Source of the DNA: a virus
Direction: 5' to 3' (one strand)
Length of the DNA stretch: 62,613 bases
Virus record (IMG/VR): IMGVR_UViG_3300040801_005541
Coordinates: 1-62,613 of that record
Part shown: positions 1 through 62,613 of the stretch, piece after piece
Position numbering within the stretch: position 1 is the first letter of the stretch
Layout: each line of letters opens with the position of its first letter
Position numbers and translations under genes: made by a program
Notes under the pieces: generated by a model
Databases searched by the model: none
What the model saw: the letters and a program-made list of their open reading frames with translations, nothing else
Told to the model about the DNA's origin: nothing

Positions 1-117
1 GAAGCCGTTCGCCGACCACCCGCACCTCTGGTTCATGCTCGCGATCGCTCGCCAGATCAACCGGCCGGAGACGCTGAAGGAGCTGATGGACGTCGGTGAC
101 TGGCCGTTCACGGACGA
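1..117. repeat. Terminal overlap, left copy
   Basis: These 117 bases are identical to 62497-62613. The reading frame entering here is the one leaving the right end, which shows that the contig is circular. The repeat is best read as the overlap left by assembling a circular or circularly permuted molecule. Confidence 0.95.
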
Positions 118-700
118 CTTCCTCCCTGGCGGGATGGGCGTCGCCCTCCAGAACCGGAAGAACCGCGGCGAGAAAGTCTACACCGGAGCCTACATGATCC
201 GCGCCGAGTCGGACGAGAGGAAGCACTGGTATACCTGGCCGAAGCAGCGCTACACCGCGGAGATCGTCCTCGGTCGCCTCTGGGAGGACCGCGAGAAGAT
301 CCGTGACGTCGTTGAGGCGGCGACGACTCAGGAGGAGGTCTGGAAGCTCCTCGCGAAGGATCGCCGCTACATCGGCTGGGGACCGTTCATGACCTACGAA
401 TGGACGACGGACCTGACCTGGACCCGCTACCTCCGCGACGCGACGGACCGGATGACCTGGGCGAACCCGGGACCGGGAGCGCTGCGAGGATTGGCGAGGC
501 TCTCGAACAACGGAGCCCTGGGTCCGAAGCCCAAGGATCCGATCGCTGCGATGAGGGACATTCTCGCGGAGCTTCCCGGCGCCCTCCCGAGCGACTTCCC
601 CGCTCTCGAACTCCGCGACGTCGAGCACTCCCTGTGCGAGGTCGATAAGTACCTCCGGATCCAGCGCGGCGAAGGAAGGCCACGAGCAACTTACCCATGA
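1..700 (+). CDS. 5-hmdU DNA kinase helical-domain protein (3' part, crosses the circle join)
   Basis: This is the C-terminal part of a gene that starts at GTG 62324; joined across the circle it encodes about 290 residues. The N-terminal half carries FRFCNVFRELDKVT, PHLWFMLAIARQINRP and, further on, TTDLTWTRYL, the signature of the helical domain associated with 5-hydroxymethyl-dU DNA kinases (HMUDK_hel, as I recall the Pfam name). In the family this domain works with a P-loop kinase that phosphorylates 5-hmdU already in DNA. The kinase gene lies directly upstream with a 4-base overlap, and the hydroxymethylase gene follows with another (ATGA at 697). Family assignment is from motif memory; that the two subunits form one kinase is inference. 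Confidence 0.85.
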   Translation, partial: KPFADHPHLWFMLAIARQINRPETLKELMDVGDWPFTDDFLPGGMGVALQNRKNRGEKVYTGAYMIRAESDERKHWYTWPKQRYTAEIVLGRLWEDREKIRDVVEAATTQEEVWKLLAKDRRYIGWGPFMTYEWTTDLTWTRYLRDATDRMTWANPGPGALRGLARLSNNGALGPKPKDPIAAMRDILAELPGALPSDFPALELRDVEHSLCEVDKYLRIQRGEGRPRATYP

Positions 701-1683
701 ACACGATCAAAGTCAAAAACGTCCACCAGGCTCTCGTTGAGGGTTGTTACCAGCTAACGGTGAACCACTCGGAGCGGGACTCTCGGAACGGACCCGTGAA
801 GGCGTTCCTCGGTCCGCTCACGACGACCTACCGCCGCCCGATCGAGCGCCTGCTGTTCCATCCCGAGCGGGACGCCAACCCGTTCTTCCACCTCATCGAG
901 TCCGCCTGGATGATCGCCGGTCGTAACGACGTCGCCGCGATCCGGGAGTTCAACTCGAACATCGCCTCCTTCTCCGACGACGGCGAGACCTTCCACGGAG
1001 CCTACGGCCACCGCTGGCGGCAGCACTTCGACTTCGACCAGATCGAGAAGGTGATCGACGCCCTCAACGACGACCCAACCTGTCGTCGTCAGGTCGTTTC
1101 GATGTGGGACCCCGACGCCGACCTCGGGCGGATCGGGAAGGACCTTCCCTGTAACCTCATCCTGACGTTCCAGGTCGACGCCTACGGCTGCGTTGAGATG
1201 GTCGTCATGAACCGGTCGAACGACCTTGTTTGGGGAGCCTACGGAGCGAACGCAGTTCACTTCTCGGTCCTTCAGGAGTTGGTCGCCGCCGGCGTGGGGC
1301 GAGACCTCGGAGCCTACCACCAAGTCAGCGCGAACACTCACGTGTATGAGCGCCACTTCGACCTCGTCGACGCGATGGCGAAGAAGGCGGCGATGCCGCC
1401 GGCGAAGCGGTCGGACCCGTACTCGACCGGGGAGGTCGAACCGCTCCCGTGGTTCCCGACCGGCGTGAACCTCCTTGAGCTGGAGGCGGACTTCGAGAAG
1501 TTCTTCGACCGCCCAAACCGATTCGACTACGGCCACGGGATCTTCGACCACCTGGAGACGATCCGGGCGGCGTGGAGGATGAGGAAGTCGACCTCCTACG
1601 CGATCGACCTCCTGAACACCAACCTTCCGCCGAAGAGCGACTGGCGGAAGGCCTGTATTGAATGGCTGGAGAGAAGGCGATGA
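697..1683 (+). CDS. Thymidylate synthase-like dUMP hydroxymethylase
   Basis: This 328-residue protein has the thymidylate synthase fold signatures: an arginine pair after DDPTC, catalytic Cys152 in DLPCN, and the NRSNDLVWG stretch. Asn185 in GANAVHF is the position equivalent to E. coli TS Asn177. Keeping Asn there favours a uracil substrate, whereas T4 dCMP hydroxymethylase has Asp. Phage members of this subgroup make 5-hydroxymethyl-dUMP with methylene-tetrahydrofolate and water. The neighbours (5-hmdU kinase parts, amino acid transferase, radical SAM enzyme) make hydroxymethylase much likelier than plain TS. It overlaps both neighbours by 4 bases. Confidence 0.87.
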   Translation: MNTIKVKNVHQALVEGCYQLTVNHSERDSRNGPVKAFLGPLTTTYRRPIERLLFHPERDANPFFHLIESAWMIAGRNDVAAIREFNSNIASFSDDGETFHGAYGHRWRQHFDFDQIEKVIDALNDDPTCRRQVVSMWDPDADLGRIGKDLPCNLILTFQVDAYGCVEMVVMNRSNDLVWGAYGANAVHFSVLQELVAAGVGRDLGAYHQVSANTHVYERHFDLVDAMAKKAAMPPAKRSDPYSTGEVEPLPWFPTGVNLLELEADFEKFFDRPNRFDYGHGIFDHLETIRAAWRMRKSTSYAIDLLNTNLPPKSDWRKACIEWLERRR

Positions 1684-2210
1684 GCTACCTACAACTGCGC
1701 GCCCAACGCGAGGGCGGCCAAGTCCTCCGGAACCATACCTGTCCCCACATCGGGACTTACTCGGTCGCCGAGCACAGCCACCAGATGCTCGTCCTCCTGT
1801 ATGGGCTCCACCCCAACCCGTCGGCGTATCTCGCGCAGGCGATTACCTACCACGACCTGGCGGAACGCTATGTTGGCGACCTTCCCGCTCCGGTCCGACT
1901 CTCCGACCCGGACGTCGGCGAGGCGGTGAAGCGCCTGGAGCAGGAAGTCTCTCGGCGGATGGGCCTCGAAGTTCCGCTGACGGGCGAGGAGGTTGTCTGG
2001 CTGAACGCCCTTGACAAGGTTGAGCACTACCTTTGGTGTCAGGACCAACTCTCGATGGGGAACTCCTTCGTGAAGGGCCAGATCCGGAAGCTCGAAGAGA
2101 TCTTTGCGGACCTGGCCTCTCGCGGTAGGATTCCTGAGCCTGTTCTCCGGTTCCTGGAGACGGCGACGCACGAACGGCGGAGCGACTTCGCTCCCGAGGA
2201 GACGACATGA
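1680..2210 (+). CDS. HD-domain deoxynucleotidase (YfbR-like)
   Basis: A 176-residue protein with the metal-dependent HD hydrolase pattern: His in VAEHSHQM, the HD pair in YHDLAERYVGD, and a distal Asp in NALDKVEHY. YfbR-type enzymes remove phosphate from deoxynucleoside monophosphates. The ATGA overlap with the hydroxymethylase stop chooses start 1680 over an in-frame ATG at 1662, and couples it to that gene. A likely role, by analogy with phages that replace thymine, is to drain dTMP or otherwise tilt pools towards hmdUMP. Substrate is not visible in sequence. Confidence 0.75.
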   Translation: MSYLQLRAQREGGQVLRNHTCPHIGTYSVAEHSHQMLVLLYGLHPNPSAYLAQAITYHDLAERYVGDLPAPVRLSDPDVGEAVKRLEQEVSRRMGLEVPLTGEEVVWLNALDKVEHYLWCQDQLSMGNSFVKGQIRKLEEIFADLASRGRIPEPVLRFLETATHERRSDFAPEETT

Positions 2211-2551
2211 ACAACGAACACCTCAGAGCGATCGCGGACGAAGACGTCGCCGGCCTGGAGAAGGCGCAGGAGTCCTACGGCGACTCCTGGAAGAAGCGGG
2301 GAGGCGTCGGCGCCTTCATGATGCTCGCCCGGAAGTGGGACCGGCTGGAGCAGCGCGTGAGTCAGAGAGCTGACGATGGCGCCGAAGGTGCTCGCTGGGA
2401 TATCTTCGAGCACATCATCGCTGACGACAGGGCCGAGGGCTTGATCGACGACGTCCGCGACCTCCGCCGCTACCTCCTCCTCGTCGAAGCCGAGATGCGC
2501 CATCGCGGCGCCGAGTCGGCGACCTCCAAGCACCGGGACAACGAGTCATGA
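2207..2551 (+). CDS. DUF1599-like protein (nucleotide modification-associated domain 1)
   Basis: A 114-residue acidic protein containing QESYGDSW, GGVGAFMMLARKWDRLE and IDDVRDLRRYLLL. This pattern is that of DUF1599, a small phage domain that has been named nucleotide modification-associated because it recurs near base-modification genes. Its biochemical activity is not established. It follows the HD protein with a 4-base overlap, which fits a role in the same nucleotide pathway. Confidence 0.65.
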   Translation: MNNEHLRAIADEDVAGLEKAQESYGDSWKKRGGVGAFMMLARKWDRLEQRVSQRADDGAEGARWDIFEHIIADDRAEGLIDDVRDLRRYLLLVEAEMRHRGAESATSKHRDNES

Positions 2552-3063
2552 CGTTCAATAGCAAGCGCCCGACTCCCCGCAACGACCGGCGGGAGTATCC
2601 CCCCAAGGTCCCGCGAGGAGCCGGAACGAATCCTGGTGGATCGGTTCCCAAGGGGAAGGGTTGGATGACTCCGGTCGGTCTCGTCGCGAAGCTGTTCATG
2701 TGGAACTACGCCAGCGAGCGGGTCGGTGGGGGTGAGACTCTCCTCGCGGACCGATACTGGTCTGACTTCGGAGTGACGGGAGAGTCGCTCGCCCGGCTGC
2801 TGGACCGATTGCTGCCCGAATGCCGGGAGGAGTGGATCGCTCGCGGTAAGTCGGACGCGACCTTCGCCCAGAACTGCTACAGCCGACTCTACAATATGTT
2901 CTACCAGAGAACCAAGGACGGGCGAAAGCGGAGGATGCACTCCACCGAACACCCGGACCAATCCCCTCGGTATGACCCCATCCGCGAATGGGCCCTCAAG
3001 GCGTTCCGACGTGGACGTCCGGTCACCCGAGAGGAGATCTTGAAGGCCTGGGGCCAGCAATGA
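2548..3063 (+). CDS. Hypothetical protein
   Basis: 171 residues, not recognised. The first 35 residues are rich in Pro, Arg and Gly and look disordered; the remainder looks mostly helical and basic (the stretch from NCYSRLYNMF to KRRMH). The protein may bind nucleic acid, but no motif proves it. It overlaps both neighbours by 4 bases within the modification-replication operon. Confidence 0.7.
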   Translation: MTFNSKRPTPRNDRREYPPKVPRGAGTNPGGSVPKGKGWMTPVGLVAKLFMWNYASERVGGGETLLADRYWSDFGVTGESLARLLDRLLPECREEWIARGKSDATFAQNCYSRLYNMFYQRTKDGRKRRMHSTEHPDQSPRYDPIREWALKAFRRGRPVTREEILKAWGQQ

Positions 3064-3512
3064 ACTACGCATTCGTGAAGACCGGATCCATCGGGCGTTT
3101 CGACGCCGGCCAGGTCCTCGTGGACGGTCGGCGAGAGCCGGCCATCCGGTTCCGGACCCGTCGAGAGAAGCCGGCGGTGTCGCTCCCGACTCTGGAGAAG
3201 GCGATCGAGATGGGCGCCCGCTACATCGTCCTCGAATCCGAGACGATGAGCCACGCCATGCACATCGACGACTTCGACGAGGCAATGGACAACAAGGAGA
3301 TCCTCGACGGTCCCCACGGCGAGTTCGTGATCGTCGACCACTCGGACCTCGGGATCCCTGCTCCAAACCCGTTTGAGCCGTGCTTCCTCGACGCGGGCTG
3401 GGAACCGCTCAACGTCGCCGATGTCGCGAAGATCGCCTCCGCCGCGAAGGAGAACCACGCGACGGTCGCAACAATCGACTTCGACCGGCAGCAGGTTCGG
3501 TACTCAACATGA
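3060..3512 (+). CDS. Hypothetical protein
   Basis: 150 residues, family not recognised. The ATG at 3060 overlaps the previous stop, which sets the start. The middle (residues about 50-110) is acidic, with ESETMSH and HIDDFDEAMD. It is co-translated with a deoxynucleotide-kinase-like gene and lies just upstream of the polymerase, so it probably belongs to replication or nucleotide metabolism, but this is only context. Confidence 0.7.
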   Translation: MNYAFVKTGSIGRFDAGQVLVDGRREPAIRFRTRREKPAVSLPTLEKAIEMGARYIVLESETMSHAMHIDDFDEAMDNKEILDGPHGEFVIVDHSDLGIPAPNPFEPCFLDAGWEPLNVADVAKIASAAKENHATVATIDFDRQQVRYST

Positions 3513-4021
3513 TTCTCATCCTGTCGTGCCCGTCGGAGCGCCTGAAGGGCGAGTTCATCGGCCACCTCATCAAGGAGACGGTGGACATCGCGGTCTACCC
3601 GGTGAAGGAGCCGCTGTATGCGATGACGCACGGTCTATACGCCGGGCTGAGGGGCCAACCCGCTCCTCGCTGGGATGCCTTCCTCGGGAAGGAGCGGGAG
3701 CCGGCCGAGTTCTTCCTGGGCCGACAGCCCTGGGACTGTTATGCCGCGGTCCACGAGATCTTGAAGGCGCTCCACGGCGATACGCTACTGGCTGCTTGGA
3801 CCTCCTACCGCGCTGACCGATCCTCGAAGCGGATCAAGGTCATCGCCGACGTCGGCAACGCCGACGAGGTTGAGATGTTCACGCGTCCGACCGTCGTCCA
3901 GCTACACCACCCGGAGGTTCAGTGGGTCTCCGGGCGGATCCCCTCGAAGGAGGGACACCTCCATTGCAACCTCGACCAACCTGACGAAGAGATCCGGACC
4001 TGGATCCGAACCAACCTATAA
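3509..4021 (+). CDS. Deoxynucleotide monophosphate kinase-like protein with degenerate P-loop
   Basis: 170 residues that resemble phage dNMP kinases in layout: a beta strand MILIL, a loop, a helix, then VIADVGNADEVEMF where the family has a VISDVRFPNE-type stretch. The Walker A glycines are gone: the loop reads SCPSERLKGEF, keeping only a Lys. A dNMP kinase is expected in a hydroxymethyl-dU phage to raise hmdUMP towards the triphosphate. This copy may be inactive, regulatory, or bind nucleotide differently. The start is fixed by an ATGA overlap. Kinship is a tentative call from pattern alone. Confidence 0.4.
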   Translation: MILILSCPSERLKGEFIGHLIKETVDIAVYPVKEPLYAMTHGLYAGLRGQPAPRWDAFLGKEREPAEFFLGRQPWDCYAAVHEILKALHGDTLLAAWTSYRADRSSKRIKVIADVGNADEVEMFTRPTVVQLHHPEVQWVSGRIPSKEGHLHCNLDQPDEEIRTWIRTNL

Positions 4022-4061
4022 CTCGGCATCAAAACAAGTTCCTCTTCCCGAAGAACGAGCA

Positions 4062-5954
4062 GTGAAGCTCCCGGACTGGACCCCAAGCACGGATTGGCGT
4101 CCGCCCTCGATGGCCGAGTTGCCGTCTTGGGCGGGCGCCCGTCGCGTCGCCGTCGACATCGAGACGAAGGACCCGAACCTCAAGAAGCTCGGGCCAGGCG
4201 TCCGCACTGACGGAGAGATCGTCGGAGTCGCCTTCGCGATCGAGGACGGTCCAGCCTTCTACCTCCCCATTGCCCACTACGCCGGCGGGAACCTCGACCG
4301 CGAGACGGTCCTCCGCTACCTGAAGGACCAGGCCAAGGTCTTCGAGGGCGACGTGGTCGGCGCCAACCTCCAGTATGACGCCGACTACCTCGCCGAGGTC
4401 GGCGTGAAGTTCCGAGGGACCTTCCGTGACGTCCAGGTCGCGGAGCCTCTCCTCGACGAACTCCAATTCAGCTACTCGCTCGACAACATCGCGACCCGGT
4501 ATGGGCTCCCTGGGAAGGACGAGAGCTTCCTCCGGAAGTTCGCCGCCGCCTGGGGCGTCAACCCGAAGTCGCAGATGTGGATGTTGCCGTCTTCGGCGGT
4601 CGGTTCCTACGCGATCCAGGACGTCCGTCTCCCGCTCCGACTCCTTCGGATCCAGGAGCGGAAGCTCGACCGGCTCGGCCTCTTCGACCTGTACGACGTC
4701 GAGTGCCGGCTTCAGAAGGTCCTTCTGAAGATGAAGCGCCGCGGAGTTCGGATCGACTTCGAGAAGCTCGACCAGATCGAGAAGCTCGCGATTGAGCGCG
4801 AGACGGCAGCGAACCAACGGCTGTTCGACGCTACAGGTGTCCGCTTCGAGCTGGGCGAGATCAACAAGAAGGCACCGCTGCTGGACGTTATGGACTACCT
4901 GGGCGTGAAGGTCCCTCGGACTCCGCCTTCGCCCAAGTTCCCGAAGGGCCAGGAGTCGATCACCAACGAGTTCCTCGCGACCCTCGATCACCCGGCGGCG
5001 GACCTGATCCGCGATGCCAAGAAGTGGAACAAGCTCCGCGGGACCTTCGTCGAGTCGATCCGGACCCACGAGGTCCGCGGGCGGATCCACTGCACCTTCA
5101 ATCAGATGGTCGGCGAGTCCGACTCCGGCGAGGGATCCGACGGCGCCCGGTTCGGTCGGCTCTCCTGCAAGAACCCGAACATGCAGCAGCAGCCGGCTCG
5201 TGACGAGGAGATCGGCGCCCTGTGGCGGTCGATCTACCTCCCTGACGAGGGCGGCGAGTGGGCCTGTCTTGACTACAGCCAACAGGAGCCTCGCTGGCTC
5301 GTCCATTACGCTGAGCTGTGCGAGCTTCCGAAGGCGAAGGAGGCGGCGGACGCCTACCGAAACGACCCCAACACGGACAACCATCAGATGATGGCGGACC
5401 TCTGCGGGATCCCGAGGAAGCCGGCCAAGGAGATCTTCCTGGGCCGGATCTACGGGATGGGAGGTGGGAAACTAGCTAGGAAGCTAGGACTTCCGACCGT
5501 CTTCCGAGTTCACTCCCGGACCGGCGAGCAGTACGAGGCCGCAGGACCCGAGGCCCAGGCGATCATCGACGGCTTCAACCGCGGCGTTCCCTTTGTCGAG
5601 GCTCTCGCGAAGATGGCCGAGACGACGGCGAAGCGGGAAGGCTACATCATCACCGCCGGCGGTCGACACTGCCGCTTCCCGCCGAAGGTCGGCGGGCGAG
5701 GCTACGACTGGACTCACAAGGCACTGAACCGCCTCATCCAGGGTTCCGCCGGCGACCAGACGAAGTTCGCAATGGACCTCGCCGACCAGGCCGGCTTCAA
5801 GATCCAGCTTCAGGTCCACGACGAGTTGGACCTGACCATCGAGTCGCGGAAGACGGCGGAAGCCCTCTCGGAGGTCATGCTCGGCGCGATGGAGTGCCGG
5901 GTCCCTCACCGCGTCGATATCGAGACCGGACCGAGCTGGGGAGAGATCTCATGA
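4062..5954 (+). CDS. Family A DNA polymerase with 3'-5' exonuclease
   Basis: About 630 residues. The N-terminal exonuclease has VDIETKD (DxE) and a YAIQDVRLP exo III-like stretch. The polymerase half carries motif A LDYSQQEPR, the O-helix RKPAKEIFLGRIYG, and motif C QVHDELD. In the O-helix, Leu460 sits where E. coli Pol I has Phe762. There is no 5' nuclease domain. GTG 4062 is preferred because the frame upstream of it is not polymerase-like; the alternative ATG at 4110 has no Shine-Dalgarno site. It is the replicative polymerase and presumably accepts 5-hmdUTP. Confidence 0.93.
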   Translation: MKLPDWTPSTDWRPPSMAELPSWAGARRVAVDIETKDPNLKKLGPGVRTDGEIVGVAFAIEDGPAFYLPIAHYAGGNLDRETVLRYLKDQAKVFEGDVVGANLQYDADYLAEVGVKFRGTFRDVQVAEPLLDELQFSYSLDNIATRYGLPGKDESFLRKFAAAWGVNPKSQMWMLPSSAVGSYAIQDVRLPLRLLRIQERKLDRLGLFDLYDVECRLQKVLLKMKRRGVRIDFEKLDQIEKLAIERETAANQRLFDATGVRFELGEINKKAPLLDVMDYLGVKVPRTPPSPKFPKGQESITNEFLATLDHPAADLIRDAKKWNKLRGTFVESIRTHEVRGRIHCTFNQMVGESDSGEGSDGARFGRLSCKNPNMQQQPARDEEIGALWRSIYLPDEGGEWACLDYSQQEPRWLVHYAELCELPKAKEAADAYRNDPNTDNHQMMADLCGIPRKPAKEIFLGRIYGMGGGKLARKLGLPTVFRVHSRTGEQYEAAGPEAQAIIDGFNRGVPFVEALAKMAETTAKREGYIITAGGRHCRFPPKVGGRGYDWTHKALNRLIQGSAGDQTKFAMDLADQAGFKIQLQVHDELDLTIESRKTAEALSEVMLGAMECRVPHRVDIETGPSWGEIS

Positions 5955-6013
5955 AGCCCGGCGGTCTCGTCCGATCCAACTACCGCCTGATCACCTTCTT
6001 CGAGGCTGTATGA
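5951..6013 (+). CDS. 20-codon ORF coupled to both neighbours
   Basis: A 20-residue ORF from ATG 5951 to TGA 6011-6013. Its ATG overlaps the polymerase stop as ATGA, and its own stop overlaps the ATG of the next gene as ATGA. Such exact overlaps at both ends match the real genes of this operon and are unlikely by chance. It could be a coupling peptide that carries ribosomes into the membrane-protein gene, or a functional micro-protein. No function can be assigned. Confidence 0.5.
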   Translation: MKPGGLVRSNYRLITFFEAV

Positions 6014-6375
6014 CCCATCTTGCCGCGTTCCTCCTGGGCGTCGCGTTCGTCCTCTACCCGAAGCAATTTGCGATCACCGTCGCGAGCCTCCTCGGGCTGG
6101 CCCTTCTCCTGGGTACGGGATCCCTCGCCTACCGAGCCAGCAGCCAGGAGATCTCGAACCTCCGCCGCGTCGAGAACGGCTGGATGGCTGAGGTCAGCTA
6201 CCGCTGGTGCCCGTTCCAGGAGCCGGTCGTGTGGACGGCGTTCCGTCGCGACTCGGACAAGAAGTGGAGGGACCTCGCCGACGGCTCGGTCACAACGGGA
6301 TCCGCCAACGGGCTGGACCACCTTATCCGAAGTCGCGAACAGAAGAAGATCGCAGAGGAGTTCAAGAACCGATGA
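6010..6375 (+). CDS. Small membrane protein
   Basis: 121 residues. Residues about 3-41 are strongly hydrophobic, enough for one or two membrane segments split near YPKQ. They are followed by a soluble tail with a Trp-rich patch (VENGWMAEV, SYRWCPF, VVWTAF) and a charged C-terminus. The family is not recognised. It lies between the polymerase and an exonuclease with 4-base overlaps, an odd place for a membrane protein. Confidence 0.65.
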   Translation: MTHLAAFLLGVAFVLYPKQFAITVASLLGLALLLGTGSLAYRASSQEISNLRRVENGWMAEVSYRWCPFQEPVVWTAFRRDSDKKWRDLADGSVTTGSANGLDHLIRSREQKKIAEEFKNR

Positions 6376-6893
6376 GACACATAATGCTCGACCTGGAGAC
6401 TCTCGGAACCGGAGACCACGCAGCCATCGTCCAGATCGGCGCGTGCGAGTTCGACTCCAAGGAGATCCTCACGACCTTCCTACAGAACGTCCGACTGGAC
6501 AGCGAGAACCTCGGGAGCATCGAGGGCGATACGCTGCGCTGGTGGCTGAACCAGTCTCCCGACGCGGTCGAGTCGGTCCTCCGGTCGATCCCTCGGACTC
6601 CGCTCCGGGACGCCCTGGAGGACTTCCGGAGCTGGCTGGTCGGCGACCAATTCGCGATCTGGGCGAACTCGCCGAGCTTCGACCTCCGTCTCCTTCGCCA
6701 GGCGTATGAGCGCTGCGGACTGGAGCCTCCGTGGAAGTTCTACCAGGAGCTGGACCACCGAACGATGAAGCATCTCGGCCGGCTCCTTCAGGTCCCGCGT
6801 CTCCAGTTCGAGGGAACGAAGCACAACGCCCTCGACGACGCGACGAACCAGGCCAGCTACCTGATGGCCGTCCTTGAGGAGATGAAGCTATGA
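6372..6893 (+). CDS. 3'-5' exonuclease, DnaQ-like (Rv2179c type)
   Basis: 173 residues with DEDD exonuclease motifs: LDLETLGTG (exo I), ANSPSFDLRLL (exo II) and KHNALDDATNQA (exo III). The WWLNQS segment after the first motif is typical of the Rv2179c-like group. It may trim DNA or RNA or proofread during replication; the polymerase already has its own exonuclease domain. It overlaps both neighbours by 4 bases. Confidence 0.8.
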   Translation: MRHIMLDLETLGTGDHAAIVQIGACEFDSKEILTTFLQNVRLDSENLGSIEGDTLRWWLNQSPDAVESVLRSIPRTPLRDALEDFRSWLVGDQFAIWANSPSFDLRLLRQAYERCGLEPPWKFYQELDHRTMKHLGRLLQVPRLQFEGTKHNALDDATNQASYLMAVLEEMKL

Positions 6894-7126
6894 AACGACG
6901 ACCGAAGGCTGTGTGTATCGACGGAGACCTGGGTCGCCCGACGGACTGCGTCTTCCGCGACGGGACGACCTATGCCCGGATCGAGGGCGTGAAGGCGGCA
7001 CGGGTTACCGTGGACATCCGTTTCCCCGCGGCGAACACCGTCGACTTCCACCTGATCGACACCGAGACGGGCGAGGAGTACTGCCACCGCGCAGCCCTGG
7101 TAGCGAGGCCGGTCGATGGGAGCTGA
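6890..7126 (+). CDS. Hypothetical protein
   Basis: 78 residues, mostly beta-strand forming, family not recognised. It overlaps the exonuclease stop by 4 bases and the following nuclease gene by 11 bases, so it is part of the same transcript. Confidence 0.6.
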   Translation: MKRRPKAVCIDGDLGRPTDCVFRDGTTYARIEGVKAARVTVDIRFPAANTVDFHLIDTETGEEYCHRAALVARPVDGS

Positions 7127-7559
7127 ATCCGGAACCCGAGCGAACCTGGTCAAGATCCTCTGCCGCTTGAAACTCGACGCCTTCGCCGTTGAGAATCCGG
7201 CGCGACCCGGAACGCCTGACCTGAACTACCTTCACGGCTGGATCGAGGTGAAGCGAACGAAGAAGTGGCCGAAGCGGGCGGAGACGCCCGTCCGACTCGA
7301 CCACGGATTGAATCAGGCCCAGAAGGTCTGGATCAAGCGCCGCGAGAAGGTCGGCGGGACGGTGTACGTCTTCCTGCACATCGACCGTGATCTCCTCCTC
7401 TTCCGCGGCGGTGACGCCGTAGACCACCTAGGCTCCGCGAACGCCGCGGAGCTTCGTGAGCTGTCCATCTTCGCCGTCCGCGGTTGGAAGGCGGTCGCCG
7501 ACGAACTCAAGAGCCTACTATGCCCAACCCAAAGCCCGACGACGCCCGGACCTTCCTGA
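7116..7559 (+). CDS. PD-(D/E)XK nuclease, VRR-NUC or resolvase-like
   Basis: 147 residues. The core GTPDLNYLHGWIEVKRTK gives the Asp and the E-x-K of the restriction-like fold, and QAQKVWIKRREKVGGTVYVFL matches the helix and strand that follow the catalytic core in VRR-NUC or Holliday-junction nuclease-like proteins. The likely role is cutting branched replication or recombination intermediates. The end overlaps the primase gene by 40 bases. Confidence 0.7.
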   Translation: MGAESGTRANLVKILCRLKLDAFAVENPARPGTPDLNYLHGWIEVKRTKKWPKRAETPVRLDHGLNQAQKVWIKRREKVGGTVYVFLHIDRDLLLFRGGDAVDHLGSANAAELRELSIFAVRGWKAVADELKSLLCPTQSPTTPGPS

Positions 7560-9877
7560 AGTGGTGGAACCCGGACGGACCTTGGCAGCTCGTTGCTATC
7601 GACCCGGAACAGAAGGGCAACCTGGTCGGGCGGACGTTCACCGACCTCGACGAGGCGGTCCAGTTCGCCAAGGACCAGAACCAACGGAGCAACATCTACT
7701 ACACGCTGAACTCGCTCCGTCGGGAAGTGAACTCGAAGCCGACCCGGAAGGACATCCGCTCGATGGACTGGCTCCACGTCGACGTCGACCCTCGCGTCGG
7801 CGAAGACCTGGAGGAGGAGCAGAAGCGGATCGAAGGATTCCTGCGCCAGTTCGAGCCGCGACCCTCGGCGCTGATCTTCTCCGGAGGAGGCTACCAAGCC
7901 CTGTGGCGCCTCAAGGAGCCGATCGAGATTGAGGGACGCCAGTCAGCCTACGACGACGCGAAGCGGTACAACAAGCAGCTGGAGATCCTCTTCGACGCCG
8001 ACGCCTGCCACAACGTCGACCGGCTGATGCGGCTCCCGGGAACGGTGAACTGGCCCGACGAGAAGAAGCGAAAGAAGGGGCGAAAGCCGACCATGGCCCG
8101 GATCGTCTGGGCCTCCGTCGACGACCACGAGCTGGGCGGAGTCTTCACGAAGGCGCCAGACGTCCAGAGCGACTCCCGACTCCCCACGGAGCGGTCCGTC
8201 GAGATCTCCGGCAACGTCGAGCGCCTCGACTCGACCGACGGGTTGGGGCTCCCGAGCCTCTGCCGCGGAGTCATCGCGAACGGCGAGGACCCGGACGACC
8301 CAGACCGGTTCGACGGCGACCGGAGTCAGGCGGTCTTCTACGTCTGCTGTGAGATGGTCCGGTGTGAGGTCCCTGATGAGACGATCTTCGCGATAATCAC
8401 CGACCCGGACTGGGCGATCTCGGCCCACGTCCTCGACCAGGGACGTCCGGAGGAGTACGCCATCCGCCAGATCGAGCGGGCGAAGGAGCACGCCATCGAC
8501 GAAGACCTCTGCGCGCTCAACGACGAGTTCGCCGTGGTCGGCGGCTCCCAGGTCCGGATCCTCCAGCAGTGGTTCAACGCTCAGCGCGGTGAGACGGAGT
8601 TCCGCTTCCTCACCAAGTCCGACTTCGTCCTCCTCCTCAGCGGGCGGTACCGGGAGATTGACCTGGGCGACGGGAAGGTGAAGGAGATCCCACTCGCCCT
8701 GTGGTGGCTGAATCATCCCCAACATCGGGTCTACGGCGGCGTGACCTTCGACCCGAACCGGTCCGTGAAGGGAGTCCTCAACCTTTGGCAGGGCTTCGCC
8801 TGCGAGGCGATCCCTGGAGACGTCGATCTGTTCTTCGAGCACATCAGGGAGAACCTCTGCGGCGGCGATGAGGAGCGGTTCAACTACCTCATTGGCTGGA
8901 TGGCGAACGCCGTCCAGAACCCGGGCGAGCCGGGCCAAGTCGCCGTCGTCCTTCGCGGAAAGCAGGGCACCGGCAAGGGCGTCTTCGCCCACAACTTCGG
9001 TCGGCTCTTCGGTCGGAACTACCTCCCGGTGCGCGACTCCTCGCACATCTTCGGCCAGTTCAACGGCCACCTCCGGGAGTGCGTGTTCCTCTTCGCGGAC
9101 GAGAGCTTCTGGGTCGAGTCGACCAAGCAGAAGTCGCTCCTGAAGAACCTCATCACCGAGCCGGAGTTCATGCTGGAGCAGAAGGGTCGCGACGCGACGC
9201 GGGCGCATAACTGTGTCCACCTCGTGATGGCCTCGAATGAACAGTGGGTCGTCCCGGTCGAGGGTCTGGACCGGCGCTTCTTCGTCCTCGACGTGAGCGA
9301 CGCCCGACTCCGTGACGGCGAGTACTTCGGCCGGATCGCCGCGCAGATGGAGTCGGGAGGCTACGAAGCCCTGCTGCACTACCTCCTGAACTACGACCTG
9401 AGCGAGTTCGACGTCCGGAAGTTCCCGGCGACCGAGGCCCACAGCGACCAGTTCCAGTTGACGCTCCGCGGGTTCGATGCCTGGTGGTTCGAGAAGCTCC
9501 GCGACGGGCGACTCCTCGCCGACTCGGACGACGACGACGGTTGGCCGGACTGGGTCTTCAAGAGCGAACTCCAGCACGACTACCTCGCGAACGCCGTGCG
9601 CTGGAGCGCCAGCGAGAAGTCGACGCAGATCGCCCTCGCAAAGAGGCTCTCCGCGGTCCTGCCGGATGGCCTGGTCTCGGGTAAGCTCAGAGGGACGCAC
9701 ACCGTCCGGACGATGGGCGGCGACATCATCCAGCAGAAGGGTCCGTTGATCTATCGGATCCCGTCGCTGGAGGCGTGCCGAGCCTTCTGGGACTCGCAGC
9801 GCGGCTCCTATCCCTGGTCTGACATCGAGCACGTGGAGAACGATGACGAAGAAGAAACCCGTGGCCGCCCGTTCTAA
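7520..9877 (+). CDS. Primase-helicase (AEP-like primase plus SF3 helicase)
   Basis: 785 residues. The N-terminal third has the archaeo-eukaryotic primase-like pattern WLHVDVDP followed by SGGGYQALWRL and NVDRLMRLPGT. The C-terminal half is a D5/SF3-type helicase: Walker A GKQGTGKG, Walker B-like FLFADES, then NLITEPEFMLEQKGRD and an Arg-finger region GLDRRFFVLDV. It would make primers and unwind DNA for the polymerase. ATG 7520 has no clear Shine-Dalgarno site and overlaps the nuclease gene, so translation is probably coupled. Confidence 0.85.
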   Translation: MPNPKPDDARTFLKWWNPDGPWQLVAIDPEQKGNLVGRTFTDLDEAVQFAKDQNQRSNIYYTLNSLRREVNSKPTRKDIRSMDWLHVDVDPRVGEDLEEEQKRIEGFLRQFEPRPSALIFSGGGYQALWRLKEPIEIEGRQSAYDDAKRYNKQLEILFDADACHNVDRLMRLPGTVNWPDEKKRKKGRKPTMARIVWASVDDHELGGVFTKAPDVQSDSRLPTERSVEISGNVERLDSTDGLGLPSLCRGVIANGEDPDDPDRFDGDRSQAVFYVCCEMVRCEVPDETIFAIITDPDWAISAHVLDQGRPEEYAIRQIERAKEHAIDEDLCALNDEFAVVGGSQVRILQQWFNAQRGETEFRFLTKSDFVLLLSGRYREIDLGDGKVKEIPLALWWLNHPQHRVYGGVTFDPNRSVKGVLNLWQGFACEAIPGDVDLFFEHIRENLCGGDEERFNYLIGWMANAVQNPGEPGQVAVVLRGKQGTGKGVFAHNFGRLFGRNYLPVRDSSHIFGQFNGHLRECVFLFADESFWVESTKQKSLLKNLITEPEFMLEQKGRDATRAHNCVHLVMASNEQWVVPVEGLDRRFFVLDVSDARLRDGEYFGRIAAQMESGGYEALLHYLLNYDLSEFDVRKFPATEAHSDQFQLTLRGFDAWWFEKLRDGRLLADSDDDDGWPDWVFKSELQHDYLANAVRWSASEKSTQIALAKRLSAVLPDGLVSGKLRGTHTVRTMGGDIIQQKGPLIYRIPSLEACRAFWDSQRGSYPWSDIEHVENDDEEETRGRPF

Positions 9878-10121
9878 ATCGAGGGTAAGCTACCCTGCGG
9901 AGCTTCGCTCAAGGGCGAAGGTCTACCAAGCTGGACTGGTGACGATCGCGGTCCAGTTCCCCGACGGAACGAAGATGGAGCAGCAAGGGACCGCCGACGT
10001 CCTGGGCTGCCAGTTCGCGAAGTGGGCGATGGCCCTCCTCTTCGCGGACGACGTGAAGAACCTCCCTGACCTCGAACGAACGCTGAAGGAGCTACTCGAT
10101 GCACCAATCAACGAAGAATGA
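9843..10121 (+). CDS. Hypothetical protein
   Basis: 92 residues, with a basic N-terminus (MTKKKPVAARSKSR) and a helical acidic C-terminus. It starts inside the end of the primase-helicase gene with a GGAGA ribosome site 7-8 bases upstream. Not recognised. Confidence 0.6.
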   Translation: MTKKKPVAARSKSRVSYPAELRSRAKVYQAGLVTIAVQFPDGTKMEQQGTADVLGCQFAKWAMALLFADDVKNLPDLERTLKELLDAPINEE

Positions 10122-10539
10122 CCTGCAGAACCTTTCGAACTGGATGAACGACATCCTTGCCCTCGACCCAATCCTCGAAGAACTGGAGCCGCTGACCGGT
10201 GACGAGTTCTTCCCGGGCGCCTCCTACGCCACGATCACCTCGCTGATCGGGTCCAATCCGCGGATCCTCGCCTACAAGGTCGAGTCGCCGAAGGCGCTCG
10301 CGCCGCTGCTGAAGGCGCTCCGCGCCGGCGGCTGGAAGCGGACCGCCTCGTCCTCCTCGAAGCTCCGGCTCCAGGTCTGCTATTCACGCGACGGCTTCAC
10401 GCTGGAGCTGGACGTCCACTTCGTCGAGACCGAGACCCAGCGCTGCCGGTTGGTCCCGGTCGGCGAGGAGTTGAAGCCGGTCTACAAGGAGCTGTGCGGC
10501 GAGGAACTCGCGGCGTGGGAGGCTACCCATGAAGCGTGA
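10099..10539 (+). CDS. Hypothetical protein
   Basis: 146 residues with AGGAG ahead of ATG 10099. The N-terminus is acidic and helical, followed by an alpha/beta segment with APLLKALRAGGWKR. No family is recognised. It overlaps both neighbours. Confidence 0.65.
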   Translation: MHQSTKNDLQNLSNWMNDILALDPILEELEPLTGDEFFPGASYATITSLIGSNPRILAYKVESPKALAPLLKALRAGGWKRTASSSSKLRLQVCYSRDGFTLELDVHFVETETQRCRLVPVGEELKPVYKELCGEELAAWEATHEA

Positions 10540-10852
10540 GTGGGTCGTGGAGCGCCTCTTCCCGGACGCCGACGGTCGAGCGGTGCTGTTGCTCTTCCTC
10601 CAGGACGCCGACCGGATCTCCCTGGTCGAGACGGAAGGGAGGTGGGACGTCTCCGCCCGCTTCCCGTTCTTCGTCGCGGCGGAGCCGGACGGGACCGTGG
10701 TCCGCGCCGGTTGGGCTCTTGGCCAGATTCTCGAAGCCGAGGTCCACCGCCGAACCCTCGACCGTATCGGCCTCCTCCCGCGGGAAGTCATCGGCGGCTA
10801 CCAAACTGAGGTCGCCATCCGCTTCCCGCGGAGGTATGATTCAGCACGATGA
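10529..10852 (+). CDS. Hypothetical protein
   Basis: 107 residues with GGGAGG upstream of its ATG. Beta-rich at the start (residues 4-45), then helical. No recognisable motif. It sits between another unknown and a lipoprotein. Confidence 0.6.
   Translation: MKREWVVERLFPDADGRAVLLLFLQDADRISLVETEGRWDVSARFPFFVAAEPDGTVVRAGWALGQILEAEVHRRTLDRIGLLPREVIGGYQTEVAIRFPRRYDSAR
10817..10840 (+). promoter_or_regulatory. Possible promoter inside the upstream gene, for the lipoprotein
   Basis: TATGAT at 10835-10840 is a strong -10 match and lies 8 bases before ATG 10849. That gene has no Shine-Dalgarno site, so a near-leaderless transcript is possible. The -35 (about 10811-10816, GTCGCC) is weak. The spacer holds CCGC and GCGG arms, as in the better promoters of this genome. 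Confidence 0.3.
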
Positions 10853-11076
10853 AGAAGACGCTGACGATCCTCGCCCTGTTCCTCGTCCTCCCGAGTTGCT
10901 CGCTCTGGGAGAGCGCCCTGATCGCCGCGATGACCCCCGATGAGCCGACCTACCACGACGGCTACGGTCCCGGCGAGTCCCACTTTGGTCAGTCGACCCT
11001 CCACATGAACCACAAGGTGGTCGGTCGAGCCGCTACCCTCTCCCGCCGTCTCCGAACCCGCTTGGGCAACCGATGA
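10849..11076 (+). CDS. Small lipoprotein
   Basis: 75 residues. The N-terminus has a Lys-Lys start, a hydrophobic stretch LTILALFLVL and a lipobox LPSC, so cleavage and lipidation at Cys17 are expected. The rest is short, polar and His-rich in the middle. Phage lipoproteins serve as outer spanin subunits or in superinfection exclusion; neither can be chosen here. The start overlaps the upstream stop as ATGA. Confidence 0.7.
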   Translation: MKKTLTILALFLVLPSCSLWESALIAAMTPDEPTYHDGYGPGESHFGQSTLHMNHKVVGRAATLSRRLRTRLGNR

Positions 11077-11369
11077 CCCACCCGACCTTCGATCTGATCC
11101 TCCGCCGCGCCTTCGACCGCCACGTCCTGACGGACGTCAACGTCGAGTACTACATGAACCACCACCTCGACTCGATGGTGATTCAGTTCAAGAAGTCGAT
11201 CGAGACGGAGGTGTTCCGCCGCGAGGAGAAGGAGTCAGTGTCGGTCCCGGCTGACTGGTGGTCTCACGTGAAGAGGGACCTGTTGCCGCGGTGGATCGCC
11301 CGTAGGCTCTCGCCGCCGAAGCTGAAGCGCATCCCCATCCTTGTGAAGCTCACCCTAGTTCCCCGATGA
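11073..11369 (+). CDS. Hypothetical protein
   Basis: 98 residues, basic, helical, with no recognised motif. 4-base overlaps at both ends place it in an operon with the lipoprotein and the large unknown gene that follows. Confidence 0.6.
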   Translation: MTHPTFDLILRRAFDRHVLTDVNVEYYMNHHLDSMVIQFKKSIETEVFRREEKESVSVPADWWSHVKRDLLPRWIARRLSPPKLKRIPILVKLTLVPR

Positions 11370-13321
11370 TCTCCATCCAACACGCCTCCCCGGTCCCGGT
11401 CCCTGCGGACTGGGTCGAGATCCCCCACGACGCCGACGTCGGTCCGTTCGCCGACCTCATCCTCCGGGACGGGCGGATCGCCCACGCCTGGCGGACCGGG
11501 TCCGCCGGCCGACAGACGACCTTCTACCACGCCCTGGTCTCCGACTTCGGTCCGGAGGTCGTCGAGGGCCAGTTGTTCCCGACGAAGGACCACCGAACGC
11601 CCTGGGACGAACTTCCCCGACATCCCTCCGCGTTCCGCTTCGACGTGACCATCGACGACTTCGTCGGCGTCGAGCCGGGCAAGTTCGTCGAGGACGACGG
11701 CGACCTCGTCGTCCGCGTCTCCCCTCGGTTCCTCCCTCTCCATCCAATCGTCGAGGTCGACATCACCCTCCAGCGGTTCTCACTCATGGAGAACGGCGGA
11801 CCCGTCGACATCGAGATCGACTTCGGCGAGGGCGCGACCGTCGTGATCCCGCCGGAGTCCGCCGGCTTCCTCGACCTCTCCGAGGGACCGACGAAGGGAG
11901 TGCTCACGATTGCGCCCTCCGGCCTGGACTGGGGAACTCGTCCGACCTACACGGTCCGGGTCTTCTACGACACGCCCAACTCCTTCTTCGACGGTCCGCT
12001 GAAGGCGGCGGCGGCGTTCGGCGCTCCCCGGGCGAGTTGCCTCCCGCGGCGTTGGTTCCCGCTCGGCGTTACCCCGCGGACCGACCACCACGTTGAGGAG
12101 TTCTTCCGCTCCGAGCTTCTCCAGTGGGACCTCGACGAGCAGAAGAACTACGACGACCGCCGACCCTTCAGCCAGGCGTTGGTCGCCGGCAACGCCGGGT
12201 CCCAGCGGTTCGGGACGTCCTTTGACGGCGTGATCTTCTCGCTGCCGCCCGTCGAGGCGTACCGCATCATGCGGATCGCCGCCGAGGACGAACTCCTCCG
12301 CCCGGTCCACTGGCTCGACGAGGACGGCGAGCTGGCGACCGCCGCCGACTTCCCCTGCACGAAGACGGACCTGCGGGTACCGTTCCGCCAGCACAGTCCG
12401 AACTCGGACCTCCCGGAGGTGATCGGTGGATGGCCGCCGCGGACGACGCCTCACGGCGGTCGGACCGCCGACGACGACGAGCACACCGACGACCTCGGGT
12501 TGTTCGCCTTCCTCGCCCTGGTTGGGCGCGGCTCGAAGCCGTTCTGGGACTGCCTTGACCAGATCATGGAGCGGGAGGCGGCGGACTCCCGCCTTCACTC
12601 TGGGAACATCGAGCAAACTCGCGGCGTCGGTCGGTCCCGCTCGACGATGGCGAAGGCGTGCTGGCTCCGCCCGGAGAACGAGGCCTGGAAGTTCATCCTC
12701 TCGACCTTCTGGACCCACGTCGGAGCGAAGGCGGAGTGGAACAAGTCGACCGCCGGACCGCTGAAGCCGATCAAGACAATCGGTCCGGACCTCCGGATCC
12801 TGAACGGCGAGCACCGCGGGTTCATGCTGTACGAGCACGCGACCGTCGTCCAGGCGCTGGTCGAGTCGGCGCACGTCCTCGACGGCGGAGAACGGCTGGC
12901 CTGCCTCGCGGCGGCGCGGACGGTCGCCGAGACGATCCTCCGGTTGGCCTGTAACGGCGAAGCGCCCTGGCCGAAGTGGCTGGCCTACGTCGTCGGCGTT
13001 CCGCACGTCGGCTCGGGCCACGACGGCTACGCGACCGGTGAGATGCCGCCTCCGGGCTTCGAGACGCCCGGGACGAAGGTCCACGAGAGCTGGGTGAACG
13101 GCTCCCCGGGTCGAGGCTGGACCCGTTGGGCCGGCCGGGCAGCCTACCTCCTCCTGTATCTCGACGACCTCGAAGGCGTCTCCAGCGCCCAATCGGAGAC
13201 GGCTCGGCTGATCGTCGAGGCGTTGGAGAACAACCTCCCGGCGTCGAGCGGGCACCGCGCGGAGCACTTCCGGATGACCGCCGCGCCGGTCGCCGAGGAG
13301 GATGCTCCCTTGGATTCCTGA
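11366..13321 (+). CDS. Large protein of unknown function
   Basis: 651 residues, not recognised. Residues about 1-210 look beta-rich and Ig-like, with many Asp, Gly and Pro. Residues 210-420 hold DDRRPFSQALVAGNAGSQRFGTS-type segments and GGRTADDDEHTDD. From about 470 the pattern is helical repeats (HATVVQALVESAHVL, GRAAYLLLYLDDL) like an alpha-helical toroid. It could be a virion or host-surface-acting protein, but it lies in the early arm away from the tail genes. No catalytic motif is convincing. Confidence 0.6.
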   Translation: MISIQHASPVPVPADWVEIPHDADVGPFADLILRDGRIAHAWRTGSAGRQTTFYHALVSDFGPEVVEGQLFPTKDHRTPWDELPRHPSAFRFDVTIDDFVGVEPGKFVEDDGDLVVRVSPRFLPLHPIVEVDITLQRFSLMENGGPVDIEIDFGEGATVVIPPESAGFLDLSEGPTKGVLTIAPSGLDWGTRPTYTVRVFYDTPNSFFDGPLKAAAAFGAPRASCLPRRWFPLGVTPRTDHHVEEFFRSELLQWDLDEQKNYDDRRPFSQALVAGNAGSQRFGTSFDGVIFSLPPVEAYRIMRIAAEDELLRPVHWLDEDGELATAADFPCTKTDLRVPFRQHSPNSDLPEVIGGWPPRTTPHGGRTADDDEHTDDLGLFAFLALVGRGSKPFWDCLDQIMEREAADSRLHSGNIEQTRGVGRSRSTMAKACWLRPENEAWKFILSTFWTHVGAKAEWNKSTAGPLKPIKTIGPDLRILNGEHRGFMLYEHATVVQALVESAHVLDGGERLACLAAARTVAETILRLACNGEAPWPKWLAYVVGVPHVGSGHDGYATGEMPPPGFETPGTKVHESWVNGSPGRGWTRWAGRAAYLLLYLDDLEGVSSAQSETARLIVEALENNLPASSGHRAEHFRMTAAPVAEEDAPLDS

Positions 13322-13368
13322 AACAAAGACTAAAGCCGGCGGCGGAAAAAGTGGATAGGTAGGCAGCC

Positions 13369-13623
13369 ATGAACACCCACCGCGCACGATACTTCGCCCG
13401 CCGCCGCGCCTTCCTGGCCTCCCTCGTCGTCGAGGAGGGACTGTGCCGGCTGTGCGAGCGCCGGTCCTCGGTCGAGAACTCGGTCGGTCCGACCGTCGTC
13501 GTCCCGGTCGCCGCTCAGATGAACCTCTGGGGCTCCTCGACCGTCCGCGTCTGCGGCGGCTGCCTCCGGAAATGGTACAACGCTGAGATCCGAGGCCAAG
13601 ATGTTGCCTCCCTCTCCCAGTGA
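13369..13623 (+). CDS. Small zinc-ribbon-like protein
   Basis: 84 residues with two CxxC pairs, CRLC near residue 25-28 and CGGC about 35 residues later, flanked by basic N-terminal residues. This spacing suits a zinc knuckle, perhaps an HNH-like remnant or DNA-binding ribbon. No nuclease residues are evident. Its end overlaps the promoter of the DUF932 gene. Confidence 0.55.
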   Translation: MNTHRARYFARRRAFLASLVVEEGLCRLCERRSSVENSVGPTVVVPVAAQMNLWGSSTVRVCGGCLRKWYNAEIRGQDVASLSQ

Positions 13624-13632
13624 GGGTAGGAT
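13604..13632 (+). promoter_or_regulatory. Palindromic-spacer promoter for the DUF932 gene
   Basis: TTGCCT (13604-13609), a 17-base spacer, and TAGGAT (13627-13632) followed by TC. The spacer carries inverted arms CCCTC and GAGGG. The same hexamers at the same spacing drive the leftward accessory operons at 47.7-51.3 kb, so this is one regulated promoter family found on both strands. Confidence 0.7.
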
Positions 13633-13665
13633 TCAGCGAACCCGAACCCTGAAGAGGAAACAAAG

Positions 13666-14679
13666 ATGTCCCACGAAATCACGAACAACGACTCCTTCGG
13701 CTACGTCGGCGAGAAGGCCTGGCACGGTCTCGGCCTGGAACTCCCCGAGGGCCTGGGCGCCGTCGACGCCTTCGAGCGCCTCGGCCTCGACTGGAAGACC
13801 GACCTGCTGCCGGTCTACGCTGAGAGGTTCACCGAGAACGGCATCGACCGCGTCGAGGTCCCGTCCCACAGGCTCCACGTCCGGAGCGACACCGGCAACG
13901 TCCTCGGCATGGTCTCGGACGGCTACAAGGCTCTGGAGAACCGCGAGCTGGCCGAGATGGCCGACGCCTTCGCCGGCGCGGACCGGGCGATCACCGTCGA
14001 GACCGCCGGCTCCCTGTACAATGAGCGCCGGGTGTACGCCCTCGTGAAGCTCCCGGGCGAGATCCGCGCCGCCTCCGAGGACCTGAGCGTGCCCTACCTC
14101 CTCCTGGCGAACGGCCACGGCGGGACCGCCGCCTTTTCGATCCTCCCGACCGCCGTCCGCGTCGTCTGCGCGAACACGATGAACTACGCCGTCCACAAGG
14201 ACGGAATCCGCGGGATGAGCTTCCGCCACACGGGAGACTTCCAGGCCAAGCTCGACGCCGCCCGGACCGTCCTCGGCGCGGCGAAGGATGAGACCGAGAA
14301 GTTCCAGGAGAAGGTGACCGCCCTGGTGGGCGCCGACCTCTCGGTCGGTCAGGCCAAGGAGTTCATCGAGAAGGCCTGGGACGCCTCCTTCGGGAAGCCG
14401 GTGAAGACCCTCGGCGAGGAAGCCCTGGCCCGCTACGTCGCCCGCCGCGAGCGGGACGTCACCCAGATCTTGGGAATGATGGACAATGAGCGGAACTCCC
14501 TCCCGGGGATCCGCGGGACCGCCTGGGCGGCGCTCAACGCCGTGACCGAGTTCCACGACCACGTCCGCGGTTGGTTCAAGGACGCGGACAAGTCGGAGGG
14601 TCGGGTCGCCTCGAACCTCTTCGGGACCTCCTCGGCGGCGAAGCGGAAGGCGATGAAGCTCGCCCTCGCGATGGTCTGA
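13666..14679 (+). CDS. DUF932 family phage/plasmid-like protein
   Basis: 337 residues beginning with MSHEIT and containing VGEKAWHGLG, the hallmark of the DUF932 (TIGR03299) family found in phages and plasmids. The function of the family is not settled; it often lies near replication or recombination genes. A GAAGAGG ribosome site precedes the ATG. It has its own promoter from the palindromic-spacer family, so it is likely co-regulated with the leftward accessory cluster. Confidence 0.85.
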   Translation: MSHEITNNDSFGYVGEKAWHGLGLELPEGLGAVDAFERLGLDWKTDLLPVYAERFTENGIDRVEVPSHRLHVRSDTGNVLGMVSDGYKALENRELAEMADAFAGADRAITVETAGSLYNERRVYALVKLPGEIRAASEDLSVPYLLLANGHGGTAAFSILPTAVRVVCANTMNYAVHKDGIRGMSFRHTGDFQAKLDAARTVLGAAKDETEKFQEKVTALVGADLSVGQAKEFIEKAWDASFGKPVKTLGEEALARYVARRERDVTQILGMMDNERNSLPGIRGTAWAALNAVTEFHDHVRGWFKDADKSEGRVASNLFGTSSAAKRKAMKLALAMV

Positions 14680-14690
14680 GCGGGAAAGCG

Positions 14691-14749
14691 GTGCCGGCTT
14701 CCGCGGGAAACGGGTATCCTCCGGGAACCCGTTTTCCCACAGGAGGATA
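14691..14749 (+). promoter_or_regulatory. Promoter-like hairpin with Shine-Dalgarno complement
   Basis: An 11-bp stem (14705-14715 with 14727-14738, one bulge) encloses the loop ATCCTCC, complementary to the downstream ribosome site GGAGGAT at 14742-14748. The same stretch also reads as a promoter: GTGCCG at 14691, 18-base spacer, TATCCT at 14715-14720. If transcription starts at the latter, the stem is mostly untranscribed, so the two readings compete. Confidence 0.4.
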
Positions 14750-14751
14750 GC

Positions 14752-15048
14752 ATGGCAGCAAAGCGCCGTCGTCGGAAGAAGCCGGAGGACCGGCTCGCCG
14801 AGTTCTTGGAAGCCGAGGAGAAGAAGCTCGCGATGAAGCGGTGCGGAACGTGCTCGCACGAACCGACCCGCGAGATCGTCTCCGCCCACCTCGACAAGAT
14901 TCAGATGGGGGAGACGACGATCTCCCTGAGCTACGTTCACGCGAACCTCCTCATGGACATGGGAGGACCGAAGAACTACGAAAGCGTGAAGCGTCACGTC
15001 CGCCAGTGCCTGAAGCGGGACGTCCGGACCGGGGAGCCGCTGGCATGA
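14752..15048 (+). CDS. Hypothetical Cys-containing basic protein
   Basis: 98 residues with a very basic N-terminus (KRRRRKK), a CGTC pair near residue 31, and a later Cys in RQCLKRD. It has the best ribosome site in the region (AGGAGG, 5-6 bases upstream). It may bind DNA through a metal site, but no family is recognised. It heads an operon running to about 18.8 kb. Confidence 0.6.
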   Translation: MAAKRRRRKKPEDRLAEFLEAEEKKLAMKRCGTCSHEPTREIVSAHLDKIQMGETTISLSYVHANLLMDMGGPKNYESVKRHVRQCLKRDVRTGEPLA

Positions 15049-15194
15049 AGAAGATCGAAGAGCTGGTCCATGCCTACTACTGGCTGGGCGTCGCCCGACG
15101 CGAGGAACGGATCACCGACGAGGAGTATGAGCGACTCACAAAGAAGATCGCCGATCGCCTCCTGAAGATCATTCGCAAGGAGCTTCGGAAATGA
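15045..15194 (+). CDS. Small helical protein
   Basis: 49 residues, charged and almost entirely helical (EELVHAYYWLGVARREE). It begins at an ATGA overlap with the previous stop and ends in an ATGA overlap with the phosphoesterase. Not recognised. Confidence 0.6.
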   Translation: MKKIEELVHAYYWLGVARREERITDEEYERLTKKIADRLLKIIRKELRK

Positions 15195-16516
15195 AGGACC
15201 CGATCCAGAAGTTGGAGGAGTTCCTCGCCGCGCCGGAGCAGGTGTTGAGGGACGAGAAGGAACTGAACAAGGCGAAGCTCCGAAAGGAGAAGGACCGCGC
15301 ACGGAAGGCGCGTGAGCGGGCGATGAAGCGGAAGGAGACGCCCTCGGCGGAGGACCTCCTCGCCGACCTGATCCGCGTCGCCGAGGATCCCGAGACCAAC
15401 CCGTGGTGGAAGACCCGGACGATCTCCCGGAAGCGGTACGAACTCTGGGGCAACTACCCGGTCGAGCACGTCGAGAAGAGGTTTGGTCAGTTCAACCACG
15501 CCCTGGAGGTCGCTGGGCTCCGTGACCAACCCGGGACGAGGCTGTGGAAGGCGAAGCGGGCGAAGGAGTCGCGGGCGGAGCACGCTGCGCGCTACCTCGA
15601 ACGCTACGTGGCGCCGTACGTGGCGGACCCGAGGCGGCTGGGTATCGGGAAGGAGAGCTACAGGCTGGTCTCTCTGAGCGATACGCATGGCCTCCTGATG
15701 GACCCGTTCGTGTTCGCTGCCGCGGTCGCCGCCGCGAAGGACGTCGGCGCCGACGGCTTCCTCCTGAACGGCGACATCATCGACGGGAATCAGCTCTCCA
15801 CGAAGCACCCCAAGCCGCCCTTCTACACGCCGGCGCTTCAGGACGAACTCGACCACCAGTGGTGGATGCACAAGATCATCCGGGAGGAGCTTGGGCCGGA
15901 CGTCGACCTGTTCAACACGAACGGGAACCACGACCTGATGGACCGCCTCGGGATGTATCTCACCCAGGTCGCTCCGTCCCTCGCGGATCTCCGCTCGCTG
16001 AAGGTGGACCGCTTGCTCGGCCTGGATGAGTTCGACGTGAAGCTGTTCCATGGCGGCTCCTTCGTCTCGCCGGAAGGGACCGAGGATGCCCACACGGGGT
16101 TCCTCCTCTTCGGCTTCTACCGCGTCCATCACGGCTGGCTCATGGACGCCGAGAAGGAGCTGGCCGCCGCCGGCCGAAGCGGACAGTCCGGTCACCTACA
16201 CCGGGCAAAGCTCGCGTATGGGACGACCGAGGCGACCGAGGGGATGTCCTGGATGACGACGCCGATGGGCTGCCGCCACGAGGCCGGTCGCTGGTATTGC
16301 AAGGGCACGACCGCCGGCTGGACCCGAGGGTTTGGCTTCGCTGAGCTCTTCCCGGACGGAACCGTCCACCAGTACCCGTGCGTGGTCAGCGTCGGAGAGG
16401 ACGGACGCGAGCGGGTGAGCTGCGAGGGATTCACCTACACGAGACCGGAGGCGATGACCGATCCCTCCCCGGTCGAGCTGTGGATCAACGAGGGGAGGAC
16501 CGACCATGTTCGATAG
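15191..16516 (+). CDS. Calcineurin-like metallophosphoesterase with homing-endonuclease-type repeat
   Basis: 441 residues. Residues 1-50 are a charged helical stretch. Around residues 78-112, ISRKRYELWGNYP followed by VEKRFGQFNHALEVAGL matches the homing endonuclease-associated DNA-binding repeat. The rest is a calcineurin-like phosphoesterase: SDTH, LNGDIIDGN, NTNGNHD, and SGHLHRAK give the metal ligands. DNA binding plus phosphoesterase suggests an SbcD-like or DNA-end-directed enzyme, but no ATPase partner is evident. Confidence 0.8.
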   Translation: MKDPIQKLEEFLAAPEQVLRDEKELNKAKLRKEKDRARKARERAMKRKETPSAEDLLADLIRVAEDPETNPWWKTRTISRKRYELWGNYPVEHVEKRFGQFNHALEVAGLRDQPGTRLWKAKRAKESRAEHAARYLERYVAPYVADPRRLGIGKESYRLVSLSDTHGLLMDPFVFAAAVAAAKDVGADGFLLNGDIIDGNQLSTKHPKPPFYTPALQDELDHQWWMHKIIREELGPDVDLFNTNGNHDLMDRLGMYLTQVAPSLADLRSLKVDRLLGLDEFDVKLFHGGSFVSPEGTEDAHTGFLLFGFYRVHHGWLMDAEKELAAAGRSGQSGHLHRAKLAYGTTEATEGMSWMTTPMGCRHEAGRWYCKGTTAGWTRGFGFAELFPDGTVHQYPCVVSVGEDGRERVSCEGFTYTRPEAMTDPSPVELWINEGRTDHVR

Positions 16517-17018
16517 GTTGCTTGCGCTCCTCGTGACTCCGCTCCAGTGGGCGATGAACTGGTTCCCGCGGATCGCCGTCCTTCACCAGTATGAAGGCGG
16601 CGTCCGAGTCTACGGCGACTCCGTCCGGACGTTGAAGCCGGGTTGGTACTGGTGGGTGCCCAACGTCCACGAGATCCTGACCGACAACGTCGTCCGGAAG
16701 GCGCGTGCGACGCCGGACCAGCTCCTGCTAACGCTGGAGGGGAAGCGGGTCCGGGTCGGTTCCGTTCTCGTCTTCAGAGTCGTCGAGATTCAGCGGTGGC
16801 TCGTGGAGAACGAAGACCCTGACGAGGCTATACTCACGGAGGCGGAGCGAGTCGTCCGAGAGGCGATCACCTCCGGCGTCGAAGGTGACCTGACCTTCCT
16901 CGCTCGCGAGATCTTGGAGCCGGCGTTTGGCGTCGAGATCGAGCGACTGGCCGTGACGAACTTCGCCGAGACGGACGCCATCGACCACTCGGGGATCAAC
17001 CTGGTGATGACGAGATGA
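16506..17018 (+). CDS. SPFH/Band 7 (stomatin-like) membrane protein
   Basis: 170 residues. The N-terminal 20-25 residues are hydrophobic (LLALLVTPLQWAMNWF), then a band-7 core with GGVRVYGDSV, LKPGWYWWVPNVH and a helical ending AREILEPAFGVEIERLAVTNF. SPFH proteins scaffold membrane complexes; in phages the role is unknown, perhaps in modulating host proteases or membrane defence. It overlaps the phosphoesterase end by 11 bases. Confidence 0.75.
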   Translation: MFDRLLALLVTPLQWAMNWFPRIAVLHQYEGGVRVYGDSVRTLKPGWYWWVPNVHEILTDNVVRKARATPDQLLLTLEGKRVRVGSVLVFRVVEIQRWLVENEDPDEAILTEAERVVREAITSGVEGDLTFLAREILEPAFGVEIERLAVTNFAETDAIDHSGINLVMTR

Positions 17019-17398
17019 ACGACGCCCTACTGATGAAGCTGATTCGTGCGACCTGGGGACCGGACGCGGACGACGAGACGTTGTTTGCGATGGTCGGCCT
17101 CGCTGGAGAAGCGGGCGAGGTCGCGAACCTCGCCGCGAAGGGAATGCGCGGTGACTTCGTCGCCGAAGAGATGAGCCTGGTCGACCATCCTGGAGTCTTC
17201 CGGAGCACGAATGCTTGGGCGAAGGTCGTCGACCGCCGGGAGAACCTGATCGGCGAACTCGGCGGCGTCCTGTACTACTGGAGGGCGCTCTGCTGGAGGC
17301 TCGGCGTCGAGCCGGACGAGGTCGTCGAGAAGCTCGACGATAAGCTCCGGTCGAGGCTGGAGCGGGGAGTCATCCGAGGAGACGGCGATGATCGCTGA
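17015..17398 (+). CDS. MazG-like NTP pyrophosphohydrolase, possibly impaired
   Basis: 127 residues. GLAGEAGEVANLAAK matches the first MazG motif, and IGELGGVLYYWRALCWRLG the second. Canonical enzymes have ELGD there; here Asp is Gly, so one metal ligand seems lost. Family members hydrolyse (d)NTPs to monophosphates, which in a hydroxymethyl-dU phage could remove dUTP or dTTP. Activity is therefore uncertain. Confidence 0.7.
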   Translation: MNDALLMKLIRATWGPDADDETLFAMVGLAGEAGEVANLAAKGMRGDFVAEEMSLVDHPGVFRSTNAWAKVVDRRENLIGELGGVLYYWRALCWRLGVEPDEVVEKLDDKLRSRLERGVIRGDGDDR

Positions 17399-17486
17399 GC
17401 TCCTCTTCTGGTGGTTCATCACCGGTGCGGCGTTCGTCGGGCTGTGGGGCTTCCTCGGAGCGATCGGTGACAAACGAAGACAGTGA
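17388..17486 (+). CDS. Single-pass membrane micro-protein
   Basis: 32 residues, of which about 22 form one hydrophobic helix (LLFWWFITGAAFVGLWGFLGAI), with a basic end. It overlaps the MazG-like gene by 11 bases and the next gene by 20. Small membrane peptides of this sort can be holins or lysis regulators, but nothing decides it. Confidence 0.45.
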   Translation: MIAELLFWWFITGAAFVGLWGFLGAIGDKRRQ

Positions 17487-17673
17487 ACTGTTCCGTCGCC
17501 TCCTCGTCGAGTACGGGAAGACGACGGCGTCCGCTCTCCGCTCCTTCGGGATCGAAGCGACGCCCGAAGAGGCGGAGAGCATCGTCCGCGAATCGCTGAT
17601 GGAGGCGGTCCGCGAGTTCTGGAAACGGCGCTGGCTACGGCGCCTGGAGAACCCCAATGCTGAAGAGAGCTAG
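17467..17673 (+). CDS. Hypothetical protein
   Basis: 68 residues, helical and charged. GTG 17467 is chosen because a GGAG site lies about 8 bases upstream; the in-frame ATG at 17425 lies deep in the upstream gene. Not recognised. Confidence 0.5.
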   Translation: MTNEDSELFRRLLVEYGKTTASALRSFGIEATPEEAESIVRESLMEAVREFWKRRWLRRLENPNAEES

Positions 17674-17986
17674 TTTGCTAGCCGTCCTCATCCTGGCCGC
17701 GTGCGCCGGGACGACGGCTCGGGAGGAAGTCCTCCTCCCCGCGATGAGAGTGGCGTGGCCGGCGATCGCCGAGTCCGTCGAGCTTGCCGGTGGCGATCCT
17801 ACGCCAATGACCCTCGCCCTGGAGGACGGGTTGGTGGCGGGCGTCGACTGGCCCTCCCTCATGATCCTCGCTCACGAGGGTGTAGACCTGCGTCTCGCCG
17901 CCGGCGAGATCGGACCGAACGGTGCGAAGATCTTCCGGAAGCGGATCCTCGCCTTTGACGACGCCTTCCGGAGGATGACCCGATGA
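17657..17986 (+). CDS. Lipoprotein
   Basis: 109 residues. Signal peptide with basic start (MLKR), hydrophobic LLAVLILA and lipobox LAAC, so lipidation at Cys16 is expected. The mature part is mildly acidic and helical. It lies close to two small membrane proteins, which would suit a lysis or exclusion module, but no spanin signature is visible. Confidence 0.65.
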   Translation: MLKRASLLAVLILAACAGTTAREEVLLPAMRVAWPAIAESVELAGGDPTPMTLALEDGLVAGVDWPSLMILAHEGVDLRLAAGEIGPNGAKIFRKRILAFDDAFRRMTR

Positions 17987-18240
17987 ACGAACTCGCCGAA
18001 CACCTCGACAACCTCCTCCGGGAGGTCCGGGCGGAGTCGAACTCCGTCCGAGTCTACGCCGCCGAGATCATGGCGGACCTCGCCGCCGCCGTCGGTGAGC
18101 CGGGTTACTCGGAGGCGCTCCTCGCCGCCCGCGACGCCATCGCCCTCCGAGCGGGCGTCTCCGCGGTCGACTCCGCGGACGCTGCTGACCGGGAGGTCCT
18201 CGGGCTCATCTACGGCTTCCTTGCGGGAGGCGTCCGATGA
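17983..18240 (+). CDS. Hypothetical protein
   Basis: 85 residues, acidic and mostly helical, Ala-rich. It is coupled by 4-base overlaps to the lipoprotein before and SSB after. Not recognised. Confidence 0.6.
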   Translation: MNELAEHLDNLLREVRAESNSVRVYAAEIMADLAAAVGEPGYSEALLAARDAIALRAGVSAVDSADAADREVLGLIYGFLAGGVR

Positions 18241-18578
18241 AGGGCTTCTCGACCGTGATTCTCATGGGCTCGCTGACCCGTGACGTCGAGTTCCGGAACG
18301 CCGGCGACACCGTCGTGGGCTCCTTCGGCGTCGCGATCAACCGGACGTCGCCGTCCGGGCGCGACACCGTCGCCTTCGTCGACGTCTCGATGTGGGGGAA
18401 GAGGGCGGAGGCGTTCGCCCGGTTCCACAAGAAGGGATCGCCCTGCATCATCCAGGGTCGGCTCGACTTCGACGAGTGGACGGGGAAGGACGGCGGGAAG
18501 CGGACGAAGCTGTATGTGACCGCGACGGACTGGGACTTCGTCCCTGGCGGGAAGGCGCGTGATGAAAGTCCTTTCTGA
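18237..18578 (+). CDS. ssb: Single-stranded DNA-binding protein
   Basis: 113 residues with the bacterial SSB OB-fold pattern: ILMGSLTRDVEFR, VVGSFGVAINR, FVDVSMWGKRAEAF, KGSPCIIQGRLDFDEW. The short tail ends in DESPF, like the acidic tip that bacterial SSB uses to recruit host replication and repair proteins. It is compact, with almost no linker between the fold and the tip. Confidence 0.9.
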   Translation: MKGFSTVILMGSLTRDVEFRNAGDTVVGSFGVAINRTSPSGRDTVAFVDVSMWGKRAEAFARFHKKGSPCIIQGRLDFDEWTGKDGGKRTKLYVTATDWDFVPGGKARDESPF

Positions 18579-18777
18579 GCTCCTCCAGTCGAAGAAGTTC
18601 GTGGCGAGCCTGATTGGGCTGGTCACCGCGGTCGCCGTGAAGCTCGGCGTGCCGGAGACCGAGGTCGAAGAGCTGGTGGCGATCGTCTCGCCGATGCTGG
18701 TGTATGCGGGCGCCCAGGGCTTCGCCGACCTTGGGAAGGAGCGGGTGCGGGAGGAAACCCGCGGAAAGATCCAGTAA
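18562..18777 (+). CDS. Small membrane protein, holin-like
   Basis: 71 residues from ATG 18562 (a GTG directly before it is an alternative). One hydrophobic helix (FVASLIGLVTAVAV, residues 13-30), then an acidic middle (ETEVEEL) and a second apolar patch, with a charged end. Size and layout fit a small holin, but without an adjacent endolysin this is a guess. It overlaps SSB by 17 bases. Confidence 0.5.
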   Translation: MKVLSELLQSKKFVASLIGLVTAVAVKLGVPETEVEELVAIVSPMLVYAGAQGFADLGKERVREETRGKIQ

Positions 18778-18780
18778 GCA

Positions 18781-18807
18781 AACCGGTGGCGAGGTCCGCC
18801 GCCGGTT
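18781..18807 (+). terminator. Strong hairpin after the early operon
   Basis: 11-bp stem with one G-T pair (18781-18791 with 18797-18807) and a 5-base loop, 3 bases after the last stop codon of the operon. No T-run follows, so it may act with Rho or only protect the 3' end. Confidence 0.45.
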
Positions 18808-19034
18808 ACCCTCGGCCGTACCAGAAACCTGGTGCGAACCACCCCAGCTTACCTGACAGCCGAGGACCGAGTTGCAGCCGAAACCAGTTGATCCCCTGGG
18901 GTCAAGTGTGGTTCTGCGAAGCGCCTCCAACCTCGGCCGAAGTTGGGAAGGAGCCGCAGACTGAAGATTGCAGCATGTTCCCGATGTTCCATGTGGGGGC
19001 CCAGGCTCGAAGACCACCCAAACCACAGCATCTA

Positions 19035-19120
19035 CCCCATATCATATACCCCCTTTTTTTACTAGTAGGGTAGTAAGTAACTAGGGCGCCGGAGGGTAGC
19101 GTAGCGCCGGAAGTTTCGGG
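19035..19120 (+). promoter_or_regulatory. Control region A, related to the one at 51.3 kb
   Basis: Contains CCCCATAT (19035), CGCCGGAG (19087) and AAGTTTCGGG (19111). The same three words occur in this order at 51331, 51384 and 51416, with spacings of 52/24 here and 53/32 there. Both regions precede a major rightward transcription unit. They are likely a shared regulator-binding site or origin-like element. Confidence 0.55.
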
Positions 19121-19185
19121 TGCACATAAACCAGGCCACATGACCGCTGGCGGTTGGGCTCCCACCCCCAACCGCTCCTCGGCGC

Positions 19186-19214
19186 TTGCGCGTTTGGGCG
19201 CCTCCCGCTACGGT
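19186..19214 (+). promoter_or_regulatory. Promoter of the virion operon
   Basis: TTGCGC (19186-19191), 17-base spacer, TACGGT (19209-19214). Only 8 bases separate the -10 box from ATG 19223, and no Shine-Dalgarno site is present, so the transcript would be leaderless or nearly so. Confidence 0.5.
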
Positions 19215-19222
19215 CGCGCCCG

Positions 19223-19696
19223 ATGGCAAAGCGATCCGGACCCTACAAGCTCACGGACACCGCGAAGGAGGCGGCGATCCGTGCCATGGAGAAGACCGGG
19301 AACGCCGCCGCCGCCGCGATGGCCGCCGGTATCAGCCTCTCCACCTACTATGGGAAGGTGGGGACAACCGAGGAGCGGTCTGACCCGGAGTTCCGCGAGG
19401 CGATCCACCTCGCCAAGGAGCGATACATCCTCAGCCTCGAAGAGGAGGCATATCGCCGAGCCGTCGAGGGCTGGGACGAGGACAAGCTGGGCGCCGGCGG
19501 CGTGATGTACAGCGTCCGGAAGTTCTCGGACCCGCTGCTCATCCACCTCCTGAAGAAGAAGGCGCCGAAGGTCCACGGAGACAAGGTCGAGGTCGAGCAG
19601 ACGACGACCGTCCGCGGCGACATCGGCCTCCGCGACCTCAGCCCAGAGTCGAGGGACCTTCTCCGAAAGATCATTGAGCGAGAGAGCGAAGGGTGA
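19223..19696 (+). CDS. terS: Terminase small subunit
   Basis: 157 residues. The N-terminal third has a helix-turn-helix (GNAAAAAMAAGISLSTYYGKV) as in TerS DNA-binding domains, then a helical oligomerisation part. It directly precedes the large subunit with a GTGA overlap, the usual arrangement. It would select the packaging site. The ATG is chosen over an upstream in-frame GTG because the upstream part is non-coding in composition. Confidence 0.8.
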   Translation: MAKRSGPYKLTDTAKEAAIRAMEKTGNAAAAAMAAGISLSTYYGKVGTTEERSDPEFREAIHLAKERYILSLEEEAYRRAVEGWDEDKLGAGGVMYSVRKFSDPLLIHLLKKKAPKVHGDKVEVEQTTTVRGDIGLRDLSPESRDLLRKIIERESEG

Positions 19697-21324
19697 GCCG
19701 GCATCCGGGAGAGGCGGCGACCGAAGCCAGCGTGTCGCGTCCGCCGGGTGACCGGCTCCATTCTCTTCTGAAGGCGGCGCTGGCGAACCCGAGCGCCGCC
19801 CTCTCCGAACTGGACAAGGTCGAGAGCGAGGAGAGCCTCCTCGGCTTCGTGAAGCGGGCCTGGCACGTCCTCCACCCGTCGACGCCGTTCGTCTCGGGCT
19901 GGGCGATCGAGGCGATGGCCGAGCACCTCGAAGCGGTCACCGCCGGCGAGGTGAAGAAGCTCCTCATCAACGTCCCTCCCGGCTTCTGCAAGTCGATGCT
20001 CACCAACGTCTTCTGGCCCTCCTGGGAGTGGGGTCCGAAGAAGCTCTCGCACCACCAGTACATCAGCGCCTCCTACGAGAAAGGCCTGGCGATCCGCGAC
20101 ATGGTCTATGCTCGCGACCTCCTGAAGTCGGAGTGGTTCGCGGAGAAGTGGCCGCTGTCCTTCAAGGCGGACTCGGACGGCAAGGAGTTCTACCAGCTCG
20201 AAGAGCGTGGCTGGCGCTTCGCCGCCTCGGTCGGCTCCGGCCTCACCGGTCGCCGCGGTCACCGGATCATCGTCGATGACCCGCACTCGGTGAAGACGGC
20301 GGAGAGCGACCAGGAGCGGGCCACGACCGCCTTCTGGTTTGCAGAGACTCTCCCGACCCGCTTCGTCGACCAGAAGAACCCGGTGATGGTCGTCATCATG
20401 CAGCGCCTCCACGAGGCGGACGTCAGCGGGACGATCATCAACAAGCTCCTCGAATCCCAGGACTGGACCCACCTCTGCATCCCGATGGAGTTCGAGCGGA
20501 AGTTCGTCTCCTGGACGAAGGTCCCGAACGGGACGACGCCGGCGAAGGTCCGGAGGGTGAAGGAGGACGCGGAGCCGATCCCGTACTACATCCCGGACGA
20601 GTCGGGTGAGCTACGATACAGGCAGGACCCGCGGACCGAGGAGGGTGAACTCGCTTGGCCGGAGCGGTTCGACCGCGACTCCGTCGAGGACCTGAAGGCA
20701 GCCTTCCGAGCCGAGGGCGGGACCTACGCTGAAGCCGGCCAGCTCCAACAGCGTCCGGTTCCTCGCGGCGGCGGGATGTTTCAGCGGAAGGACTTCGGCT
20801 TCATCGACGCCGCGCCTGACATCCGCTACGTCTGGGGCTGGGACCTCGCAGCGACGAAGGACGGCGACGGAGCCTACACCGCCGCCGTGAAGCTCGGGCG
20901 GAAGGACGGCCAGCTCATCATCGCCGACGTGATCCGGTTCCGCGGCTCGGCTCACGAGGTCGAGCAGGCGATCATCCGCGCCGCCTCGGAGAAGTTCCCG
21001 ATGTCGCTGCCCCAGGATCCGGGTCAGGCCGGTAAGGCGCAGAAGGCGCGCATCACCTCGCTCCTCCTTGGGCGTGACGTCCAGTTCTCGCCGGAGACCG
21101 GCTCGAAGGAGGACCGGGCGCGACCTCTCGCCGCGCAGAGCGAGGCGGGCAACCTTGTCCTCGTCCGCGGAGCCTGGAATGACGCCTTCATCGGCGAGGC
21201 CATAGGGTTTCCCCGAGGTCGGTACAAGGACCAGATCGACGCCGCCACTCGTGCTCTCGCCTTCCTTCAGGAGCGGGAGCGAGGCTCTTCAATCTCAACC
21301 GTTCCGGGGATGGTCGTCACGTAA
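19693..21324 (+). CDS. terL: Terminase large subunit
   Basis: 543 residues. The ATPase half has an unusual Walker A (NVPPGFCKS, Cys where Gly is common), Walker B RIIVDDP and a coupling-like IMQRLHEAD. The nuclease half begins at WGWDLAATKDGDGAYTA, giving the first catalytic Asp, with a late PRGRYKDQIDA containing the distal Asp. It packages DNA into proheads. The GTG start overlaps the TerS stop. Confidence 0.9.
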   Translation: MSRHPGEAATEASVSRPPGDRLHSLLKAALANPSAALSELDKVESEESLLGFVKRAWHVLHPSTPFVSGWAIEAMAEHLEAVTAGEVKKLLINVPPGFCKSMLTNVFWPSWEWGPKKLSHHQYISASYEKGLAIRDMVYARDLLKSEWFAEKWPLSFKADSDGKEFYQLEERGWRFAASVGSGLTGRRGHRIIVDDPHSVKTAESDQERATTAFWFAETLPTRFVDQKNPVMVVIMQRLHEADVSGTIINKLLESQDWTHLCIPMEFERKFVSWTKVPNGTTPAKVRRVKEDAEPIPYYIPDESGELRYRQDPRTEEGELAWPERFDRDSVEDLKAAFRAEGGTYAEAGQLQQRPVPRGGGMFQRKDFGFIDAAPDIRYVWGWDLAATKDGDGAYTAAVKLGRKDGQLIIADVIRFRGSAHEVEQAIIRAASEKFPMSLPQDPGQAGKAQKARITSLLLGRDVQFSPETGSKEDRARPLAAQSEAGNLVLVRGAWNDAFIGEAIGFPRGRYKDQIDAATRALAFLQERERGSSISTVPGMVVT

Positions 21325-21346
21325 TGGCTTGATGCGGACGGAATGA

Positions 21347-21360
21347 CCCGCGGTCGCGGG
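21347..21360 (+). terminator. Short GC hairpin after terminase
   Basis: CCCGC and GCGGG arms around GGTC, 22 bases after the terminase stop, with no T-run. It may attenuate transcription between terminase and portal. The 163-base gap to the portal gene holds no ORF of note. Confidence 0.25.
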
Positions 21361-21487
21361 CGGACAGGGCGCGGTCCCACCTAGAAGCCTACCTCCGTGG
21401 CGAGGGACTTCAGCACCTGTCCGCCGCGCTGCGACTTCTCAAGGCGGCGGTCGACGCCGTCTCCAAAACCAGATAGCTTCGACAAAG

Positions 21488-22894
21488 ATGGCTGACTCCA
21501 AAAGAGGGATCCTCGACGCCGGCGTCGAGCGAAATGCGTCGCCGTACGAGGCGGTGGGCGCTCCCGGCGTCGCCGTGTACGGTGGCTACATCGTCGAGTC
21601 GGAGAAGGACAAGAGCCTCACCGGCCGCGAGAAGTACCGCACCTACAGCAACAACCTCGCCAACATCGCGATCGTCGCGGCGGGCGTTCGGTTCTTCCTC
21701 TCGATCGTCGCCAAAGCGCAGTGGACCGTTGACCCAGCGGACGACTCCAGCGAGGCGGAGGAGATCGCCGAGAAGGTCCAACGCTCAATGGAGATGATGA
21801 CGACGCCCTGGCACCGGATCGTCCGGCGGGCGGCGATGTCGCGCTTCTACGGCTTCTCCGTCCAGGAGTGGACGCTGGTCCGCGACGAGGAGGAGGGCTG
21901 GATCCGATACCTCGACATTGAGCCTCGTCCGCAGCTGACGATCGAGCGGTGGGACCTCGACGACTCGGGAACCGTCCTGGGCGTCATGCAGAGGGACCCG
22001 CAGGACCAGAGCGAGATCTATCTCCCACGGCCCAAGCTCATCTACGTCGTCGACGACACGCTGAACGACTCGCCCGAGGGACTCGGCCTCTTCCGCCATA
22101 TCGCGAGGGTCGCCAACCGCCTGGAGCGGTACGAGCTTCTGGAGGGCTGGGGGTATGAGCGGGACCTCCGCGGAACCCCGATTGGCCGTGGGCCTCTCGC
22201 CGAGCTTGCTCGGATGCAGGACAACGGCGAGCTGACCGCCGCCCAAGTCGAGGAGCTTCGCCGCCCGATCGAGACTTGGGTCCGGAACGCCCTGAAGGGG
22301 AAGGACACGGCGCTCCTCCTGGACAGCTCGGTCTACCGAGGGACCGGCGAGCAGCAGACGCCGAGCAGCTCCCCGCAGTGGGACATTAGCCTCCTCCAGG
22401 GCGACGGCGGACCGCACGAGGAGATCGCCTCCGCGATTGAACGCTGCAACCGCGAGATCGCCCGCATCCTCGGCGTCGAGCACCTCCTCCTCGGTAGCGA
22501 CTCGACCGGCTCCTTTGCGATGAGCCAGGACAAGTCGAAGAACTTCGCCCTACTGGTCGACTCGACGCTGGTCGAGCTTCGGGCGACCTTCGAGCGGGAC
22601 TACCTGGACCCGCTCTTCGAGTTCAACGGCTGGCCGAAGAAGCTGAAGCCGTCCTTCAAGATCGAGCAGGTCCAGCACCGCGACCTGGAGGTCCTCTCTT
22701 CGGTCCTCCGCGACGTCGCGACCGCCGGCGCTCCGCTTGCTCCCAATGACCCGGCGATCAACGCGATCCGCGAACTCGCAGGCCTCCCGGACGCACCCGA
22801 GGAAGACCTATCACTGCCGCTGTCCCCGCTTGCCGAGACCGAAGTCCCAGAGACCGATCTCCCCGAAGTCGAGGAAGAGTCCGACGATGAGTGA
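21488..22894 (+). CDS. Portal protein
   Basis: 468 residues, the usual size, placed right after terminase. Portal-like features include ANIAIVAAGVRFFLSIVAKAQW near residue 60, a central GLGLFRHIARVANRLERYELLEGWGYERD, and EIASAIERCNREIARILG with LLGSDSTGSFA, as in DUF935/Mu-gp29-like portals. The C-terminal 60 residues are acidic. It forms the dodecameric DNA entry ring. Confidence 0.85.
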   Translation: MADSKRGILDAGVERNASPYEAVGAPGVAVYGGYIVESEKDKSLTGREKYRTYSNNLANIAIVAAGVRFFLSIVAKAQWTVDPADDSSEAEEIAEKVQRSMEMMTTPWHRIVRRAAMSRFYGFSVQEWTLVRDEEEGWIRYLDIEPRPQLTIERWDLDDSGTVLGVMQRDPQDQSEIYLPRPKLIYVVDDTLNDSPEGLGLFRHIARVANRLERYELLEGWGYERDLRGTPIGRGPLAELARMQDNGELTAAQVEELRRPIETWVRNALKGKDTALLLDSSVYRGTGEQQTPSSSPQWDISLLQGDGGPHEEIASAIERCNREIARILGVEHLLLGSDSTGSFAMSQDKSKNFALLVDSTLVELRATFERDYLDPLFEFNGWPKKLKPSFKIEQVQHRDLEVLSSVLRDVATAGAPLAPNDPAINAIRELAGLPDAPEEDLSLPLSPLAETEVPETDLPEVEEESDDE

Positions 22895-23156
22895 TCCCAC
22901 GGAAGAACGACTGGCCCGCATCGAGGTCCTTCTGGAGAACCTGACATCAAAGGTCGGCGTCCACCAACAGGAAGCGGCCGGCCACTACCAAAGGCTGGAG
23001 CGAACAATGTACGGCGACGGGAACGGCTACAAGGGAATGGTGGTCCGAATGGACCGCCTGGAGCAGGAGAGCGAGAGGAGAGTCTGGCGTGACCGGGCGG
23101 TCGTCGCTGCGGTCCTGGGCCTTCTCTCGAAGACGATTCTGGGGTTCATCCTCTGA
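22887..23156 (+). CDS. Coiled-coil membrane protein, XhlA-like
   Basis: 89 residues: a coiled-coil N-terminal half (ERLARIEVLLENLTSK), a charged linker, then one C-terminal membrane helix (VVAAVLGLLSKTILGFIL). The layout matches haemolysin XhlA-type proteins that accompany holins. It overlaps the portal stop by 8 bases, so it could instead be a head accessory. Confidence 0.6.
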   Translation: MSDPTEERLARIEVLLENLTSKVGVHQQEAAGHYQRLERTMYGDGNGYKGMVVRMDRLEQESERRVWRDRAVVAAVLGLLSKTILGFIL

Positions 23157-23755
23157 TGGGTACCGTCTCGACCGTGACCATCGGGACGGACACCGTCTCG
23201 GTCTACAACCTCGACGACGGCGACACGCCGGCGGAGAACCTCGCCAGCTTCTGGAACGTCCGGCTGGGCGACGTCGCGACCGCGGTCGCCGCCGCCTCGA
23301 CCGACGACCTGAACCGGTCGCTGGTCATTGCGTCGGACTGGCTCGATCGGGCGATCACCTTCAGCGGGACGAAGACCGTCGAGGGCCAGGACCGAGCTTG
23401 GCCGCGAGACGGCGCTACGTGCGACGGTACGGCCATCACCGACGGAACAACGCCCGGGGAGCTGGCCTTCGCCGCCTTCTGGCTCGCGGGCCAACTCCTC
23501 GTGGACCCGACCCTCGCTGAGTCCGCTGGGCAGGGCTCCAACGTGAAGAAGGTCGGCGCCGGCTCGGCCTCGGTCGAGTTCTTCACGCCGACGATCGGGT
23601 CCGGGCGGGACATCCCGATCCCTCGGGTCGCCTTCGACTACGTGAAGTGCCTCCAGGGCGGCTCGACGTCGAACGCCGGCGGCGTCGCCTCAGGCACGGA
23701 CTCCTGTTCATCCTTCTCGGAGGACGGCTTCGAGCGATCGGACGGCTTCGCATGA
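23156..23755 (+). CDS. Head-tail connector / DnaT-like adaptor
   Basis: 199 residues. NRSLVIASDWLDRAITFSG followed by AWPRDGATCDG matches the gp6/DnaT-like adaptor family that binds under the portal. Residues about 165-199 are Ser/Gly/Asp-rich and probably disordered. Position after the portal supports an adaptor role. Confidence 0.7.
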   Translation: MGTVSTVTIGTDTVSVYNLDDGDTPAENLASFWNVRLGDVATAVAAASTDDLNRSLVIASDWLDRAITFSGTKTVEGQDRAWPRDGATCDGTAITDGTTPGELAFAAFWLAGQLLVDPTLAESAGQGSNVKKVGAGSASVEFFTPTIGSGRDIPIPRVAFDYVKCLQGGSTSNAGGVASGTDSCSSFSEDGFERSDGFA

Positions 23756-23940
23756 CCATGCTCTCGGTGATGTTGTACCAGGACGAGGAGAAGCGAGACC
23801 GCTTCACCGTCCACGAGATCGTCGACGACGACACGCTCAGGAACGTCACCGACGAGTTCAACGTCCAGGTGGTCTCCCTCGTCGACGGCGAGGAGGCCAT
23901 GCTCATCTCTCGCAAGAAGGAGAAGCCGGATGAGCAGTGA
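23752..23940 (+). CDS. Hypothetical small protein
   Basis: 62 residues, acidic and alternating beta and helix, start fixed by an ATGA overlap. Not recognised. It lies between connector-like genes. Confidence 0.6.
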   Translation: MTMLSVMLYQDEEKRDRFTVHEIVDDDTLRNVTDEFNVQVVSLVDGEEAMLISRKKEKPDEQ

Positions 23941-24313
23941 CCTCTTCAAGAACCTCGGCATCAACGTCGGGAAGCTCGTGAACGACAACCTCGGGGCGAG
24001 CCTCCTCCCGGCGACGCTGACCAAGGTTACCCAGGGCGCCCGCGACGTGAACGACCCAACCGCCGGCCCAACGGAGTCGACAACCGACTACAGCGCCCGC
24101 GGGTTCATCGACAACCAAGACCGCCGGAACCTCGACGGGACGCTGGTGGATGACGGGACCAAGGTCGTTGTCCTCCTCGGCGAGTCGATCTCCGGCGGCG
24201 TAGTTCCCACGCCGGCCGATCGCGTGACGATCGAGGGCACCCTGTACTCAATCGAGAACGTCGACCGGGATCCGGCCTCGGCGACCTACACCATGACCGT
24301 GAGACCGCGATGA
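23930..24313 (+). CDS. Probable head-closure (stopper) protein
   Basis: 127 residues, beta-rich, with ATLTKVTQG, TDYSARGFIDN, VVVLLGESI and DRVTIEGTLYSIENVDRDPA, which resembles small head-closure barrels of siphoviruses. Position between adaptor and head morphogenesis genes agrees. Confidence 0.6.
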   Translation: MSSDLFKNLGINVGKLVNDNLGASLLPATLTKVTQGARDVNDPTAGPTESTTDYSARGFIDNQDRRNLDGTLVDDGTKVVVLLGESISGGVVPTPADRVTIEGTLYSIENVDRDPASATYTMTVRPR

Positions 24314-24876
24314 CCAGCAAGACCCGACAAGAAGCCCTTTCCCCGATCCTCCGAGACGGCTCGGATCTCCCTACGCCCAACACCGGTATCGGTATGGACG
24401 TGACCCTCGTGACTCCCCAGAAGATCACGCTGAAGCTCGACGCCGTCGAGATCGCCGTGGCCGCCGCCGACGACTTCGGCTCGGTGAAGCTCCTGGACTG
24501 GCCCGATGCGAACCTTCACGTACTCGGCGCGGAGGTGAACCTCTCGATCGTGAAGGGCGGCACCACCAACGGTATCGTCGCCGCGACCGACCTGGACATC
24601 GGCATCGGCTCCGCCGCCGCCTCAAACGCGACGCTGGCCACGACCATGATCGACTTCCTGGAGAAGATCGACGTGAACGACGACGCCCTGACCGTCGCCG
24701 TGACCGCCGCATCGACCGTGGGCCAGAGCACCGCGACCTTCCCGAAGCAGATCGCCGACGGCGCCACCAACGCGCTGTATCTCAACCTTGCCGCCGCCAT
24801 CACGGCGGACGACACCGTCGCCGTCTCGGGCACCATCGACATCTACGTGGTCTCGCTCGGCAACCGCGGTAGCTGA
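24310..24876 (+). CDS. Virion-associated protein, unknown
   Basis: 188 residues, Ala/Thr/Asp-rich and beta-forming, without a recognised domain. Residues 60-175 look like one beta-sandwich, suitable for a head decoration or structural protein. 4-base and 1-base overlaps tie it to the virion operon. Confidence 0.6.
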   Translation: MTSKTRQEALSPILRDGSDLPTPNTGIGMDVTLVTPQKITLKLDAVEIAVAAADDFGSVKLLDWPDANLHVLGAEVNLSIVKGGTTNGIVAATDLDIGIGSAAASNATLATTMIDFLEKIDVNDDALTVAVTAASTVGQSTATFPKQIADGATNALYLNLAAAITADDTVAVSGTIDIYVVSLGNRGS

Positions 24877-25847
24877 TGGCTGACGTTCGCCTCGAACGGG
24901 CGCTGGACAATGCGGAGCCGGCGCTCCGTGACGCCTTCCTCGACATGATCGAGACGATGGGCGCCGCGGTTCCGACGTCGGAGCTGATCGGGCTTCTCCA
25001 GTCCGGTCGGTTCGACGAGGCGCTCGCACGGACTCTGCGCTCAGCGACCCGGCTCCCGCGAGAGGCGACCCGTCAGTTCATCAACGCAGCGAACGACGTT
25101 GCCCGCCAGATCAATCGCCGGCTCGGCGAGATCATCATTGACTTCGACCAGACAAACCCGTTCGCCGTCCGGGCGATGCGGAACAATCAGCTTCGCCTCG
25201 TCCAGGGCTTCACGACGCAGCAGCGGCTCGCGACCCGCCGCGCCCTGATCGACGGTCAGCGAGAAGGGCTCAACCCGAGGGAGATGGCTCGGCGCTTCCG
25301 CCAGAGCATCGGCCTGAACGCCCGCCAGGTCCAAGCGGTGTCGAACTTCCGGACCGCTCTCCAGAGCCTCGACCCGGCGGCGCTTCGTCGGGAGCTTCGT
25401 GATGCCCGCTTCGACCGGACGATCATCAACGCGATCAAGAACAACCAGCCGCTCACCCAGAGCCAGATCGACAAGATGGTCGACCGCTACAGCGACCGTC
25501 AGCTCAAGTACCGGGCGGAGATGATCGCCCGGACGGAGGCGCTCCGGTCGGTCCACGAGGGGAACAACGCGATGTTCCAGCAGGCGTTCGAGGAGGGAGT
25601 CCTCGACCCGGCGCAGATCACCCGGGAGTGGAACTCCGCGAAGGACGACCGGGTCCGCGATACGCACAGCGCGATGCACGGTCAGACCGTCGGAGCCCAA
25701 GAGGTCTTCACGTCGCCCTCGGGCGCAACTACGATGTATCCGGGCGGATTCGGCGTGGGCGCGGAGGACATCCACTGCCGCTGCGCGGTCGGAACTCGGA
25801 TCAACTCGGTCGTCCCGACGGGCGGCGTGACCGGAGTCATCCTATGA
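24876..25847 (+). CDS. Head morphogenesis protein, Mu gpF-like
   Basis: 323 residues. The C-terminal domain shows the family signature: EMIARTEALRSVHEGNN, EWNSAKDDRVRDTHSAMHG, then GAEDIHCRCAV. Mu gpF/SPP1 gp7-type minor head proteins bind portal and help start prohead assembly. The N-terminal 150 residues are helical and basic. Confidence 0.88.
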   Translation: MADVRLERALDNAEPALRDAFLDMIETMGAAVPTSELIGLLQSGRFDEALARTLRSATRLPREATRQFINAANDVARQINRRLGEIIIDFDQTNPFAVRAMRNNQLRLVQGFTTQQRLATRRALIDGQREGLNPREMARRFRQSIGLNARQVQAVSNFRTALQSLDPAALRRELRDARFDRTIINAIKNNQPLTQSQIDKMVDRYSDRQLKYRAEMIARTEALRSVHEGNNAMFQQAFEEGVLDPAQITREWNSAKDDRVRDTHSAMHGQTVGAQEVFTSPSGATTMYPGGFGVGAEDIHCRCAVGTRINSVVPTGGVTGVIL

Positions 25848-27409
25848 GGAACAAGATCTTCCTGTCCGACGGCGGACCGACGGGTGACGACTTCATCGCG
25901 AGGGTCACTCAGGACGGTCGGGTCTACGTCACGTTGGACGGCGAGGCGCTCAATGTCTCGGTGACCCCGAGCGGAACGCAGGACGTGAACATCGTCTCGC
26001 CGGACCCTGTCAACGCTGAGGTCACCAACTTCCCCGCCAGCCAGACGGTCGACGGAACCGTCTCGGTCGACAACTTCCCGGCGGTCCAGACGGTCGACGT
26101 CGACGACTCGACGCCGATCGACGTGAATGTAGCAAGCCCGAACCCGCTCCCCATCGACGTAGCGAGTCAGACCGGCGGACCGTTCTCGGTGAACGTCGAG
26201 AACGCCGATGTCCGGAACCCGCTCGCGGTTCAGTTTGGTGATACGGCCCAGCTCGACGCCTTCGCCCGTCTCCGCGTCTCGCAGCCGCGTGCGATCTTCA
26301 ACAGCACGTTTGTTTACGGGACGAATGAGGGCCAGTGGGCGACGGTCACGACCGGAGGCGGAGGGATCCTCCACCTCCCCGAAGAGCAGACGGTCCTGGT
26401 CACCGCGCCGTCGAACCTCGACACGGTGACCCGCCAAACGCGGGAGTACTTCCACTACCAGCCCGGCAAGAGCCAGCTGATCCTTCAGACGTTTGTCTGC
26501 TTCGGCAGCGACCCGTTCGTGACGAAGCGAGTCGGCTACTTCGACGACGCCAACGGGATCTACTTCGAGGACGCAGGCGGCCAGCTCAACATCGTCCTCC
26601 GCTCCTCGACGTCGGGCGTGCCGGTCGAGACGCGCATCCCGCAGGCGTCCTGGAACCGAGACACCTACGACGACTTGGACATTACCAAGGCCCAGATCCT
26701 CGTGATCGACGTCGAGTGGCTCGGCGTCGGTCGCGTCCGCGTGGGCTTCGTCCAAGCCGGCGCTCCGGTCTACGTTCACGAGTTCCTGAACGTGAACATC
26801 CAGGAGACCACCTACATGGGCTCCGGTTCGCTGCCTTGTAGGGTCGAGGTCTCGACTTCCGGAGGAACTCCGGCGCTCAACACGGCGGGGATGCGTCATA
26901 TCTGTACGTCCGTCATTTCGGAGGGCAACCAGGATGATGACGTCGGTGCTCTTTACGCTGCGACCCGAGTCAACGTGAAGACGGCGCCGTCCGGCGGGAC
27001 CTACGTCCCGATTGTCGCCATCCGCCTGAAGAGCCTCCTCAACGGGAAGGTCCCCCACAGCCGGGTCCAGATCAACGGGTTCAACATCCTGAACAACGGA
27101 AACAGCCCCGTCAACGCCGTCCTTCTTCTGAACCCGACTCTGACCGGCGCGACCTTCTCGTCTGTCAACGCGGACTCGGTCGTCGAGGCGGATCTCAACG
27201 CGACCGCCGTCAGCGGCGGGACGGTCCTCCGCTCGATTCACGTCCCAGCCACGAATCAGTCGACGAACCTGGTTCAGGGAGATGTCCCGCTCCGCGGACT
27301 GCTAACAAACGCTCTCGACGGGATCCGCGGGACCGTCGTCCTCGCCGCTACGGCACTGAGCGGGACCGATCCCGTGGCCGGATCAATCGAGTGGACCGAA
27401 TACCAGTGA
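25844..27409 (+). CDS. Virion structural protein, probable fibre or decoration protein
   Basis: 521 residues from ATG 25844. Residues 30-130 contain short repeats of the type VNVASPNPLPIDV and SVDNFPAVQTVDV, typical of extended beta-fibre shafts. Then comes GDTAQLDAFARLRVSQPRAIF, a segment I recognise from other phage structural proteins, and a beta-rich body. It lies between head morphogenesis and protease genes, suggesting a head fibre rather than a tail fibre. Confidence 0.6.
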   Translation: MRNKIFLSDGGPTGDDFIARVTQDGRVYVTLDGEALNVSVTPSGTQDVNIVSPDPVNAEVTNFPASQTVDGTVSVDNFPAVQTVDVDDSTPIDVNVASPNPLPIDVASQTGGPFSVNVENADVRNPLAVQFGDTAQLDAFARLRVSQPRAIFNSTFVYGTNEGQWATVTTGGGGILHLPEEQTVLVTAPSNLDTVTRQTREYFHYQPGKSQLILQTFVCFGSDPFVTKRVGYFDDANGIYFEDAGGQLNIVLRSSTSGVPVETRIPQASWNRDTYDDLDITKAQILVIDVEWLGVGRVRVGFVQAGAPVYVHEFLNVNIQETTYMGSGSLPCRVEVSTSGGTPALNTAGMRHICTSVISEGNQDDDVGALYAATRVNVKTAPSGGTYVPIVAIRLKSLLNGKVPHSRVQINGFNILNNGNSPVNAVLLLNPTLTGATFSSVNADSVVEADLNATAVSGGTVLRSIHVPATNQSTNLVQGDVPLRGLLTNALDGIRGTVVLAATALSGTDPVAGSIEWTEYQ

Positions 27410-27415
27410 TGGGGG

Positions 27416-27444
27416 TTGTCTCAAGTTTGTCTCCCGGGTATCTC
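27416..27444 (+). promoter_or_regulatory. Promoter before the prohead protease
   Basis: TTGTCT (27416-27421), 17-base spacer, TATCTC (27439-27444), in the 48-base gap before ATG 27458. CTCAAG at 27420 and CTTGAG at 27444 form an inverted repeat around it. It would raise expression of the protease-scaffold-capsid block. Confidence 0.5.
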
Positions 27445-27457
27445 TTGAGCTTGTACT

Positions 27458-27856
27458 ATGAGTCTCGACTTCAAGAAGGGCGTGACCGTCGAGAAGATCG
27501 ACGCGCAGCACGGCGTCGTCTTCGGCTTCGCAATGGTGTCGAAGGTCGACGGGGAGCCCTTCTTCGACTCGCAGGGAGACCACATAACCGAGGAGGCGCT
27601 CCTCGAAGCCTCCCTCCACTACATGGAGGGCGACCGGGTCGCGAAGGAGATGCACCGCGGCGAGCCGATGGGGAAGGTCGTCTTTGCTTTCCCCCTCACA
27701 ACCGACATCGCAAAGATGCTCGGGATCGAGAGCCGCCGGACCGGGCTGATCATCGGGATGAAGCCCTCAGGCAACGTCCTGAAGAAGTTCGCCGACGGGA
27801 CCTACACCGGCTTCAGCATCGGCGGATCCTACGTGGAGAGCATCGACCATGATTGA
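27458..27856 (+). CDS. Prohead protease (XkdF / S78-2 type)
   Basis: 132 residues. VVFGFAMVSKVDGEPFFDSQGDHI opens the family pattern; the catalytic His is in AKEMHRGEPMG and the Ser in GTYTGFSIGGSY. XkdF-like serine proteases process capsid and scaffold during maturation. It overlaps the scaffold gene by 8 bases. Confidence 0.82.
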   Translation: MSLDFKKGVTVEKIDAQHGVVFGFAMVSKVDGEPFFDSQGDHITEEALLEASLHYMEGDRVAKEMHRGEPMGKVVFAFPLTTDIAKMLGIESRRTGLIIGMKPSGNVLKKFADGTYTGFSIGGSYVESIDHD

Positions 27857-29060
27857 CCCGAAGACCGGAAAGCCGAAGAAGACGGTGATGACCCGCTTCA
27901 AGCTCGACGAGATCTCCTCGGTCGACCGACCGGCCCAAGCGCCGGCGCTCGCAGAGGTGATGAAGTCGGAGCAGGGCGTCGCCGTTCCGGACCTCGTCGA
28001 GTTCGAGAAGGCGCTGGCGAAGCAACCGCCCGAGGTCGTCGCCGCCGCCCGCCAAGATCGGGAGGCGATCGCGAAGGCGGTCCAGGCGGCGGTTACGACG
28101 ATGACCGACGGACACGCTCACGTCCTCGTGGGCGTTCGAGGGAACCCCGAGACCGGCGAACTCTCCCAGCTCCAGAGCGGCATGACGTCATACGTTGACG
28201 GCCACTGTCACTCCTGGGTTCGGGACGACGCCGGGACCATAATCATCGCGGACGCCGAGGGCCATACCCACGGGATCTCGGTCCGCGTCGAGAAGGAAAT
28301 GCCTCCGGAGAAGCTCGTGGCTCCGGACCAAGGCGACGAGTCCACGGGTGAGTCCGCCGAACAAATCGGCAAGTCTGACGGAGCACCTATGTCCGACCAG
28401 AAGCAGAAGGCCGCGGATCCGGCGGTCACCCCGGAGCAGATCGAGACGCTGACCAAGCGCCTGGAGACCGCCGAGAAGTTCGGCGCCCTGACCGACGCCG
28501 AGAAGGCGTTCCACAAGTCCCTCGACGGCGACGACGCCGATGCCTTCCTCGACCTCGACGCGGACGCCCGCGTCGCGAAGATGGACGCGGCGAAGGCGGA
28601 GGATCCGGTGGTCTACACCGCCCTGAACGGCGACGTCTTCCGGAAGTCCGACGATCCGCGCCTGGTGAAGGCGTACCAGGAGATGGACGAGGAGAAGAAG
28701 CGCCGCAAGGAGATGGAGGAGAAGGCGAAGATGGAGGAGACGAAGCGGAAGGCCGCGAAGTTCGCCCACTTCCCCGAGGACACCGCCCTCTCCCTGGCGA
28801 AGGCTCTCTCCGCTCTCCCGACCGAGGATGCCGAGCGAGTCGAGAAGGCTCTGACCGAGGTCGACGCCGAGCGCAGCAAGGCGTTCGCCAAGGCCGGGAC
28901 CTCCGCCGACGCCGGCGAGGACGTCGATCCCATCGAGGCGATCGCCAAGTCGCTGATCGCGAAGAACGCCGACCTGACGCCCGAGCAGGCGTATGTCGCG
29001 GCGATGAACACTCCCGAGGGCAAGGCGGCGTACGCGAAGCACGTCGGTCTGACCTCCTGA
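27849..29060 (+). CDS. Capsid scaffold protein with N-terminal HxH motifs
   Basis: 403 residues. The N-terminal 150 residues carry three metal-binding-like motifs, DGHAHVL, DGHCHSW and EGHTHGI. From about residue 180 the protein is a highly charged coiled-coil (EEKKRRKEMEEKAKMEE), typical of scaffolds. A methionine at 28389 follows GGAGCACCT, so a shorter scaffold-only product is possible. Next to the protease and just before the capsid genes, it is the expected assembly scaffold. Confidence 0.75.
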   Translation: MIDPKTGKPKKTVMTRFKLDEISSVDRPAQAPALAEVMKSEQGVAVPDLVEFEKALAKQPPEVVAAARQDREAIAKAVQAAVTTMTDGHAHVLVGVRGNPETGELSQLQSGMTSYVDGHCHSWVRDDAGTIIIADAEGHTHGISVRVEKEMPPEKLVAPDQGDESTGESAEQIGKSDGAPMSDQKQKAADPAVTPEQIETLTKRLETAEKFGALTDAEKAFHKSLDGDDADAFLDLDADARVAKMDAAKAEDPVVYTALNGDVFRKSDDPRLVKAYQEMDEEKKRRKEMEEKAKMEETKRKAAKFAHFPEDTALSLAKALSALPTEDAERVEKALTEVDAERSKAFAKAGTSADAGEDVDPIEAIAKSLIAKNADLTPEQAYVAAMNTPEGKAAYAKHVGLTS

Positions 29061-29085
29061 TCCCCCCGAAGAGGAGAACCCAACC

Positions 29086-29466
29086 ATGGCTACCTACCAG
29101 AGCTGCAAGACCGTCTCCGTCCTCGCGGGCAGTGCGGTCACCATCCACCGCTTCGTCGCACTCGCCGCTGACGGCAAGTACGACCACGTCGCCTCCGCGC
29201 AGGGTCGCGCCGACGGCGTCGCTGCTGAGGGCGTCGCTGCTGAGGACGACGTCTTCCCGATGGCTGTCCCGGACGGTGCGATCGTGAAGGTCGAGGCGGG
29301 CGCCGCCGTGACCCGCGGCGCGCAGGTCGCGTCCGACAACGTCGGTCGCGTCATCGACCACGTCACCACCGCCGGTAACTACATCCTGGGTACCGCCCTG
29401 GATGCGGCCTCCGCCGCCGGCGAAGTCATCCGTGTTCAGTTCTCCGTCCACCAGGACGGCGCCTGA
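29086..29466 (+). CDS. Capsid decoration/cement protein (DUF2190-like)
   Basis: 126 residues, small beta-rich protein with a good GAGGAGA ribosome site, directly before the capsid gene. VTRGAQVASDNVGRVIDH resembles DUF2190-type trimeric cement proteins. A 15-bp tandem duplication encodes GVAAE twice. Confidence 0.7.
   Translation: MATYQSCKTVSVLAGSAVTIHRFVALAADGKYDHVASAQGRADGVAAEGVAAEDDVFPMAVPDGAIVKVEAGAAVTRGAQVASDNVGRVIDHVTTAGNYILGTALDAASAAGEVIRVQFSVHQDGA
29215..29244 (+). repeat. 15-bp tandem duplication
   Basis: GGCGTCGCTGCTGAG occurs twice in a row, in frame, adding five residues to a loop of the decoration protein. It is probably a recent slippage event. Confidence 0.85.
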
Positions 29467-29498
29467 TCGTTCATCCGACCCTCTGAGGAGAATCGAGA

Positions 29499-30491
29499 AT
29501 GCCTTTCATCCAGCCGAGCCGGTCGGACGTTCACGTCGACCGCCCGCTCACCAACGTCAGCCTCGCGTTCCTGCAGCAGGCCGACAACTTCGTGGCCGAT
29601 CGGGTCTTCCCGGTCGTGCCGGTCTCCAAGCAGTCCGACAAGTACTACACGTACGATCGCGGGATGTTCAACCGCGACGAGATGGAGAAGCGTGCTCCCG
29701 GCGCGGAGAGCGCCGGCGCGACCTACACCCTCTCGACGGACAGCTACAGCGCCGACGTCTGGGCGCTCCACAAGGACGTCGCCGACCAGGTCCGCTCGAA
29801 CGCCGATGACGCGATCCAGCTCGACCGCGAGGCGACCGAGTTCCTGACCCACAAGGCGCTGATCCGCAAGGAGCGGAACTGGGCCACCGAGTTCTTCACG
29901 ACCTCGAAGTGGACCACGGACTTCGCCGGCGTCGACAGCGCCTCCCCGGGCGCCGGCGAGTTCGGTCGCTGGGACCGAGCCGACGCCACGCCGATCGAGG
30001 ACATCCGCCTCGGTCGTCGGACCGTCCACGAGTCGTGCGGCTTCCGGCCGAACAAGCTCGTGCTGGGCCGTCCGGTCTACGACGCCCTGCTGGACCACCC
30101 GGACATCGTCGGTCGTCTCGACCGCGGTCAGACCACCGGTCCCGCGATGGTGCTCCGCCAGAACCTCGCTGCGCTCTTCGAGCTGGACGAGATCCTGGTC
30201 ATGGACGCGATCTACAACACCGCCGCGGAGGGCGCGACCAACTCGCACTCCTTCATCGGCGGCAAGAACGCCCTGCTGGTCTACGCCGCGCCGAGTCCGG
30301 GTCTGATGGTCCCGTCGGCTGGCTATACCTTCAGCTGGACCGGGCTCCTCGGCGCCGGCGCTCTCGGAACCCGCATGAAGCGGATTCGGATGGAGCACCT
30401 GGAGTCGGATCGCCTGGAGATCGAGATGAGCTTCGACCACAAGCTGGTCGCCGCTGACCTCGGTTACTTCTTCAGCGCGGCGGTGAGCTGA
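29499..30491 (+). CDS. Major capsid protein
   Basis: 330 residues with a strong GAGGAG site. The opening LAFLQQADNFVADRVFPVVPV, the DREATEFLTHKAL helix, and the late SFDHKLVAADLGYFF match HK97-fold capsid proteins without a leading delta domain, consistent with a separate scaffold gene. Position after protease, scaffold and decoration genes is standard. Confidence 0.88.
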   Translation: MPFIQPSRSDVHVDRPLTNVSLAFLQQADNFVADRVFPVVPVSKQSDKYYTYDRGMFNRDEMEKRAPGAESAGATYTLSTDSYSADVWALHKDVADQVRSNADDAIQLDREATEFLTHKALIRKERNWATEFFTTSKWTTDFAGVDSASPGAGEFGRWDRADATPIEDIRLGRRTVHESCGFRPNKLVLGRPVYDALLDHPDIVGRLDRGQTTGPAMVLRQNLAALFELDEILVMDAIYNTAAEGATNSHSFIGGKNALLVYAAPSPGLMVPSAGYTFSWTGLLGAGALGTRMKRIRMEHLESDRLEIEMSFDHKLVAADLGYFFSAAVS

Positions 30492-30760
30492 TGGCCGGCT
30501 GGGGCGGTGAAATCGCCTCGGCCGCATCGGCCGAGGCTGCAACCATCAGCGACGACTCGGCCGACAACTTCAGCCGAGAGGCTGATGCCCTGTACGTGGG
30601 GACCGGCGGCGGTGACGTCGCCGTCGTCCTCCCGGGCGGGACCGCCGTCACGTTCACGGCGGTCCCTGCGGGAACCATCCTCCCGGTCCGGGCGATCCGG
30701 ATCAACTCGACGAACACGACTGCGACCGACGTCCTCGGTCTCTTCACGCGAGCACGATGA
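30491..30760 (+). CDS. Spike base protein, RCAP_Rcc01079-like
   Basis: 89 residues. SADNFSREADALYVGTGGGDVAVVLPGGTAVTF and VPAGTILPVRAIRI are the pattern of the small spike-base proteins first named in the Rhodobacter gene transfer agent. It would sit at capsid vertices as a base for head spikes. Confidence 0.72.
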   Translation: MAGWGGEIASAASAEAATISDDSADNFSREADALYVGTGGGDVAVVLPGGTAVTFTAVPAGTILPVRAIRINSTNTTATDVLGLFTRAR

Positions 30761-31095
30761 TGCGAAAGCCCAACCGAGTCCGTCACTGGAAGCAGCACTT
30801 CGATCCCCGAGCAGACTACGTCTTCCTGAAGGCGATGAAGCTCGGCGAAGGCGAGGTCCGTCCGGGCGACCCTCTCACCCAGGAGCTTCGAGACGCGCAC
30901 GTCAGCGACGTCCGCCTGAAGTTCTGGTGGAAGGCGAGGGTGGTCGGGCTCGCCGAGTTCTACGAAGCCCCGGAGTCGGAGCCTCGCGTCGTCCGTCGAG
31001 GCGGCGGCTGGTACGAAGTCACGATGCCCGGGGAGACCGAGGCTCGCACGGTCCGCGGCGTCGCCGCCCTGGAGCAACTCCTGGCGGAGGTCTGA
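30757..31095 (+). CDS. Hypothetical virion protein
   Basis: 112 residues, not recognised. It starts at an ATGA overlap with the spike-base gene. The middle (HVSDVRLKFWWKARVVGLAEFY) looks like a small compact domain. Possibly another head accessory. Confidence 0.55.
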   Translation: MMRKPNRVRHWKQHFDPRADYVFLKAMKLGEGEVRPGDPLTQELRDAHVSDVRLKFWWKARVVGLAEFYEAPESEPRVVRRGGGWYEVTMPGETEARTVRGVAALEQLLAEV

Positions 31096-31099
31096 TCCG

Positions 31100-32653
31100 A
31101 TGCCGCGCCGCCTCGGTATCGGAACCGGCCTGACCCGGATCCCGTCGCCGACCGGCGGCGGAGGAGGAGGGGGAATCACCCCGAAGGCGCCCGACGAGGT
31201 CGCCCAGCTCTCGACGTGGTTCGATCCCGCGGACCTGACGGCATATACGCTGAACGGCGTCGCGGTCCGGGAGCTTCGGTCGCAGGTCGGCGGAACCTTC
31301 CCGCTTTCCTACCCGGGCAGCGACACGTCGGCGCCCTCGATCGTCTGGCTCGGCGACAAGACCGCCCTGAGCTTCGACGGCGGCAACGACTACCTTCTCT
31401 GTAACCAGAAGCTGGCGCCGGAGCACGTCGTCGGTTCTGACGACTTCACGGTCATGGCGGTGATTCGGACCGTGAACCCGGACTTCGCTCCGCTGGTGAA
31501 CTTTGGCGCCATCGACGGGCGCTACAGCCTTCGGATCCAACCGGCCGGAGAGGTGGGCTTCTTCATCGGACCCGACACGGGCGCGACCGCCCGGACGGCG
31601 ACCGCTGCCGGACAGGGGATCGCCAACGACGGCCTCGTCCACGTTGTCACCGGACAGCGGGTGAACAGCGAGGACAACCTGAAGGTCTACCTCGACGGCG
31701 AGCTGATCGCGACTGAGACGCAGAACGGCGTCGGGAGCCTCGATCCGTCAAGCACTGCGGGTCGCATTCAGAACCTCCTGATCAACGTCTCACCGGCGGG
31801 CGCCGGAGTCACGAACTACCACCAATCAATTCACGGCGACGTCGTCATCTTCAAGGGCACGGTCAGCGACGCGGACCGCCGCGCCGTCGAGGAGTTCCTC
31901 CTCCAGAAGTACCGGCCAGTCCCACTTCAGATCTCGGACATCAGCTTCTGGCTCGACGCGACGAACTCTGGGACGATCGACGCAACCTCCGGCGTCGCGG
32001 TCTGGGTGAGTCAGATCGGCTCGGAGGTCGTAATGGAGCAGACGACCACGAACGCCCGCCCGTCCCTCATCACGGAAGGCGACCTCAGCTGGATCCGGTT
32101 CGCCACGAACGACTACCTGACCAGCGGCGGCGGCTCGGAGGCCGAGGAGGCGATCAACTTCGGCGCCGACGAGTTCACGATCACGACGGTCGTCCGGACC
32201 TCCTCGGTCGTCCTCGACCTTAGCGTCCTGAACAAGGGCAACTCGGGTCGCTACCTCCTCCGGATCAACGACACCGCTGCCGGCTCGGTCGCGCCGTTCA
32301 TCAGCGACGGCACGGACGTCGCCTTCGCCCAAGGCTCGGGAGACGTCAGCGTCAACGACGGCAACCCGCACGTCCTCACGATGATCCGCGACAACGTCGC
32401 GAACCTCCTACGGATCCGCCTCGACGGCGTCGAGGTCGATACGGTCGATTGCTCCGCGGTGGGCGATATCGACGACACCTCCGCGACCGCCCAGGAGGGG
32501 AAGCTCCTTCTTGGCGCGACCGCGAACGGCGCCGCGCTGGTCGGCTACTACAACGGCGACATCGGCGAGGTCATCTTCTACAAGAAGAAGCTCGACGCTG
32601 AGGAGCTGTCGCTGATCGAGGACCACCTCTCGACGAAGTGGGGCGTCGCCTGA
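31100..32653 (+). CDS. Double LamG-like lectin virion protein
   Basis: 517 residues: a Gly-rich linker (about residues 18-26), then two homologous LamG/concanavalin-like domains of about 240 residues. Each has an LSTWFDPADL or ISFWLDATNS opening, a DDFTVMAVIRT or DEFTITTVVRT strand, and an ending VSDADRRAVEEFL or LDAEELSLIEDHL. Next to the spike-base gene, it is a good candidate for a head spike that binds glycans. Confidence 0.75.
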   Translation: MPRRLGIGTGLTRIPSPTGGGGGGGITPKAPDEVAQLSTWFDPADLTAYTLNGVAVRELRSQVGGTFPLSYPGSDTSAPSIVWLGDKTALSFDGGNDYLLCNQKLAPEHVVGSDDFTVMAVIRTVNPDFAPLVNFGAIDGRYSLRIQPAGEVGFFIGPDTGATARTATAAGQGIANDGLVHVVTGQRVNSEDNLKVYLDGELIATETQNGVGSLDPSSTAGRIQNLLINVSPAGAGVTNYHQSIHGDVVIFKGTVSDADRRAVEEFLLQKYRPVPLQISDISFWLDATNSGTIDATSGVAVWVSQIGSEVVMEQTTTNARPSLITEGDLSWIRFATNDYLTSGGGSEAEEAINFGADEFTITTVVRTSSVVLDLSVLNKGNSGRYLLRINDTAAGSVAPFISDGTDVAFAQGSGDVSVNDGNPHVLTMIRDNVANLLRIRLDGVEVDTVDCSAVGDIDDTSATAQEGKLLLGATANGAALVGYYNGDIGEVIFYKKKLDAEELSLIEDHLSTKWGVA

Positions 32654-33147
32654 TGGCCTCTCGTCGTCTCCGCGTCGTGGTGAACTCCCTGGAGGACTTC
32701 CTCGACCAGCTGATCAAGAAGATCGTCCTGGACATCGTCGCCAACCTCCGGCGGGCGCCGTCCGAGGGCGGCACCCCGGTCGATACCGGTTGGGCTCGGG
32801 CGAACTGGCTGCCGTCGATCGGCGCTCCGCTCGGACCGGGCGACACCTCGGGGATCCGGCCGGAGACGCCCAACAGCGCCTCGACGACGGACCAGGACTC
32901 TGGTCTCGCGAAGGTCGCGACGACGTACCAGACCGAGAAGGGACCTGTCCACATCACGAACAACGTCCCATACATCGTCTTCCTGAATGAGGGTTCCTCG
33001 AAGCAGGCGCCGTCCGGCTTCGTCCAGCGGGCGATCCGGAAGGCGATCATCGAGGACCTTCCCGGCTCGATCGGTCCGACGCCGACTCCGCCCGGGACTC
33101 CGCCGAAGGACCCGGTCACCGGCGGCTTCCTCCGGAGGCGCGGCTGA
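32653..33147 (+). CDS. HK97 gp10-like neck / tail completion protein
   Basis: 164 residues with PVDTGWARANWLPS, ITNNVPYIVFLNEGSSKQAPSGFVQRAI, the recognisable core of HK97 gp10-like head-tail joining proteins. The C-terminus is Pro-rich. It follows the previous stop by overlap. Confidence 0.75.
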   Translation: MASRRLRVVVNSLEDFLDQLIKKIVLDIVANLRRAPSEGGTPVDTGWARANWLPSIGAPLGPGDTSGIRPETPNSASTTDQDSGLAKVATTYQTEKGPVHITNNVPYIVFLNEGSSKQAPSGFVQRAIRKAIIEDLPGSIGPTPTPPGTPPKDPVTGGFLRRRG

Positions 33148-33563
33148 TGGTGACGCATACCGAGATGCGGACGGAGGTGACCAAGTACTTCCGAGCGAAC
33201 TTCACCGGCCTCCCGGAGGCGCGGATCGACTTCCCCAACGAGAACTTCACGACGCCCGTCGGTCAGACTTGGGCTCGGTTCTCGATCGTCAACGTCACGT
33301 CTGTCCAGCGGTCGCTCGGCGACGTCGGGCGGCGGAAGTACGACCGAGGCGCCTCGGTCTTCGTCCAGATCTTCTCGCCGAAGAACACGGCCCAGAAGCC
33401 GGCGGACCTTCTCGCCGAGGAGGTTCGCGAAGTCTTCGAGGGCATCCACCTCGTCGGCAACGACATCCGTTTCAGGAACACGACCATCCGAGAGATCGGA
33501 GTGGATGAAGGCTGGTACCAGCTTTCGGTCGAATGTGAGTTCGAGTATACCGAGACCCGATAA
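33147..33563 (+). CDS. Tail terminator protein (DUF4128-like)
   Basis: 138 residues. FTTPVGQTWARFSIVNV and the segment from RKYDRGASVFVQIF to ADLLAEEVREVFEG match tail terminators that cap the tail tube. Its position between gp10-like and tube genes is the usual one. Confidence 0.78.
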   Translation: MVTHTEMRTEVTKYFRANFTGLPEARIDFPNENFTTPVGQTWARFSIVNVTSVQRSLGDVGRRKYDRGASVFVQIFSPKNTAQKPADLLAEEVREVFEGIHLVGNDIRFRNTTIREIGVDEGWYQLSVECEFEYTETR

Positions 33564-33572
33564 GGAGACCTC

Positions 33573-35171
33573 ATGTCCAGAGTCAGCACCAACAACATCG
33601 GTCTCCGCTACGTCATCGAGAGTTCTCTCGGTGTCGCTCCCACGACGGGATGGCGGAGCCTGGAGCCCAACGACATCACGGACTTCGGCGCCGAGATCAC
33701 GACCGTCGAACGCCGTCCCATTTCGCCGAACCGTTCGGAGCGAAAGGGTACCACGACCAACCTGGAGTCGTCCGTCGGCTTCGAGGCGGACCTCACCCTC
33801 GACGCCTTCACGGACTTCGCTGAGGCGTTCGTGTTCGCCCAGTTCGCCAACGACGAGTTTGACCTGAAGAGCAGCTCCGCGCCGCCGCCGGCGGTCGCGA
33901 CCGGCGACTCCTTCACGATCGACGCCGCCTCCGCGCAGCTCGCCGGCAAGATGGTCTACGACGCGGCGGGAGCGATCACGCTCGTGAAGTCGCTCGGCTA
34001 CGCGAACGCCGCGAACAACGGACTGTTCCCGCTGGCCGCGGACGTCGCCCCGACCGATACCGCCGTCCAGGTGACCACCGGCTCTTCCCTCGTCGATGAG
34101 ACGCCGTCGGCCAACGCCTCGCTTCAGATCGCGGGCGTCCGCTGCGCGATCGGCGACCTGGCGCTGACGGTGACCGGCTCGACCGCGACGATCGTCTCCG
34201 CCGCCGACATCACCGACTGGAGCACCCTCGGCCTCTTCGTGGGCCAGTTCATCCACGTCGGCTCGAAGGACCCGTCCACGGGCGGCGCTCAGAACGTCTT
34301 CGACGACGGCGCCGGCGGCGACGTCTTCGGCTACGCCCGGATCGCGAACATCGACGGCGCCACGCTCACGCTCGACAAGCTCGACGTGAACCTGGATACC
34401 ACCGACGCCGCGAACGCGACGGTGGTCGACATCATGTTCGGTCGGTTCCTCCGGAACGTGACGGTGGGTTCGACCGCCGCTGACGGCGAGTACCTGGAGC
34501 GGACCTTCACCTTCGAGGGCGAGTACCCGGACCTGGAGGGCGTCGGCTCGGCCGGCTACGAGTACCCTGAGGGCAACTACGCCAACGAGTGGGCGCTCAA
34601 CCTCCCGCTCACGGAGAAGGCGACCGCCAACTGGGGCTTCATCGGAACCGACACGCCCGAGATCACGGACACCCGGAAGACCGGACCGAGCGACGCGGTC
34701 GACCCGCTCCGGACGACGGCGATCAACACGTCCTCGGACATCGCGGTGATCTCGACCGACGTCGTCTCCTCGCAGTCGGACGTCTGCTTCCAGAGCCTCA
34801 CCGTGACGCTGAACAACAACGCCTCGCCGCAGAACTGCCTCGGCACGCTCGGCGCGGCGTTCGTCAACGTCGGTCTCTTCCAGGTTACCTTCGAGGGCGA
34901 CATGCTCTTCACCCGGAAGGAGATCGTCAACGCGATCCGGAACAACCAGACCGTGACCTTCCACACCATCATGAAGAACGATGACGGTGCGATCGCGGTC
35001 GACCTCCCGGCGGTTACGCTGGGCGGCGGCGGCCGGAGCTACCCGGTCGACGAGGCTGTTCAGGTCTCGATCACCGGCCGGTCCTTCTCGGACCCGACCG
35101 GAGTCATCCCCAACGTCGCAATCGGCGTCAGCCTCTTCGCCGAAGTTCCGAGCGTGCGACCCGCTACCTGA
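33573..35171 (+). CDS. Major tail tube protein
   Basis: 532 residues, long for the family. The N-terminus NNIGLRYVIESSLGVAPTTGWRSLEPNDI and ETTVERRPISPNR-like segment fit the Phage_tube_2 group, and the later part (residues 140-300) is an inserted or added beta domain. It polymerises into the tail tube. GGAGAC precedes the ATG. Confidence 0.82.
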   Translation: MSRVSTNNIGLRYVIESSLGVAPTTGWRSLEPNDITDFGAEITTVERRPISPNRSERKGTTTNLESSVGFEADLTLDAFTDFAEAFVFAQFANDEFDLKSSSAPPPAVATGDSFTIDAASAQLAGKMVYDAAGAITLVKSLGYANAANNGLFPLAADVAPTDTAVQVTTGSSLVDETPSANASLQIAGVRCAIGDLALTVTGSTATIVSAADITDWSTLGLFVGQFIHVGSKDPSTGGAQNVFDDGAGGDVFGYARIANIDGATLTLDKLDVNLDTTDAANATVVDIMFGRFLRNVTVGSTAADGEYLERTFTFEGEYPDLEGVGSAGYEYPEGNYANEWALNLPLTEKATANWGFIGTDTPEITDTRKTGPSDAVDPLRTTAINTSSDIAVISTDVVSSQSDVCFQSLTVTLNNNASPQNCLGTLGAAFVNVGLFQVTFEGDMLFTRKEIVNAIRNNQTVTFHTIMKNDDGAIAVDLPAVTLGGGGRSYPVDEAVQVSITGRSFSDPTGVIPNVAIGVSLFAEVPSVRPAT

Positions 35172-35192
35172 GAGGCAACCTAAGCCACCACC

Positions 35193-35663
35193 ATGTCTGA
35201 CCACTTCGACTACGTCTCCGACTTCTCCACGGCCCAGGCTATGTCCTGGGTCGACATGCCTGAGCTCGGTGAGCGGGCGCGGATCCTCCTCCGTCCCGCT
35301 ACCCAGGAGGGCAACCCGGCGTATTACAACGCGATGCTCCGCCTCTCGGGGAAGCGCGCACGCCAGCTCGCCCGGTCCGGGACCATTTCGGTCGCGGACC
35401 TGGAGAAGAACCGGCTGGACGACCGCCAGCTGTTCCCCAAGTTCATCATCGAGTCCTGGGAGCACGTCGAGACCCGAGAGGACCGTGGCCGACCCTTCGC
35501 TGAGAAGGAGTTCGTGCCGTTCAACCGCGAGGCGGCGACGGAGCTTTGTGAGAAGCTTCCTGCTCACCTCTTCGACCGAATCCGGAACCACGCGGCGACG
35601 GAGGAGAACTTCTACCCTGAGGAGCAGATCCCGCCGGATGCCGAGGACCTCGTGGGAAACTGA
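35193..35663 (+). CDS. Tail assembly chaperone, short form (G-like)
   Basis: 156 residues, helical, acidic C-terminus ending EDLVGN. It sits between tail tube and tape measure, the fixed position of tail assembly chaperones. The last two sense codons form a canonical slippery heptamer, so a fraction of ribosomes should extend it in the -1 frame. Confidence 0.8.
   Translation: MSDHFDYVSDFSTAQAMSWVDMPELGERARILLRPATQEGNPAYYNAMLRLSGKRARQLARSGTISVADLEKNRLDDRQLFPKFIIESWEHVETREDRGRPFAEKEFVPFNREAATELCEKLPAHLFDRIRNHAATEENFYPEEQIPPDAEDLVGN
35654..35660 (+). promoter_or_regulatory. -1 programmed frameshift site GGGAAAC
   Basis: The heptamer reads G GGA AAC in the zero frame (X XXY YYZ), directly before the TGA stop of the short chaperone. 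The -1 frame is open from here to 36088. This equals the lambda G/GT arrangement. A GC-rich stretch follows, with GAGG and CCTC arms that could stall the ribosome. Confidence 0.85.
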
Positions 35664-36088
35664 GGGAGCGCCTCCTCTGGGAGTTGAAGTTCGCTCGCAG
35701 CGGCTTCGCGATCACGTCCGGCCAGTACAAGGCCAGCACGGGTCGCGAAGCTCCGGACTGGTTCTTCGACCAACCGACTCCCGAGCGAGGCGACGACCTG
35801 TACCTAGACGGCTTCTGGGAGCTGTCCAGCTGCCGAGACTTCGGGATGGGCGTCGGTCCGATCCCCTGGGACAAAATCGTTCAGTACGCCCGCTGGGTGA
35901 AGCTCGAACCGGACCTGGAGGTCCTCTTCGTGCGAATCATCCGCGAACTGGACGAGGTGTACCTCCGAAACTGTAAGGAGAAGCGCGATGGTGGACTTCA
36001 GAATCGACGTGATCGTGAATCCGCAGGGCGTTCGTCCCGGGACTCGCGTCGTCGAACGGGAGCTCACCAAGGTCGAGAACCGAGCTGA
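35660..36088 (+). CDS. -1 frame extension of tail assembly chaperone (T-like part of the fusion)
   Basis: After slippage, translation continues from CTG 35660 through RERLLWELKFARSG to 36088, giving a fusion of about 298 residues with the short form. It contains IPWDKIVQYARWVKLEPDLEVLFVRIIRELDEVYL, typical of the T domain that contacts tail tube and tape measure. It overlaps the tape measure start by 101 bases. A separate TTG start at 35684 is less likely than frameshifting. Confidence 0.75.
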   Translation: MRERLLWELKFARSGFAITSGQYKASTGREAPDWFFDQPTPERGDDLYLDGFWELSSCRDFGMGVGPIPWDKIVQYARWVKLEPDLEVLFVRIIRELDEVYLRNCKEKRDGGLQNRRDRESAGRSSRDSRRRTGAHQGREPS

Positions 36089-38579
36089 CCGGGCGCGAGC
36101 CTCGGTCGGTCGGCTCTTCGGCGCCTTCGCTGCGGTCGGTCTGGTCACCCGGTCGGTCCGGGTGATCGCCGAGTTCGACCGGGCTATCCGGGCGGCGGGC
36201 ACGATCGCGGGAGCGACCGGCGACGAGTTCGAGCGCCTTTCCCAGAAGGCCCAGGAACTCGGCGCGGCGACCCGCTTCACCGCGACCGAGGCGGCGAACG
36301 CCCTGACGGAACTCTCCCGCGGTGGCTTCGCCGTGACAGAGTCGCTGATCGCGGTCTCCGATACCCTCACCTTGGCCCAGGCCGGCAACATCGGCCTCGC
36401 CGACGCCGCGAACACCACCGTCCGCGCCATCCGGGCGTTCGGGCTTACCGCCGACCAGGCCGGCGACGTCGCTGACGTCCTCAGCACGGCGGCGAACTCC
36501 TCGACACAGACCCTCGGGGATCTTGCCGCCGCCTTCCGGTTCGCCGCGCCCGCCGCCGCCTCGGCGGGTCTCTCGATCCGCGACACCGCCGCTGCCCTCC
36601 AGGTCCTCGCCGACCAGGGTCTTTCCGGGACCCTTGGTGGCACCGGCCTCCGTCAAGTCCTCGTGGCGCTCCTCGCTCCGTCGAAGGAGGCCGAGAAGGC
36701 TCTCCAGAGGTTTGGACTCACGGCCCAGGACGTCAACCCGGGAATCGTCGGTCTGGAGACGGCGCTCGCGACGCTGAAGGAGCGAGGCGTCGACGCCCTC
36801 AACGGCGCCTTCGAGATCTTCCCGGCACGAGCCGGCTCCGCCTTCCTCGCCCTGACCGCGAACGCTGGCGCGATCGCCGAGGCGAGGGACGGACTGGAGG
36901 ACGTCTCCGGGAACGCCCTCGCGACGGCGAAGAGCCTCGACGACAACCTCGAAGGCGCCCTGAAGCGGGTCCGGTCGGCGTTCGAGGCGGTGATCCTCTC
37001 GGTCGGCGACGCCGGCGCGACGGGTGCGCTGCGGGGGTTCTTCGAGTCGCTCGCCGTCGGTCTCCGCCGCCTCGCGGCGAACGGCGACCAGGTGATCACC
37101 TTCGTGAAGACCCTGACGCTGTTCCTCGGTCCGCGCTTCCTCCTCGGAACGATCCGAGCACTGACCGCGGCGATCGCGGCGAACCCGATCGGCCTGCTGG
37201 CGGTCGTGATCGCCGGCGTCGTCTCCGCGATCCCCGAACTCCAGGCCAAGATCACCGACCTGACCCGGACGATCTTCGGACTGGGCGAGGCGATCCTGGG
37301 CTCCTTCGACTTCCAGGGACTTCTGGTATCCTTCGCCGGGACGATCGACCAGCTGATCGGCTTCTTCTCGGGGTTCGGCGCGGCGGCGGGCGCCGTCTTC
37401 GACGCCCTCTCCACGAAGCCGGACGAGGTCGGCGAACTGATCAAGAAGGGACTTCGCGACGCCCTGGAGGCAACGCTGAAGTTCTTCCTGGCGACGTTCC
37501 AGACGATCGGCCGGATCATCACCGGTCTCGGCTCCGACATCATCAGCCTCGTCGAGAATGTCGGCGGAGCGATCGGAGCGATCACGAGCGGTAACCGAGC
37601 CGCCGCCCAAGCGTTCGCGGACAACCTGGAGTCGACCCTCCTCCGGTCGGCGAACCGCGTCGCGACGTTCACCGGCCAGGTTTCCGGCGACCTGAAGAAG
37701 CTCCAAGGCATCGACATCCTCGACCCGGTCACGCTGACGCCCCAGGCGGCGGAACTCGGCGACCAGGTCGCCGCGGAGTTCGCCCGAGGCTATGCGGAGA
37801 ACTCCGGGCTGGTCGTCGGCGCGATCCAGGACTCCTTCGCCCGCGGCGCGGCGGGAGCGCCTCAGGTTCCCGGAGAGGCCGGCGCTCAGGCCGGCGTCGC
37901 CGAGGACGGAACCGGAAGTCCGCTGGGTGACGCCGTCGCCGGAGCCTCGGACCAAGTCTTCACCCTACAACAGCAACTCGATGCGCTCGACGCGAAGACC
38001 GACTTTGGCTCCGGTATCGCTCGCGGGTTCCTTCGTCTCCGTCAGGAGGCCGAGGACCTCGCCAAGGTCGGCGAGGACGTCGCCAACGTCTTCGCGGACC
38101 AAGCGACCGATGCCATCCTCAACTTCGTCGAGACTGGCAAGTTCAGCTTCAAGGACTTCGCAAACTCCGTCGTCCAGGAGCTACTGCGCATCATCCTTCG
38201 TCTTCTGATCGTCCAAGCCCTCAACGCCGCTGTAGGTGGCGCAGCGGGCGCGGTGGGTAATGCGGCGGCAGGAGCTGCCTCGTCCGCCGCGTCGTCTGGT
38301 CTTTCCGGCCGGCGACGCGGCGGGCCAGTCCAGCGCAACCGTTCCTTCGTCGTCGGCGAGAATGGGCCGGAGATCTTCACCCCTAACCAAACCGGACGGA
38401 TCGCTCCGAATCCGGCGGATGCTCCCGCCGCCGCACCGCCGCAGATCAACGTCCAGGTCGTAACCGTCGAGGACCCGGACATGGTTCCGAAGGCGATCGC
38501 CTCCGGAGCCGCGGATGAGGCTATCATTGTCCGAGCGGGCGAGAACCGGGAGCGGTTCCAGCAACAACTCGGAGGCTGA
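35988..38579 (+). CDS. Tape measure protein
   Basis: 863 residues, the longest helical protein here. The N-terminus (RVVERELTKVENRADRAR, VIAEFDRAIRAAGTIAG, TRFTATEAANALTELSRGGF) is the common TP901-type tape measure start. Hydrophobic segments lie near residues 375-420 and 740-765. AGGAG lies 8 bases upstream of the ATG. It sets tail length and may enter the host envelope. Confidence 0.9.
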   Translation: MVDFRIDVIVNPQGVRPGTRVVERELTKVENRADRARASVGRLFGAFAAVGLVTRSVRVIAEFDRAIRAAGTIAGATGDEFERLSQKAQELGAATRFTATEAANALTELSRGGFAVTESLIAVSDTLTLAQAGNIGLADAANTTVRAIRAFGLTADQAGDVADVLSTAANSSTQTLGDLAAAFRFAAPAAASAGLSIRDTAAALQVLADQGLSGTLGGTGLRQVLVALLAPSKEAEKALQRFGLTAQDVNPGIVGLETALATLKERGVDALNGAFEIFPARAGSAFLALTANAGAIAEARDGLEDVSGNALATAKSLDDNLEGALKRVRSAFEAVILSVGDAGATGALRGFFESLAVGLRRLAANGDQVITFVKTLTLFLGPRFLLGTIRALTAAIAANPIGLLAVVIAGVVSAIPELQAKITDLTRTIFGLGEAILGSFDFQGLLVSFAGTIDQLIGFFSGFGAAAGAVFDALSTKPDEVGELIKKGLRDALEATLKFFLATFQTIGRIITGLGSDIISLVENVGGAIGAITSGNRAAAQAFADNLESTLLRSANRVATFTGQVSGDLKKLQGIDILDPVTLTPQAAELGDQVAAEFARGYAENSGLVVGAIQDSFARGAAGAPQVPGEAGAQAGVAEDGTGSPLGDAVAGASDQVFTLQQQLDALDAKTDFGSGIARGFLRLRQEAEDLAKVGEDVANVFADQATDAILNFVETGKFSFKDFANSVVQELLRIILRLLIVQALNAAVGGAAGAVGNAAAGAASSAASSGLSGRRRGGPVQRNRSFVVGENGPEIFTPNQTGRIAPNPADAPAAAPPQINVQVVTVEDPDMVPKAIASGAADEAIIVRAGENRERFQQQLGG

Positions 38580-38582
38580 TAC

Positions 38583-40229
38583 ATGGCATGGATCACGGAG
38601 ACCGGAGCGGGATCGAACCGCCCGGCAGACTACCACGAACTGGTTTGGAAGATCGTCGCAGCGGCGACGTCCCAACACGTCGCGACGGTCGCGGTGAACG
38701 CCGCCGGGACCGGTTACGTCGTGGGCGACGTCCTCACGCTGACGCATGCCGGCGCGGCGTTCGATGCCCGCTTCGAGGTGACGACCGTCGGCGGCTCCGG
38801 CGACATCACCGGTCTCCGGATCGTCTCGTCCGGTGCCTTCGCAAACCGGCTCGCCTCGGCGGCGGTCGCGGCGGGCGGTTCCGGCTACGCCGTCGGCGAC
38901 GTCCTGGAGGTCCAGGGAGGGTCTGCCCGGGAGAAGGCCAAGGTGGTGGTCGCTACGCTCTCGGGCTCCGCGGTGGCTACGGTTACCGTCGCGGAGTCCG
39001 GGGGCGCATACGCCACACCTCCCGGCTCAGGATCGGCCACGGTCGGAGTCGGACCGAACGCCTACGCCGGCGACGACGCCGCGACCCTCAACCCGACGAT
39101 GACCGGCCTGATCGGGACGACCGGCCTCTCCGTGACCGGCGGAACCGGCTCCGCGGCGACGGTCGACATCACTCTGGCGGAGACGGGTTGGGCGGTCGAC
39201 GATCGGAACACCGACAACGTCTCCTTCAACGGCGTCACAAATGAGAAGGAGGTCGTGCTGGTCGGCGACGCGACGGGAAGGACGAACAAGCCCTACATCG
39301 GGCTCACGACCCTCACCCGGACGAACGGACTGGACACCCGCTACGGGATCGCCCTCCACGGGATGACCGCCCACAACCCGGCGATCGCCCTGTCCGCCCA
39401 ACCGGCGCTCCTCGGAACCCCGGGAACTTGGAGCGACTCGCTACCCTACCTTGTCGGACCAGAGAACCAGGCTCAGGAGATCGACCTGTTCATCTCGATC
39501 GACGACGTCCGCCTGACGGGCGTGATCAACGCGAACCCGGGCGCGGCGACGACGACTGACGGAGCGTATCTCTCTTTCTACATGGGGTACCTCGACTCGC
39601 TCGCGACCGAGGCGGAGGCTCCCTATCCGATGTTCATTCACGGTGCCTGTCGCTCGGTGAACGTCGATCCGGCGAATCCGTCGACCTCGATCTCCAGCAT
39701 GCCCGAGTTCGCGAGGGCGACCTTCACTGCTCCCGGCGGCCATTACTTCTTCTTCTCCGAGACGCAGAGTTGGCGGACCTTCGAGGGTGGCCGTCTTGAC
39801 AACAGCGGCGAACTCCTCGGCGACCAGGTTATCTGGCCCAGCCAGATGACGACTCCGGTAACCGACCCGGAGGACGACGAGTTTGTTCCCGAGTCCCGCG
39901 AGACGATTGAGCTACCCTACGACGTCTTCAGGACGGTCCGCCAGGCGGCAGTCCGACGTTGGCTCCCGATCCCCGGATCGACGGCCAAGCACTACCCTCT
40001 CCCGTTCGTGATCACCAGCCGCGACTCGACGACCTTCAGCGAAACCCTCGACCTCCCGGTTGGGCAGCTCCGCGGTTGCTTCTGGGTCTTCAACTCGGAC
40101 GCGAGCGGGAACGCCTACGCGAACTTTGCGGAGGACTACCTGGAGGACGGCAGCGATCGGTACCGGGTCTTCCAGAACCACCGCAACAATCAGCGGTACA
40201 ACTTCTTCTGCATCAAGGAGGACGTCTGA
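38583..40229 (+). CDS. Tail structural protein
   Basis: 548 residues. The first 160 hold repeats of the type GTGYVVGDVLTL and GSGYAVGDVLEV, as in phage fibre or tail-associated repeats. The remainder is beta-rich with no recognised domain. It follows the tape measure closely, so it belongs to the tail tip complex. Confidence 0.65.
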   Translation: MAWITETGAGSNRPADYHELVWKIVAAATSQHVATVAVNAAGTGYVVGDVLTLTHAGAAFDARFEVTTVGGSGDITGLRIVSSGAFANRLASAAVAAGGSGYAVGDVLEVQGGSAREKAKVVVATLSGSAVATVTVAESGGAYATPPGSGSATVGVGPNAYAGDDAATLNPTMTGLIGTTGLSVTGGTGSAATVDITLAETGWAVDDRNTDNVSFNGVTNEKEVVLVGDATGRTNKPYIGLTTLTRTNGLDTRYGIALHGMTAHNPAIALSAQPALLGTPGTWSDSLPYLVGPENQAQEIDLFISIDDVRLTGVINANPGAATTTDGAYLSFYMGYLDSLATEAEAPYPMFIHGACRSVNVDPANPSTSISSMPEFARATFTAPGGHYFFFSETQSWRTFEGGRLDNSGELLGDQVIWPSQMTTPVTDPEDDEFVPESRETIELPYDVFRTVRQAAVRRWLPIPGSTAKHYPLPFVITSRDSTTFSETLDLPVGQLRGCFWVFNSDASGNAYANFAEDYLEDGSDRYRVFQNHRNNQRYNFFCIKEDV

Positions 40230-41272
40230 TGGCGTTCACGCAGCAGATAACGACGAGCACCGCGGACTTCTTCTCGAAGCTCGACACCTTCCTCACCGCC
40301 AACGGTTGGAGCACCCATCGGAACGCCGGAGCGGGAGAGTTCGCCGCCTGGAAGAACCCCAGCGGCTCGATCTGGATCACGATGGGCTGCCAGTGGGATA
40401 CTTCCGACCCGCGGCACATCGGGATCTACCAGTGGCACGGCCAAGCCTACGACAACGGAACGCCGGGACTGACCGGGACCGTTCCCTACGACCAAGACGA
40501 CGATAGCGGCGTTGGTCAGGCCAGCACGACCGCCTCGACCCTCGACAATGGTCGTAGCGTCGACTTCGGCTCCGGAGGGACGGGCATCGAAGAGTTCTGG
40601 TGCTTCGAGGACACGAACTATTTCCACGTGGTTATCCGGCGGGATGGCGACATCTACGCCCACTTCGGTGCCGGCTACCTCGACAAGACCAACGACTGGA
40701 CCGGCGGCGAGTACGCCTACGGCCACCGGCGCGACACGGCGTATTCGAACGGGCGCGGAGTCCTTCAGGGATCTTCGACGATCCTCCTCGACGGAGGCCT
40801 GTCGGACGATGGAGTCGGCGGCGTTACCTCCGCGGAGGACTGGTGCGGAACCCTTCACATCGAGGGGATGAGCGAGCAGACGACGGAGAAGTGGGGCTCC
40901 GTCCTCGCCGCCCGTCAGGGACCCGCTGACCTCGGAACGGCGCGGAACGGCGACTCTCGCATCCACATCCTTGGCGGGTTCCGCGGAGGGATTCTTCCTC
41001 AGTCCTTCGGATGGTTCGCGGGAACCCGCGGGCGCGGATTGGTCCCGTTCGTTCCGATCGCCCTTGGCTACTACAACCGATCCAACGGCGACATCGCGTG
41101 GCCGATCGGCTACATGCCGGACGTCCGAGCAACCTCAATTCGGAACTTCGCCGCGGAGGAGGAGATTGTGGTCGGCAGCGACGCCTGGGTCATCTTCCCG
41201 GCGTACCAGATCGGCTCGGACGCGGCAGGCAAGTCGCGGAACCTGGCCGCGGTCTACAAGAAGGTCAGCTGA
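40229..41272 (+). CDS. Tail tip-associated protein
   Basis: 347 residues, beta-rich, rich in Trp and Gly, starting FTQQITTSTADFFSKLDTFLTANGW. Phage tail genes after the tape measure often encode such proteins; no precise family recalled. The ATG overlaps the preceding stop. Confidence 0.6.
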   Translation: MAFTQQITTSTADFFSKLDTFLTANGWSTHRNAGAGEFAAWKNPSGSIWITMGCQWDTSDPRHIGIYQWHGQAYDNGTPGLTGTVPYDQDDDSGVGQASTTASTLDNGRSVDFGSGGTGIEEFWCFEDTNYFHVVIRRDGDIYAHFGAGYLDKTNDWTGGEYAYGHRRDTAYSNGRGVLQGSSTILLDGGLSDDGVGGVTSAEDWCGTLHIEGMSEQTTEKWGSVLAARQGPADLGTARNGDSRIHILGGFRGGILPQSFGWFAGTRGRGLVPFVPIALGYYNRSNGDIAWPIGYMPDVRATSIRNFAAEEEIVVGSDAWVIFPAYQIGSDAAGKSRNLAAVYKKVS

Positions 41273-43063
41273 ATGGCCGCCCGCTCCGCTACGGTTACCG
41301 ACAACCCGATCCTTGACGTCTTCGCTCCGTTCGCGGGCGTCGGCGGTATCGGGCTCCCGTGGAACCAGTGGAGCAACGGCGGTAAGCCCGATGGGCAGCT
41401 CATCCCGGACTTCGGTCCGACGCCCGTATCGGATCGCGAGGCGGACCAGCTCGGCGTCGCGGCGACCAACACGACTTCGGTCCTGGACGCGACCGTTTCA
41501 GAGGACATTCCCTACCAGGACTGGTTCGATCTGATCCACCTCGTCCCGCGGAGTCCGGTCGCGTTCGGTAACATCATCACGCAGATTGACCGCGAGTTCG
41601 AGATCTACAGCGCCTTCCGGACGGAGACCAAGACCCTCTCGGCCGTCGTGAACGGCGTCGCGCCTGGCGTGGAGTTTCCGGAGATCACGACGCCCGTGGC
41701 GGTCCCTCCCCAGACGTCGATCCTCGGCGCTGCGACGACGGGAAACAGCTTCGGGGTTGGGCTCGGAACGATCGAGCTGACCTTCGTTCGAGCGACCCAA
41801 CAAGGGCTTCCCGCCTTCGACGGCTCGGTGGTCTTCAGCTTCACCGGAGCCAACAGTCCGTTCCTCCTCCTCTCGGGCTCTCGCATCGTCCTGATCCCGT
41901 TCCAGTTCGAGGCGGAGTTCGATGAGTCGCTGGAGTTCGCAACCGAGGTGATCGAGTCCATCAGCGGGAAGGAACAACGAATCGCCCTGCGGGATAACCC
42001 TCGCCAGATCTTCGACGTCGAGTACAAGCTCGACGGAGCCGACCGCCGGCGAATGTCGGCGCTCCTCTTTGATTGGGCATCTAAGACCTTCGGCTTCCCG
42101 CTCTGGAACGAAGTCGTGTTCACGACCGCGGACGTCCCGATCGGGACGACGTCCTACCCGGTCTCCGACGCGAGCGAGGTCGACTTCCGCGCCGGAGGTC
42201 TTGCGGCAATCATCACCGACTCGAACACCTTCGACGTGATCAACGTCGACTCGGTTACCACCTTCAACGTCGTCGCCTCGGATCCCTCGGTGAACGCCTA
42301 TCCGGCGGGAACTCCCGTGATGCCCGTCCGGACGGCGATCCTCCGCGGAGCTGTTCCGACTCAGCAGGCGATTGTAAACCTTGAGACGTTCCGGACGGAG
42401 TTCGAGGTCACGGACAACGCGACCGGAGCGCCCGCCGCCGACGCCAGCGGGTTCTCGACCTACAACTCAAAGGTCCTCTTCGACGACTGCAACGCCGTCG
42501 AGGAGAGCGGGATGCCCGGGGAGCGGATCTTTCGCGTGTATCGCCAGGACAACCAGACCGGTAAGGTCTCGATCACCTCCGCCTGGGACAACGGCAAGCG
42601 GACCTTCTTCAAGGGCTTCGTCGCCCGGACGCGGGCAGAGCTTCAGGCGCTGAAGGGCGTCTTCCTCGCCCTGAAGGGTCGCCAAGTCTCCTTCTACCTC
42701 CCGACCTTCGCGGAGGAGATCCTCCCGGTCGACACCGCGACGATCGGGACGAACACGCTGGACATCGAGGCGATCGGCTTCCCGATCTACGCCCAGGAGC
42801 GGGCGCCGTTCAACCTTCTGCGGATCGAGCTGACGGACGGGACCGTCCTGATCCGGACGGTCACCGCTTCGATCGACGTCGACGAAGACACCGAGCGCCT
42901 TACGCTCGACGCAAACTGGCCGGCGACCTATTCGGCGGACGAGTTCCGGCGCATCGACTTCTACGAGCTGGTGAGATTCGACTCGGATGCGATGCGCCTC
43001 CGGTATAGTCGGATCGGATTCGCCACCACTAGGATGCCCGTCAAGCGGGTCTTCGATTCATGA
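41273..43063 (+). CDS. Distal tail / baseplate protein
   Basis: 596 residues. The C-terminal half (EVIESISGKEQRIALRDNPRQIFDVEY to RAELQALKGVFLALKGRQVSFYLPTF) resembles distal tail proteins of the DUF2460/GTA type. It is followed by a DUF2163-like hub, the usual gene order. The start is one base after the preceding stop. Confidence 0.65.
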   Translation: MAARSATVTDNPILDVFAPFAGVGGIGLPWNQWSNGGKPDGQLIPDFGPTPVSDREADQLGVAATNTTSVLDATVSEDIPYQDWFDLIHLVPRSPVAFGNIITQIDREFEIYSAFRTETKTLSAVVNGVAPGVEFPEITTPVAVPPQTSILGAATTGNSFGVGLGTIELTFVRATQQGLPAFDGSVVFSFTGANSPFLLLSGSRIVLIPFQFEAEFDESLEFATEVIESISGKEQRIALRDNPRQIFDVEYKLDGADRRRMSALLFDWASKTFGFPLWNEVVFTTADVPIGTTSYPVSDASEVDFRAGGLAAIITDSNTFDVINVDSVTTFNVVASDPSVNAYPAGTPVMPVRTAILRGAVPTQQAIVNLETFRTEFEVTDNATGAPAADASGFSTYNSKVLFDDCNAVEESGMPGERIFRVYRQDNQTGKVSITSAWDNGKRTFFKGFVARTRAELQALKGVFLALKGRQVSFYLPTFAEEILPVDTATIGTNTLDIEAIGFPIYAQERAPFNLLRIELTDGTVLIRTVTASIDVDEDTERLTLDANWPATYSADEFRRIDFYELVRFDSDAMRLRYSRIGFATTRMPVKRVFDS

Positions 43064-43884
43064 CCTCCTTCAACGCCCTCGCTACCAGCGTGGAGGGGTC
43101 GCGCCCGATCGAGCTTTATGAGCTCACAATCGGATCGACCACCTACCGCTACACCAACGCCGACGCGGACCTGTCCTACAACGGGAACGACTACCTGGCT
43201 GTTCCGATCACGCGGTCGAAACTCTCCCAAAGCCAGGAGCGCCAACGGCGGAAGCTCACGATCAAGCTCCCGACCTCCCTACCGCTCCCGCAGCTGTATG
43301 TAACCAACGTCCCGGGCGAGACGGTAACCGTGACCCTCTTCCGCCTTCAGCGCGACGAGGTCCCGAGCTTTGACACTCAGGTCCTCCTCTTCACGGGAAT
43401 CGTCCAGAGCTGCGCCTTCGAGGAGGATACGGAACGGGCGGCGCTGACCGTCCAGTCGTTGGAGTCCGCCCTAGGCCAGAACGTCCCGCGGATGACGTTC
43501 ATGGGCCAGTGTAACAACTTCCTGTACGACCAGTTCTGCGGAGTCAACCCGGATGACTTCGACTACGTCGGCGCGGCGACCGCGGTCGACGGGAACACGG
43601 TGACCGTCTCCGGCGCGGCGGCGTCTGGGATCGAGTTCACGGGAGGCTACGCCCGACCGACCGGGTCGAATGACTTCCGCCTCGTTGTATCGCAATCGGG
43701 GGATGACCTCACGCTCCTCCTCCCGTTCTCCGCGGACGTCGTCGGGTCGGACGTCCAGATCTTCGCCGGCTGCGACCACCTCATCGAGGGCGACTGTGCG
43801 TTGGTCTTCGACAACGTGCTCAACTTCTCCGGCTTCGCCTTCGTCCCGAACAAGAACGTCTTCCAATCCGGACTCGACGAATGA
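43060..43884 (+). CDS. Tail hub protein, DUF2163/BR0599-like with four Cys
   Basis: 274 residues. The N-terminus (SRPIELYELTIGSTTYRYTNAD) and the C-terminal Cys pattern (MGQCNNFLYDQFCGV, then CDHLIEGDCALVFDN) match the hub family of lambda gpL and GTA hubs, whose Cys residues bind an iron-sulphur cluster in characterised members. Cluster binding here is inference. Confidence 0.78.
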   Translation: MTSFNALATSVEGSRPIELYELTIGSTTYRYTNADADLSYNGNDYLAVPITRSKLSQSQERQRRKLTIKLPTSLPLPQLYVTNVPGETVTVTLFRLQRDEVPSFDTQVLLFTGIVQSCAFEEDTERAALTVQSLESALGQNVPRMTFMGQCNNFLYDQFCGVNPDDFDYVGAATAVDGNTVTVSGAAASGIEFTGGYARPTGSNDFRLVVSQSGDDLTLLLPFSADVVGSDVQIFAGCDHLIEGDCALVFDNVLNFSGFAFVPNKNVFQSGLDE

Positions 43885-46800
43885 ACAAGCCTCTCCACCT
43901 CGACCCGGACTTCGGTCTGGGCTGGTTCCGTCTCTGGTTCCGAGCGCAGCCCAAGGTCGTCCAGTGGCCGCTGGGCCTCCTCATCGTCGTCCTTTCCATC
44001 ATCGGCTCGATCCCGCCGGAGTCGACTCCCGGTCAGCCTCGACAGGCGTTCATCGTCACGCTGGCGCTCTTCGTCGTCGCCCTCGTCCTCTCCGAGCTTC
44101 TCCGGCCCAAGCCGAACTTCGAGGACGCGAGACCCGCGACGCTGAGCGACTTCGACGTGCCGACCGCGACCGAGGGACGCGTGGTGCCTCTCGTCTTCGG
44201 CCGGACGATCATCAAGGGTCCGAATGTCGTCTGGTACGGCGACCTTGAGCAGACCGCGATCGTCGAGAAGGTGAAAACGGGTCTTTGGTCGTCGCAGCGG
44301 ATCACGAAGGGCTTCCGCTATTCGCTCGGAATCCAGTTCGCTCTCTGCCGTGGTCCGGGCGTCGTTCTCCGCTCGGTCCGGATCGGCGAGAAGGACGCAT
44401 TCACCGGGACTATCACCGGTCCCGAGGGTCGGTTTGACATCCAAGACTCCGAGTTCCTCGGCGGCGACGAGTTCGGCGTGGGCGGTATCGCGACCACCTG
44501 CGACTTCTACTCGGGCGAGCCGGACCAGCCGGTCAACGGCTACCTCAACGACCCGGACCGCCAGCAGATCGCGACCGCCGCGACGCCGACCGCTCCCCGC
44601 TACGCCGGGACAGCCTACGTCGTCGCCCGCGAGTACACCTCAGCGGCGCCCGTCCCGGGGAACGGCGGAGCCTACGTCGGCAACTCGACGTCGATCAAGC
44701 CTTGGGCGTTCGAGGTCGAGCGATATCCGCCGTTGTTCCAGGGACAGAACACCGGGGAGAACAAGATCGGCTCGGAGGGCGACTGTAACCCCATCAACGT
44801 CCTGTACGAGCTTCTGACCAACGTCGAGTGGGGCTTTGGATTCGCGGCCTCGACGATCGACACGGGATCCGGGTCGACCTTCCTCCGCGCCGCGGACGCC
44901 GCGATCGCCGAGGGTCTCGGCTTCTCGATGCTCCTCGAACGCCAGCTGGCTGCCAACGAGCTTGTCGCCGAGATCGAGCGCCACATCGACGGCGCGGTGT
45001 TCCTCGACCAGACGACCGGGAAGTGGTCGCTCCAACTCGCCCGCGGACCGGATGACGCTTTCTTCGGCTACGACATCAACACGGTCGCGCAGCTCTCCGA
45101 CGACGACATCAGCGCGATCAACGACTTCACGCGAGGCTCCTGGGAGGATACCACCAACCAGATCTCGGTCGAGTTCGCGAAGCGGTCCGACCGCTACAAG
45201 ATCTCCTTTGCGCTGGCCCAGGACATGGGGAACGCGATCCTGCGCGGCGGAGGGAACGTCTCAACCCCGAAGTCCAACCCTGGTCAGGTGAAGATGCCGG
45301 GCGTGAAGAGCGCCGCGACCGCGTCGCAGATCGCCTGGCGCGAACTCCGCCTCCAGAGCTACCCGTTGGCTCGCGTTACGCTGGAGACCAATCGGAAGTT
45401 CTATGACCTGAAGATCGGCGGAGTCTTTGCGTGGACGAACGCCCGCCGCGGGTTCACGAAGCTCCCGATGCGCGTCCTGTCGATCGACTACGGCTCGCCG
45501 ACGTCGAACAAGATGACGATCAAGGCGGTGCAGGACGTCTTTCAGTTCGCTGCCGCGTCCATGGGTGACCCGCCGCCGAGTGGGTGGATTCCTCCGTCGA
45601 CCGTCCTCCAGGCTTACCCGACGGACTCCCAGATCGCCTTCGAGGCTCCCCGGGCAATCGTCGTCCGCGATCCGTCGTATGGCGGGAACCAGGACGTGTC
45701 GAAGGTCTGGGCCGCTGCCCGCCGGCGGTCGGGCGAGGTCGCCTTTGAGATCCACCAGCGGAACTCGACCGGAACTCCGGCCGGCTCCTTCGCCCTGGCC
45801 GGGACCGTCACGCAGTTCCTCCGGATCGGCGAGCTGGCAAGCGACCTCGACGCGGGAACCGCGGTGCCGACTTCGGCCATCACGGTCTCGCCGTCGCCGG
45901 ATTCGCAGACCAACATCGAGTCGGTCTTCGACGACGGCGCGACGCTGGGCGACCTCGGCACGGATCTCTCTTCGCTGATCCTCGTCGGGACGGAGTTCAT
46001 GCTCGTCACGAGAGCCGTGAACAACGGCAGCGACGTCGACCTGGAGAACGTATACCGCGGCGTGCTCGACTCCGCTCAGGAGAACCACGCAGCGGGAACG
46101 CCGGTTCTCCTCCTCTTCGTCGGCGGCGGAATCACGGACACAAACTTCCCGACGACCAACAACGTCGATATCGAACTCCGAGCAAGGTCCTCCTCGGCGG
46201 TCTTCAGCGGACCGGTGAACACGATCTCACTCACGATGGATCGACGGGCCATCCGCCCGTATCCTCCCAGCGTCGTCTTCTACAACGGCTCCTCGACCGA
46301 GTTCGGAACGCCGGACGCGGAGGGCGACGGAACCGGCCTCAACGGCGTCGGCTTCGACGTAAGCTGGTGGCGCCGCCGCTACGATACGCCGGGTGAGCTG
46401 ATCGGCCTCCTCCTCGACGAGGTCCCGGACGCCTCGACGGAGTACCGGGTCCGGGTCTACGTTGACCCGTCCGTCTCGAATGACCTAGCCTTCGACTCGG
46501 GCTGGGTCTCGGGAGCGGGACCGGTCACGCCGACCCTCGCCGAGCTGGTGACCTTCGCGGCGGTCGGGACGGAGGTCCGGGTCCGGATCGACGCCCGCCA
46601 CGACGTCGGGACGCTGACCAACCTCGAATCGAGGAACGCCTTCATACACGACGTCGTCCCGACGACGTCCCGCGGCGGCCAGTTCTACCTCGGCGGCGAT
46701 CTCCGGGCCAACATCGCGTCGAACGCCTACACGGTCACGACCGCCGGCGTCCACAACGTGACGATCGGCGCGGCCTACGCGACGAGCAACGTCCAGATCC

Positions 46801-46982
46801 GGATCAACGGCGGAGCTTGGGCAACGGTCGTCGCCGCCGGCGGGACGACGGGCGCGACCGCCGCCCTCTCGATCTCCGACACGGTCGAACTTCGGCACAC
46901 GGCCAACGAGGCGCCGGATCCGCAGTTTGTTGAGATCGACGACGGGACCTCCGCGGTCGCCTACGGCGCTTTCAGTTCGTAG
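43881..46982 (+). CDS. Tail tip attachment protein J-like
   Basis: 1033 residues. Residues about 28-80 hold two hydrophobic helices (LGLLIVVLSIIGSI, FIVTLALFVVALVL), as often seen in I/K-J fusion-type tail tips. Then come the J-like core (RVVPLVFGRTIIKGPNVVWYG; GDCNPINVLYELLTN; phage-tail_3 region near 330-520) and a C-terminal beta-rich part with fibronectin-like stretches. It is the probable host-recognition and DNA-ejection device. Confidence 0.8.
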   Translation: MNKPLHLDPDFGLGWFRLWFRAQPKVVQWPLGLLIVVLSIIGSIPPESTPGQPRQAFIVTLALFVVALVLSELLRPKPNFEDARPATLSDFDVPTATEGRVVPLVFGRTIIKGPNVVWYGDLEQTAIVEKVKTGLWSSQRITKGFRYSLGIQFALCRGPGVVLRSVRIGEKDAFTGTITGPEGRFDIQDSEFLGGDEFGVGGIATTCDFYSGEPDQPVNGYLNDPDRQQIATAATPTAPRYAGTAYVVAREYTSAAPVPGNGGAYVGNSTSIKPWAFEVERYPPLFQGQNTGENKIGSEGDCNPINVLYELLTNVEWGFGFAASTIDTGSGSTFLRAADAAIAEGLGFSMLLERQLAANELVAEIERHIDGAVFLDQTTGKWSLQLARGPDDAFFGYDINTVAQLSDDDISAINDFTRGSWEDTTNQISVEFAKRSDRYKISFALAQDMGNAILRGGGNVSTPKSNPGQVKMPGVKSAATASQIAWRELRLQSYPLARVTLETNRKFYDLKIGGVFAWTNARRGFTKLPMRVLSIDYGSPTSNKMTIKAVQDVFQFAAASMGDPPPSGWIPPSTVLQAYPTDSQIAFEAPRAIVVRDPSYGGNQDVSKVWAAARRRSGEVAFEIHQRNSTGTPAGSFALAGTVTQFLRIGELASDLDAGTAVPTSAITVSPSPDSQTNIESVFDDGATLGDLGTDLSSLILVGTEFMLVTRAVNNGSDVDLENVYRGVLDSAQENHAAGTPVLLLFVGGGITDTNFPTTNNVDIELRARSSSAVFSGPVNTISLTMDRRAIRPYPPSVVFYNGSSTEFGTPDAEGDGTGLNGVGFDVSWWRRRYDTPGELIGLLLDEVPDASTEYRVRVYVDPSVSNDLAFDSGWVSGAGPVTPTLAELVTFAAVGTEVRVRIDARHDVGTLTNLESRNAFIHDVVPTTSRGGQFYLGGDLRANIASNAYTVTTAGVHNVTIGAAYATSNVQIRINGGAWATVVAAGGTTGATAALSISDTVELRHTANEAPDPQFVEIDDGTSAVAYGAFSS

Positions 46983-47085
46983 GAAGCTGGGCCACGGTGA
47001 GCGAGAGGAAGTACAGAGGAACGAAGCCGACCGCGAAGGCGACCAGGGCGAGCTGAAACAGGCGGTTCTTGAGCAGGTCTTTCAT
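46972..47085 (-). CDS. 37-residue membrane peptide
   Basis: 37 codons with one hydrophobic helix (LFQLALVAFAVGFVPLYFLSL), preceded by an AAAGGA ribosome site. It is the last gene of the leftward cluster and its end overlaps the end of the J-like gene by 11 bases, tail to tail. Function unknown; a lysis or membrane role is possible. Confidence 0.55.
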   Translation of the reverse strand: MKDLLKNRLFQLALVAFAVGFVPLYFLSLTVAQLPTN

Positions 47086-47099
47086 TTTCAGGTCCTTTC

Positions 47100-47119
47100 G
47101 GCGGGCGACTTTGCCCGCC
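47100..47119 (-). other. Intercistronic hairpin
   Basis: Perfect 7-bp stem (GGCGGGC with GCCCGCC, 6-base loop) between the membrane peptide and the upstream gene. No T-run. It may modulate expression of the distal gene. Just upstream on this strand, GATTCGGTCGAAGA repeats the leader core of the 73-bp repeats without the promoter. Confidence 0.5.
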
Positions 47120-47152
47120 AAGACCTTCTTCGACCGAATCAGCTGAAGAACC

Positions 47153-47380
47153 TTAGCGGTCGCCCCAGTCTTTCGGCCGGTTCTTCAGCCAGCGCAGTTC
47201 GAGGTCTTCGAGTTCCGGGAGAGTCCAGCGAGCTGAGCCGGAAACACACCCGTAGTCCAACCGATACAGCCACAAGCCCTCGGAGGACCTCTTCGACGTC
47301 CGCACAACCCTAGCTGGCGTCCCGGACTTCGAGCGGATCCACCGGGTCTTCGGCCGGCGCTCGGGAATCTTCCGGGCCAT
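47153..47380 (-). CDS. Hypothetical basic protein
   Basis: 75 residues, strongly basic in the first half (ERRPKTRWIRSKSG), then a Trp-containing acidic end. The start is set by an ATGA overlap with the upstream gene. Not recognised. Confidence 0.55.
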   Translation of the reverse strand: MARKIPERRPKTRWIRSKSGTPARVVRTSKRSSEGLWLYRLDYGCVSGSARWTLPELEDLELRWLKNRPKDWGDR

Positions 47381-47727
47381 CAGTACTCCTCCAGCTTGAA
47401 GCCGAGGGCTTCCAGGTCGGAGCGGTCCATGACCGGGTCCAGGTGGCGCTCGGCCCAGGCGCGGCAGCGGGCGGGCGTCCAGGTCGCCGGGAGTTCCTTG
47501 CGGAAGGCGGCGGCGAAGCCGTCCTCCGACATCATGTTGCCGGTCAGGGTCGGGAGCCGGGTCCTCTCGTCCTCGTCGAGGATCATGGCGATCTCGTCGC
47601 CGAAGAGGGGCAGCGGGGAGCGGAGCTTCATCTCCGCGAACATCGGCTGGGTTCCGTCGGCGAAGGCGCAGGCGCCGGCGAAGGCGGTCCACAGCTGGGG
47701 GTCACTCTTCAGGGTCAGGTTCGTCAT
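47380..47727 (-). CDS. Hypothetical protein, first gene of mini-operon 1
   Basis: 115 residues, helical in the C-terminal half, not recognised. Translation begins directly at the end of promoter-leader repeat copy 1, with GAGAGG upstream of the ATG. Confidence 0.6.
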   Translation of the reverse strand: MTNLTLKSDPQLWTAFAGACAFADGTQPMFAEMKLRSPLPLFGDEIAMILDEDERTRLPTLTGNMMSEDGFAAAFRKELPATWTPARCRAWAERHLDPVMDRSDLEALGFKLEEY

Positions 47728-47800
47728 CGTTGGTTACCTCTCTCAAACCTCTCTTCGGCCGAATCCTACCCGGACTTAAGGCTCCAGGCAAAGAATCTGG
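47728..47800 (-). promoter_or_regulatory. 73-bp promoter-leader repeat, copy 1
   Basis: On the minus strand: TTGCCT, 17-base spacer, TAGGAT, then a leader with TCGG(C)CGAAGAGAGG and a GAGAGG ribosome site ending at the ATG of the 47727 gene. It is the most divergent copy, with small changes in spacer and leader. Confidence 0.85.
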
Positions 47801-47802
47801 CT

Positions 47803-48033
47803 TCAGTCCGGGATCCTCCCGGCGGCGAGGTCAGCGCGGAGGTCCTCGACCTTGTGGCGCTCCAGGCGTTCGCCGGCGGAGACGAAGACCTGCTCAATCG
47901 GCGGCCAGCCGAGCTTCTTCGAGGACTCGACCTCATCGAGGACCATCTCCGCGAACCGCTTCCAGCCGGTCGTCGTGAAGGTCACGGCCATTCCGTTCCG
48001 GCGGACGAGGACGACGTTGAGGGTCGGCTTCAT
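47803..48033 (-). CDS. Hypothetical protein
   Basis: 76 residues, mixed alpha/beta (LNVVLVRRNGMAVTFTTTGWKRFAEMVLDEVE). ATGA overlap with the upstream gene sets the start. Not recognised. Confidence 0.6.
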   Translation of the reverse strand: MKPTLNVVLVRRNGMAVTFTTTGWKRFAEMVLDEVESSKKLGWPPIEQVFVSAGERLERHKVEDLRADLAAGRIPD

Positions 48034-48527
48034 CAGAGCGCCCTCTCCAGGCGGAGGAGGCGGCGGCGGAGCGCCTTCACCCGGCGGGCGTTCGCCGCCT
48101 CGAAGAAGTTCGTGCGGTCGACGTCGGAGATCGTGTCGGCCTCGGCCATCTCGTCCGCGCCGTCCCACTCCAGCTCCTCGACCCGCATCCGCAGGGCGTC
48201 GCCGCACCAGCTCAGGAACTCGCGGGTGCCCTCGACGAAGTCCGAGCCGATCCGGCCGGCCGGCTGGTGCTCGTCGTCGCGGCGGAGGATCGCGGCGACG
48301 GCGCCGCGGGAGAGGCGGACCCGGCGGGTCGAGAGGCGGGCGGCGTCGACCAGGCGGACCAGCTCTTCGCGGTTCCCGCGGACCGGGCGGGCGTAGTGCT
48401 TCGACCACTGGCGGGCCAGGGAGCGGGTCAGCTTCTCGACGTCCTCGGGCTTCCGGGCGACGTATTCGACGCCGGCGGGCGAGGTTCCGACCAGCAGGGG
48501 AGCGAAGGTTTCGTTGGCGTTCGTCAT
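48033..48527 (-). CDS. Hypothetical protein, first gene of mini-operon 2
   Basis: 164 residues, largely helical and Arg-rich, especially at the C-terminus (RRVKALRRRLLRLE). No recognised domain. The start follows repeat copy 2 directly. Confidence 0.6.
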   Translation of the reverse strand: MTNANETFAPLLVGTSPAGVEYVARKPEDVEKLTRSLARQWSKHYARPVRGNREELVRLVDAARLSTRRVRLSRGAVAAILRRDDEHQPAGRIGSDFVEGTREFLSWCGDALRMRVEELEWDGADEMAEADTISDVDRTNFFEAANARRVKALRRRLLRLERAL

Positions 48528-48600
48528 CGTTGGGTTCCTCTCTCAAACCTCTCTTCGACCGAATCCTACCCGGACTTTAGGCTCCAGGCAAAGAATCTGG
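48528..48600 (-). promoter_or_regulatory. 73-bp promoter-leader repeat, copy 2
   Basis: Minus strand: -35 TTGCCT (48586-48591), 17-base spacer, -10 TAGGAT (48563-48568), and a leader of about 35 bases with GAGAGGAACC before the ATG. The spacer has imperfect palindromic arms (CCTGGA and TCCGGG). Same variant as copy 5. Confidence 0.88.
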
Positions 48601-49101
48601 TCAGCGGCTGAATCGGTCCTGACCGGTCTCCGCCTTCCAGGACGCCTTCCGTGCTTCGAGGCGCTCATCCGCCGCCTGCAAGCCCTCGTAGTCCAGGTTG
48701 ATCGCGACGGCGCCAACGAGGCGCACCTCCGCGCCCGAGGACAGCAGGACCGGCTTCACCGCCGCCTCGACCCGGTCCCGGACCTTCTCGGCGTCCGCGG
48801 GCGAGCAGCCCGGGAGGACCACGAAGAACTCGTCACCGCCGTGCCGCCCGACCAGGTCGAAGTCCTCGCGGAGGACGTCGGCCATCGCCTTGAGGACTTC
48901 GTCCGCGCCGAAGTGGCCCAGCTCGGTGTTCGCCCGCTTCAGGTTCGTCGCGTCGAGGAGGATCGCGCAGGCGGCGCCGTTCCAGGCTTCGCAGGCTTCG
49001 CGGAAGGCGAGGAGGTTCCCGGCGCCGGTCAGCGGGTCAGTGCGGCGCTCCGCTTCGAGCTTCAGGATTCGGGCTTCGAGTTCTTCGGTGTAGGTCGCCA
49101 T
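48601..49101 (-). CDS. GGDEF-domain protein, putative diguanylate cyclase
   Basis: 166 residues, a stand-alone GGDEF domain after a short coiled-coil. It has DPLTGAGNLLAF at the start, ILLDATNLKRANTELGHFGAD (first metal Asp, and the Asp that contacts guanine), and an intact RHGGDEFFVVLPG signature. The essential residues appear present, so c-di-GMP synthesis from two GTP is plausible. ATG 49101 is preferred over an adjacent GTG for its AAGAGG site. It is third in mini-operon 3. Phage-borne GGDEF proteins are uncommon. Confidence 0.82.
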   Translation of the reverse strand: MATYTEELEARILKLEAERRTDPLTGAGNLLAFREACEAWNGAACAILLDATNLKRANTELGHFGADEVLKAMADVLREDFDLVGRHGGDEFFVVLPGCSPADAEKVRDRVEAAVKPVLLSSGAEVRLVGAVAINLDYEGLQAADERLEARKASWKAETGQDRFSR

Positions 49102-49134
49102 CACTAGCCTCTTCGACCGGATCGCCTCGGTTGT

Positions 49135-49644
49135 TTAGTCCTCGCCCTCGAAATCTCGACCCCACGGGTCGCCGACGCGGAGGACCACCGGCCGGACGGC
49201 ACAGACGTTGGAGATGGTTCCCTTCTGCTTGGTCTCCGGGAAGTCGACCCAGGCCGGCGCGACCTCCTTCGCCTCGAACATCCCGAGCTGGCGCTGGATC
49301 CGGGAGCGGGCTCCCGGCGGTATCAACCGCCGACCGTAGAAGCGGGCGGCGTCGTCGCGGAGGATCCAGACCGGTCCGAACCGACCCTCACCGAGCTTTG
49401 CGGGGATCCGCGAGCCGTCGGAGGCGAAGAGCCCGACGAACTCGGCGCGGAAGCCGGCGCGGATCACGGACGCCTGCCCGCGGAGGCGGTCGGCGTTCCC
49501 GGCGCGGATCGAGTCGGTCACGAAGGAGTCGGACGACCGCGGGCGGCGGTCCAGCTCTTCGGCCTCGGCTTCGAGTTCGGCGGCGAGGTCGACGCCCTGG
49601 GCGACCAGGGCGAGGGCGGCGTGGTAGCTGAGTCGGCGGCTCAT
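49135..49644 (-). CDS. Hypothetical protein
   Basis: 169 residues, Arg/Asp/Glu-rich. The first half is helical (ALVAQGVDLAAELEAEAEEL), the second looks compact, with FGPVWILRDDAARFYGRRLIPPG. Not recognised. Start by ATGA overlap with the upstream gene. Confidence 0.6.
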   Translation of the reverse strand: MSRRLSYHAALALVAQGVDLAAELEAEAEELDRRPRSSDSFVTDSIRAGNADRLRGQASVIRAGFRAEFVGLFASDGSRIPAKLGEGRFGPVWILRDDAARFYGRRLIPPGARSRIQRQLGMFEAKEVAPAWVDFPETKQKGTISNVCAVRPVVLRVGDPWGRDFEGED

Positions 49645-49856
49645 CGGATCTCCTCCAGGACGTCGCGGGCGGCGGTCATGAGGGTGTCCGCCTTCTCGTG
49701 CTGACGCTGGGCGTGGACCATCGTGCGTTCGTCGTCGCGCGCCTCGGCGGCGTCTTCGACCTCCATCCAGCGGTCGTACTCGATCTCGGCCAGGCGGGCG
49801 ACGTCGCGGGCGGCGGCGCGCAGGCGGAGGATAGCTTCGTTCAGGTCGTTCGTCAT
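49641..49856 (-). CDS. Small helical protein, first gene of mini-operon 3
   Basis: 71 residues, almost entirely helical and acidic with many Ala and Arg. It starts right after repeat copy 3. Not recognised. Confidence 0.6.
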   Translation of the reverse strand: MTNDLNEAILRLRAAARDVARLAEIEYDRWMEVEDAAEARDDERTMVHAQRQHEKADTLMTAARDVLEEIR

Positions 49857-49929
49857 CGTTGGGTTCCTCTCTCAAACCTCTCTTCGACCGAATCCTACCC
49901 GGACTTTACCGTCCGGGCAAAGAATCTGG
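49857..49929 (-). promoter_or_regulatory. 73-bp promoter-leader repeat, copy 3
   Basis: Minus strand: TTGCCC, 17-base spacer, TAGGAT. The spacer region carries a perfect inverted repeat CCCGGAC-N6-GTCCGGG. It is identical to copy 4, and the identity runs 16 bases further (to 49945) into what in copy 4 is the end of the metalloprotease gene. Confidence 0.9.
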
Positions 49930-49950
49930 TCAGGAGTCCTTCGCCCTGGT

Positions 49951-50157
49951 TCAGTCTTCCCGCAGTTCGTCGTCGGTGTATTCAGCGTTCGCGGTTTCGA
50001 AGTCGCCGGCCATGATCAGGACACGGTCCAGCGCGCCGCGCAGTTCGTCCGCTTCGTTGGCGGCGCGGTCGAACACTTCCACGCGGTCCAGGTGGTCGCG
50101 CGCTTCTCGCAGCATCTTCACCAGCTTGGCGGCGCGCAGTTCGTTTCGGGTTGCCAT
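49951..50157 (-). CDS. Hypothetical protein with foreign codon use
   Basis: 68 residues, helical and charged. Its codons differ sharply from the neighbours: Leu is CTG throughout, Arg mostly CGC, Glu often GAA, whereas the rest of the genome favours CTC, CGG and GAG. AAAGAGGAACC precedes the ATG. It sits in a segment bounded by identical repeats, which suggests recent gain. Confidence 0.6.
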   Translation of the reverse strand: MATRNELRAAKLVKMLREARDHLDRVEVFDRAANEADELRGALDRVLIMAGDFETANAEYTDDELRED

Positions 50158-50172
50158 GGTCGGGTTCCTCTT

Positions 50173-50397
50173 TCAGCGGTCCAGGCGGCGGCGGGCAGCC
50201 GATTCGGCCGAAGCTTTGGCACCGGCCAGTCCGGAAGTCGACGGGCAACCGACGTGCTCGCCGTTCAGGTAGATGTGATACTGGCCGGCTTCGCCCACCA
50301 GCTCGATGGTGATGCCGTTCAGGAACGCAACGCGCTTCAGCGAGTCGTTCGAGGTCAGCGCGGGGCGAATCAGGGTCCAGCTCAGGTTCGTCGTCAT
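50173..50397 (-). CDS. Hypothetical protein with foreign codon use, first gene of mini-operon 4
   Basis: 74 residues. Predominantly beta in the middle (ITIELVGEAGQYHIYLNGEHVG) with an Ala/Arg-rich helical end. It shares the CTG/CGC-biased codon use of the next gene. Not recognised. It starts at the end of repeat copy 4. Confidence 0.6.
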   Translation of the reverse strand: MTTNLSWTLIRPALTSNDSLKRVAFLNGITIELVGEAGQYHIYLNGEHVGCPSTSGLAGAKASAESAARRRLDR

Positions 50398-50470
50398 CGT
50401 TGGGTTCCTCTCTCAAACCTCTCTTCGACCGAATCCTACCCGGACTTTACCGTCCGGGCAAAGAATCTGG
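50398..50470 (-). promoter_or_regulatory. 73-bp promoter-leader repeat, copy 4
   Basis: Identical to copy 3, with the CCCGGAC-N6-GTCCGGG palindrome overlapping the -35/-10 spacer. Identity with copy 3 runs on to 50486. Because it follows a stop codon immediately, the palindrome could also act as a 3' hairpin for the upstream mini-operon. Confidence 0.9.
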
Positions 50471-51022
50471 TCAGGAGTCCTTCGCCGCCCGCTTCGCCGC
50501 GAGCGCCGCCCGAGCCTTCGCGGCGCCGGCGCGGAGAGCTTCGAGGCGCTCCGGGGACATCGGCTTCGTCTTCCGCGGCGGGAGGTGGCGGACCTTCCCA
50601 GCCTGGAACTCCGCCTTGAGGCGGTCGTGGGCTTCCTTCCCGAGGTAGTGGCGGACCAGGAGGAGGTAGGTCGCGGCCCAGTTCCAGCCGTGGAACCGGC
50701 CGACGGCGGCGTGGGCCAGCTCGTGGTACAGGAGGCTGTAGGACCGCATCCGCTTCGGGATCGCGACCTGCCAGCGGGTGGCCCAGGCGCGGCGCCGGGT
50801 CGCCCGGACCGCGGTGATCTTCAGGTACGGGTTCCCGTTGATCTTCAGGAGCTTCCGCCAGAACTTCGAGCCGGTCACCCGGTCGATCTCCTTCTGGAGA
50901 TCGTCGAACTCCTTCGTGAACATCTCCGGGAACGCCCTCCGCTCCGCGGCGTACGCCTTCGAGCGCTGGGAGTCGCGGGTCGGGACCTCGAAGCACTCAC
51001 CCTTCCACAAGATCTTCTTCAT
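50471..51022 (-). CDS. HExxH metalloprotease-like protein
   Basis: 183 residues. SLLYHELAHAAVGRFHGWNW gives an HELAH zinc site, as in SprT-like/TIGR04338-type predicted metallohydrolases of phages and actinobacteria. The C-terminus is Lys/Arg/Ala-rich. The substrate is unknown. A leader AAAGGAACCGAACG resembles the ends of the 73-bp repeats. It is second in mini-operon 5. Confidence 0.68.
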   Translation of the reverse strand: MKKILWKGECFEVPTRDSQRSKAYAAERRAFPEMFTKEFDDLQKEIDRVTGSKFWRKLLKINGNPYLKITAVRATRRRAWATRWQVAIPKRMRSYSLLYHELAHAAVGRFHGWNWAATYLLLVRHYLGKEAHDRLKAEFQAGKVRHLPPRKTKPMSPERLEALRAGAAKARAALAAKRAAKDS

Positions 51023-51035
51023 CGTTCGGTTCCTT

Positions 51036-51215
51036 TCAGCTGAGGTAGTCCAGGAGAGCTTCGGCCAGCTCGCGGGCGTCGTCGTCGTCCTCGTCGACGT
51101 CCTCGGCGACGTCGCGGAGCAGGGCTTCGTCGCCCTCGGCGGCGGCGCGCACCAGGCGGTTCTCGAAGGTCGTCCGCGGCTCGAAGATCTCCAGCAGTTC
51201 GTTCATCATCGTCAT
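51036..51215 (-). CDS. Small acidic protein, first gene of mini-operon 5
   Basis: 59 residues, very acidic (EDVDEDDDARELAEAL), helical. It begins at ATG 51215 right after repeat copy 5 and ends 13 bases before the protease start. Small acidic early phage proteins can mimic DNA or inhibit host enzymes; nothing specific supports that here. Confidence 0.6.
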   Translation of the reverse strand: MTMMNELLEIFEPRTTFENRLVRAAAEGDEALLRDVAEDVDEDDDDARELAEALLDYLS

Positions 51216-51288
51216 CGTTGGGTTCCTCTCTCAAACCTCTCTTCGACCGAATCCTACCCGGACTTTAGGCTCCAGGCAAAGAATCTGG
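51216..51288 (-). promoter_or_regulatory. 73-bp promoter-leader repeat, copy 5
   Basis: Same variant as copy 2 (TTGCCT-17-TAGGAT, leader with GAGAGGAACC). It is the outermost copy, at the divergent junction between the leftward cluster and the rightward helicase operon. Confidence 0.88.
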
Positions 51289-51330
51289 TCAGGAACCGGA
51301 TCCGTCTTGGGCCCACGGAGGCAACCTCTC

Positions 51331-51496
51331 CCCCATATTCGTAGGTAGGGAGTACATAAAAAAGGGGGGGTAAATAGGAACACCGCCGGAGCGCCGCCGC
51401 GGGCGCCGCGGGGGAAAGTTTCGGGGGTGTATGAACCAACATACATGCAGCCCTCGACGAGGTCGCCGCCGCCGGCGTAGACTCGGGCGCGCCACC
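51331..51496 (+). promoter_or_regulatory. Control region B before the early operon
   Basis: Contains CCCCATAT (51331), CGCCGGAG (51384) and AAGTTTCGGG (51416), matching region A at 19.0 kb in order and near spacing. It also has an A6G7 tract at 51358-51370, inverted relative to the C5T7 tract of region A, and a TAGACT box at 51478 before the ATG. The helicase gene it serves lacks a Shine-Dalgarno site. Confidence 0.55.
51428..51445. promoter_or_regulatory. Operator-like inverted repeat
   Basis: TGTATG and CATACA separated by 6 bases, a perfect dyad 51 bases upstream of the SNF2 gene. The size suits a dimeric repressor site. Confidence 0.4.
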
Positions 51497-52948
51497 ATGG
51501 ACGATAACTGGAAGCTGCCTCCCTACCGCCACCAGTGGGAGATCTACCTCCGGACGCGGGACCTCCGCGCCTGGGGTCTGTTCCTCGACCAGGGACTCGG
51601 GAAGACCGCGATCTGCCTTGCGACGGGTTCCCATCTCTTCCGCGTCGGGCGGATCCGCGGGATGTTCGTCCTCGCTCCGAACGGGATCGAGGTGAACTGG
51701 GCGCGGGACGAGATCCCCGAGCACCTCGCGGTCCCTCACGAGGTCTTCACCTGGTCGAACTCGAAGCGGAAGACGAAGACCCACGCCGAGGGTCTGGAGC
51801 GACTCTTCGCCGCGGGCGACGACCGGCTCCGCGTCCTCTGTATGAGCTACAACGGTCTGATGACCGATGACGGAGCGAAGGCGGCGCGGCGGTTCCTGAC
51901 CGAGTTTGACACGTTGTACATCGCCGACGAGGCGACCGCTTTCAAGACACCGTCGACGAAGACGGCGAAGCGGGTCCTGGCGACGGCGAAGCACGGGACC
52001 TTCCGCCGGCTCTTGAACGGCACGCCCGTCGAGGACTCGCCCTTCCACAGCTACACCCAGGTGCGATGGCTCGACCCGAACGTCTGGGCGAAGATCGGCA
52101 TCAACAACGCCCAACAGCACAAGAACTTCTTCGGCATCTGGGAGAAGCGCCAGCTGGCGAACGGGCGGAGCTTCCCGAACCTCGTCCGCTACCGCAACCT
52201 GCCGAAGATGGCGGAGGCGCTCCGGTCGATCGGCGACCGACTGGAGAAGGACGACGTGCTGGACCTTCCGCCAAAGGTCTACAGCAAGGTCCACTTCTCG
52301 CTCTCGCCGGAGCAGGCGCGGATCTACAAGGCACTCAAGGAGGACTACCAGGCAGCGATCGTCGCCGACGAGACGCTGACCGCTGACCTCGCGATCGTCC
52401 GCCTCACGCGCTTCCAGCAGATCACGTCGGGATACGCTCCGACCGACGAGGACGAGGAGCTGCGTCCGATTGCCGGGAAGAACCCTCGGTTGGGCGCCCT
52501 GGAGGTCGCCCTCGACGAGACGACGCTGCCCGTTATCGTCTGGGCAAAGTACACTGCTGATATCGACGCCATCGCCGAGGTCCTCCGGAAGCGAAAGATG
52601 AGCTTCGGGATCTGGGACGGTCGGACCTCGCCCGAGGACCGCCAGCGACTGAAGGAGGACTTCCAAGCTGGGAAGCTGGACGTGTTCCTCGCGAAGGCGT
52701 CGAGCGCCGGCCGAGGGATCACGCTGACCGCCGCCTCGACGGTGATCTACTACAACAACACCTTCTCGCTCGACGAGAGGAAGCAATCCGAGGACCGAGC
52801 CCACCGGATCGGACAGACGAAGTCGGTCCGCTACATCGACATCGTCGCAACTGACACGGTCGATGAGCGGATCCTCGAAGTCCTCCGCGGAAAGCGCGAC
52901 ATCTCCGCTCTGGTCACGGGTGACCGCCGTCTCGATTCCTGGGTGTAG
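51497..52948 (+). CDS. SNF2-family helicase
   Basis: 483 residues of the SWI2/SNF2 superfamily 2 type. Motif I FLDQGLGKTA, motif Ia LAPNGIEVNW, motif II IADEATAF (DEAT), motif III LNGTPVED, and C-terminal motifs V-VI ASSAGRGITLTAAS and QSEDRAHRIGQ. Phage members are thought to act in replication or recombination. It is the first gene of the rightward early operon. Confidence 0.9.
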   Translation: MDDNWKLPPYRHQWEIYLRTRDLRAWGLFLDQGLGKTAICLATGSHLFRVGRIRGMFVLAPNGIEVNWARDEIPEHLAVPHEVFTWSNSKRKTKTHAEGLERLFAAGDDRLRVLCMSYNGLMTDDGAKAARRFLTEFDTLYIADEATAFKTPSTKTAKRVLATAKHGTFRRLLNGTPVEDSPFHSYTQVRWLDPNVWAKIGINNAQQHKNFFGIWEKRQLANGRSFPNLVRYRNLPKMAEALRSIGDRLEKDDVLDLPPKVYSKVHFSLSPEQARIYKALKEDYQAAIVADETLTADLAIVRLTRFQQITSGYAPTDEDEELRPIAGKNPRLGALEVALDETTLPVIVWAKYTADIDAIAEVLRKRKMSFGIWDGRTSPEDRQRLKEDFQAGKLDVFLAKASSAGRGITLTAASTVIYYNNTFSLDERKQSEDRAHRIGQTKSVRYIDIVATDTVDERILEVLRGKRDISALVTGDRRLDSWV

Positions 52949-52951
52949 GAC

Positions 52952-52979
52952 TTGCGGCTCCGCCGGCGGACGCTAGGCT
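52952..52979 (+). promoter_or_regulatory. Palindromic-spacer promoter
   Basis: TTGCGG (52952), 16-base spacer holding the perfect palindrome TCCGCCGGCGGA (52959-52970), TAGGCT (52974). It starts 3 bases after the SNF2 stop. A second hairpin (GCCTCG, CGAGGC; 52989-53004) lies in the leader before ATG 53016. The spacer is one base shorter than in the other members of the family. Confidence 0.5.
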
Positions 52980-53015
52980 AGTCGGTCCGCCTCGCTCCCG
53001 AGGCTCCCTCACGCT

Positions 53016-53570
53016 ATGACCGAACCCTCTCCCGGCTCCGAGCTATCCCAACTGGTGAAGCTCGGAGAGTCCCTGTATGACGCGGAGGCCGAAGTCCTTC
53101 GCCTGGACGCCGAACTGAAGCGGGCCAAGGCTCGCCGCGACCGGATCCAGAACATCCTCCTCCCCGAAGCGATGGAGGAGATCGGCATGACCGAGTTCCG
53201 GACGCCGACCTCCCACTTCAAGGTCCAGGAAAAGCTCGTGGTCCAGCCGAAGGCGGCGGACCGGCCTCTGGTCCTTCAGGCGCTCGAAGAGCAAGGCGCC
53301 GGCGAGCTGATCAAGACAAAGCTCGAAGTCCCGTTCAACCGCGGCGAGGAGGAAGCTGTCGCCGCCGTCTGTGAAGCCCTCGGCCTCCTCGGCCGAGACT
53401 ACAAGCAGGACCGCTCCGTCCATCCTTCCACGCTGAAGAAGCACGTGAAAGATCTCCTCTCTCGCGGCGAGCCGCTCAACACCGAGCTGTTCGGCGTTCG
53501 GACCTTCCAGTCCGCCGTATTCACCTCCGGCGCTCCTGAGGCGCCTGTCTTCGACGAAGAAGAACTCTGA
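53016..53570 (+). CDS. Hypothetical coiled-coil protein
   Basis: 184 residues. Residues 10-55 form a coiled-coil (EAEVLRLDAELKRAKARRDRIQ); the rest is mixed and the C-terminus ends in an acidic FDEEEL, similar to acidic tips of DNA-binding phage proteins. Layout recalls small replication or recombination accessory proteins next to SNF2 genes, but I do not recognise the family. Confidence 0.6.
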   Translation: MTEPSPGSELSQLVKLGESLYDAEAEVLRLDAELKRAKARRDRIQNILLPEAMEEIGMTEFRTPTSHFKVQEKLVVQPKAADRPLVLQALEEQGAGELIKTKLEVPFNRGEEEAVAAVCEALGLLGRDYKQDRSVHPSTLKKHVKDLLSRGEPLNTELFGVRTFQSAVFTSGAPEAPVFDEEEL

Positions 53571-54385
53571 TGGCTACGAAGAAGAACCAGCCTGTCCCCG
53601 TCTCCAAGAACGAAGTCGCCCTGCCGTTCGACTACAGCGGATTCGAGGGTCCCACCCTCGAAATCGGGATGGGCGACATCGACGTCCCGTTCATCTCTCT
53701 CGTCCAGTCCTCGTCGAAGTGCATCGACGAAGAGGAGGAGCAGTTCATCCCGGGCGGCGCCGCCGGCCAGATCCTGAACGCCGGCACGCGTGAGTACTCC
53801 GACCGGCTCCTCCTCGTCGCGTGCAACGGTCCGTCCGACTTCCACTCCTACGTGGAGTGGCTCCCGGACCGCGCAGGCTTCGCCGGCGAGCACACCCGCC
53901 ACTCGGACGTCGTGATCAACGCCGTGAAGGACGGCGACGGAGTTCTCCGCCGCGCCGACAACGGCAACGAACTCGTCGAGACGAAGAGCCTCTGGTGCAT
54001 CATCGTCGACGAGGAGTTCAACCCGGTGGGTTACTGCCTCGTGCCGTTCAACTCCTCGAAGTTCCGCCCGTTCCGGACCTACTGGGGGAAGATCAAGCAC
54101 CTCAAGAACTCGCCGCGGATCCCGCCCATGGCGTTCGTCTTCGCGTTGGGCTCCCGCCTGGAGCGGAACAAGCGCGGCGACAAGTTCTACAACTACACGA
54201 TGTTCCCGGCGAAGAACTCCGCCGGCGAGCTGGCCGAGTCCCTCGACGACGGGAGCCTGGAGAAGTCGGCGCTGCCGATGGACCACCCGGCGTTCCTGGC
54301 GGCGGTCGAGCTGCGGAAGGCGATCGACTCCGGTCGGGCCAAGGCCGATCACGAGACCCAGGAGACGGGTGACCGTCACTTCTGA
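53570..54385 (+). CDS. Conserved-type phage protein, possible ssDNA-binding or recombination accessory
   Basis: 271 residues. The central beta-rich domain (FISLVQSSSKC to RPFRTYWGKIKHLKNSPRIPPMAFVFAL) looks like an OB-type or similar fold and is compatible with a DNA-binding replication accessory. The tail is polar, ends in an aromatic residue (GDRHF) and has acidic patches. No family is assigned. The ATG overlaps the preceding stop. Confidence 0.55.
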   Translation: MATKKNQPVPVSKNEVALPFDYSGFEGPTLEIGMGDIDVPFISLVQSSSKCIDEEEEQFIPGGAAGQILNAGTREYSDRLLLVACNGPSDFHSYVEWLPDRAGFAGEHTRHSDVVINAVKDGDGVLRRADNGNELVETKSLWCIIVDEEFNPVGYCLVPFNSSKFRPFRTYWGKIKHLKNSPRIPPMAFVFALGSRLERNKRGDKFYNYTMFPAKNSAGELAESLDDGSLEKSALPMDHPAFLAAVELRKAIDSGRAKADHETQETGDRHF

Positions 54386-54411
54386 GAGTTCGCCGGCTTC
54401 GGCCGGCTCGC

Positions 54412-54491
54412 GGGTTGGTAGCTCAGTCGGCAGAGCGCCCGGTTCCCATGGGAAGCCCGGGAGGTCCCTGGTTCGATTCCAGGCCAGCCCA
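54412..54491 (+). tRNA. tRNA with expanded 14-nt anticodon loop (CCC or CAT)
   Basis: An 80-base cloverleaf: 7-bp acceptor (GGGTTGG with CCAGCCC), D arm GCTC/GAGC with loop AGTCGGCA, T arm CCTGG/CCAGG with loop TTCGATT, 5-base variable loop, discriminator A, CCA not encoded. The anticodon stem is CCCGG/CCGGG, but its loop is TTCCCATGGGAAGC, 14 bases rather than 7. Read from the 5' side, TTCCCAT is a normal Gly-CCC loop followed by a 7-base insertion; the TTCCCATGGGAA palindrome could also close to present CAT. Identity and function are uncertain. Confidence 0.72.
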
Positions 54492-54505
54492 AGTTCGGTC
54501 CGGCG

Positions 54506-54576
54506 GTAACCACTAGGATCGTCGAGGAGCCTCACTCCGCCTGAAGCAGCTCCTCGGGTAGCTCGTAACCACCAGG
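54506..54576 (+). other. Hairpin and direct repeats downstream of the tRNA
   Basis: GTAACCACTAGG (54506) and GTAACCACCAGG (54565) are direct repeats with one mismatch. Between them lies an 8-bp stem (CGAGGAGC at 54523, GCTCCTCG at 54549). A further hairpin, GCCGG-N6-CCGGC, lies at 54615-54630 just before the helicase ATG. They may process the tRNA, terminate or regulate. Confidence 0.4.
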
Positions 54577-54641
54577 CCTGAACCGCAAAGGCCATCGGCG
54601 AGCAGGCGGTGACAGCCGGGAGAGACCGGCTCCCTACGCTC

Positions 54642-55844
54642 ATGGAACTCTCAACGCAACAACAGTCCGCCCTCGACGCGGTTCGCGACTGGATCAAGGA
54701 TCCTGACAAGCAGGTCTTCCGGCTCTTCGGCTACGCCGGAACCGGCAAGACAACGATCGCCCGCGAGTTCGAGAAGACCGTCGGCGGGAAGGTCCTGTAT
54801 GCAGCCTTCACGGGGAAGGCGGCGTCTGTCCTTCAGAAGAAGGGCTGCGCAGCAACGACCATCCACCGTCTGATCTACACGCCCTTCGACCCGGACTCCG
54901 ACCGCCTCGAAGAGCTGGAGCTTGAGCTCCTCTCCGAGCAGAAGAAGGACCCGCAGGATCGCGACTACATCCTGAAGCTCGAACGCCTCATCGAGGAGGA
55001 AAGCGACCGGATGAAGCAGCCGAGCTTCTCTCTCCGGATCGACTCCCCGCTCGAAGACGCCGCCTTGCTCGTCGTGGACGAGGTCTCGATGGTTGGCCGG
55101 CAGATGGCGAAGGACCTCCTGAGCTTCGGCCGGAAGATCCTCGTGTTGGGCGATCCAGCCCAGCTCCCGCCGATCGGTGACTCCGGCTTCTTCATCGACG
55201 CGGAGCCGGACTTCCTTCTCACCGAGATCCACCGCCAGGCGGCGGACTCCCCGGTCCTCCAGCTCGCGACTTACGCCCGCGAAGGGCGACCGCTCAGCCT
55301 CGGCGACTACGGGACCTCCGCGGTCGTCCCGGTTGGGCGCCTCGACGTGAAGGACGTCGCCGAGTTTGACCAGGTCATCGTCGGTCGGAACAAGACCCGA
55401 CGAGACGTGAACCGGGCCATCCGCTTCGCCACCGGCCGGAAGGACCCGCTACCGATCGAGGGCGATAAGCTCGTGGCGCTTCGCAACGACTACGACCGCG
55501 GAGTGTTGAACGGCAGCCAGTGGGTCGTCCACGCCGCCGAGGCGAAGGGCGAAGACGTCGTCTGGATGCAGATCATTCCGATCGACGGCGGACCCGCGCA
55601 GACCGTCACCGCTTGGGCGCACAACTTTACCGGGCGAGAGAAGGAGCTGCGACCCTGGGATATGGCTCTCCACCTTCACTTTGACTTCGGCTATGCAATC
55701 ACCGCCCACAAGGCCCAAGGCTCCCAGTGGGACCGCGTCCTCGTGATCGACGAGTCGAAGGTGTTCCGCGGCGATGCGAAGCGTTGGCTGTATACCGCCC
55801 TCACCCGTGCCGCCGAGTCCGTTACCGTAGTTCAGAAACCATGA
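54642..55844 (+). CDS. RecD/Dda-like SF1B helicase
   Basis: 400 residues. Walker A GYAGTGKTT, AAFTGKAASVLQKKG, then Walker B VVDEVSMVG, LVLGDPAQLPPIG, LTEIHRQ, and late motifs ITAHKAQGSQWDRV and LYTALTRA. These are the motifs of Dda/RecD2-type 5'-3' DNA helicases, used in replication start or recombination. ATG 54642 has no Shine-Dalgarno site; an in-frame GTG at 54609 is the alternative start. Confidence 0.9.
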   Translation: MELSTQQQSALDAVRDWIKDPDKQVFRLFGYAGTGKTTIAREFEKTVGGKVLYAAFTGKAASVLQKKGCAATTIHRLIYTPFDPDSDRLEELELELLSEQKKDPQDRDYILKLERLIEEESDRMKQPSFSLRIDSPLEDAALLVVDEVSMVGRQMAKDLLSFGRKILVLGDPAQLPPIGDSGFFIDAEPDFLLTEIHRQAADSPVLQLATYAREGRPLSLGDYGTSAVVPVGRLDVKDVAEFDQVIVGRNKTRRDVNRAIRFATGRKDPLPIEGDKLVALRNDYDRGVLNGSQWVVHAAEAKGEDVVWMQIIPIDGGPAQTVTAWAHNFTGREKELRPWDMALHLHFDFGYAITAHKAQGSQWDRVLVIDESKVFRGDAKRWLYTALTRAAESVTVVQKP

Positions 55845-57547
55845 TCAAGTCTCCCTTCTCCGACCAGCTCCACGCCGAGAAGTACCGCTCAGCCGGCGAG
55901 TCCCACGACGAGGCTATGACCCGCGTCGCCGCCGCCCTGAAGGACGATGCGGATCACTTCCACGACGTGAAGGAGATCCTCCAGAGCCTCCGCTTCATGC
56001 CCGCCGGACGGATCCAGGCGGCGGTAGGCTCCCCGCGTCGCGTAACGCCATACAACTGCTACGTGAGCGGGACGATTGAGGACTCATTCGTCGACGGCAC
56101 CGGCTCGATTATGGCCAGGGCGACCGAGGCGGCGGCGACGATGCGGATGGGCGGAGGGATCGGCTACGACTTCTCCACGCTCCGCCCTCGCGGCGACCGC
56201 ATCGTGAAGCTCGGTTCGCGGTCGAGCGGTCCGGTCTCCTTCATGGAGATCTTCGACGCGGTCTGCCGCTGCACGGCTTCCTCCGGCCATCGTCGCGGAG
56301 CCCAGATGGGTGTCCTTCGGATCGACCACCCCGACATCGAGGAGTTCATCCACTCCAAGCAGAACGAGACCCACCTCACCGGGTTCAACATCTCGATCGG
56401 CGTGACCGACGAGTTCATGCACGCCCTTCTCGACGGGCGCCCGTTCCAGCTTCAGTACGCCGGGAAGCCCTACAGCGAGATCGACCCGGTCGAGCTGTGG
56501 GAGAAGGTGATGCGCTCGACCTGGGACTGGGCTGAGCCGGGAGTCCTCTTCCTCGACGCGATCCGCCGCGGGAACCCGCTCTGGTATTGCGAGGACATCG
56601 TCGCGACGAACCCATGCGGCGAGCAGCCACTGCCGCCATACGGCGCGTGCCTCCTCGGGAGCTTCAACCTCGCCCGCTACGTCCGGACGGACTCGGACGG
56701 TGAGCGCTGGTTCGACACCGCTCAGTTCGTCCGCGACATCCCGCCGATCGTCCGAGCGATGGACAACGTGATCGACAACGCCTTGTACCCGCTGTATGAG
56801 CAGGAGAAGGAGGCGAAGTCGAAGCGCCGGATGGGCCTCGGGATCACCGGCCTGGCGAACGCCGGCGAGGCGTTGGGCTACCCGTACGGGTCCGCCGCCT
56901 TCGTCGAGTTCGAGAAGGAAGTCCTGAAGCTCCTCCAGTTCCATACGGCCAAGGCGTCGATCCAGCTCGCAAGGGAGAAGGGACCCTTTCCGCTCCTCGA
57001 CAAGGGCTGCTACCTCTCCGGCGACTACGTGAAAGGCTGGAGCGAGGAGCTTCAAAGCGGAATCCGGAAGCACGGCATCCGGAACTCGCACCTCACGTCG
57101 ATTGCTCCGACCGGGACGATCTCGCTCTGCGCCGACAACGTCAGCTCGGGGATCGAGCCGGTCTTCGCATACGACTACAAGCGAACAATCCAGACCTTCG
57201 ACGGACCGAAGGAGGTCGACGTGGTGGACTACGGCGTCGCCGAGTTCGACGTGAGGGGGAAGACGGCGGCGGACGTCTCGATCGACGAGCACGTCGACGT
57301 TCTCCTCGCAGCGGCTCAGAGGGTAGACTCCGCCGTGTCGAAGACGTGCAACATCCCGCCGGGAACCTCCTGGGAGGACTTCAAGCGGGTCTACACGAAG
57401 GCCTGGGAAGGCGGAGCCAAGGGCTGCACGACGTTCAACGTCGGCGGCAAGCGGTTCGGCGTCCTGAACGCCCAAGAAGACGGAACCGATGAACCCGCGG
57501 CTCAGTGCCGCATCGACTCGGAGACGGGTCGAAGGGAGTGCGAGTAA
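55841..57547 (+). CDS. nrdJ: Ribonucleotide reductase, class II (B12-dependent)
   Basis: 568 residues. TPYNCYVSG and NPCGEQPLPPYGACLLGSFNL carry the substrate-site Cys residues in the form typical of adenosylcobalamin-dependent NrdJ; RRGAQMGVLRIDHPDIEEFI and SHLTSIAPTGTIS also match. The tail ends with a Cys pair (CRIDSETGRREC). No small subunit gene is present, as expected for class II. It supplies deoxynucleotides and implies that the host has or imports B12. Confidence 0.9.
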   Translation: MIKSPFSDQLHAEKYRSAGESHDEAMTRVAAALKDDADHFHDVKEILQSLRFMPAGRIQAAVGSPRRVTPYNCYVSGTIEDSFVDGTGSIMARATEAAATMRMGGGIGYDFSTLRPRGDRIVKLGSRSSGPVSFMEIFDAVCRCTASSGHRRGAQMGVLRIDHPDIEEFIHSKQNETHLTGFNISIGVTDEFMHALLDGRPFQLQYAGKPYSEIDPVELWEKVMRSTWDWAEPGVLFLDAIRRGNPLWYCEDIVATNPCGEQPLPPYGACLLGSFNLARYVRTDSDGERWFDTAQFVRDIPPIVRAMDNVIDNALYPLYEQEKEAKSKRRMGLGITGLANAGEALGYPYGSAAFVEFEKEVLKLLQFHTAKASIQLAREKGPFPLLDKGCYLSGDYVKGWSEELQSGIRKHGIRNSHLTSIAPTGTISLCADNVSSGIEPVFAYDYKRTIQTFDGPKEVDVVDYGVAEFDVRGKTAADVSIDEHVDVLLAAAQRVDSAVSKTCNIPPGTSWEDFKRVYTKAWEGGAKGCTTFNVGGKRFGVLNAQEDGTDEPAAQCRIDSETGRRECE

Positions 57548-57780
57548 TGACCGAGGAACCGAGCAAGATCGTCGCCCGCGAAGAGACCATGCCCTGTGGA
57601 TGCGTTGAGCGGGAGTTCTCCGACAAGCGAGTCGAGGTAATGGCGTGCCCGCCGCACGCCCTCGCGGAAGCGGGTCGCCACCTTCACAACGCCGGCCAGA
57701 TGCTGAACGCCGCCGCGCAACGCCTTCTCCGGGAGCAGGCGGCGTTGTCCCGGGCGGCGGTCCTCCGGGAGACGAAGTGA
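57547..57780 (+). CDS. Small Cys-containing protein
   Basis: 77 residues with CGCVERE and a later ACPPHAL, so three Cys and one His could bind zinc. The C-terminal half is helical. Start at ATG 57547 overlaps the reductase TAA by one base. Not recognised. Confidence 0.55.
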   Translation: MTEEPSKIVAREETMPCGCVEREFSDKRVEVMACPPHALAEAGRHLHNAGQMLNAAAQRLLREQAALSRAAVLRETK

Positions 57781-58022
57781 TCTGCCTCACGGACGTCGAC
57801 GGCGACCCGGTCCTCCTTCAGGAGCACTTCATCATGGCGGTCGTGACCTACCGCCTGACTCCGGAGGAGAAGACCGGCAGGGAGCCGGTCGCGGCGGAGC
57901 GACCGAAGGCGCTCGTGATGGTAGGTGACAAGGGCTTCGCCGTCCTGGAGACGGTCGAGGAGATCCAGACCCTGATCCGCTTGGGCGACCTTCCGGGCGG
58001 CGGTCGAGGAGTAAGAGCATGA
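57777..58022 (+). CDS. FlbD-like small protein
   Basis: 81 residues from GTG 57777 (GTGA overlap). ICLTDVDGDPVLLQEHFI and KALVMVGDKGFAVLETVEEIQTLI follow the strand pattern of FlbD-type proteins (IxLTxxDGxPVxLN... xVxExxEEV). Such short proteins occur in phages with unknown function. Confidence 0.5.
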   Translation: MICLTDVDGDPVLLQEHFIMAVVTYRLTPEEKTGREPVAAERPKALVMVGDKGFAVLETVEEIQTLIRLGDLPGGGRGVRA

Positions 58023-58213
58023 AACGCTACGCCGTGTTTGCATACTCTGATTACTACCCCAGCGGAGGCTGGGGCGATCTCTTCGGCCGATACGAGACGC
58101 TGGAGGAGGCCAAGAAGGCGATTGAGGAGGACAAGGCTCCTGGCGGACCTTTGCGACAACGCAGCGATCACTACGACATCGTGGACCTAGTGACCGGGGA
58201 GTATGAGGAATGA
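58019..58213 (+). CDS. Hypothetical small protein
   Basis: 64 residues. RYAVFAYSDYYPSGGWGDLFGRYETLEEAKKAI is a common layout of small phage and host proteins (strand, Gly-rich loop, helix) with a C-terminal strand (HYDIVDLVTGE). Function unknown. ATGA overlaps at both ends lead into the modification cluster. Confidence 0.6.
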   Translation: MKRYAVFAYSDYYPSGGWGDLFGRYETLEEAKKAIEEDKAPGGPLRQRSDHYDIVDLVTGEYEE

Positions 58214-59010
58214 TAACGGACGTCATCCCGTTTGGTCTCCAGCTTCTGAAGACGGAAGACCTCGACCCGATCTACAGCGCGTTGGTCCGGACCGAGGACC
58301 TCGACCGGCGAACCCTCAACCGCTGGCTCCTCGTGTACTGGTGCTTCTACGACGCCGGCGTTGCATCGTTCATCGCGGAGAGCGACTCCGCGGAGAGCTT
58401 CTGGACCTGGATGTTCGTGGCGGCGAAGAACGAAGAGCGCCCGCCCGTTGGCGAACGCTGGAAGCGGGGAGCGGAGCGCCGCCACTTCCGCGGGGAGCTT
58501 GCGATGAAGTCGGTCGAAGACCTCCACGCCCGATACAGGGACTTCCCGGAGCAGATGGCCGAGATCTGCGCGAACCGCCCGCCTGGGCGACCGGCCGAGG
58601 TCCGCGAGATCTTCCGGAAGGTGAAGACGCACGTGGGCTTCGGCGACTGGATCGCCTTCAAGATCGCCGACATGATCGACCGGGTCATGAAGCGGTCCGT
58701 CGACTTCGACGAAGGCTCCGTGTTCATGTTCAAGGATCCGGTGAAGGGCGCGGCGATGGTCCGCGAACGCTACGGAGTCCCGGACGCGGTCGCCTACCTC
58801 CAGGAAGCCCTCGGCCACCGAGCCGCGCCGCCCTCCTACGACCGCCCGGTGGGCATCCAGGAGATCGAGACGGTCCTCTGTAAGTGGAAGAGTCACGTCA
58901 ACGGGCGTTACCCGGTCGGGAAAGACACCCGAGAGATCCGCGAGGGCGTCCAACCCTGGCTCGGAGTCTCCCCGCTCGCCCGTCGTTTCGCGGAGGCGCT
59001 CCCGTCATGA
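58210..59010 (+). CDS. Amino acid:DNA transferase (alpha-glutamyl/putrescinyl thymine pyrophosphorylase clade 2-like)
   Basis: 266 residues, helical. LLVYWCFYDAGVASFIAE, GERWKRGAERRHFRGE, and THVGFGDWIAFKIADMIDRV match the clade of phage enzymes that displace pyrophosphate from activated 5-hmdU in DNA with an amino acid or amine. In the M6/ViI pathways this is the step that installs the side chain. It opens the hypermodification cluster; the start overlaps the previous stop. Confidence 0.82.
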   Translation: MITDVIPFGLQLLKTEDLDPIYSALVRTEDLDRRTLNRWLLVYWCFYDAGVASFIAESDSAESFWTWMFVAAKNEERPPVGERWKRGAERRHFRGELAMKSVEDLHARYRDFPEQMAEICANRPPGRPAEVREIFRKVKTHVGFGDWIAFKIADMIDRVMKRSVDFDEGSVFMFKDPVKGAAMVRERYGVPDAVAYLQEALGHRAAPPSYDRPVGIQEIETVLCKWKSHVNGRYPVGKDTREIREGVQPWLGVSPLARRFAEALPS

Positions 59011-59813
59011 GCCTCCTCAGCAGCACGCCGATCGAGGTGTATCCCGAGCTGGCCGACCTCTCGGTGAAGCGAGAGGACATGTCCTGCGGCTCACCGGCTC
59101 TGGCGAAGGCTCGCGGAGCTTACGCCCGGGTCCAGCAGATGACCCGGAAGGGCGTCCGGACCTTCGGTGCCCTCGACGGCTACCACTCCCGGAATACCTG
59201 GGCTCTCGCCAGCGCCTGTGCCGCCTACGGCGCACGGTGCCTCGCCTTCTACCCGAACTACAAGAAGGAGCCGGGACCGCGAGAGGCCCAGCTCCGGGCT
59301 CAGGAACTCGGCGCCGAACTCCGCCCACTCCCGGCGGGCATGATGTCCGTTCTTTGGTACCAGGCTCGCAAGATCGTCCGAGCCGAGGGCGGCCATATGC
59401 TCCCGAACGCGATGAAGTTCACGGAGTCGGTCGCGGCGACCGCCGCCGAGGTCGGCGAAGAGGAGGCGAGCTTCGAGCAGATCATCGTCCCGTCCTCCTC
59501 CGCGACGATCGCCGCCGGCGTGATCGCGGGCGTCGTCCTCCGCGGATCCTCCACCCGAGTCGTCGTGTACCTGTCCCACACGAAGAAGCGGGACCCGCTC
59601 CTGAAATACATCCGCGAGTCGGTCCACTTCGTCACCGGGGAGGACCGGCTTCCCTCGCTCCACTTCGTGGAAGAGGGTTACAACTACCGTGAACCCTCGC
59701 GGGTGATCCGCGAGCTACCCTTTCCCGCCAGTCCTTTCTATGAACAGAAGGCGATCGACTGGTGGATGCGCGAAGGCGAACGCCTTCGGACCCTCTTCTG
59801 GAACATCGGATGA
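59007..59813 (+). CDS. PLP-dependent enzyme (fold type II, ACC deaminase-like)
   Basis: 268 residues. KREDMSCGSPALAKARGA near the N-terminus matches the KREDxxxGGxKxR pattern of the tryptophan synthase beta superfamily, making Lys34 the likely Schiff-base lysine. The IIVPSSSATIAAGVIAG stretch around 160-175 resembles the phosphate-binding part. In thymidine hypermodification pathways PLP enzymes decarboxylate or otherwise edit the attached amino acid. Whether this one acts on DNA is inference from position. Confidence 0.75.
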   Translation: MSLLSSTPIEVYPELADLSVKREDMSCGSPALAKARGAYARVQQMTRKGVRTFGALDGYHSRNTWALASACAAYGARCLAFYPNYKKEPGPREAQLRAQELGAELRPLPAGMMSVLWYQARKIVRAEGGHMLPNAMKFTESVAATAAEVGEEEASFEQIIVPSSSATIAAGVIAGVVLRGSSTRVVVYLSHTKKRDPLLKYIRESVHFVTGEDRLPSLHFVEEGYNYREPSRVIRELPFPASPFYEQKAIDWWMREGERLRTLFWNIG

Positions 59814-60388
59814 AACGAACAGACAAGACGCCGGCCCAGTTCTTGAACCTCACCCAGGGCGACCGGAACGCCGAAGCCATCGAGGAACTCCTCCACCACG
59901 CCTACCCGGAGCCGACGAGGCAGGAGGTCCGGATCCGTGACATCCGCTTCGGGATGGGCCGTTGGGCGAGGACCTGCCTGAAGTTCTTCGACAACGTCGA
60001 CTTCGTCGGCTGGGAGCACGACCAGGAATGCGTCGACATGACGGACCCGGACGTCCTCGACCGATGCACGGTCCACGTGAGCTTCTTCCCGCCCGAGGAT
60101 CTCGGTCCGCAGCCAGACATCCTCCTCTGCGACTTCAACAACCTGACGATCAAGAAGGCGGCGCCGCTAGTCGAGGCGGTCGAGCTGTATCGTCCGCGGT
60201 TCCTGATCTTCACGGACTCCGCGCCGTCGAAGCTCCACCTGAACCTGTCGACCTACGGGTTGGCGCGGAAGTCTGTCGCCGACTACCTCCGCTTGTATCG
60301 AGCGGTCCTCCCTGGCTACAAACTGACGCACTCAATCCAACCCCACCACGCCGTGGTGATCTCGCTCTGGACGAAGAAGGAAGACTGA
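59810..60388 (+). CDS. Rossmann methyltransferase-like protein in the modification cluster
   Basis: 192 residues. IRDIRFGMGRWARTCLKFF followed by VDFVGWEHDQECV resembles motifs I-II of SAM-dependent methyltransferases, and DILLCDFNNLT occupies the motif IV position, followed by ending strands FLIFTDSA and HHAVVISLW. The usual catalytic signature of base methyltransferases is absent. Inside a contiguous hypermodification operon, it may alkylate or otherwise modify the new side chain, or be a non-catalytic partner. Family not securely known. Confidence 0.6.
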   Translation: MKRTDKTPAQFLNLTQGDRNAEAIEELLHHAYPEPTRQEVRIRDIRFGMGRWARTCLKFFDNVDFVGWEHDQECVDMTDPDVLDRCTVHVSFFPPEDLGPQPDILLCDFNNLTIKKAAPLVEAVELYRPRFLIFTDSAPSKLHLNLSTYGLARKSVADYLRLYRAVLPGYKLTHSIQPHHAVVISLWTKKED

Positions 60389-61767
60389 TGGACCACGCTG
60401 CCTGGTTGAACGAAGAAGGCGACTCCCCCGCACAGGACAAATACCAGTACTTCATGCGGCCGGAGCCGAAGAAGGACCTGGGACCCATCCAGATCGACTA
60501 CGACAAGGTGACCGGCCGCGATATGCGCTGGCGCTGGGCGACGATCGGGATGGTCCGCAACGCACCGGAGGACGAGAAGCGCCGCGTGCGAGTCTTCCTC
60601 GATCCTCTCCCTCACATCCAGATCAAGGACGCGAAGCAACTCCAGGGCTGGTATCAATCCTCGGACCGAGCGATCCCCGGTCAGCGGTCGCGCCCGCGTC
60701 CGTGCTACACCGACGCGATGCTGACGGAGCCATACGGAGGGTATTGTACCGTGGGCTGCGCGTTCTGCTATATCAACTCCGGCTTCCGAGGCTACCGCGG
60801 CTCCGGTCTGATCTCGGTCCCGGTGAACTACGGCGAGCAGGTCGCGAAGCAGCTCGACCGGATGAAGACCTCCGGAGCGGGTTACTTCAGCTCCTTCACG
60901 GACCCGTTCCTCCCGCTGGAGGACTTCTACCACAACACGCAGAAGGGCGCGGAGGCATTCGTCGAGCGTGGGCTGCCGGTCTTCTTCCTCTCCCGGCTCC
61001 GCTACCCTGAGTGGGCCATCGACCTCCTGAAGCAGAACCCGTACAGCTACGCGCAGAAGTCGATGAACACCTCCTCGCGGGAGGACTGGAAGAAGCTCTC
61101 CCCGGGAGCCGCGACTCTCGACGAGCACCTCGACGATATCCGCCGCCTGAAGTCTGAGGGCATTTACGTCTCGATCCAGGTCAACCCGATCAACCCGGGG
61201 ATCACGTCCCACGAGGACATCTGTAAGCTCTTCGACGAACTCTCCCACGCCGGCGTCGATCACGTCATCGTGAAGTTCGTCGAGGCCGGTTACAGCTGGG
61301 CTCCGACGATGGTCAACCGGATGATTCAGCGGTTCGGACCCGAGCGAGGGACCGACTTTGCCTCCCTCTTCGTCGACAACATCGGCGGCCAGCGAACGAT
61401 CTTGGAGAGCTACCGCCTGAACGCCCACAAGATCTACTCGAAGAAGGCGGCGGAGGTCGGGATGACCTACGCGACCTGCTATGAGTACGAGTATGAACGG
61501 GACGAGCAGGGCGAGATCACGTCCAAGCGTGGGCGCTCGATCGGCGCGAAGTTCCTCACCGCGGACCAGTGCCACGGTCAGCGGGTTCCGATGTTCACCC
61601 GGCGAGAGCTGGACCAACCCTTCGCGGAGGTCGAGGAGTGCCCGCCCTCGGGCTGCCTGACCTGCGCGTCCGATAACCACGACAAGCCGCGATGCGGGTC
61701 GGAGCTGTTCGGCTCCGCGAAGTCGCTCCGCATGAAAGACCTGAAGCAATCGGTGTACGACTCATGA
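60388..61767 (+). CDS. Radical SAM enzyme of thymidine hypermodification
   Basis: 459 residues. The 4Fe-4S site is C120-x3-C124-x2-C127 (YCTVGCAFCY). The following barrel has SSFTDPFLPLEDFY and QVNPINPGITSHEDICKLFDEL. A second Cys group lies at the end: C418, C423, C426 and C436. In the published M6 pathway a radical SAM isomerase rearranges the glycine attached to thymidine. Gene context and coupling support the same role here. Confidence 0.83.
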   Translation: MDHAAWLNEEGDSPAQDKYQYFMRPEPKKDLGPIQIDYDKVTGRDMRWRWATIGMVRNAPEDEKRRVRVFLDPLPHIQIKDAKQLQGWYQSSDRAIPGQRSRPRPCYTDAMLTEPYGGYCTVGCAFCYINSGFRGYRGSGLISVPVNYGEQVAKQLDRMKTSGAGYFSSFTDPFLPLEDFYHNTQKGAEAFVERGLPVFFLSRLRYPEWAIDLLKQNPYSYAQKSMNTSSREDWKKLSPGAATLDEHLDDIRRLKSEGIYVSIQVNPINPGITSHEDICKLFDELSHAGVDHVIVKFVEAGYSWAPTMVNRMIQRFGPERGTDFASLFVDNIGGQRTILESYRLNAHKIYSKKAAEVGMTYATCYEYEYERDEQGEITSKRGRSIGAKFLTADQCHGQRVPMFTRRELDQPFAEVEECPPSGCLTCASDNHDKPRCGSELFGSAKSLRMKDLKQSVYDS

Positions 61768-62327
61768 AGACCTTCCTGAACATCCGCGGAGCGAACGGCT
61801 CCGGCAAGTCCACCCTCGCACGCGCCTTCTTCGGCGAGAATGACGCGACCGTCGACCTGGCCCACTACAAGACGAAGAGCGGACGCGACCGAGCGGTCAC
61901 CGGCCGGTCCAACCCGGACCGGAACGCCCTCGTGGTCGGCGACTACAGCACGATGGCCGGCGGTCTCGACAAGGTCCCGAACTTCGCCCTGCAGTTCGCC
62001 GCGATCGAGGCCGGCCTCCAGCTGGAGGACCTCGTGGTCGCGGAGGGAGTCCTCGCCTCGACGGTCTACGGCTCCTGGGCGATGCACGCCGAGAAGCTCG
62101 CCGCGGAGGGCGTCCGCGTGATCTGGGCGTTCCTGGATACGCCGTTGGAGGTCTGCCTCGAACGGATCCAGAAGCGGAACGGCGGGAAGCCGATCAAGGA
62201 GGACCTCGTCGCGAACAAGGTCCGCTCGATCGCGAAGGTCCGCCTCAAGGCGATTGACAACCCGGCGATCGTCGTCGTGGACCTCCCGCACGGGTCGCCC
62301 GCCTCGAAGCTGGAGGAGATCCTGTGA
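61764..62327 (+). CDS. 5-hmdU DNA kinase, P-loop subunit
   Basis: 187 residues. Walker A RGANGSGKST (residues 8-17), a VAEGVLAS strand, and a nucleoside kinase-like LDTPLEVCLERIQKRNGGKP lid segment. The family phosphorylates the hydroxymethyl group of 5-hmdU in DNA. The helical-domain protein follows with a GTGA overlap, so the two probably form one kinase. The start is fixed by an ATGA overlap with the radical SAM gene. Confidence 0.82.
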   Translation: MKTFLNIRGANGSGKSTLARAFFGENDATVDLAHYKTKSGRDRAVTGRSNPDRNALVVGDYSTMAGGLDKVPNFALQFAAIEAGLQLEDLVVAEGVLASTVYGSWAMHAEKLAAEGVRVIWAFLDTPLEVCLERIQKRNGGKPIKEDLVANKVRSIAKVRLKAIDNPAIVVVDLPHGSPASKLEEIL

Positions 62328-62613
62328 ACCTCGGTCCGCTGATCTACTGGATGGGGGAGCGCCACGAGATCTGGCGCCGGCGTCAGGACGGCGAACTCCC
62401 GCCGTGGACCGACGATCCGGTCCTCCGGGACTTCCGCTTCTGCAACGTCTTCCGGGAACTCGACAAGGTCACCATCTGGATCGACGAGAACATCCGGAAG
62501 CCGTTCGCCGACCACCCGCACCTCTGGTTCATGCTCGCGATCGCTCGCCAGATCAACCGGCCGGAGACGCTGAAGGAGCTGATGGACGTCGGTGACTGGC
62601 CGTTCACGGACGA
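62324..62613 (+). CDS. 5-hmdU DNA kinase helical-domain protein (5' part, crosses the circle join)
   Basis: GTG 62324 overlaps the kinase stop (GTGA). The first residues MNLGPLIYWMGERHEIW lead into FRFCNVFRELDKVT and the frame runs off the right end, continuing exactly at base 2 of the window. It is the same gene as the one entered at 1-700; function and domain are described there. Confidence 0.85.
   Translation, partial: MNLGPLIYWMGERHEIWRRRQDGELPPWTDDPVLRDFRFCNVFRELDKVTIWIDENIRKPFADHPHLWFMLAIARQINRPETLKELMDVGDWPFTD
62497..62613. repeat. Terminal overlap, right copy
   Basis: Identical to 1-117. Removing one copy gives a 62,496-bp circle with an intact gene at the join. Confidence 0.95.

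Follow-up and report, generated by a model that had tools for sequence, protein, structure and literature searches.

Only a few hypermodified thymidines are chemically known. The product in Pseudomonas phage M6 is reportedly 5-(2-aminoethyl)-dU (5-NedU), and within its gene cluster the radical SAM position is said to hold an isomerase and the PLP position a decarboxylase. The tailoring steps described reportedly comprise radical SAM isomerases, PLP decarboxylases, flavin lyases, and acetyltransferases. Pseudomonas phage SN1 was reported by its describers to be 96.8% identical to M6 (PMC9476957), and it served here as the genome through which a parallel with M6 was tested. Synechococcus phage S-B43 carries the CmoA/CmoX/CmoY carboxymethylcytosine system (PMC12783734).

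The window, i.e. the whole 62,613-nucleotide stretch of IMG/VR record IMGVR_UViG_3300040801_005541 that was analyzed, shares with M6 and SN1 (Yuavirus) a run of genes ahead of polA that encodes an amino acid:DNA transferase (AADT), a PLP enzyme, a radical SAM enzyme (rSAM), a P-loop kinase, a kinase helical domain, a thymidylate-synthase-like hydroxymethylase (TS), and an HD protein, in that order. The parallel with M6 drawn in the original prediction is borne out by this shared order and by protein identities to SN1 of 32-62% (rSAM 62%, helical domain 52%, AADT 50%, TS 49%, and only 32-34% for the PLP enzyme), with the exception of Nmad5, which SN1 encodes between the helical protein and TS and which the window lacks. 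A profile search found no Nmad5 in the whole window and gave no signal in control genomes either, and a direct comparison, which did recover Nmad5 in relatives, found none in the window's cluster. The window in turn carries a methyltransferase-like gene (MT) between PLP and rSAM that is absent from M6 and SN1, and its PLP enzyme is altered in active-site loops relative to theirs. The cluster proper, leaving aside the added gene, is a diverged example of a type that is known already; what is new here is the MT-fold family, its repeated recruitment, a cultured phage bearing a homologue, and the unusual PLP enzyme.

Other described phages resemble the window in different respects. The order and families of the window's cluster recur in Vojvodinavirus (Bordetella phages FP1, CN1, CN2, and MW2) and in Stenotrophomonas phage Bhz59, compared here through FP1 and Bhz59, but these clusters have Nmad5 and no MT gene, the reverse of the window. 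The Pseudanabaena cyanophage Pam3 (ON014755) carries both the cluster and an MT homologue of 27% identity (Pam3_39, annotated as hypothetical), and differs in its gene order, in the position of MT 2.4 kbp upstream of PLP, and in the presence of Nmad5. Replacement of Nmad5 by MT was considered and is not a rule, as Pam3 has both. The Cmo system brings a SAM-using enzyme of methyltransferase fold into phage DNA hypermodification together with glycine (PMC12783734), as is predicted for the window; however, its target is cytosine and its enzyme is a C5-methyltransferase homologue with an SPPC motif, whereas the window's MT has no such motif and is found within a predicted 5-hmdU pathway.

Organization of the gene cluster

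Nine genes on the plus strand run from position 58210 over the join of the circle to position 2551, all with intact ORFs and in the order noted earlier. That a thymidine-hypermodification cluster spans the join, as originally predicted, is confirmed by comparison of the sequence ends, where a 117-base direct terminal repeat (62497-62613) is identical to bases 1-117 and leaves a circle of 62,496 bases (the 62,613-base record minus the repeat). The helical-domain protein read over the join aligns at residues 6-289 with its SN1 homologue at 52% identity, and the join is therefore considered sound. Measurement of all eight junctions agrees with the earlier description of them as overlaps: seven are of 4 bases (AADT/PLP, PLP/MT, rSAM/kinase, kinase/helical, helical/TS, TS/HD, and HD/last gene) and one, MT/rSAM, is of 1 base (TGATG). 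Such overlaps are not specific to the cluster, since neighboring genes on both flanks overlap as well. Third-codon-position GC lies between 0.79 and 0.95 in every cluster gene, the MT-like and PLP genes included.

Core modification enzymes

Profile searches assigned the proteins to the expected families: the transferase and kinase proteins fall in ADDT, HMUDK_HMUD1, and HMUDK_hel, the radical SAM enzyme in phrog_9252, and the PLP enzyme in PALP. The transferase (aGPT-Pplase2/ADDT; 266 aa, 58210-59010) scores 93.4 bits against the Pfam ADDT profile (E = 2.3e-26; cut-off 26.2 bits) and is 50% identical to SN1_024. Its closest solved relatives are PDB entries 25qc (1.4e-80), an amino acid:DNA transferase, and 8z2m (4.6e-72), a glycinyltransferase; kinship to the latter suggests that the amino acid is glycine, the one used in the M6 pathway, and the enzyme probably joins glycine to activated 5-hmdU. 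The radical SAM enzyme (459 aa, 60388-61767; phrog_9252, 1.6e-211; 62% identity to SN1_022) contains CxxxCxxC at residues 120-127 plus a conserved C-terminal set of cysteines, and is changed at 0 of 94 near-invariant positions. The 5-hmdU DNA kinase is split into a P-loop part (187 aa, 61764-62327) with the Walker A motif GANGSGKS, which matches HMUDK_HMUD1 at 60.6 bits (1.9e-16; cut-off 27), and a helical domain (290 aa in total; 62324-62613, then over the join 1-700), which when read across the join matches HMUDK_hel at 175 bits (2.7e-51; cut-off 25).

The TS-like pyrimidine hydroxymethylase (328 aa, 697-1683) matches Thymidylat_synt (1.7e-24) and, in the PDB, CMP hydroxymethylase (5b6d) and thymidylate synthases. 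In alignment, it has Asn at the site that holds Asp in CMP hydroxymethylase. Asn at this position is the usual sign of dUMP use, and the enzyme is therefore probably dUMP-specific, the choice of base being read from that residue. The YfbR-like HD 5'-deoxynucleotidase that follows (176 aa, 1680-2210; YfbR-like 3.1e-8, phrog_6047 1.4e-43) could remove competing dTMP/dUMP. The last gene (2207-2551) encodes a small protein with a YGxSWKxRGG...ARKWDR motif, from a family that related clusters also carry between HD and polA. Its earlier naming as DUF1599 has weak support, as the protein itself has no Pfam DUF1599 match and a single homologue matches, at E 0.012; it is a weak candidate for a distant DUF1599/Nmad1-like protein. 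Across related clusters, this small protein (homologues in L012, L018, L019, L021, L076, and L087) alternates in the gap between HD and polA with an unrelated small protein of the SN1_014 type.

From these gene families and from M6, the first part of a pathway can be proposed. The TS-like enzyme would make 5-hydroxymethyl-dUMP, with the HD nucleotidase skewing the nucleotide pool so that 5-hmdU enters DNA (step 1); the split P-loop/helical kinase would activate the hydroxymethyl group on DNA (step 2); the amino acid:DNA transferase would swap the activated group for glycine (step 3); and rSAM would rearrange the glycinyl thymidine into an amino acid side chain attached through a C-C bond (step 4). 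These four steps very probably resemble those of M6.

The added gene and its predicted fold

The added gene (59810-60388) encodes a 192-aa protein with no significant match in Pfam, PHROGs, NCBIfam, or the PDB sequences, and as the sole query this protein retrieved nothing from 50,697 phages and nothing from IMG/VR. Its treatment as an orphan was dropped once homologues emerged from the neighborhoods of radical SAM genes. A family alignment of ten sequences (A4) yielded an AlphaFold2 model with a pLDDT of 85 and a pTM of 0.83, compared to a pLDDT of 37 from the single sequence. The model has a Rossmann-like alternating beta/alpha fold. Foldseek returned 902 PDB matches at E<=0.001, and among those listed nearly all are SAM-dependent methyltransferases; the best viral matches (TM 0.74-0.75) belong to uncultured phages and are AdoMet_MTases proteins. 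The family alignment, the model, and the Foldseek matches uphold the original label of methyltransferase-like: the protein is confidently modeled in the class I methyltransferase fold, and both SAM binding and methyl transfer are predicted for it.

Nearly all members of the family share three motifs: [DE]-x-x-x-G-x-G; following strand 4, D-[FYW]-N-x-x-T; and following strand 5, D-x4-[KRW]-x-H-[LM]-N-x(3,4)-Y. In the window's 192-aa protein, Asp108, Asn110, Asp136, His143, and Asn145 are conserved and are candidate active-site residues. Relative to the acidic-hhGxGxG form of motif I, two of the three glycines and the acidic residues, including the one after strand 2, are kept, and the first glycine is replaced by Arg or Phe. 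SAM binding is not certain because it is Arg that takes the place of this glycine in the subgroup to which the window's protein belongs. The class I methyltransferase fold is also found in enzymes other than methyltransferases, and the top Foldseek match to the model is PdxI, whose entries name an Alder-ene adduct. The fold might serve another transfer or rearrangement, such as that of an aminocarboxypropyl or aminopropyl group from SAM, leading to a longer side chain. The unusual motif I of the window's subgroup would suit such a role, as would the D-x4-K-x-H-L-N-x3-Y loop that follows strand 5, which is conserved to an unusual degree and for which the family matches offer no named counterpart; the weak sequence matches and most Foldseek matches are nevertheless to methyltransferases, and we consider a non-methyl transfer quite unlikely.

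Distribution and repeated gain of the MT family

To place the added gene in context, loci were gathered through the radical SAM gene, with Pam3 included. The MT family was found in 12 of 88 such thymidine-hypermodification loci, counting the window; the other 11 are L007, L009, L016 (Pam3), L022, L023, L039, L046, L061, L075, L082, and L094. The gene nearly always adjoins PLP or rSAM, and in most loci it lies directly beside PLP, L075 and Pam3 being exceptions to the latter. Its surroundings vary: AADT-PLP-MT-rSAM in the window, L082, and L094; kinase-rSAM-AADT-PLP-MT in L009, L039, and L046; PLP-MT-rSAM-AADT in L022; and rSAM-MT-kinase in L075. MT must have been gained or lost at least 8 times to fit the well-supported branches of the rSAM tree, and in the PLP tree the 11 MT-positive rows need 11 changes between presence and absence. 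When the family alignment was used for a pattern scan of IMG/VR, confirmed MT relatives emerged only in clusters of this kind. Searches by tblastn with four further members returned Pam3 only, or nothing, and Pam3, which also carries the cluster, is the only isolate found with MT among the 50,697 phage records. The same kind of scan across 84,980 genomes gave no confirmed relative, at a low sensitivity that leaves cellular relatives possible. The varied gene orders, the changes on the trees, and the restriction of matches to these clusters argue that MT is an optional tailoring module that appears to have joined them in many independent recruitments.

Two further observations concern the same region of these loci. 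The metagenomic phage L075 holds two diverged copies of the MT family (667-1434 and 10353-10931) within one hypermodification region. The position between PLP and rSAM, which MT occupies in the window, is taken in other loci by HNH-like or annotated endonuclease genes (L014, 7630-7991; L004, 5648-6028; L016, 13046-13405).

These data bear on whether the added gene takes part in base modification at all. The remaining genes match the M6-type set, the fold alone names no substrate, and the Foldseek matches include RNA methylases and an adenine DNA methyltransferase, all of which would be compatible with plain 5-(2-aminoethyl)-dU as in M6 and an unconnected methyltransferase of DNA or RNA whose gene just happens to reside in the operon. 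We regard that reading as rather unlikely: the family has been found only in these clusters and was gained repeatedly, the window's gene is translationally coupled between PLP and rSAM, and neither the [DNS]PP[YFW] motif of adenine and N4-cytosine methyltransferases nor the PC motif of C5 enzymes is present in the window's protein or in any family member tested. The recurrence of MT in unrelated clusters instead supports the earlier view that the gene leaves the end product open and potentially different from that of M6.

An unusual PLP enzyme

The original prediction had placed a PLP enzyme in the cluster, which is correct as to family (fold-type II; 268 aa, 59007-59813; PALP 1.1e-11), and had overlooked that this protein is an outlier. 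In a comparison of 49 non-redundant PLP proteins from such clusters, 46 positions were at least 95% conserved; the window's enzyme is changed at 14 of these, compared to a median of 0. In the same phage, the near-invariant positions of the transferase, rSAM, the kinase parts, and HD show no changes, and those of TS show 2. Many of the PLP changes lie in active-site loops. Residues 28-33, ahead of Lys34, read GSPALAK (with the lysine) in place of PGPxFSK, residues 58-67 carry G-Y-H-S-R-N-T in place of T-x-H-S-[QK]-A-G, and further changes fall at residues 112-118 and 188-191. Alignment to tryptophan synthase beta places Lys34 at the Schiff-base lysine and residues 58-66 at the loop that binds the substrate carboxylate, roles that are well established for fold-type II enzymes and presumed here. 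Lys34, the phosphate loop, and the C-terminal WNIG are kept. The related locus L100 has the first loop shortened as in the window, with the second change absent. A trimming artefact accounted for the appearance of L082 as a stronger outlier than the window.

In the PLP tree, the window's enzyme sits on an unusually long branch, as might be expected of a decaying gene or an assembly error. Such an origin is very improbable given the intact frame, the 4-base overlaps on both sides, a third-position GC of 0.84 with normal codon bias, and the conserved lysine, phosphate loop, and WNIG. A changed PLP reaction in the window phage is a serious rival to a pathway that follows M6 up to the action of MT. 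In that case, MT might cap a retained carboxylate by forming a methyl ester; alternatively, the PLP enzyme might take a methylated substrate. The 14 changes, several of them in the presumed carboxylate-binding loop, accord with this reading, as does the lack of change in AADT, rSAM, kinase, and HD; in contrast, the catalytic lysine and cofactor loop are retained, and the PLP loops of other MT-bearing clusters are ordinary, so that the altered PLP enzyme and MT are not generally linked and a rule tying one to the other was rejected. On balance, we judge this alternative unlikely while keeping it in view.

Predicted product of the pathway

We favor, with more confidence than doubt, a hypermodified thymidine whose synthesis follows the route of M6, supplemented by a single tailoring step. 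In step 5, which like those before it is modeled on the gene families and on M6, the PLP enzyme would act on the amino acid left by rSAM; in M6 this is the decarboxylation that gives 5-(2-aminoethyl)-dU. Because the window's enzyme departs from its relatives at their invariant residues, the step may be other than decarboxylation here. In step 6, MT would methylate the side chain, most likely at the amine and otherwise at the carboxylate or the alpha carbon, before or after the PLP step. MT probably methylates the side chain, the target atom being a prediction, and probably makes a further DNA base beyond those known. The most likely product is predicted to be methylated 5-(2-aminoethyl)-dU or a methylated form of its carboxylated precursor. 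We assign an even chance to the full proposal, in which a new, mobile family of class I methyltransferase fold, added many times to radical-SAM pathways, gives rise to an undescribed base (e.g. 5-(2-aminoethyl)-dU with an N-methyl group, or an amino acid thymidine that is C-methylated or carries a methyl ester) and in which the PLP step has been re-specialized in the window phage.

If true, a tailoring enzyme of the SAM type would add an enzyme class to the pathway and predict a specific new base. The proposal is directly testable because the cultured cyanophage Pam3 carries an MT homologue. Enzymes of this kind are also candidate tools to place or cap amines in DNA.

Other features of the phage genome

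The virus infects bacteria, and the window carries siphovirus-type genes for terminase, portal, tape measure, and tail proteins. One large tail protein has only ~30% identity to anything in the phage collection. A 651-aa ORF at 11366-13321 has no match in PHROGs, nor by tblastn in the 50,697 phages. The sole tRNA gene (54412-54491) is a tRNA-Gly with anticodon TCC; that the transferase, too, likely uses glycine is probably a coincidence.
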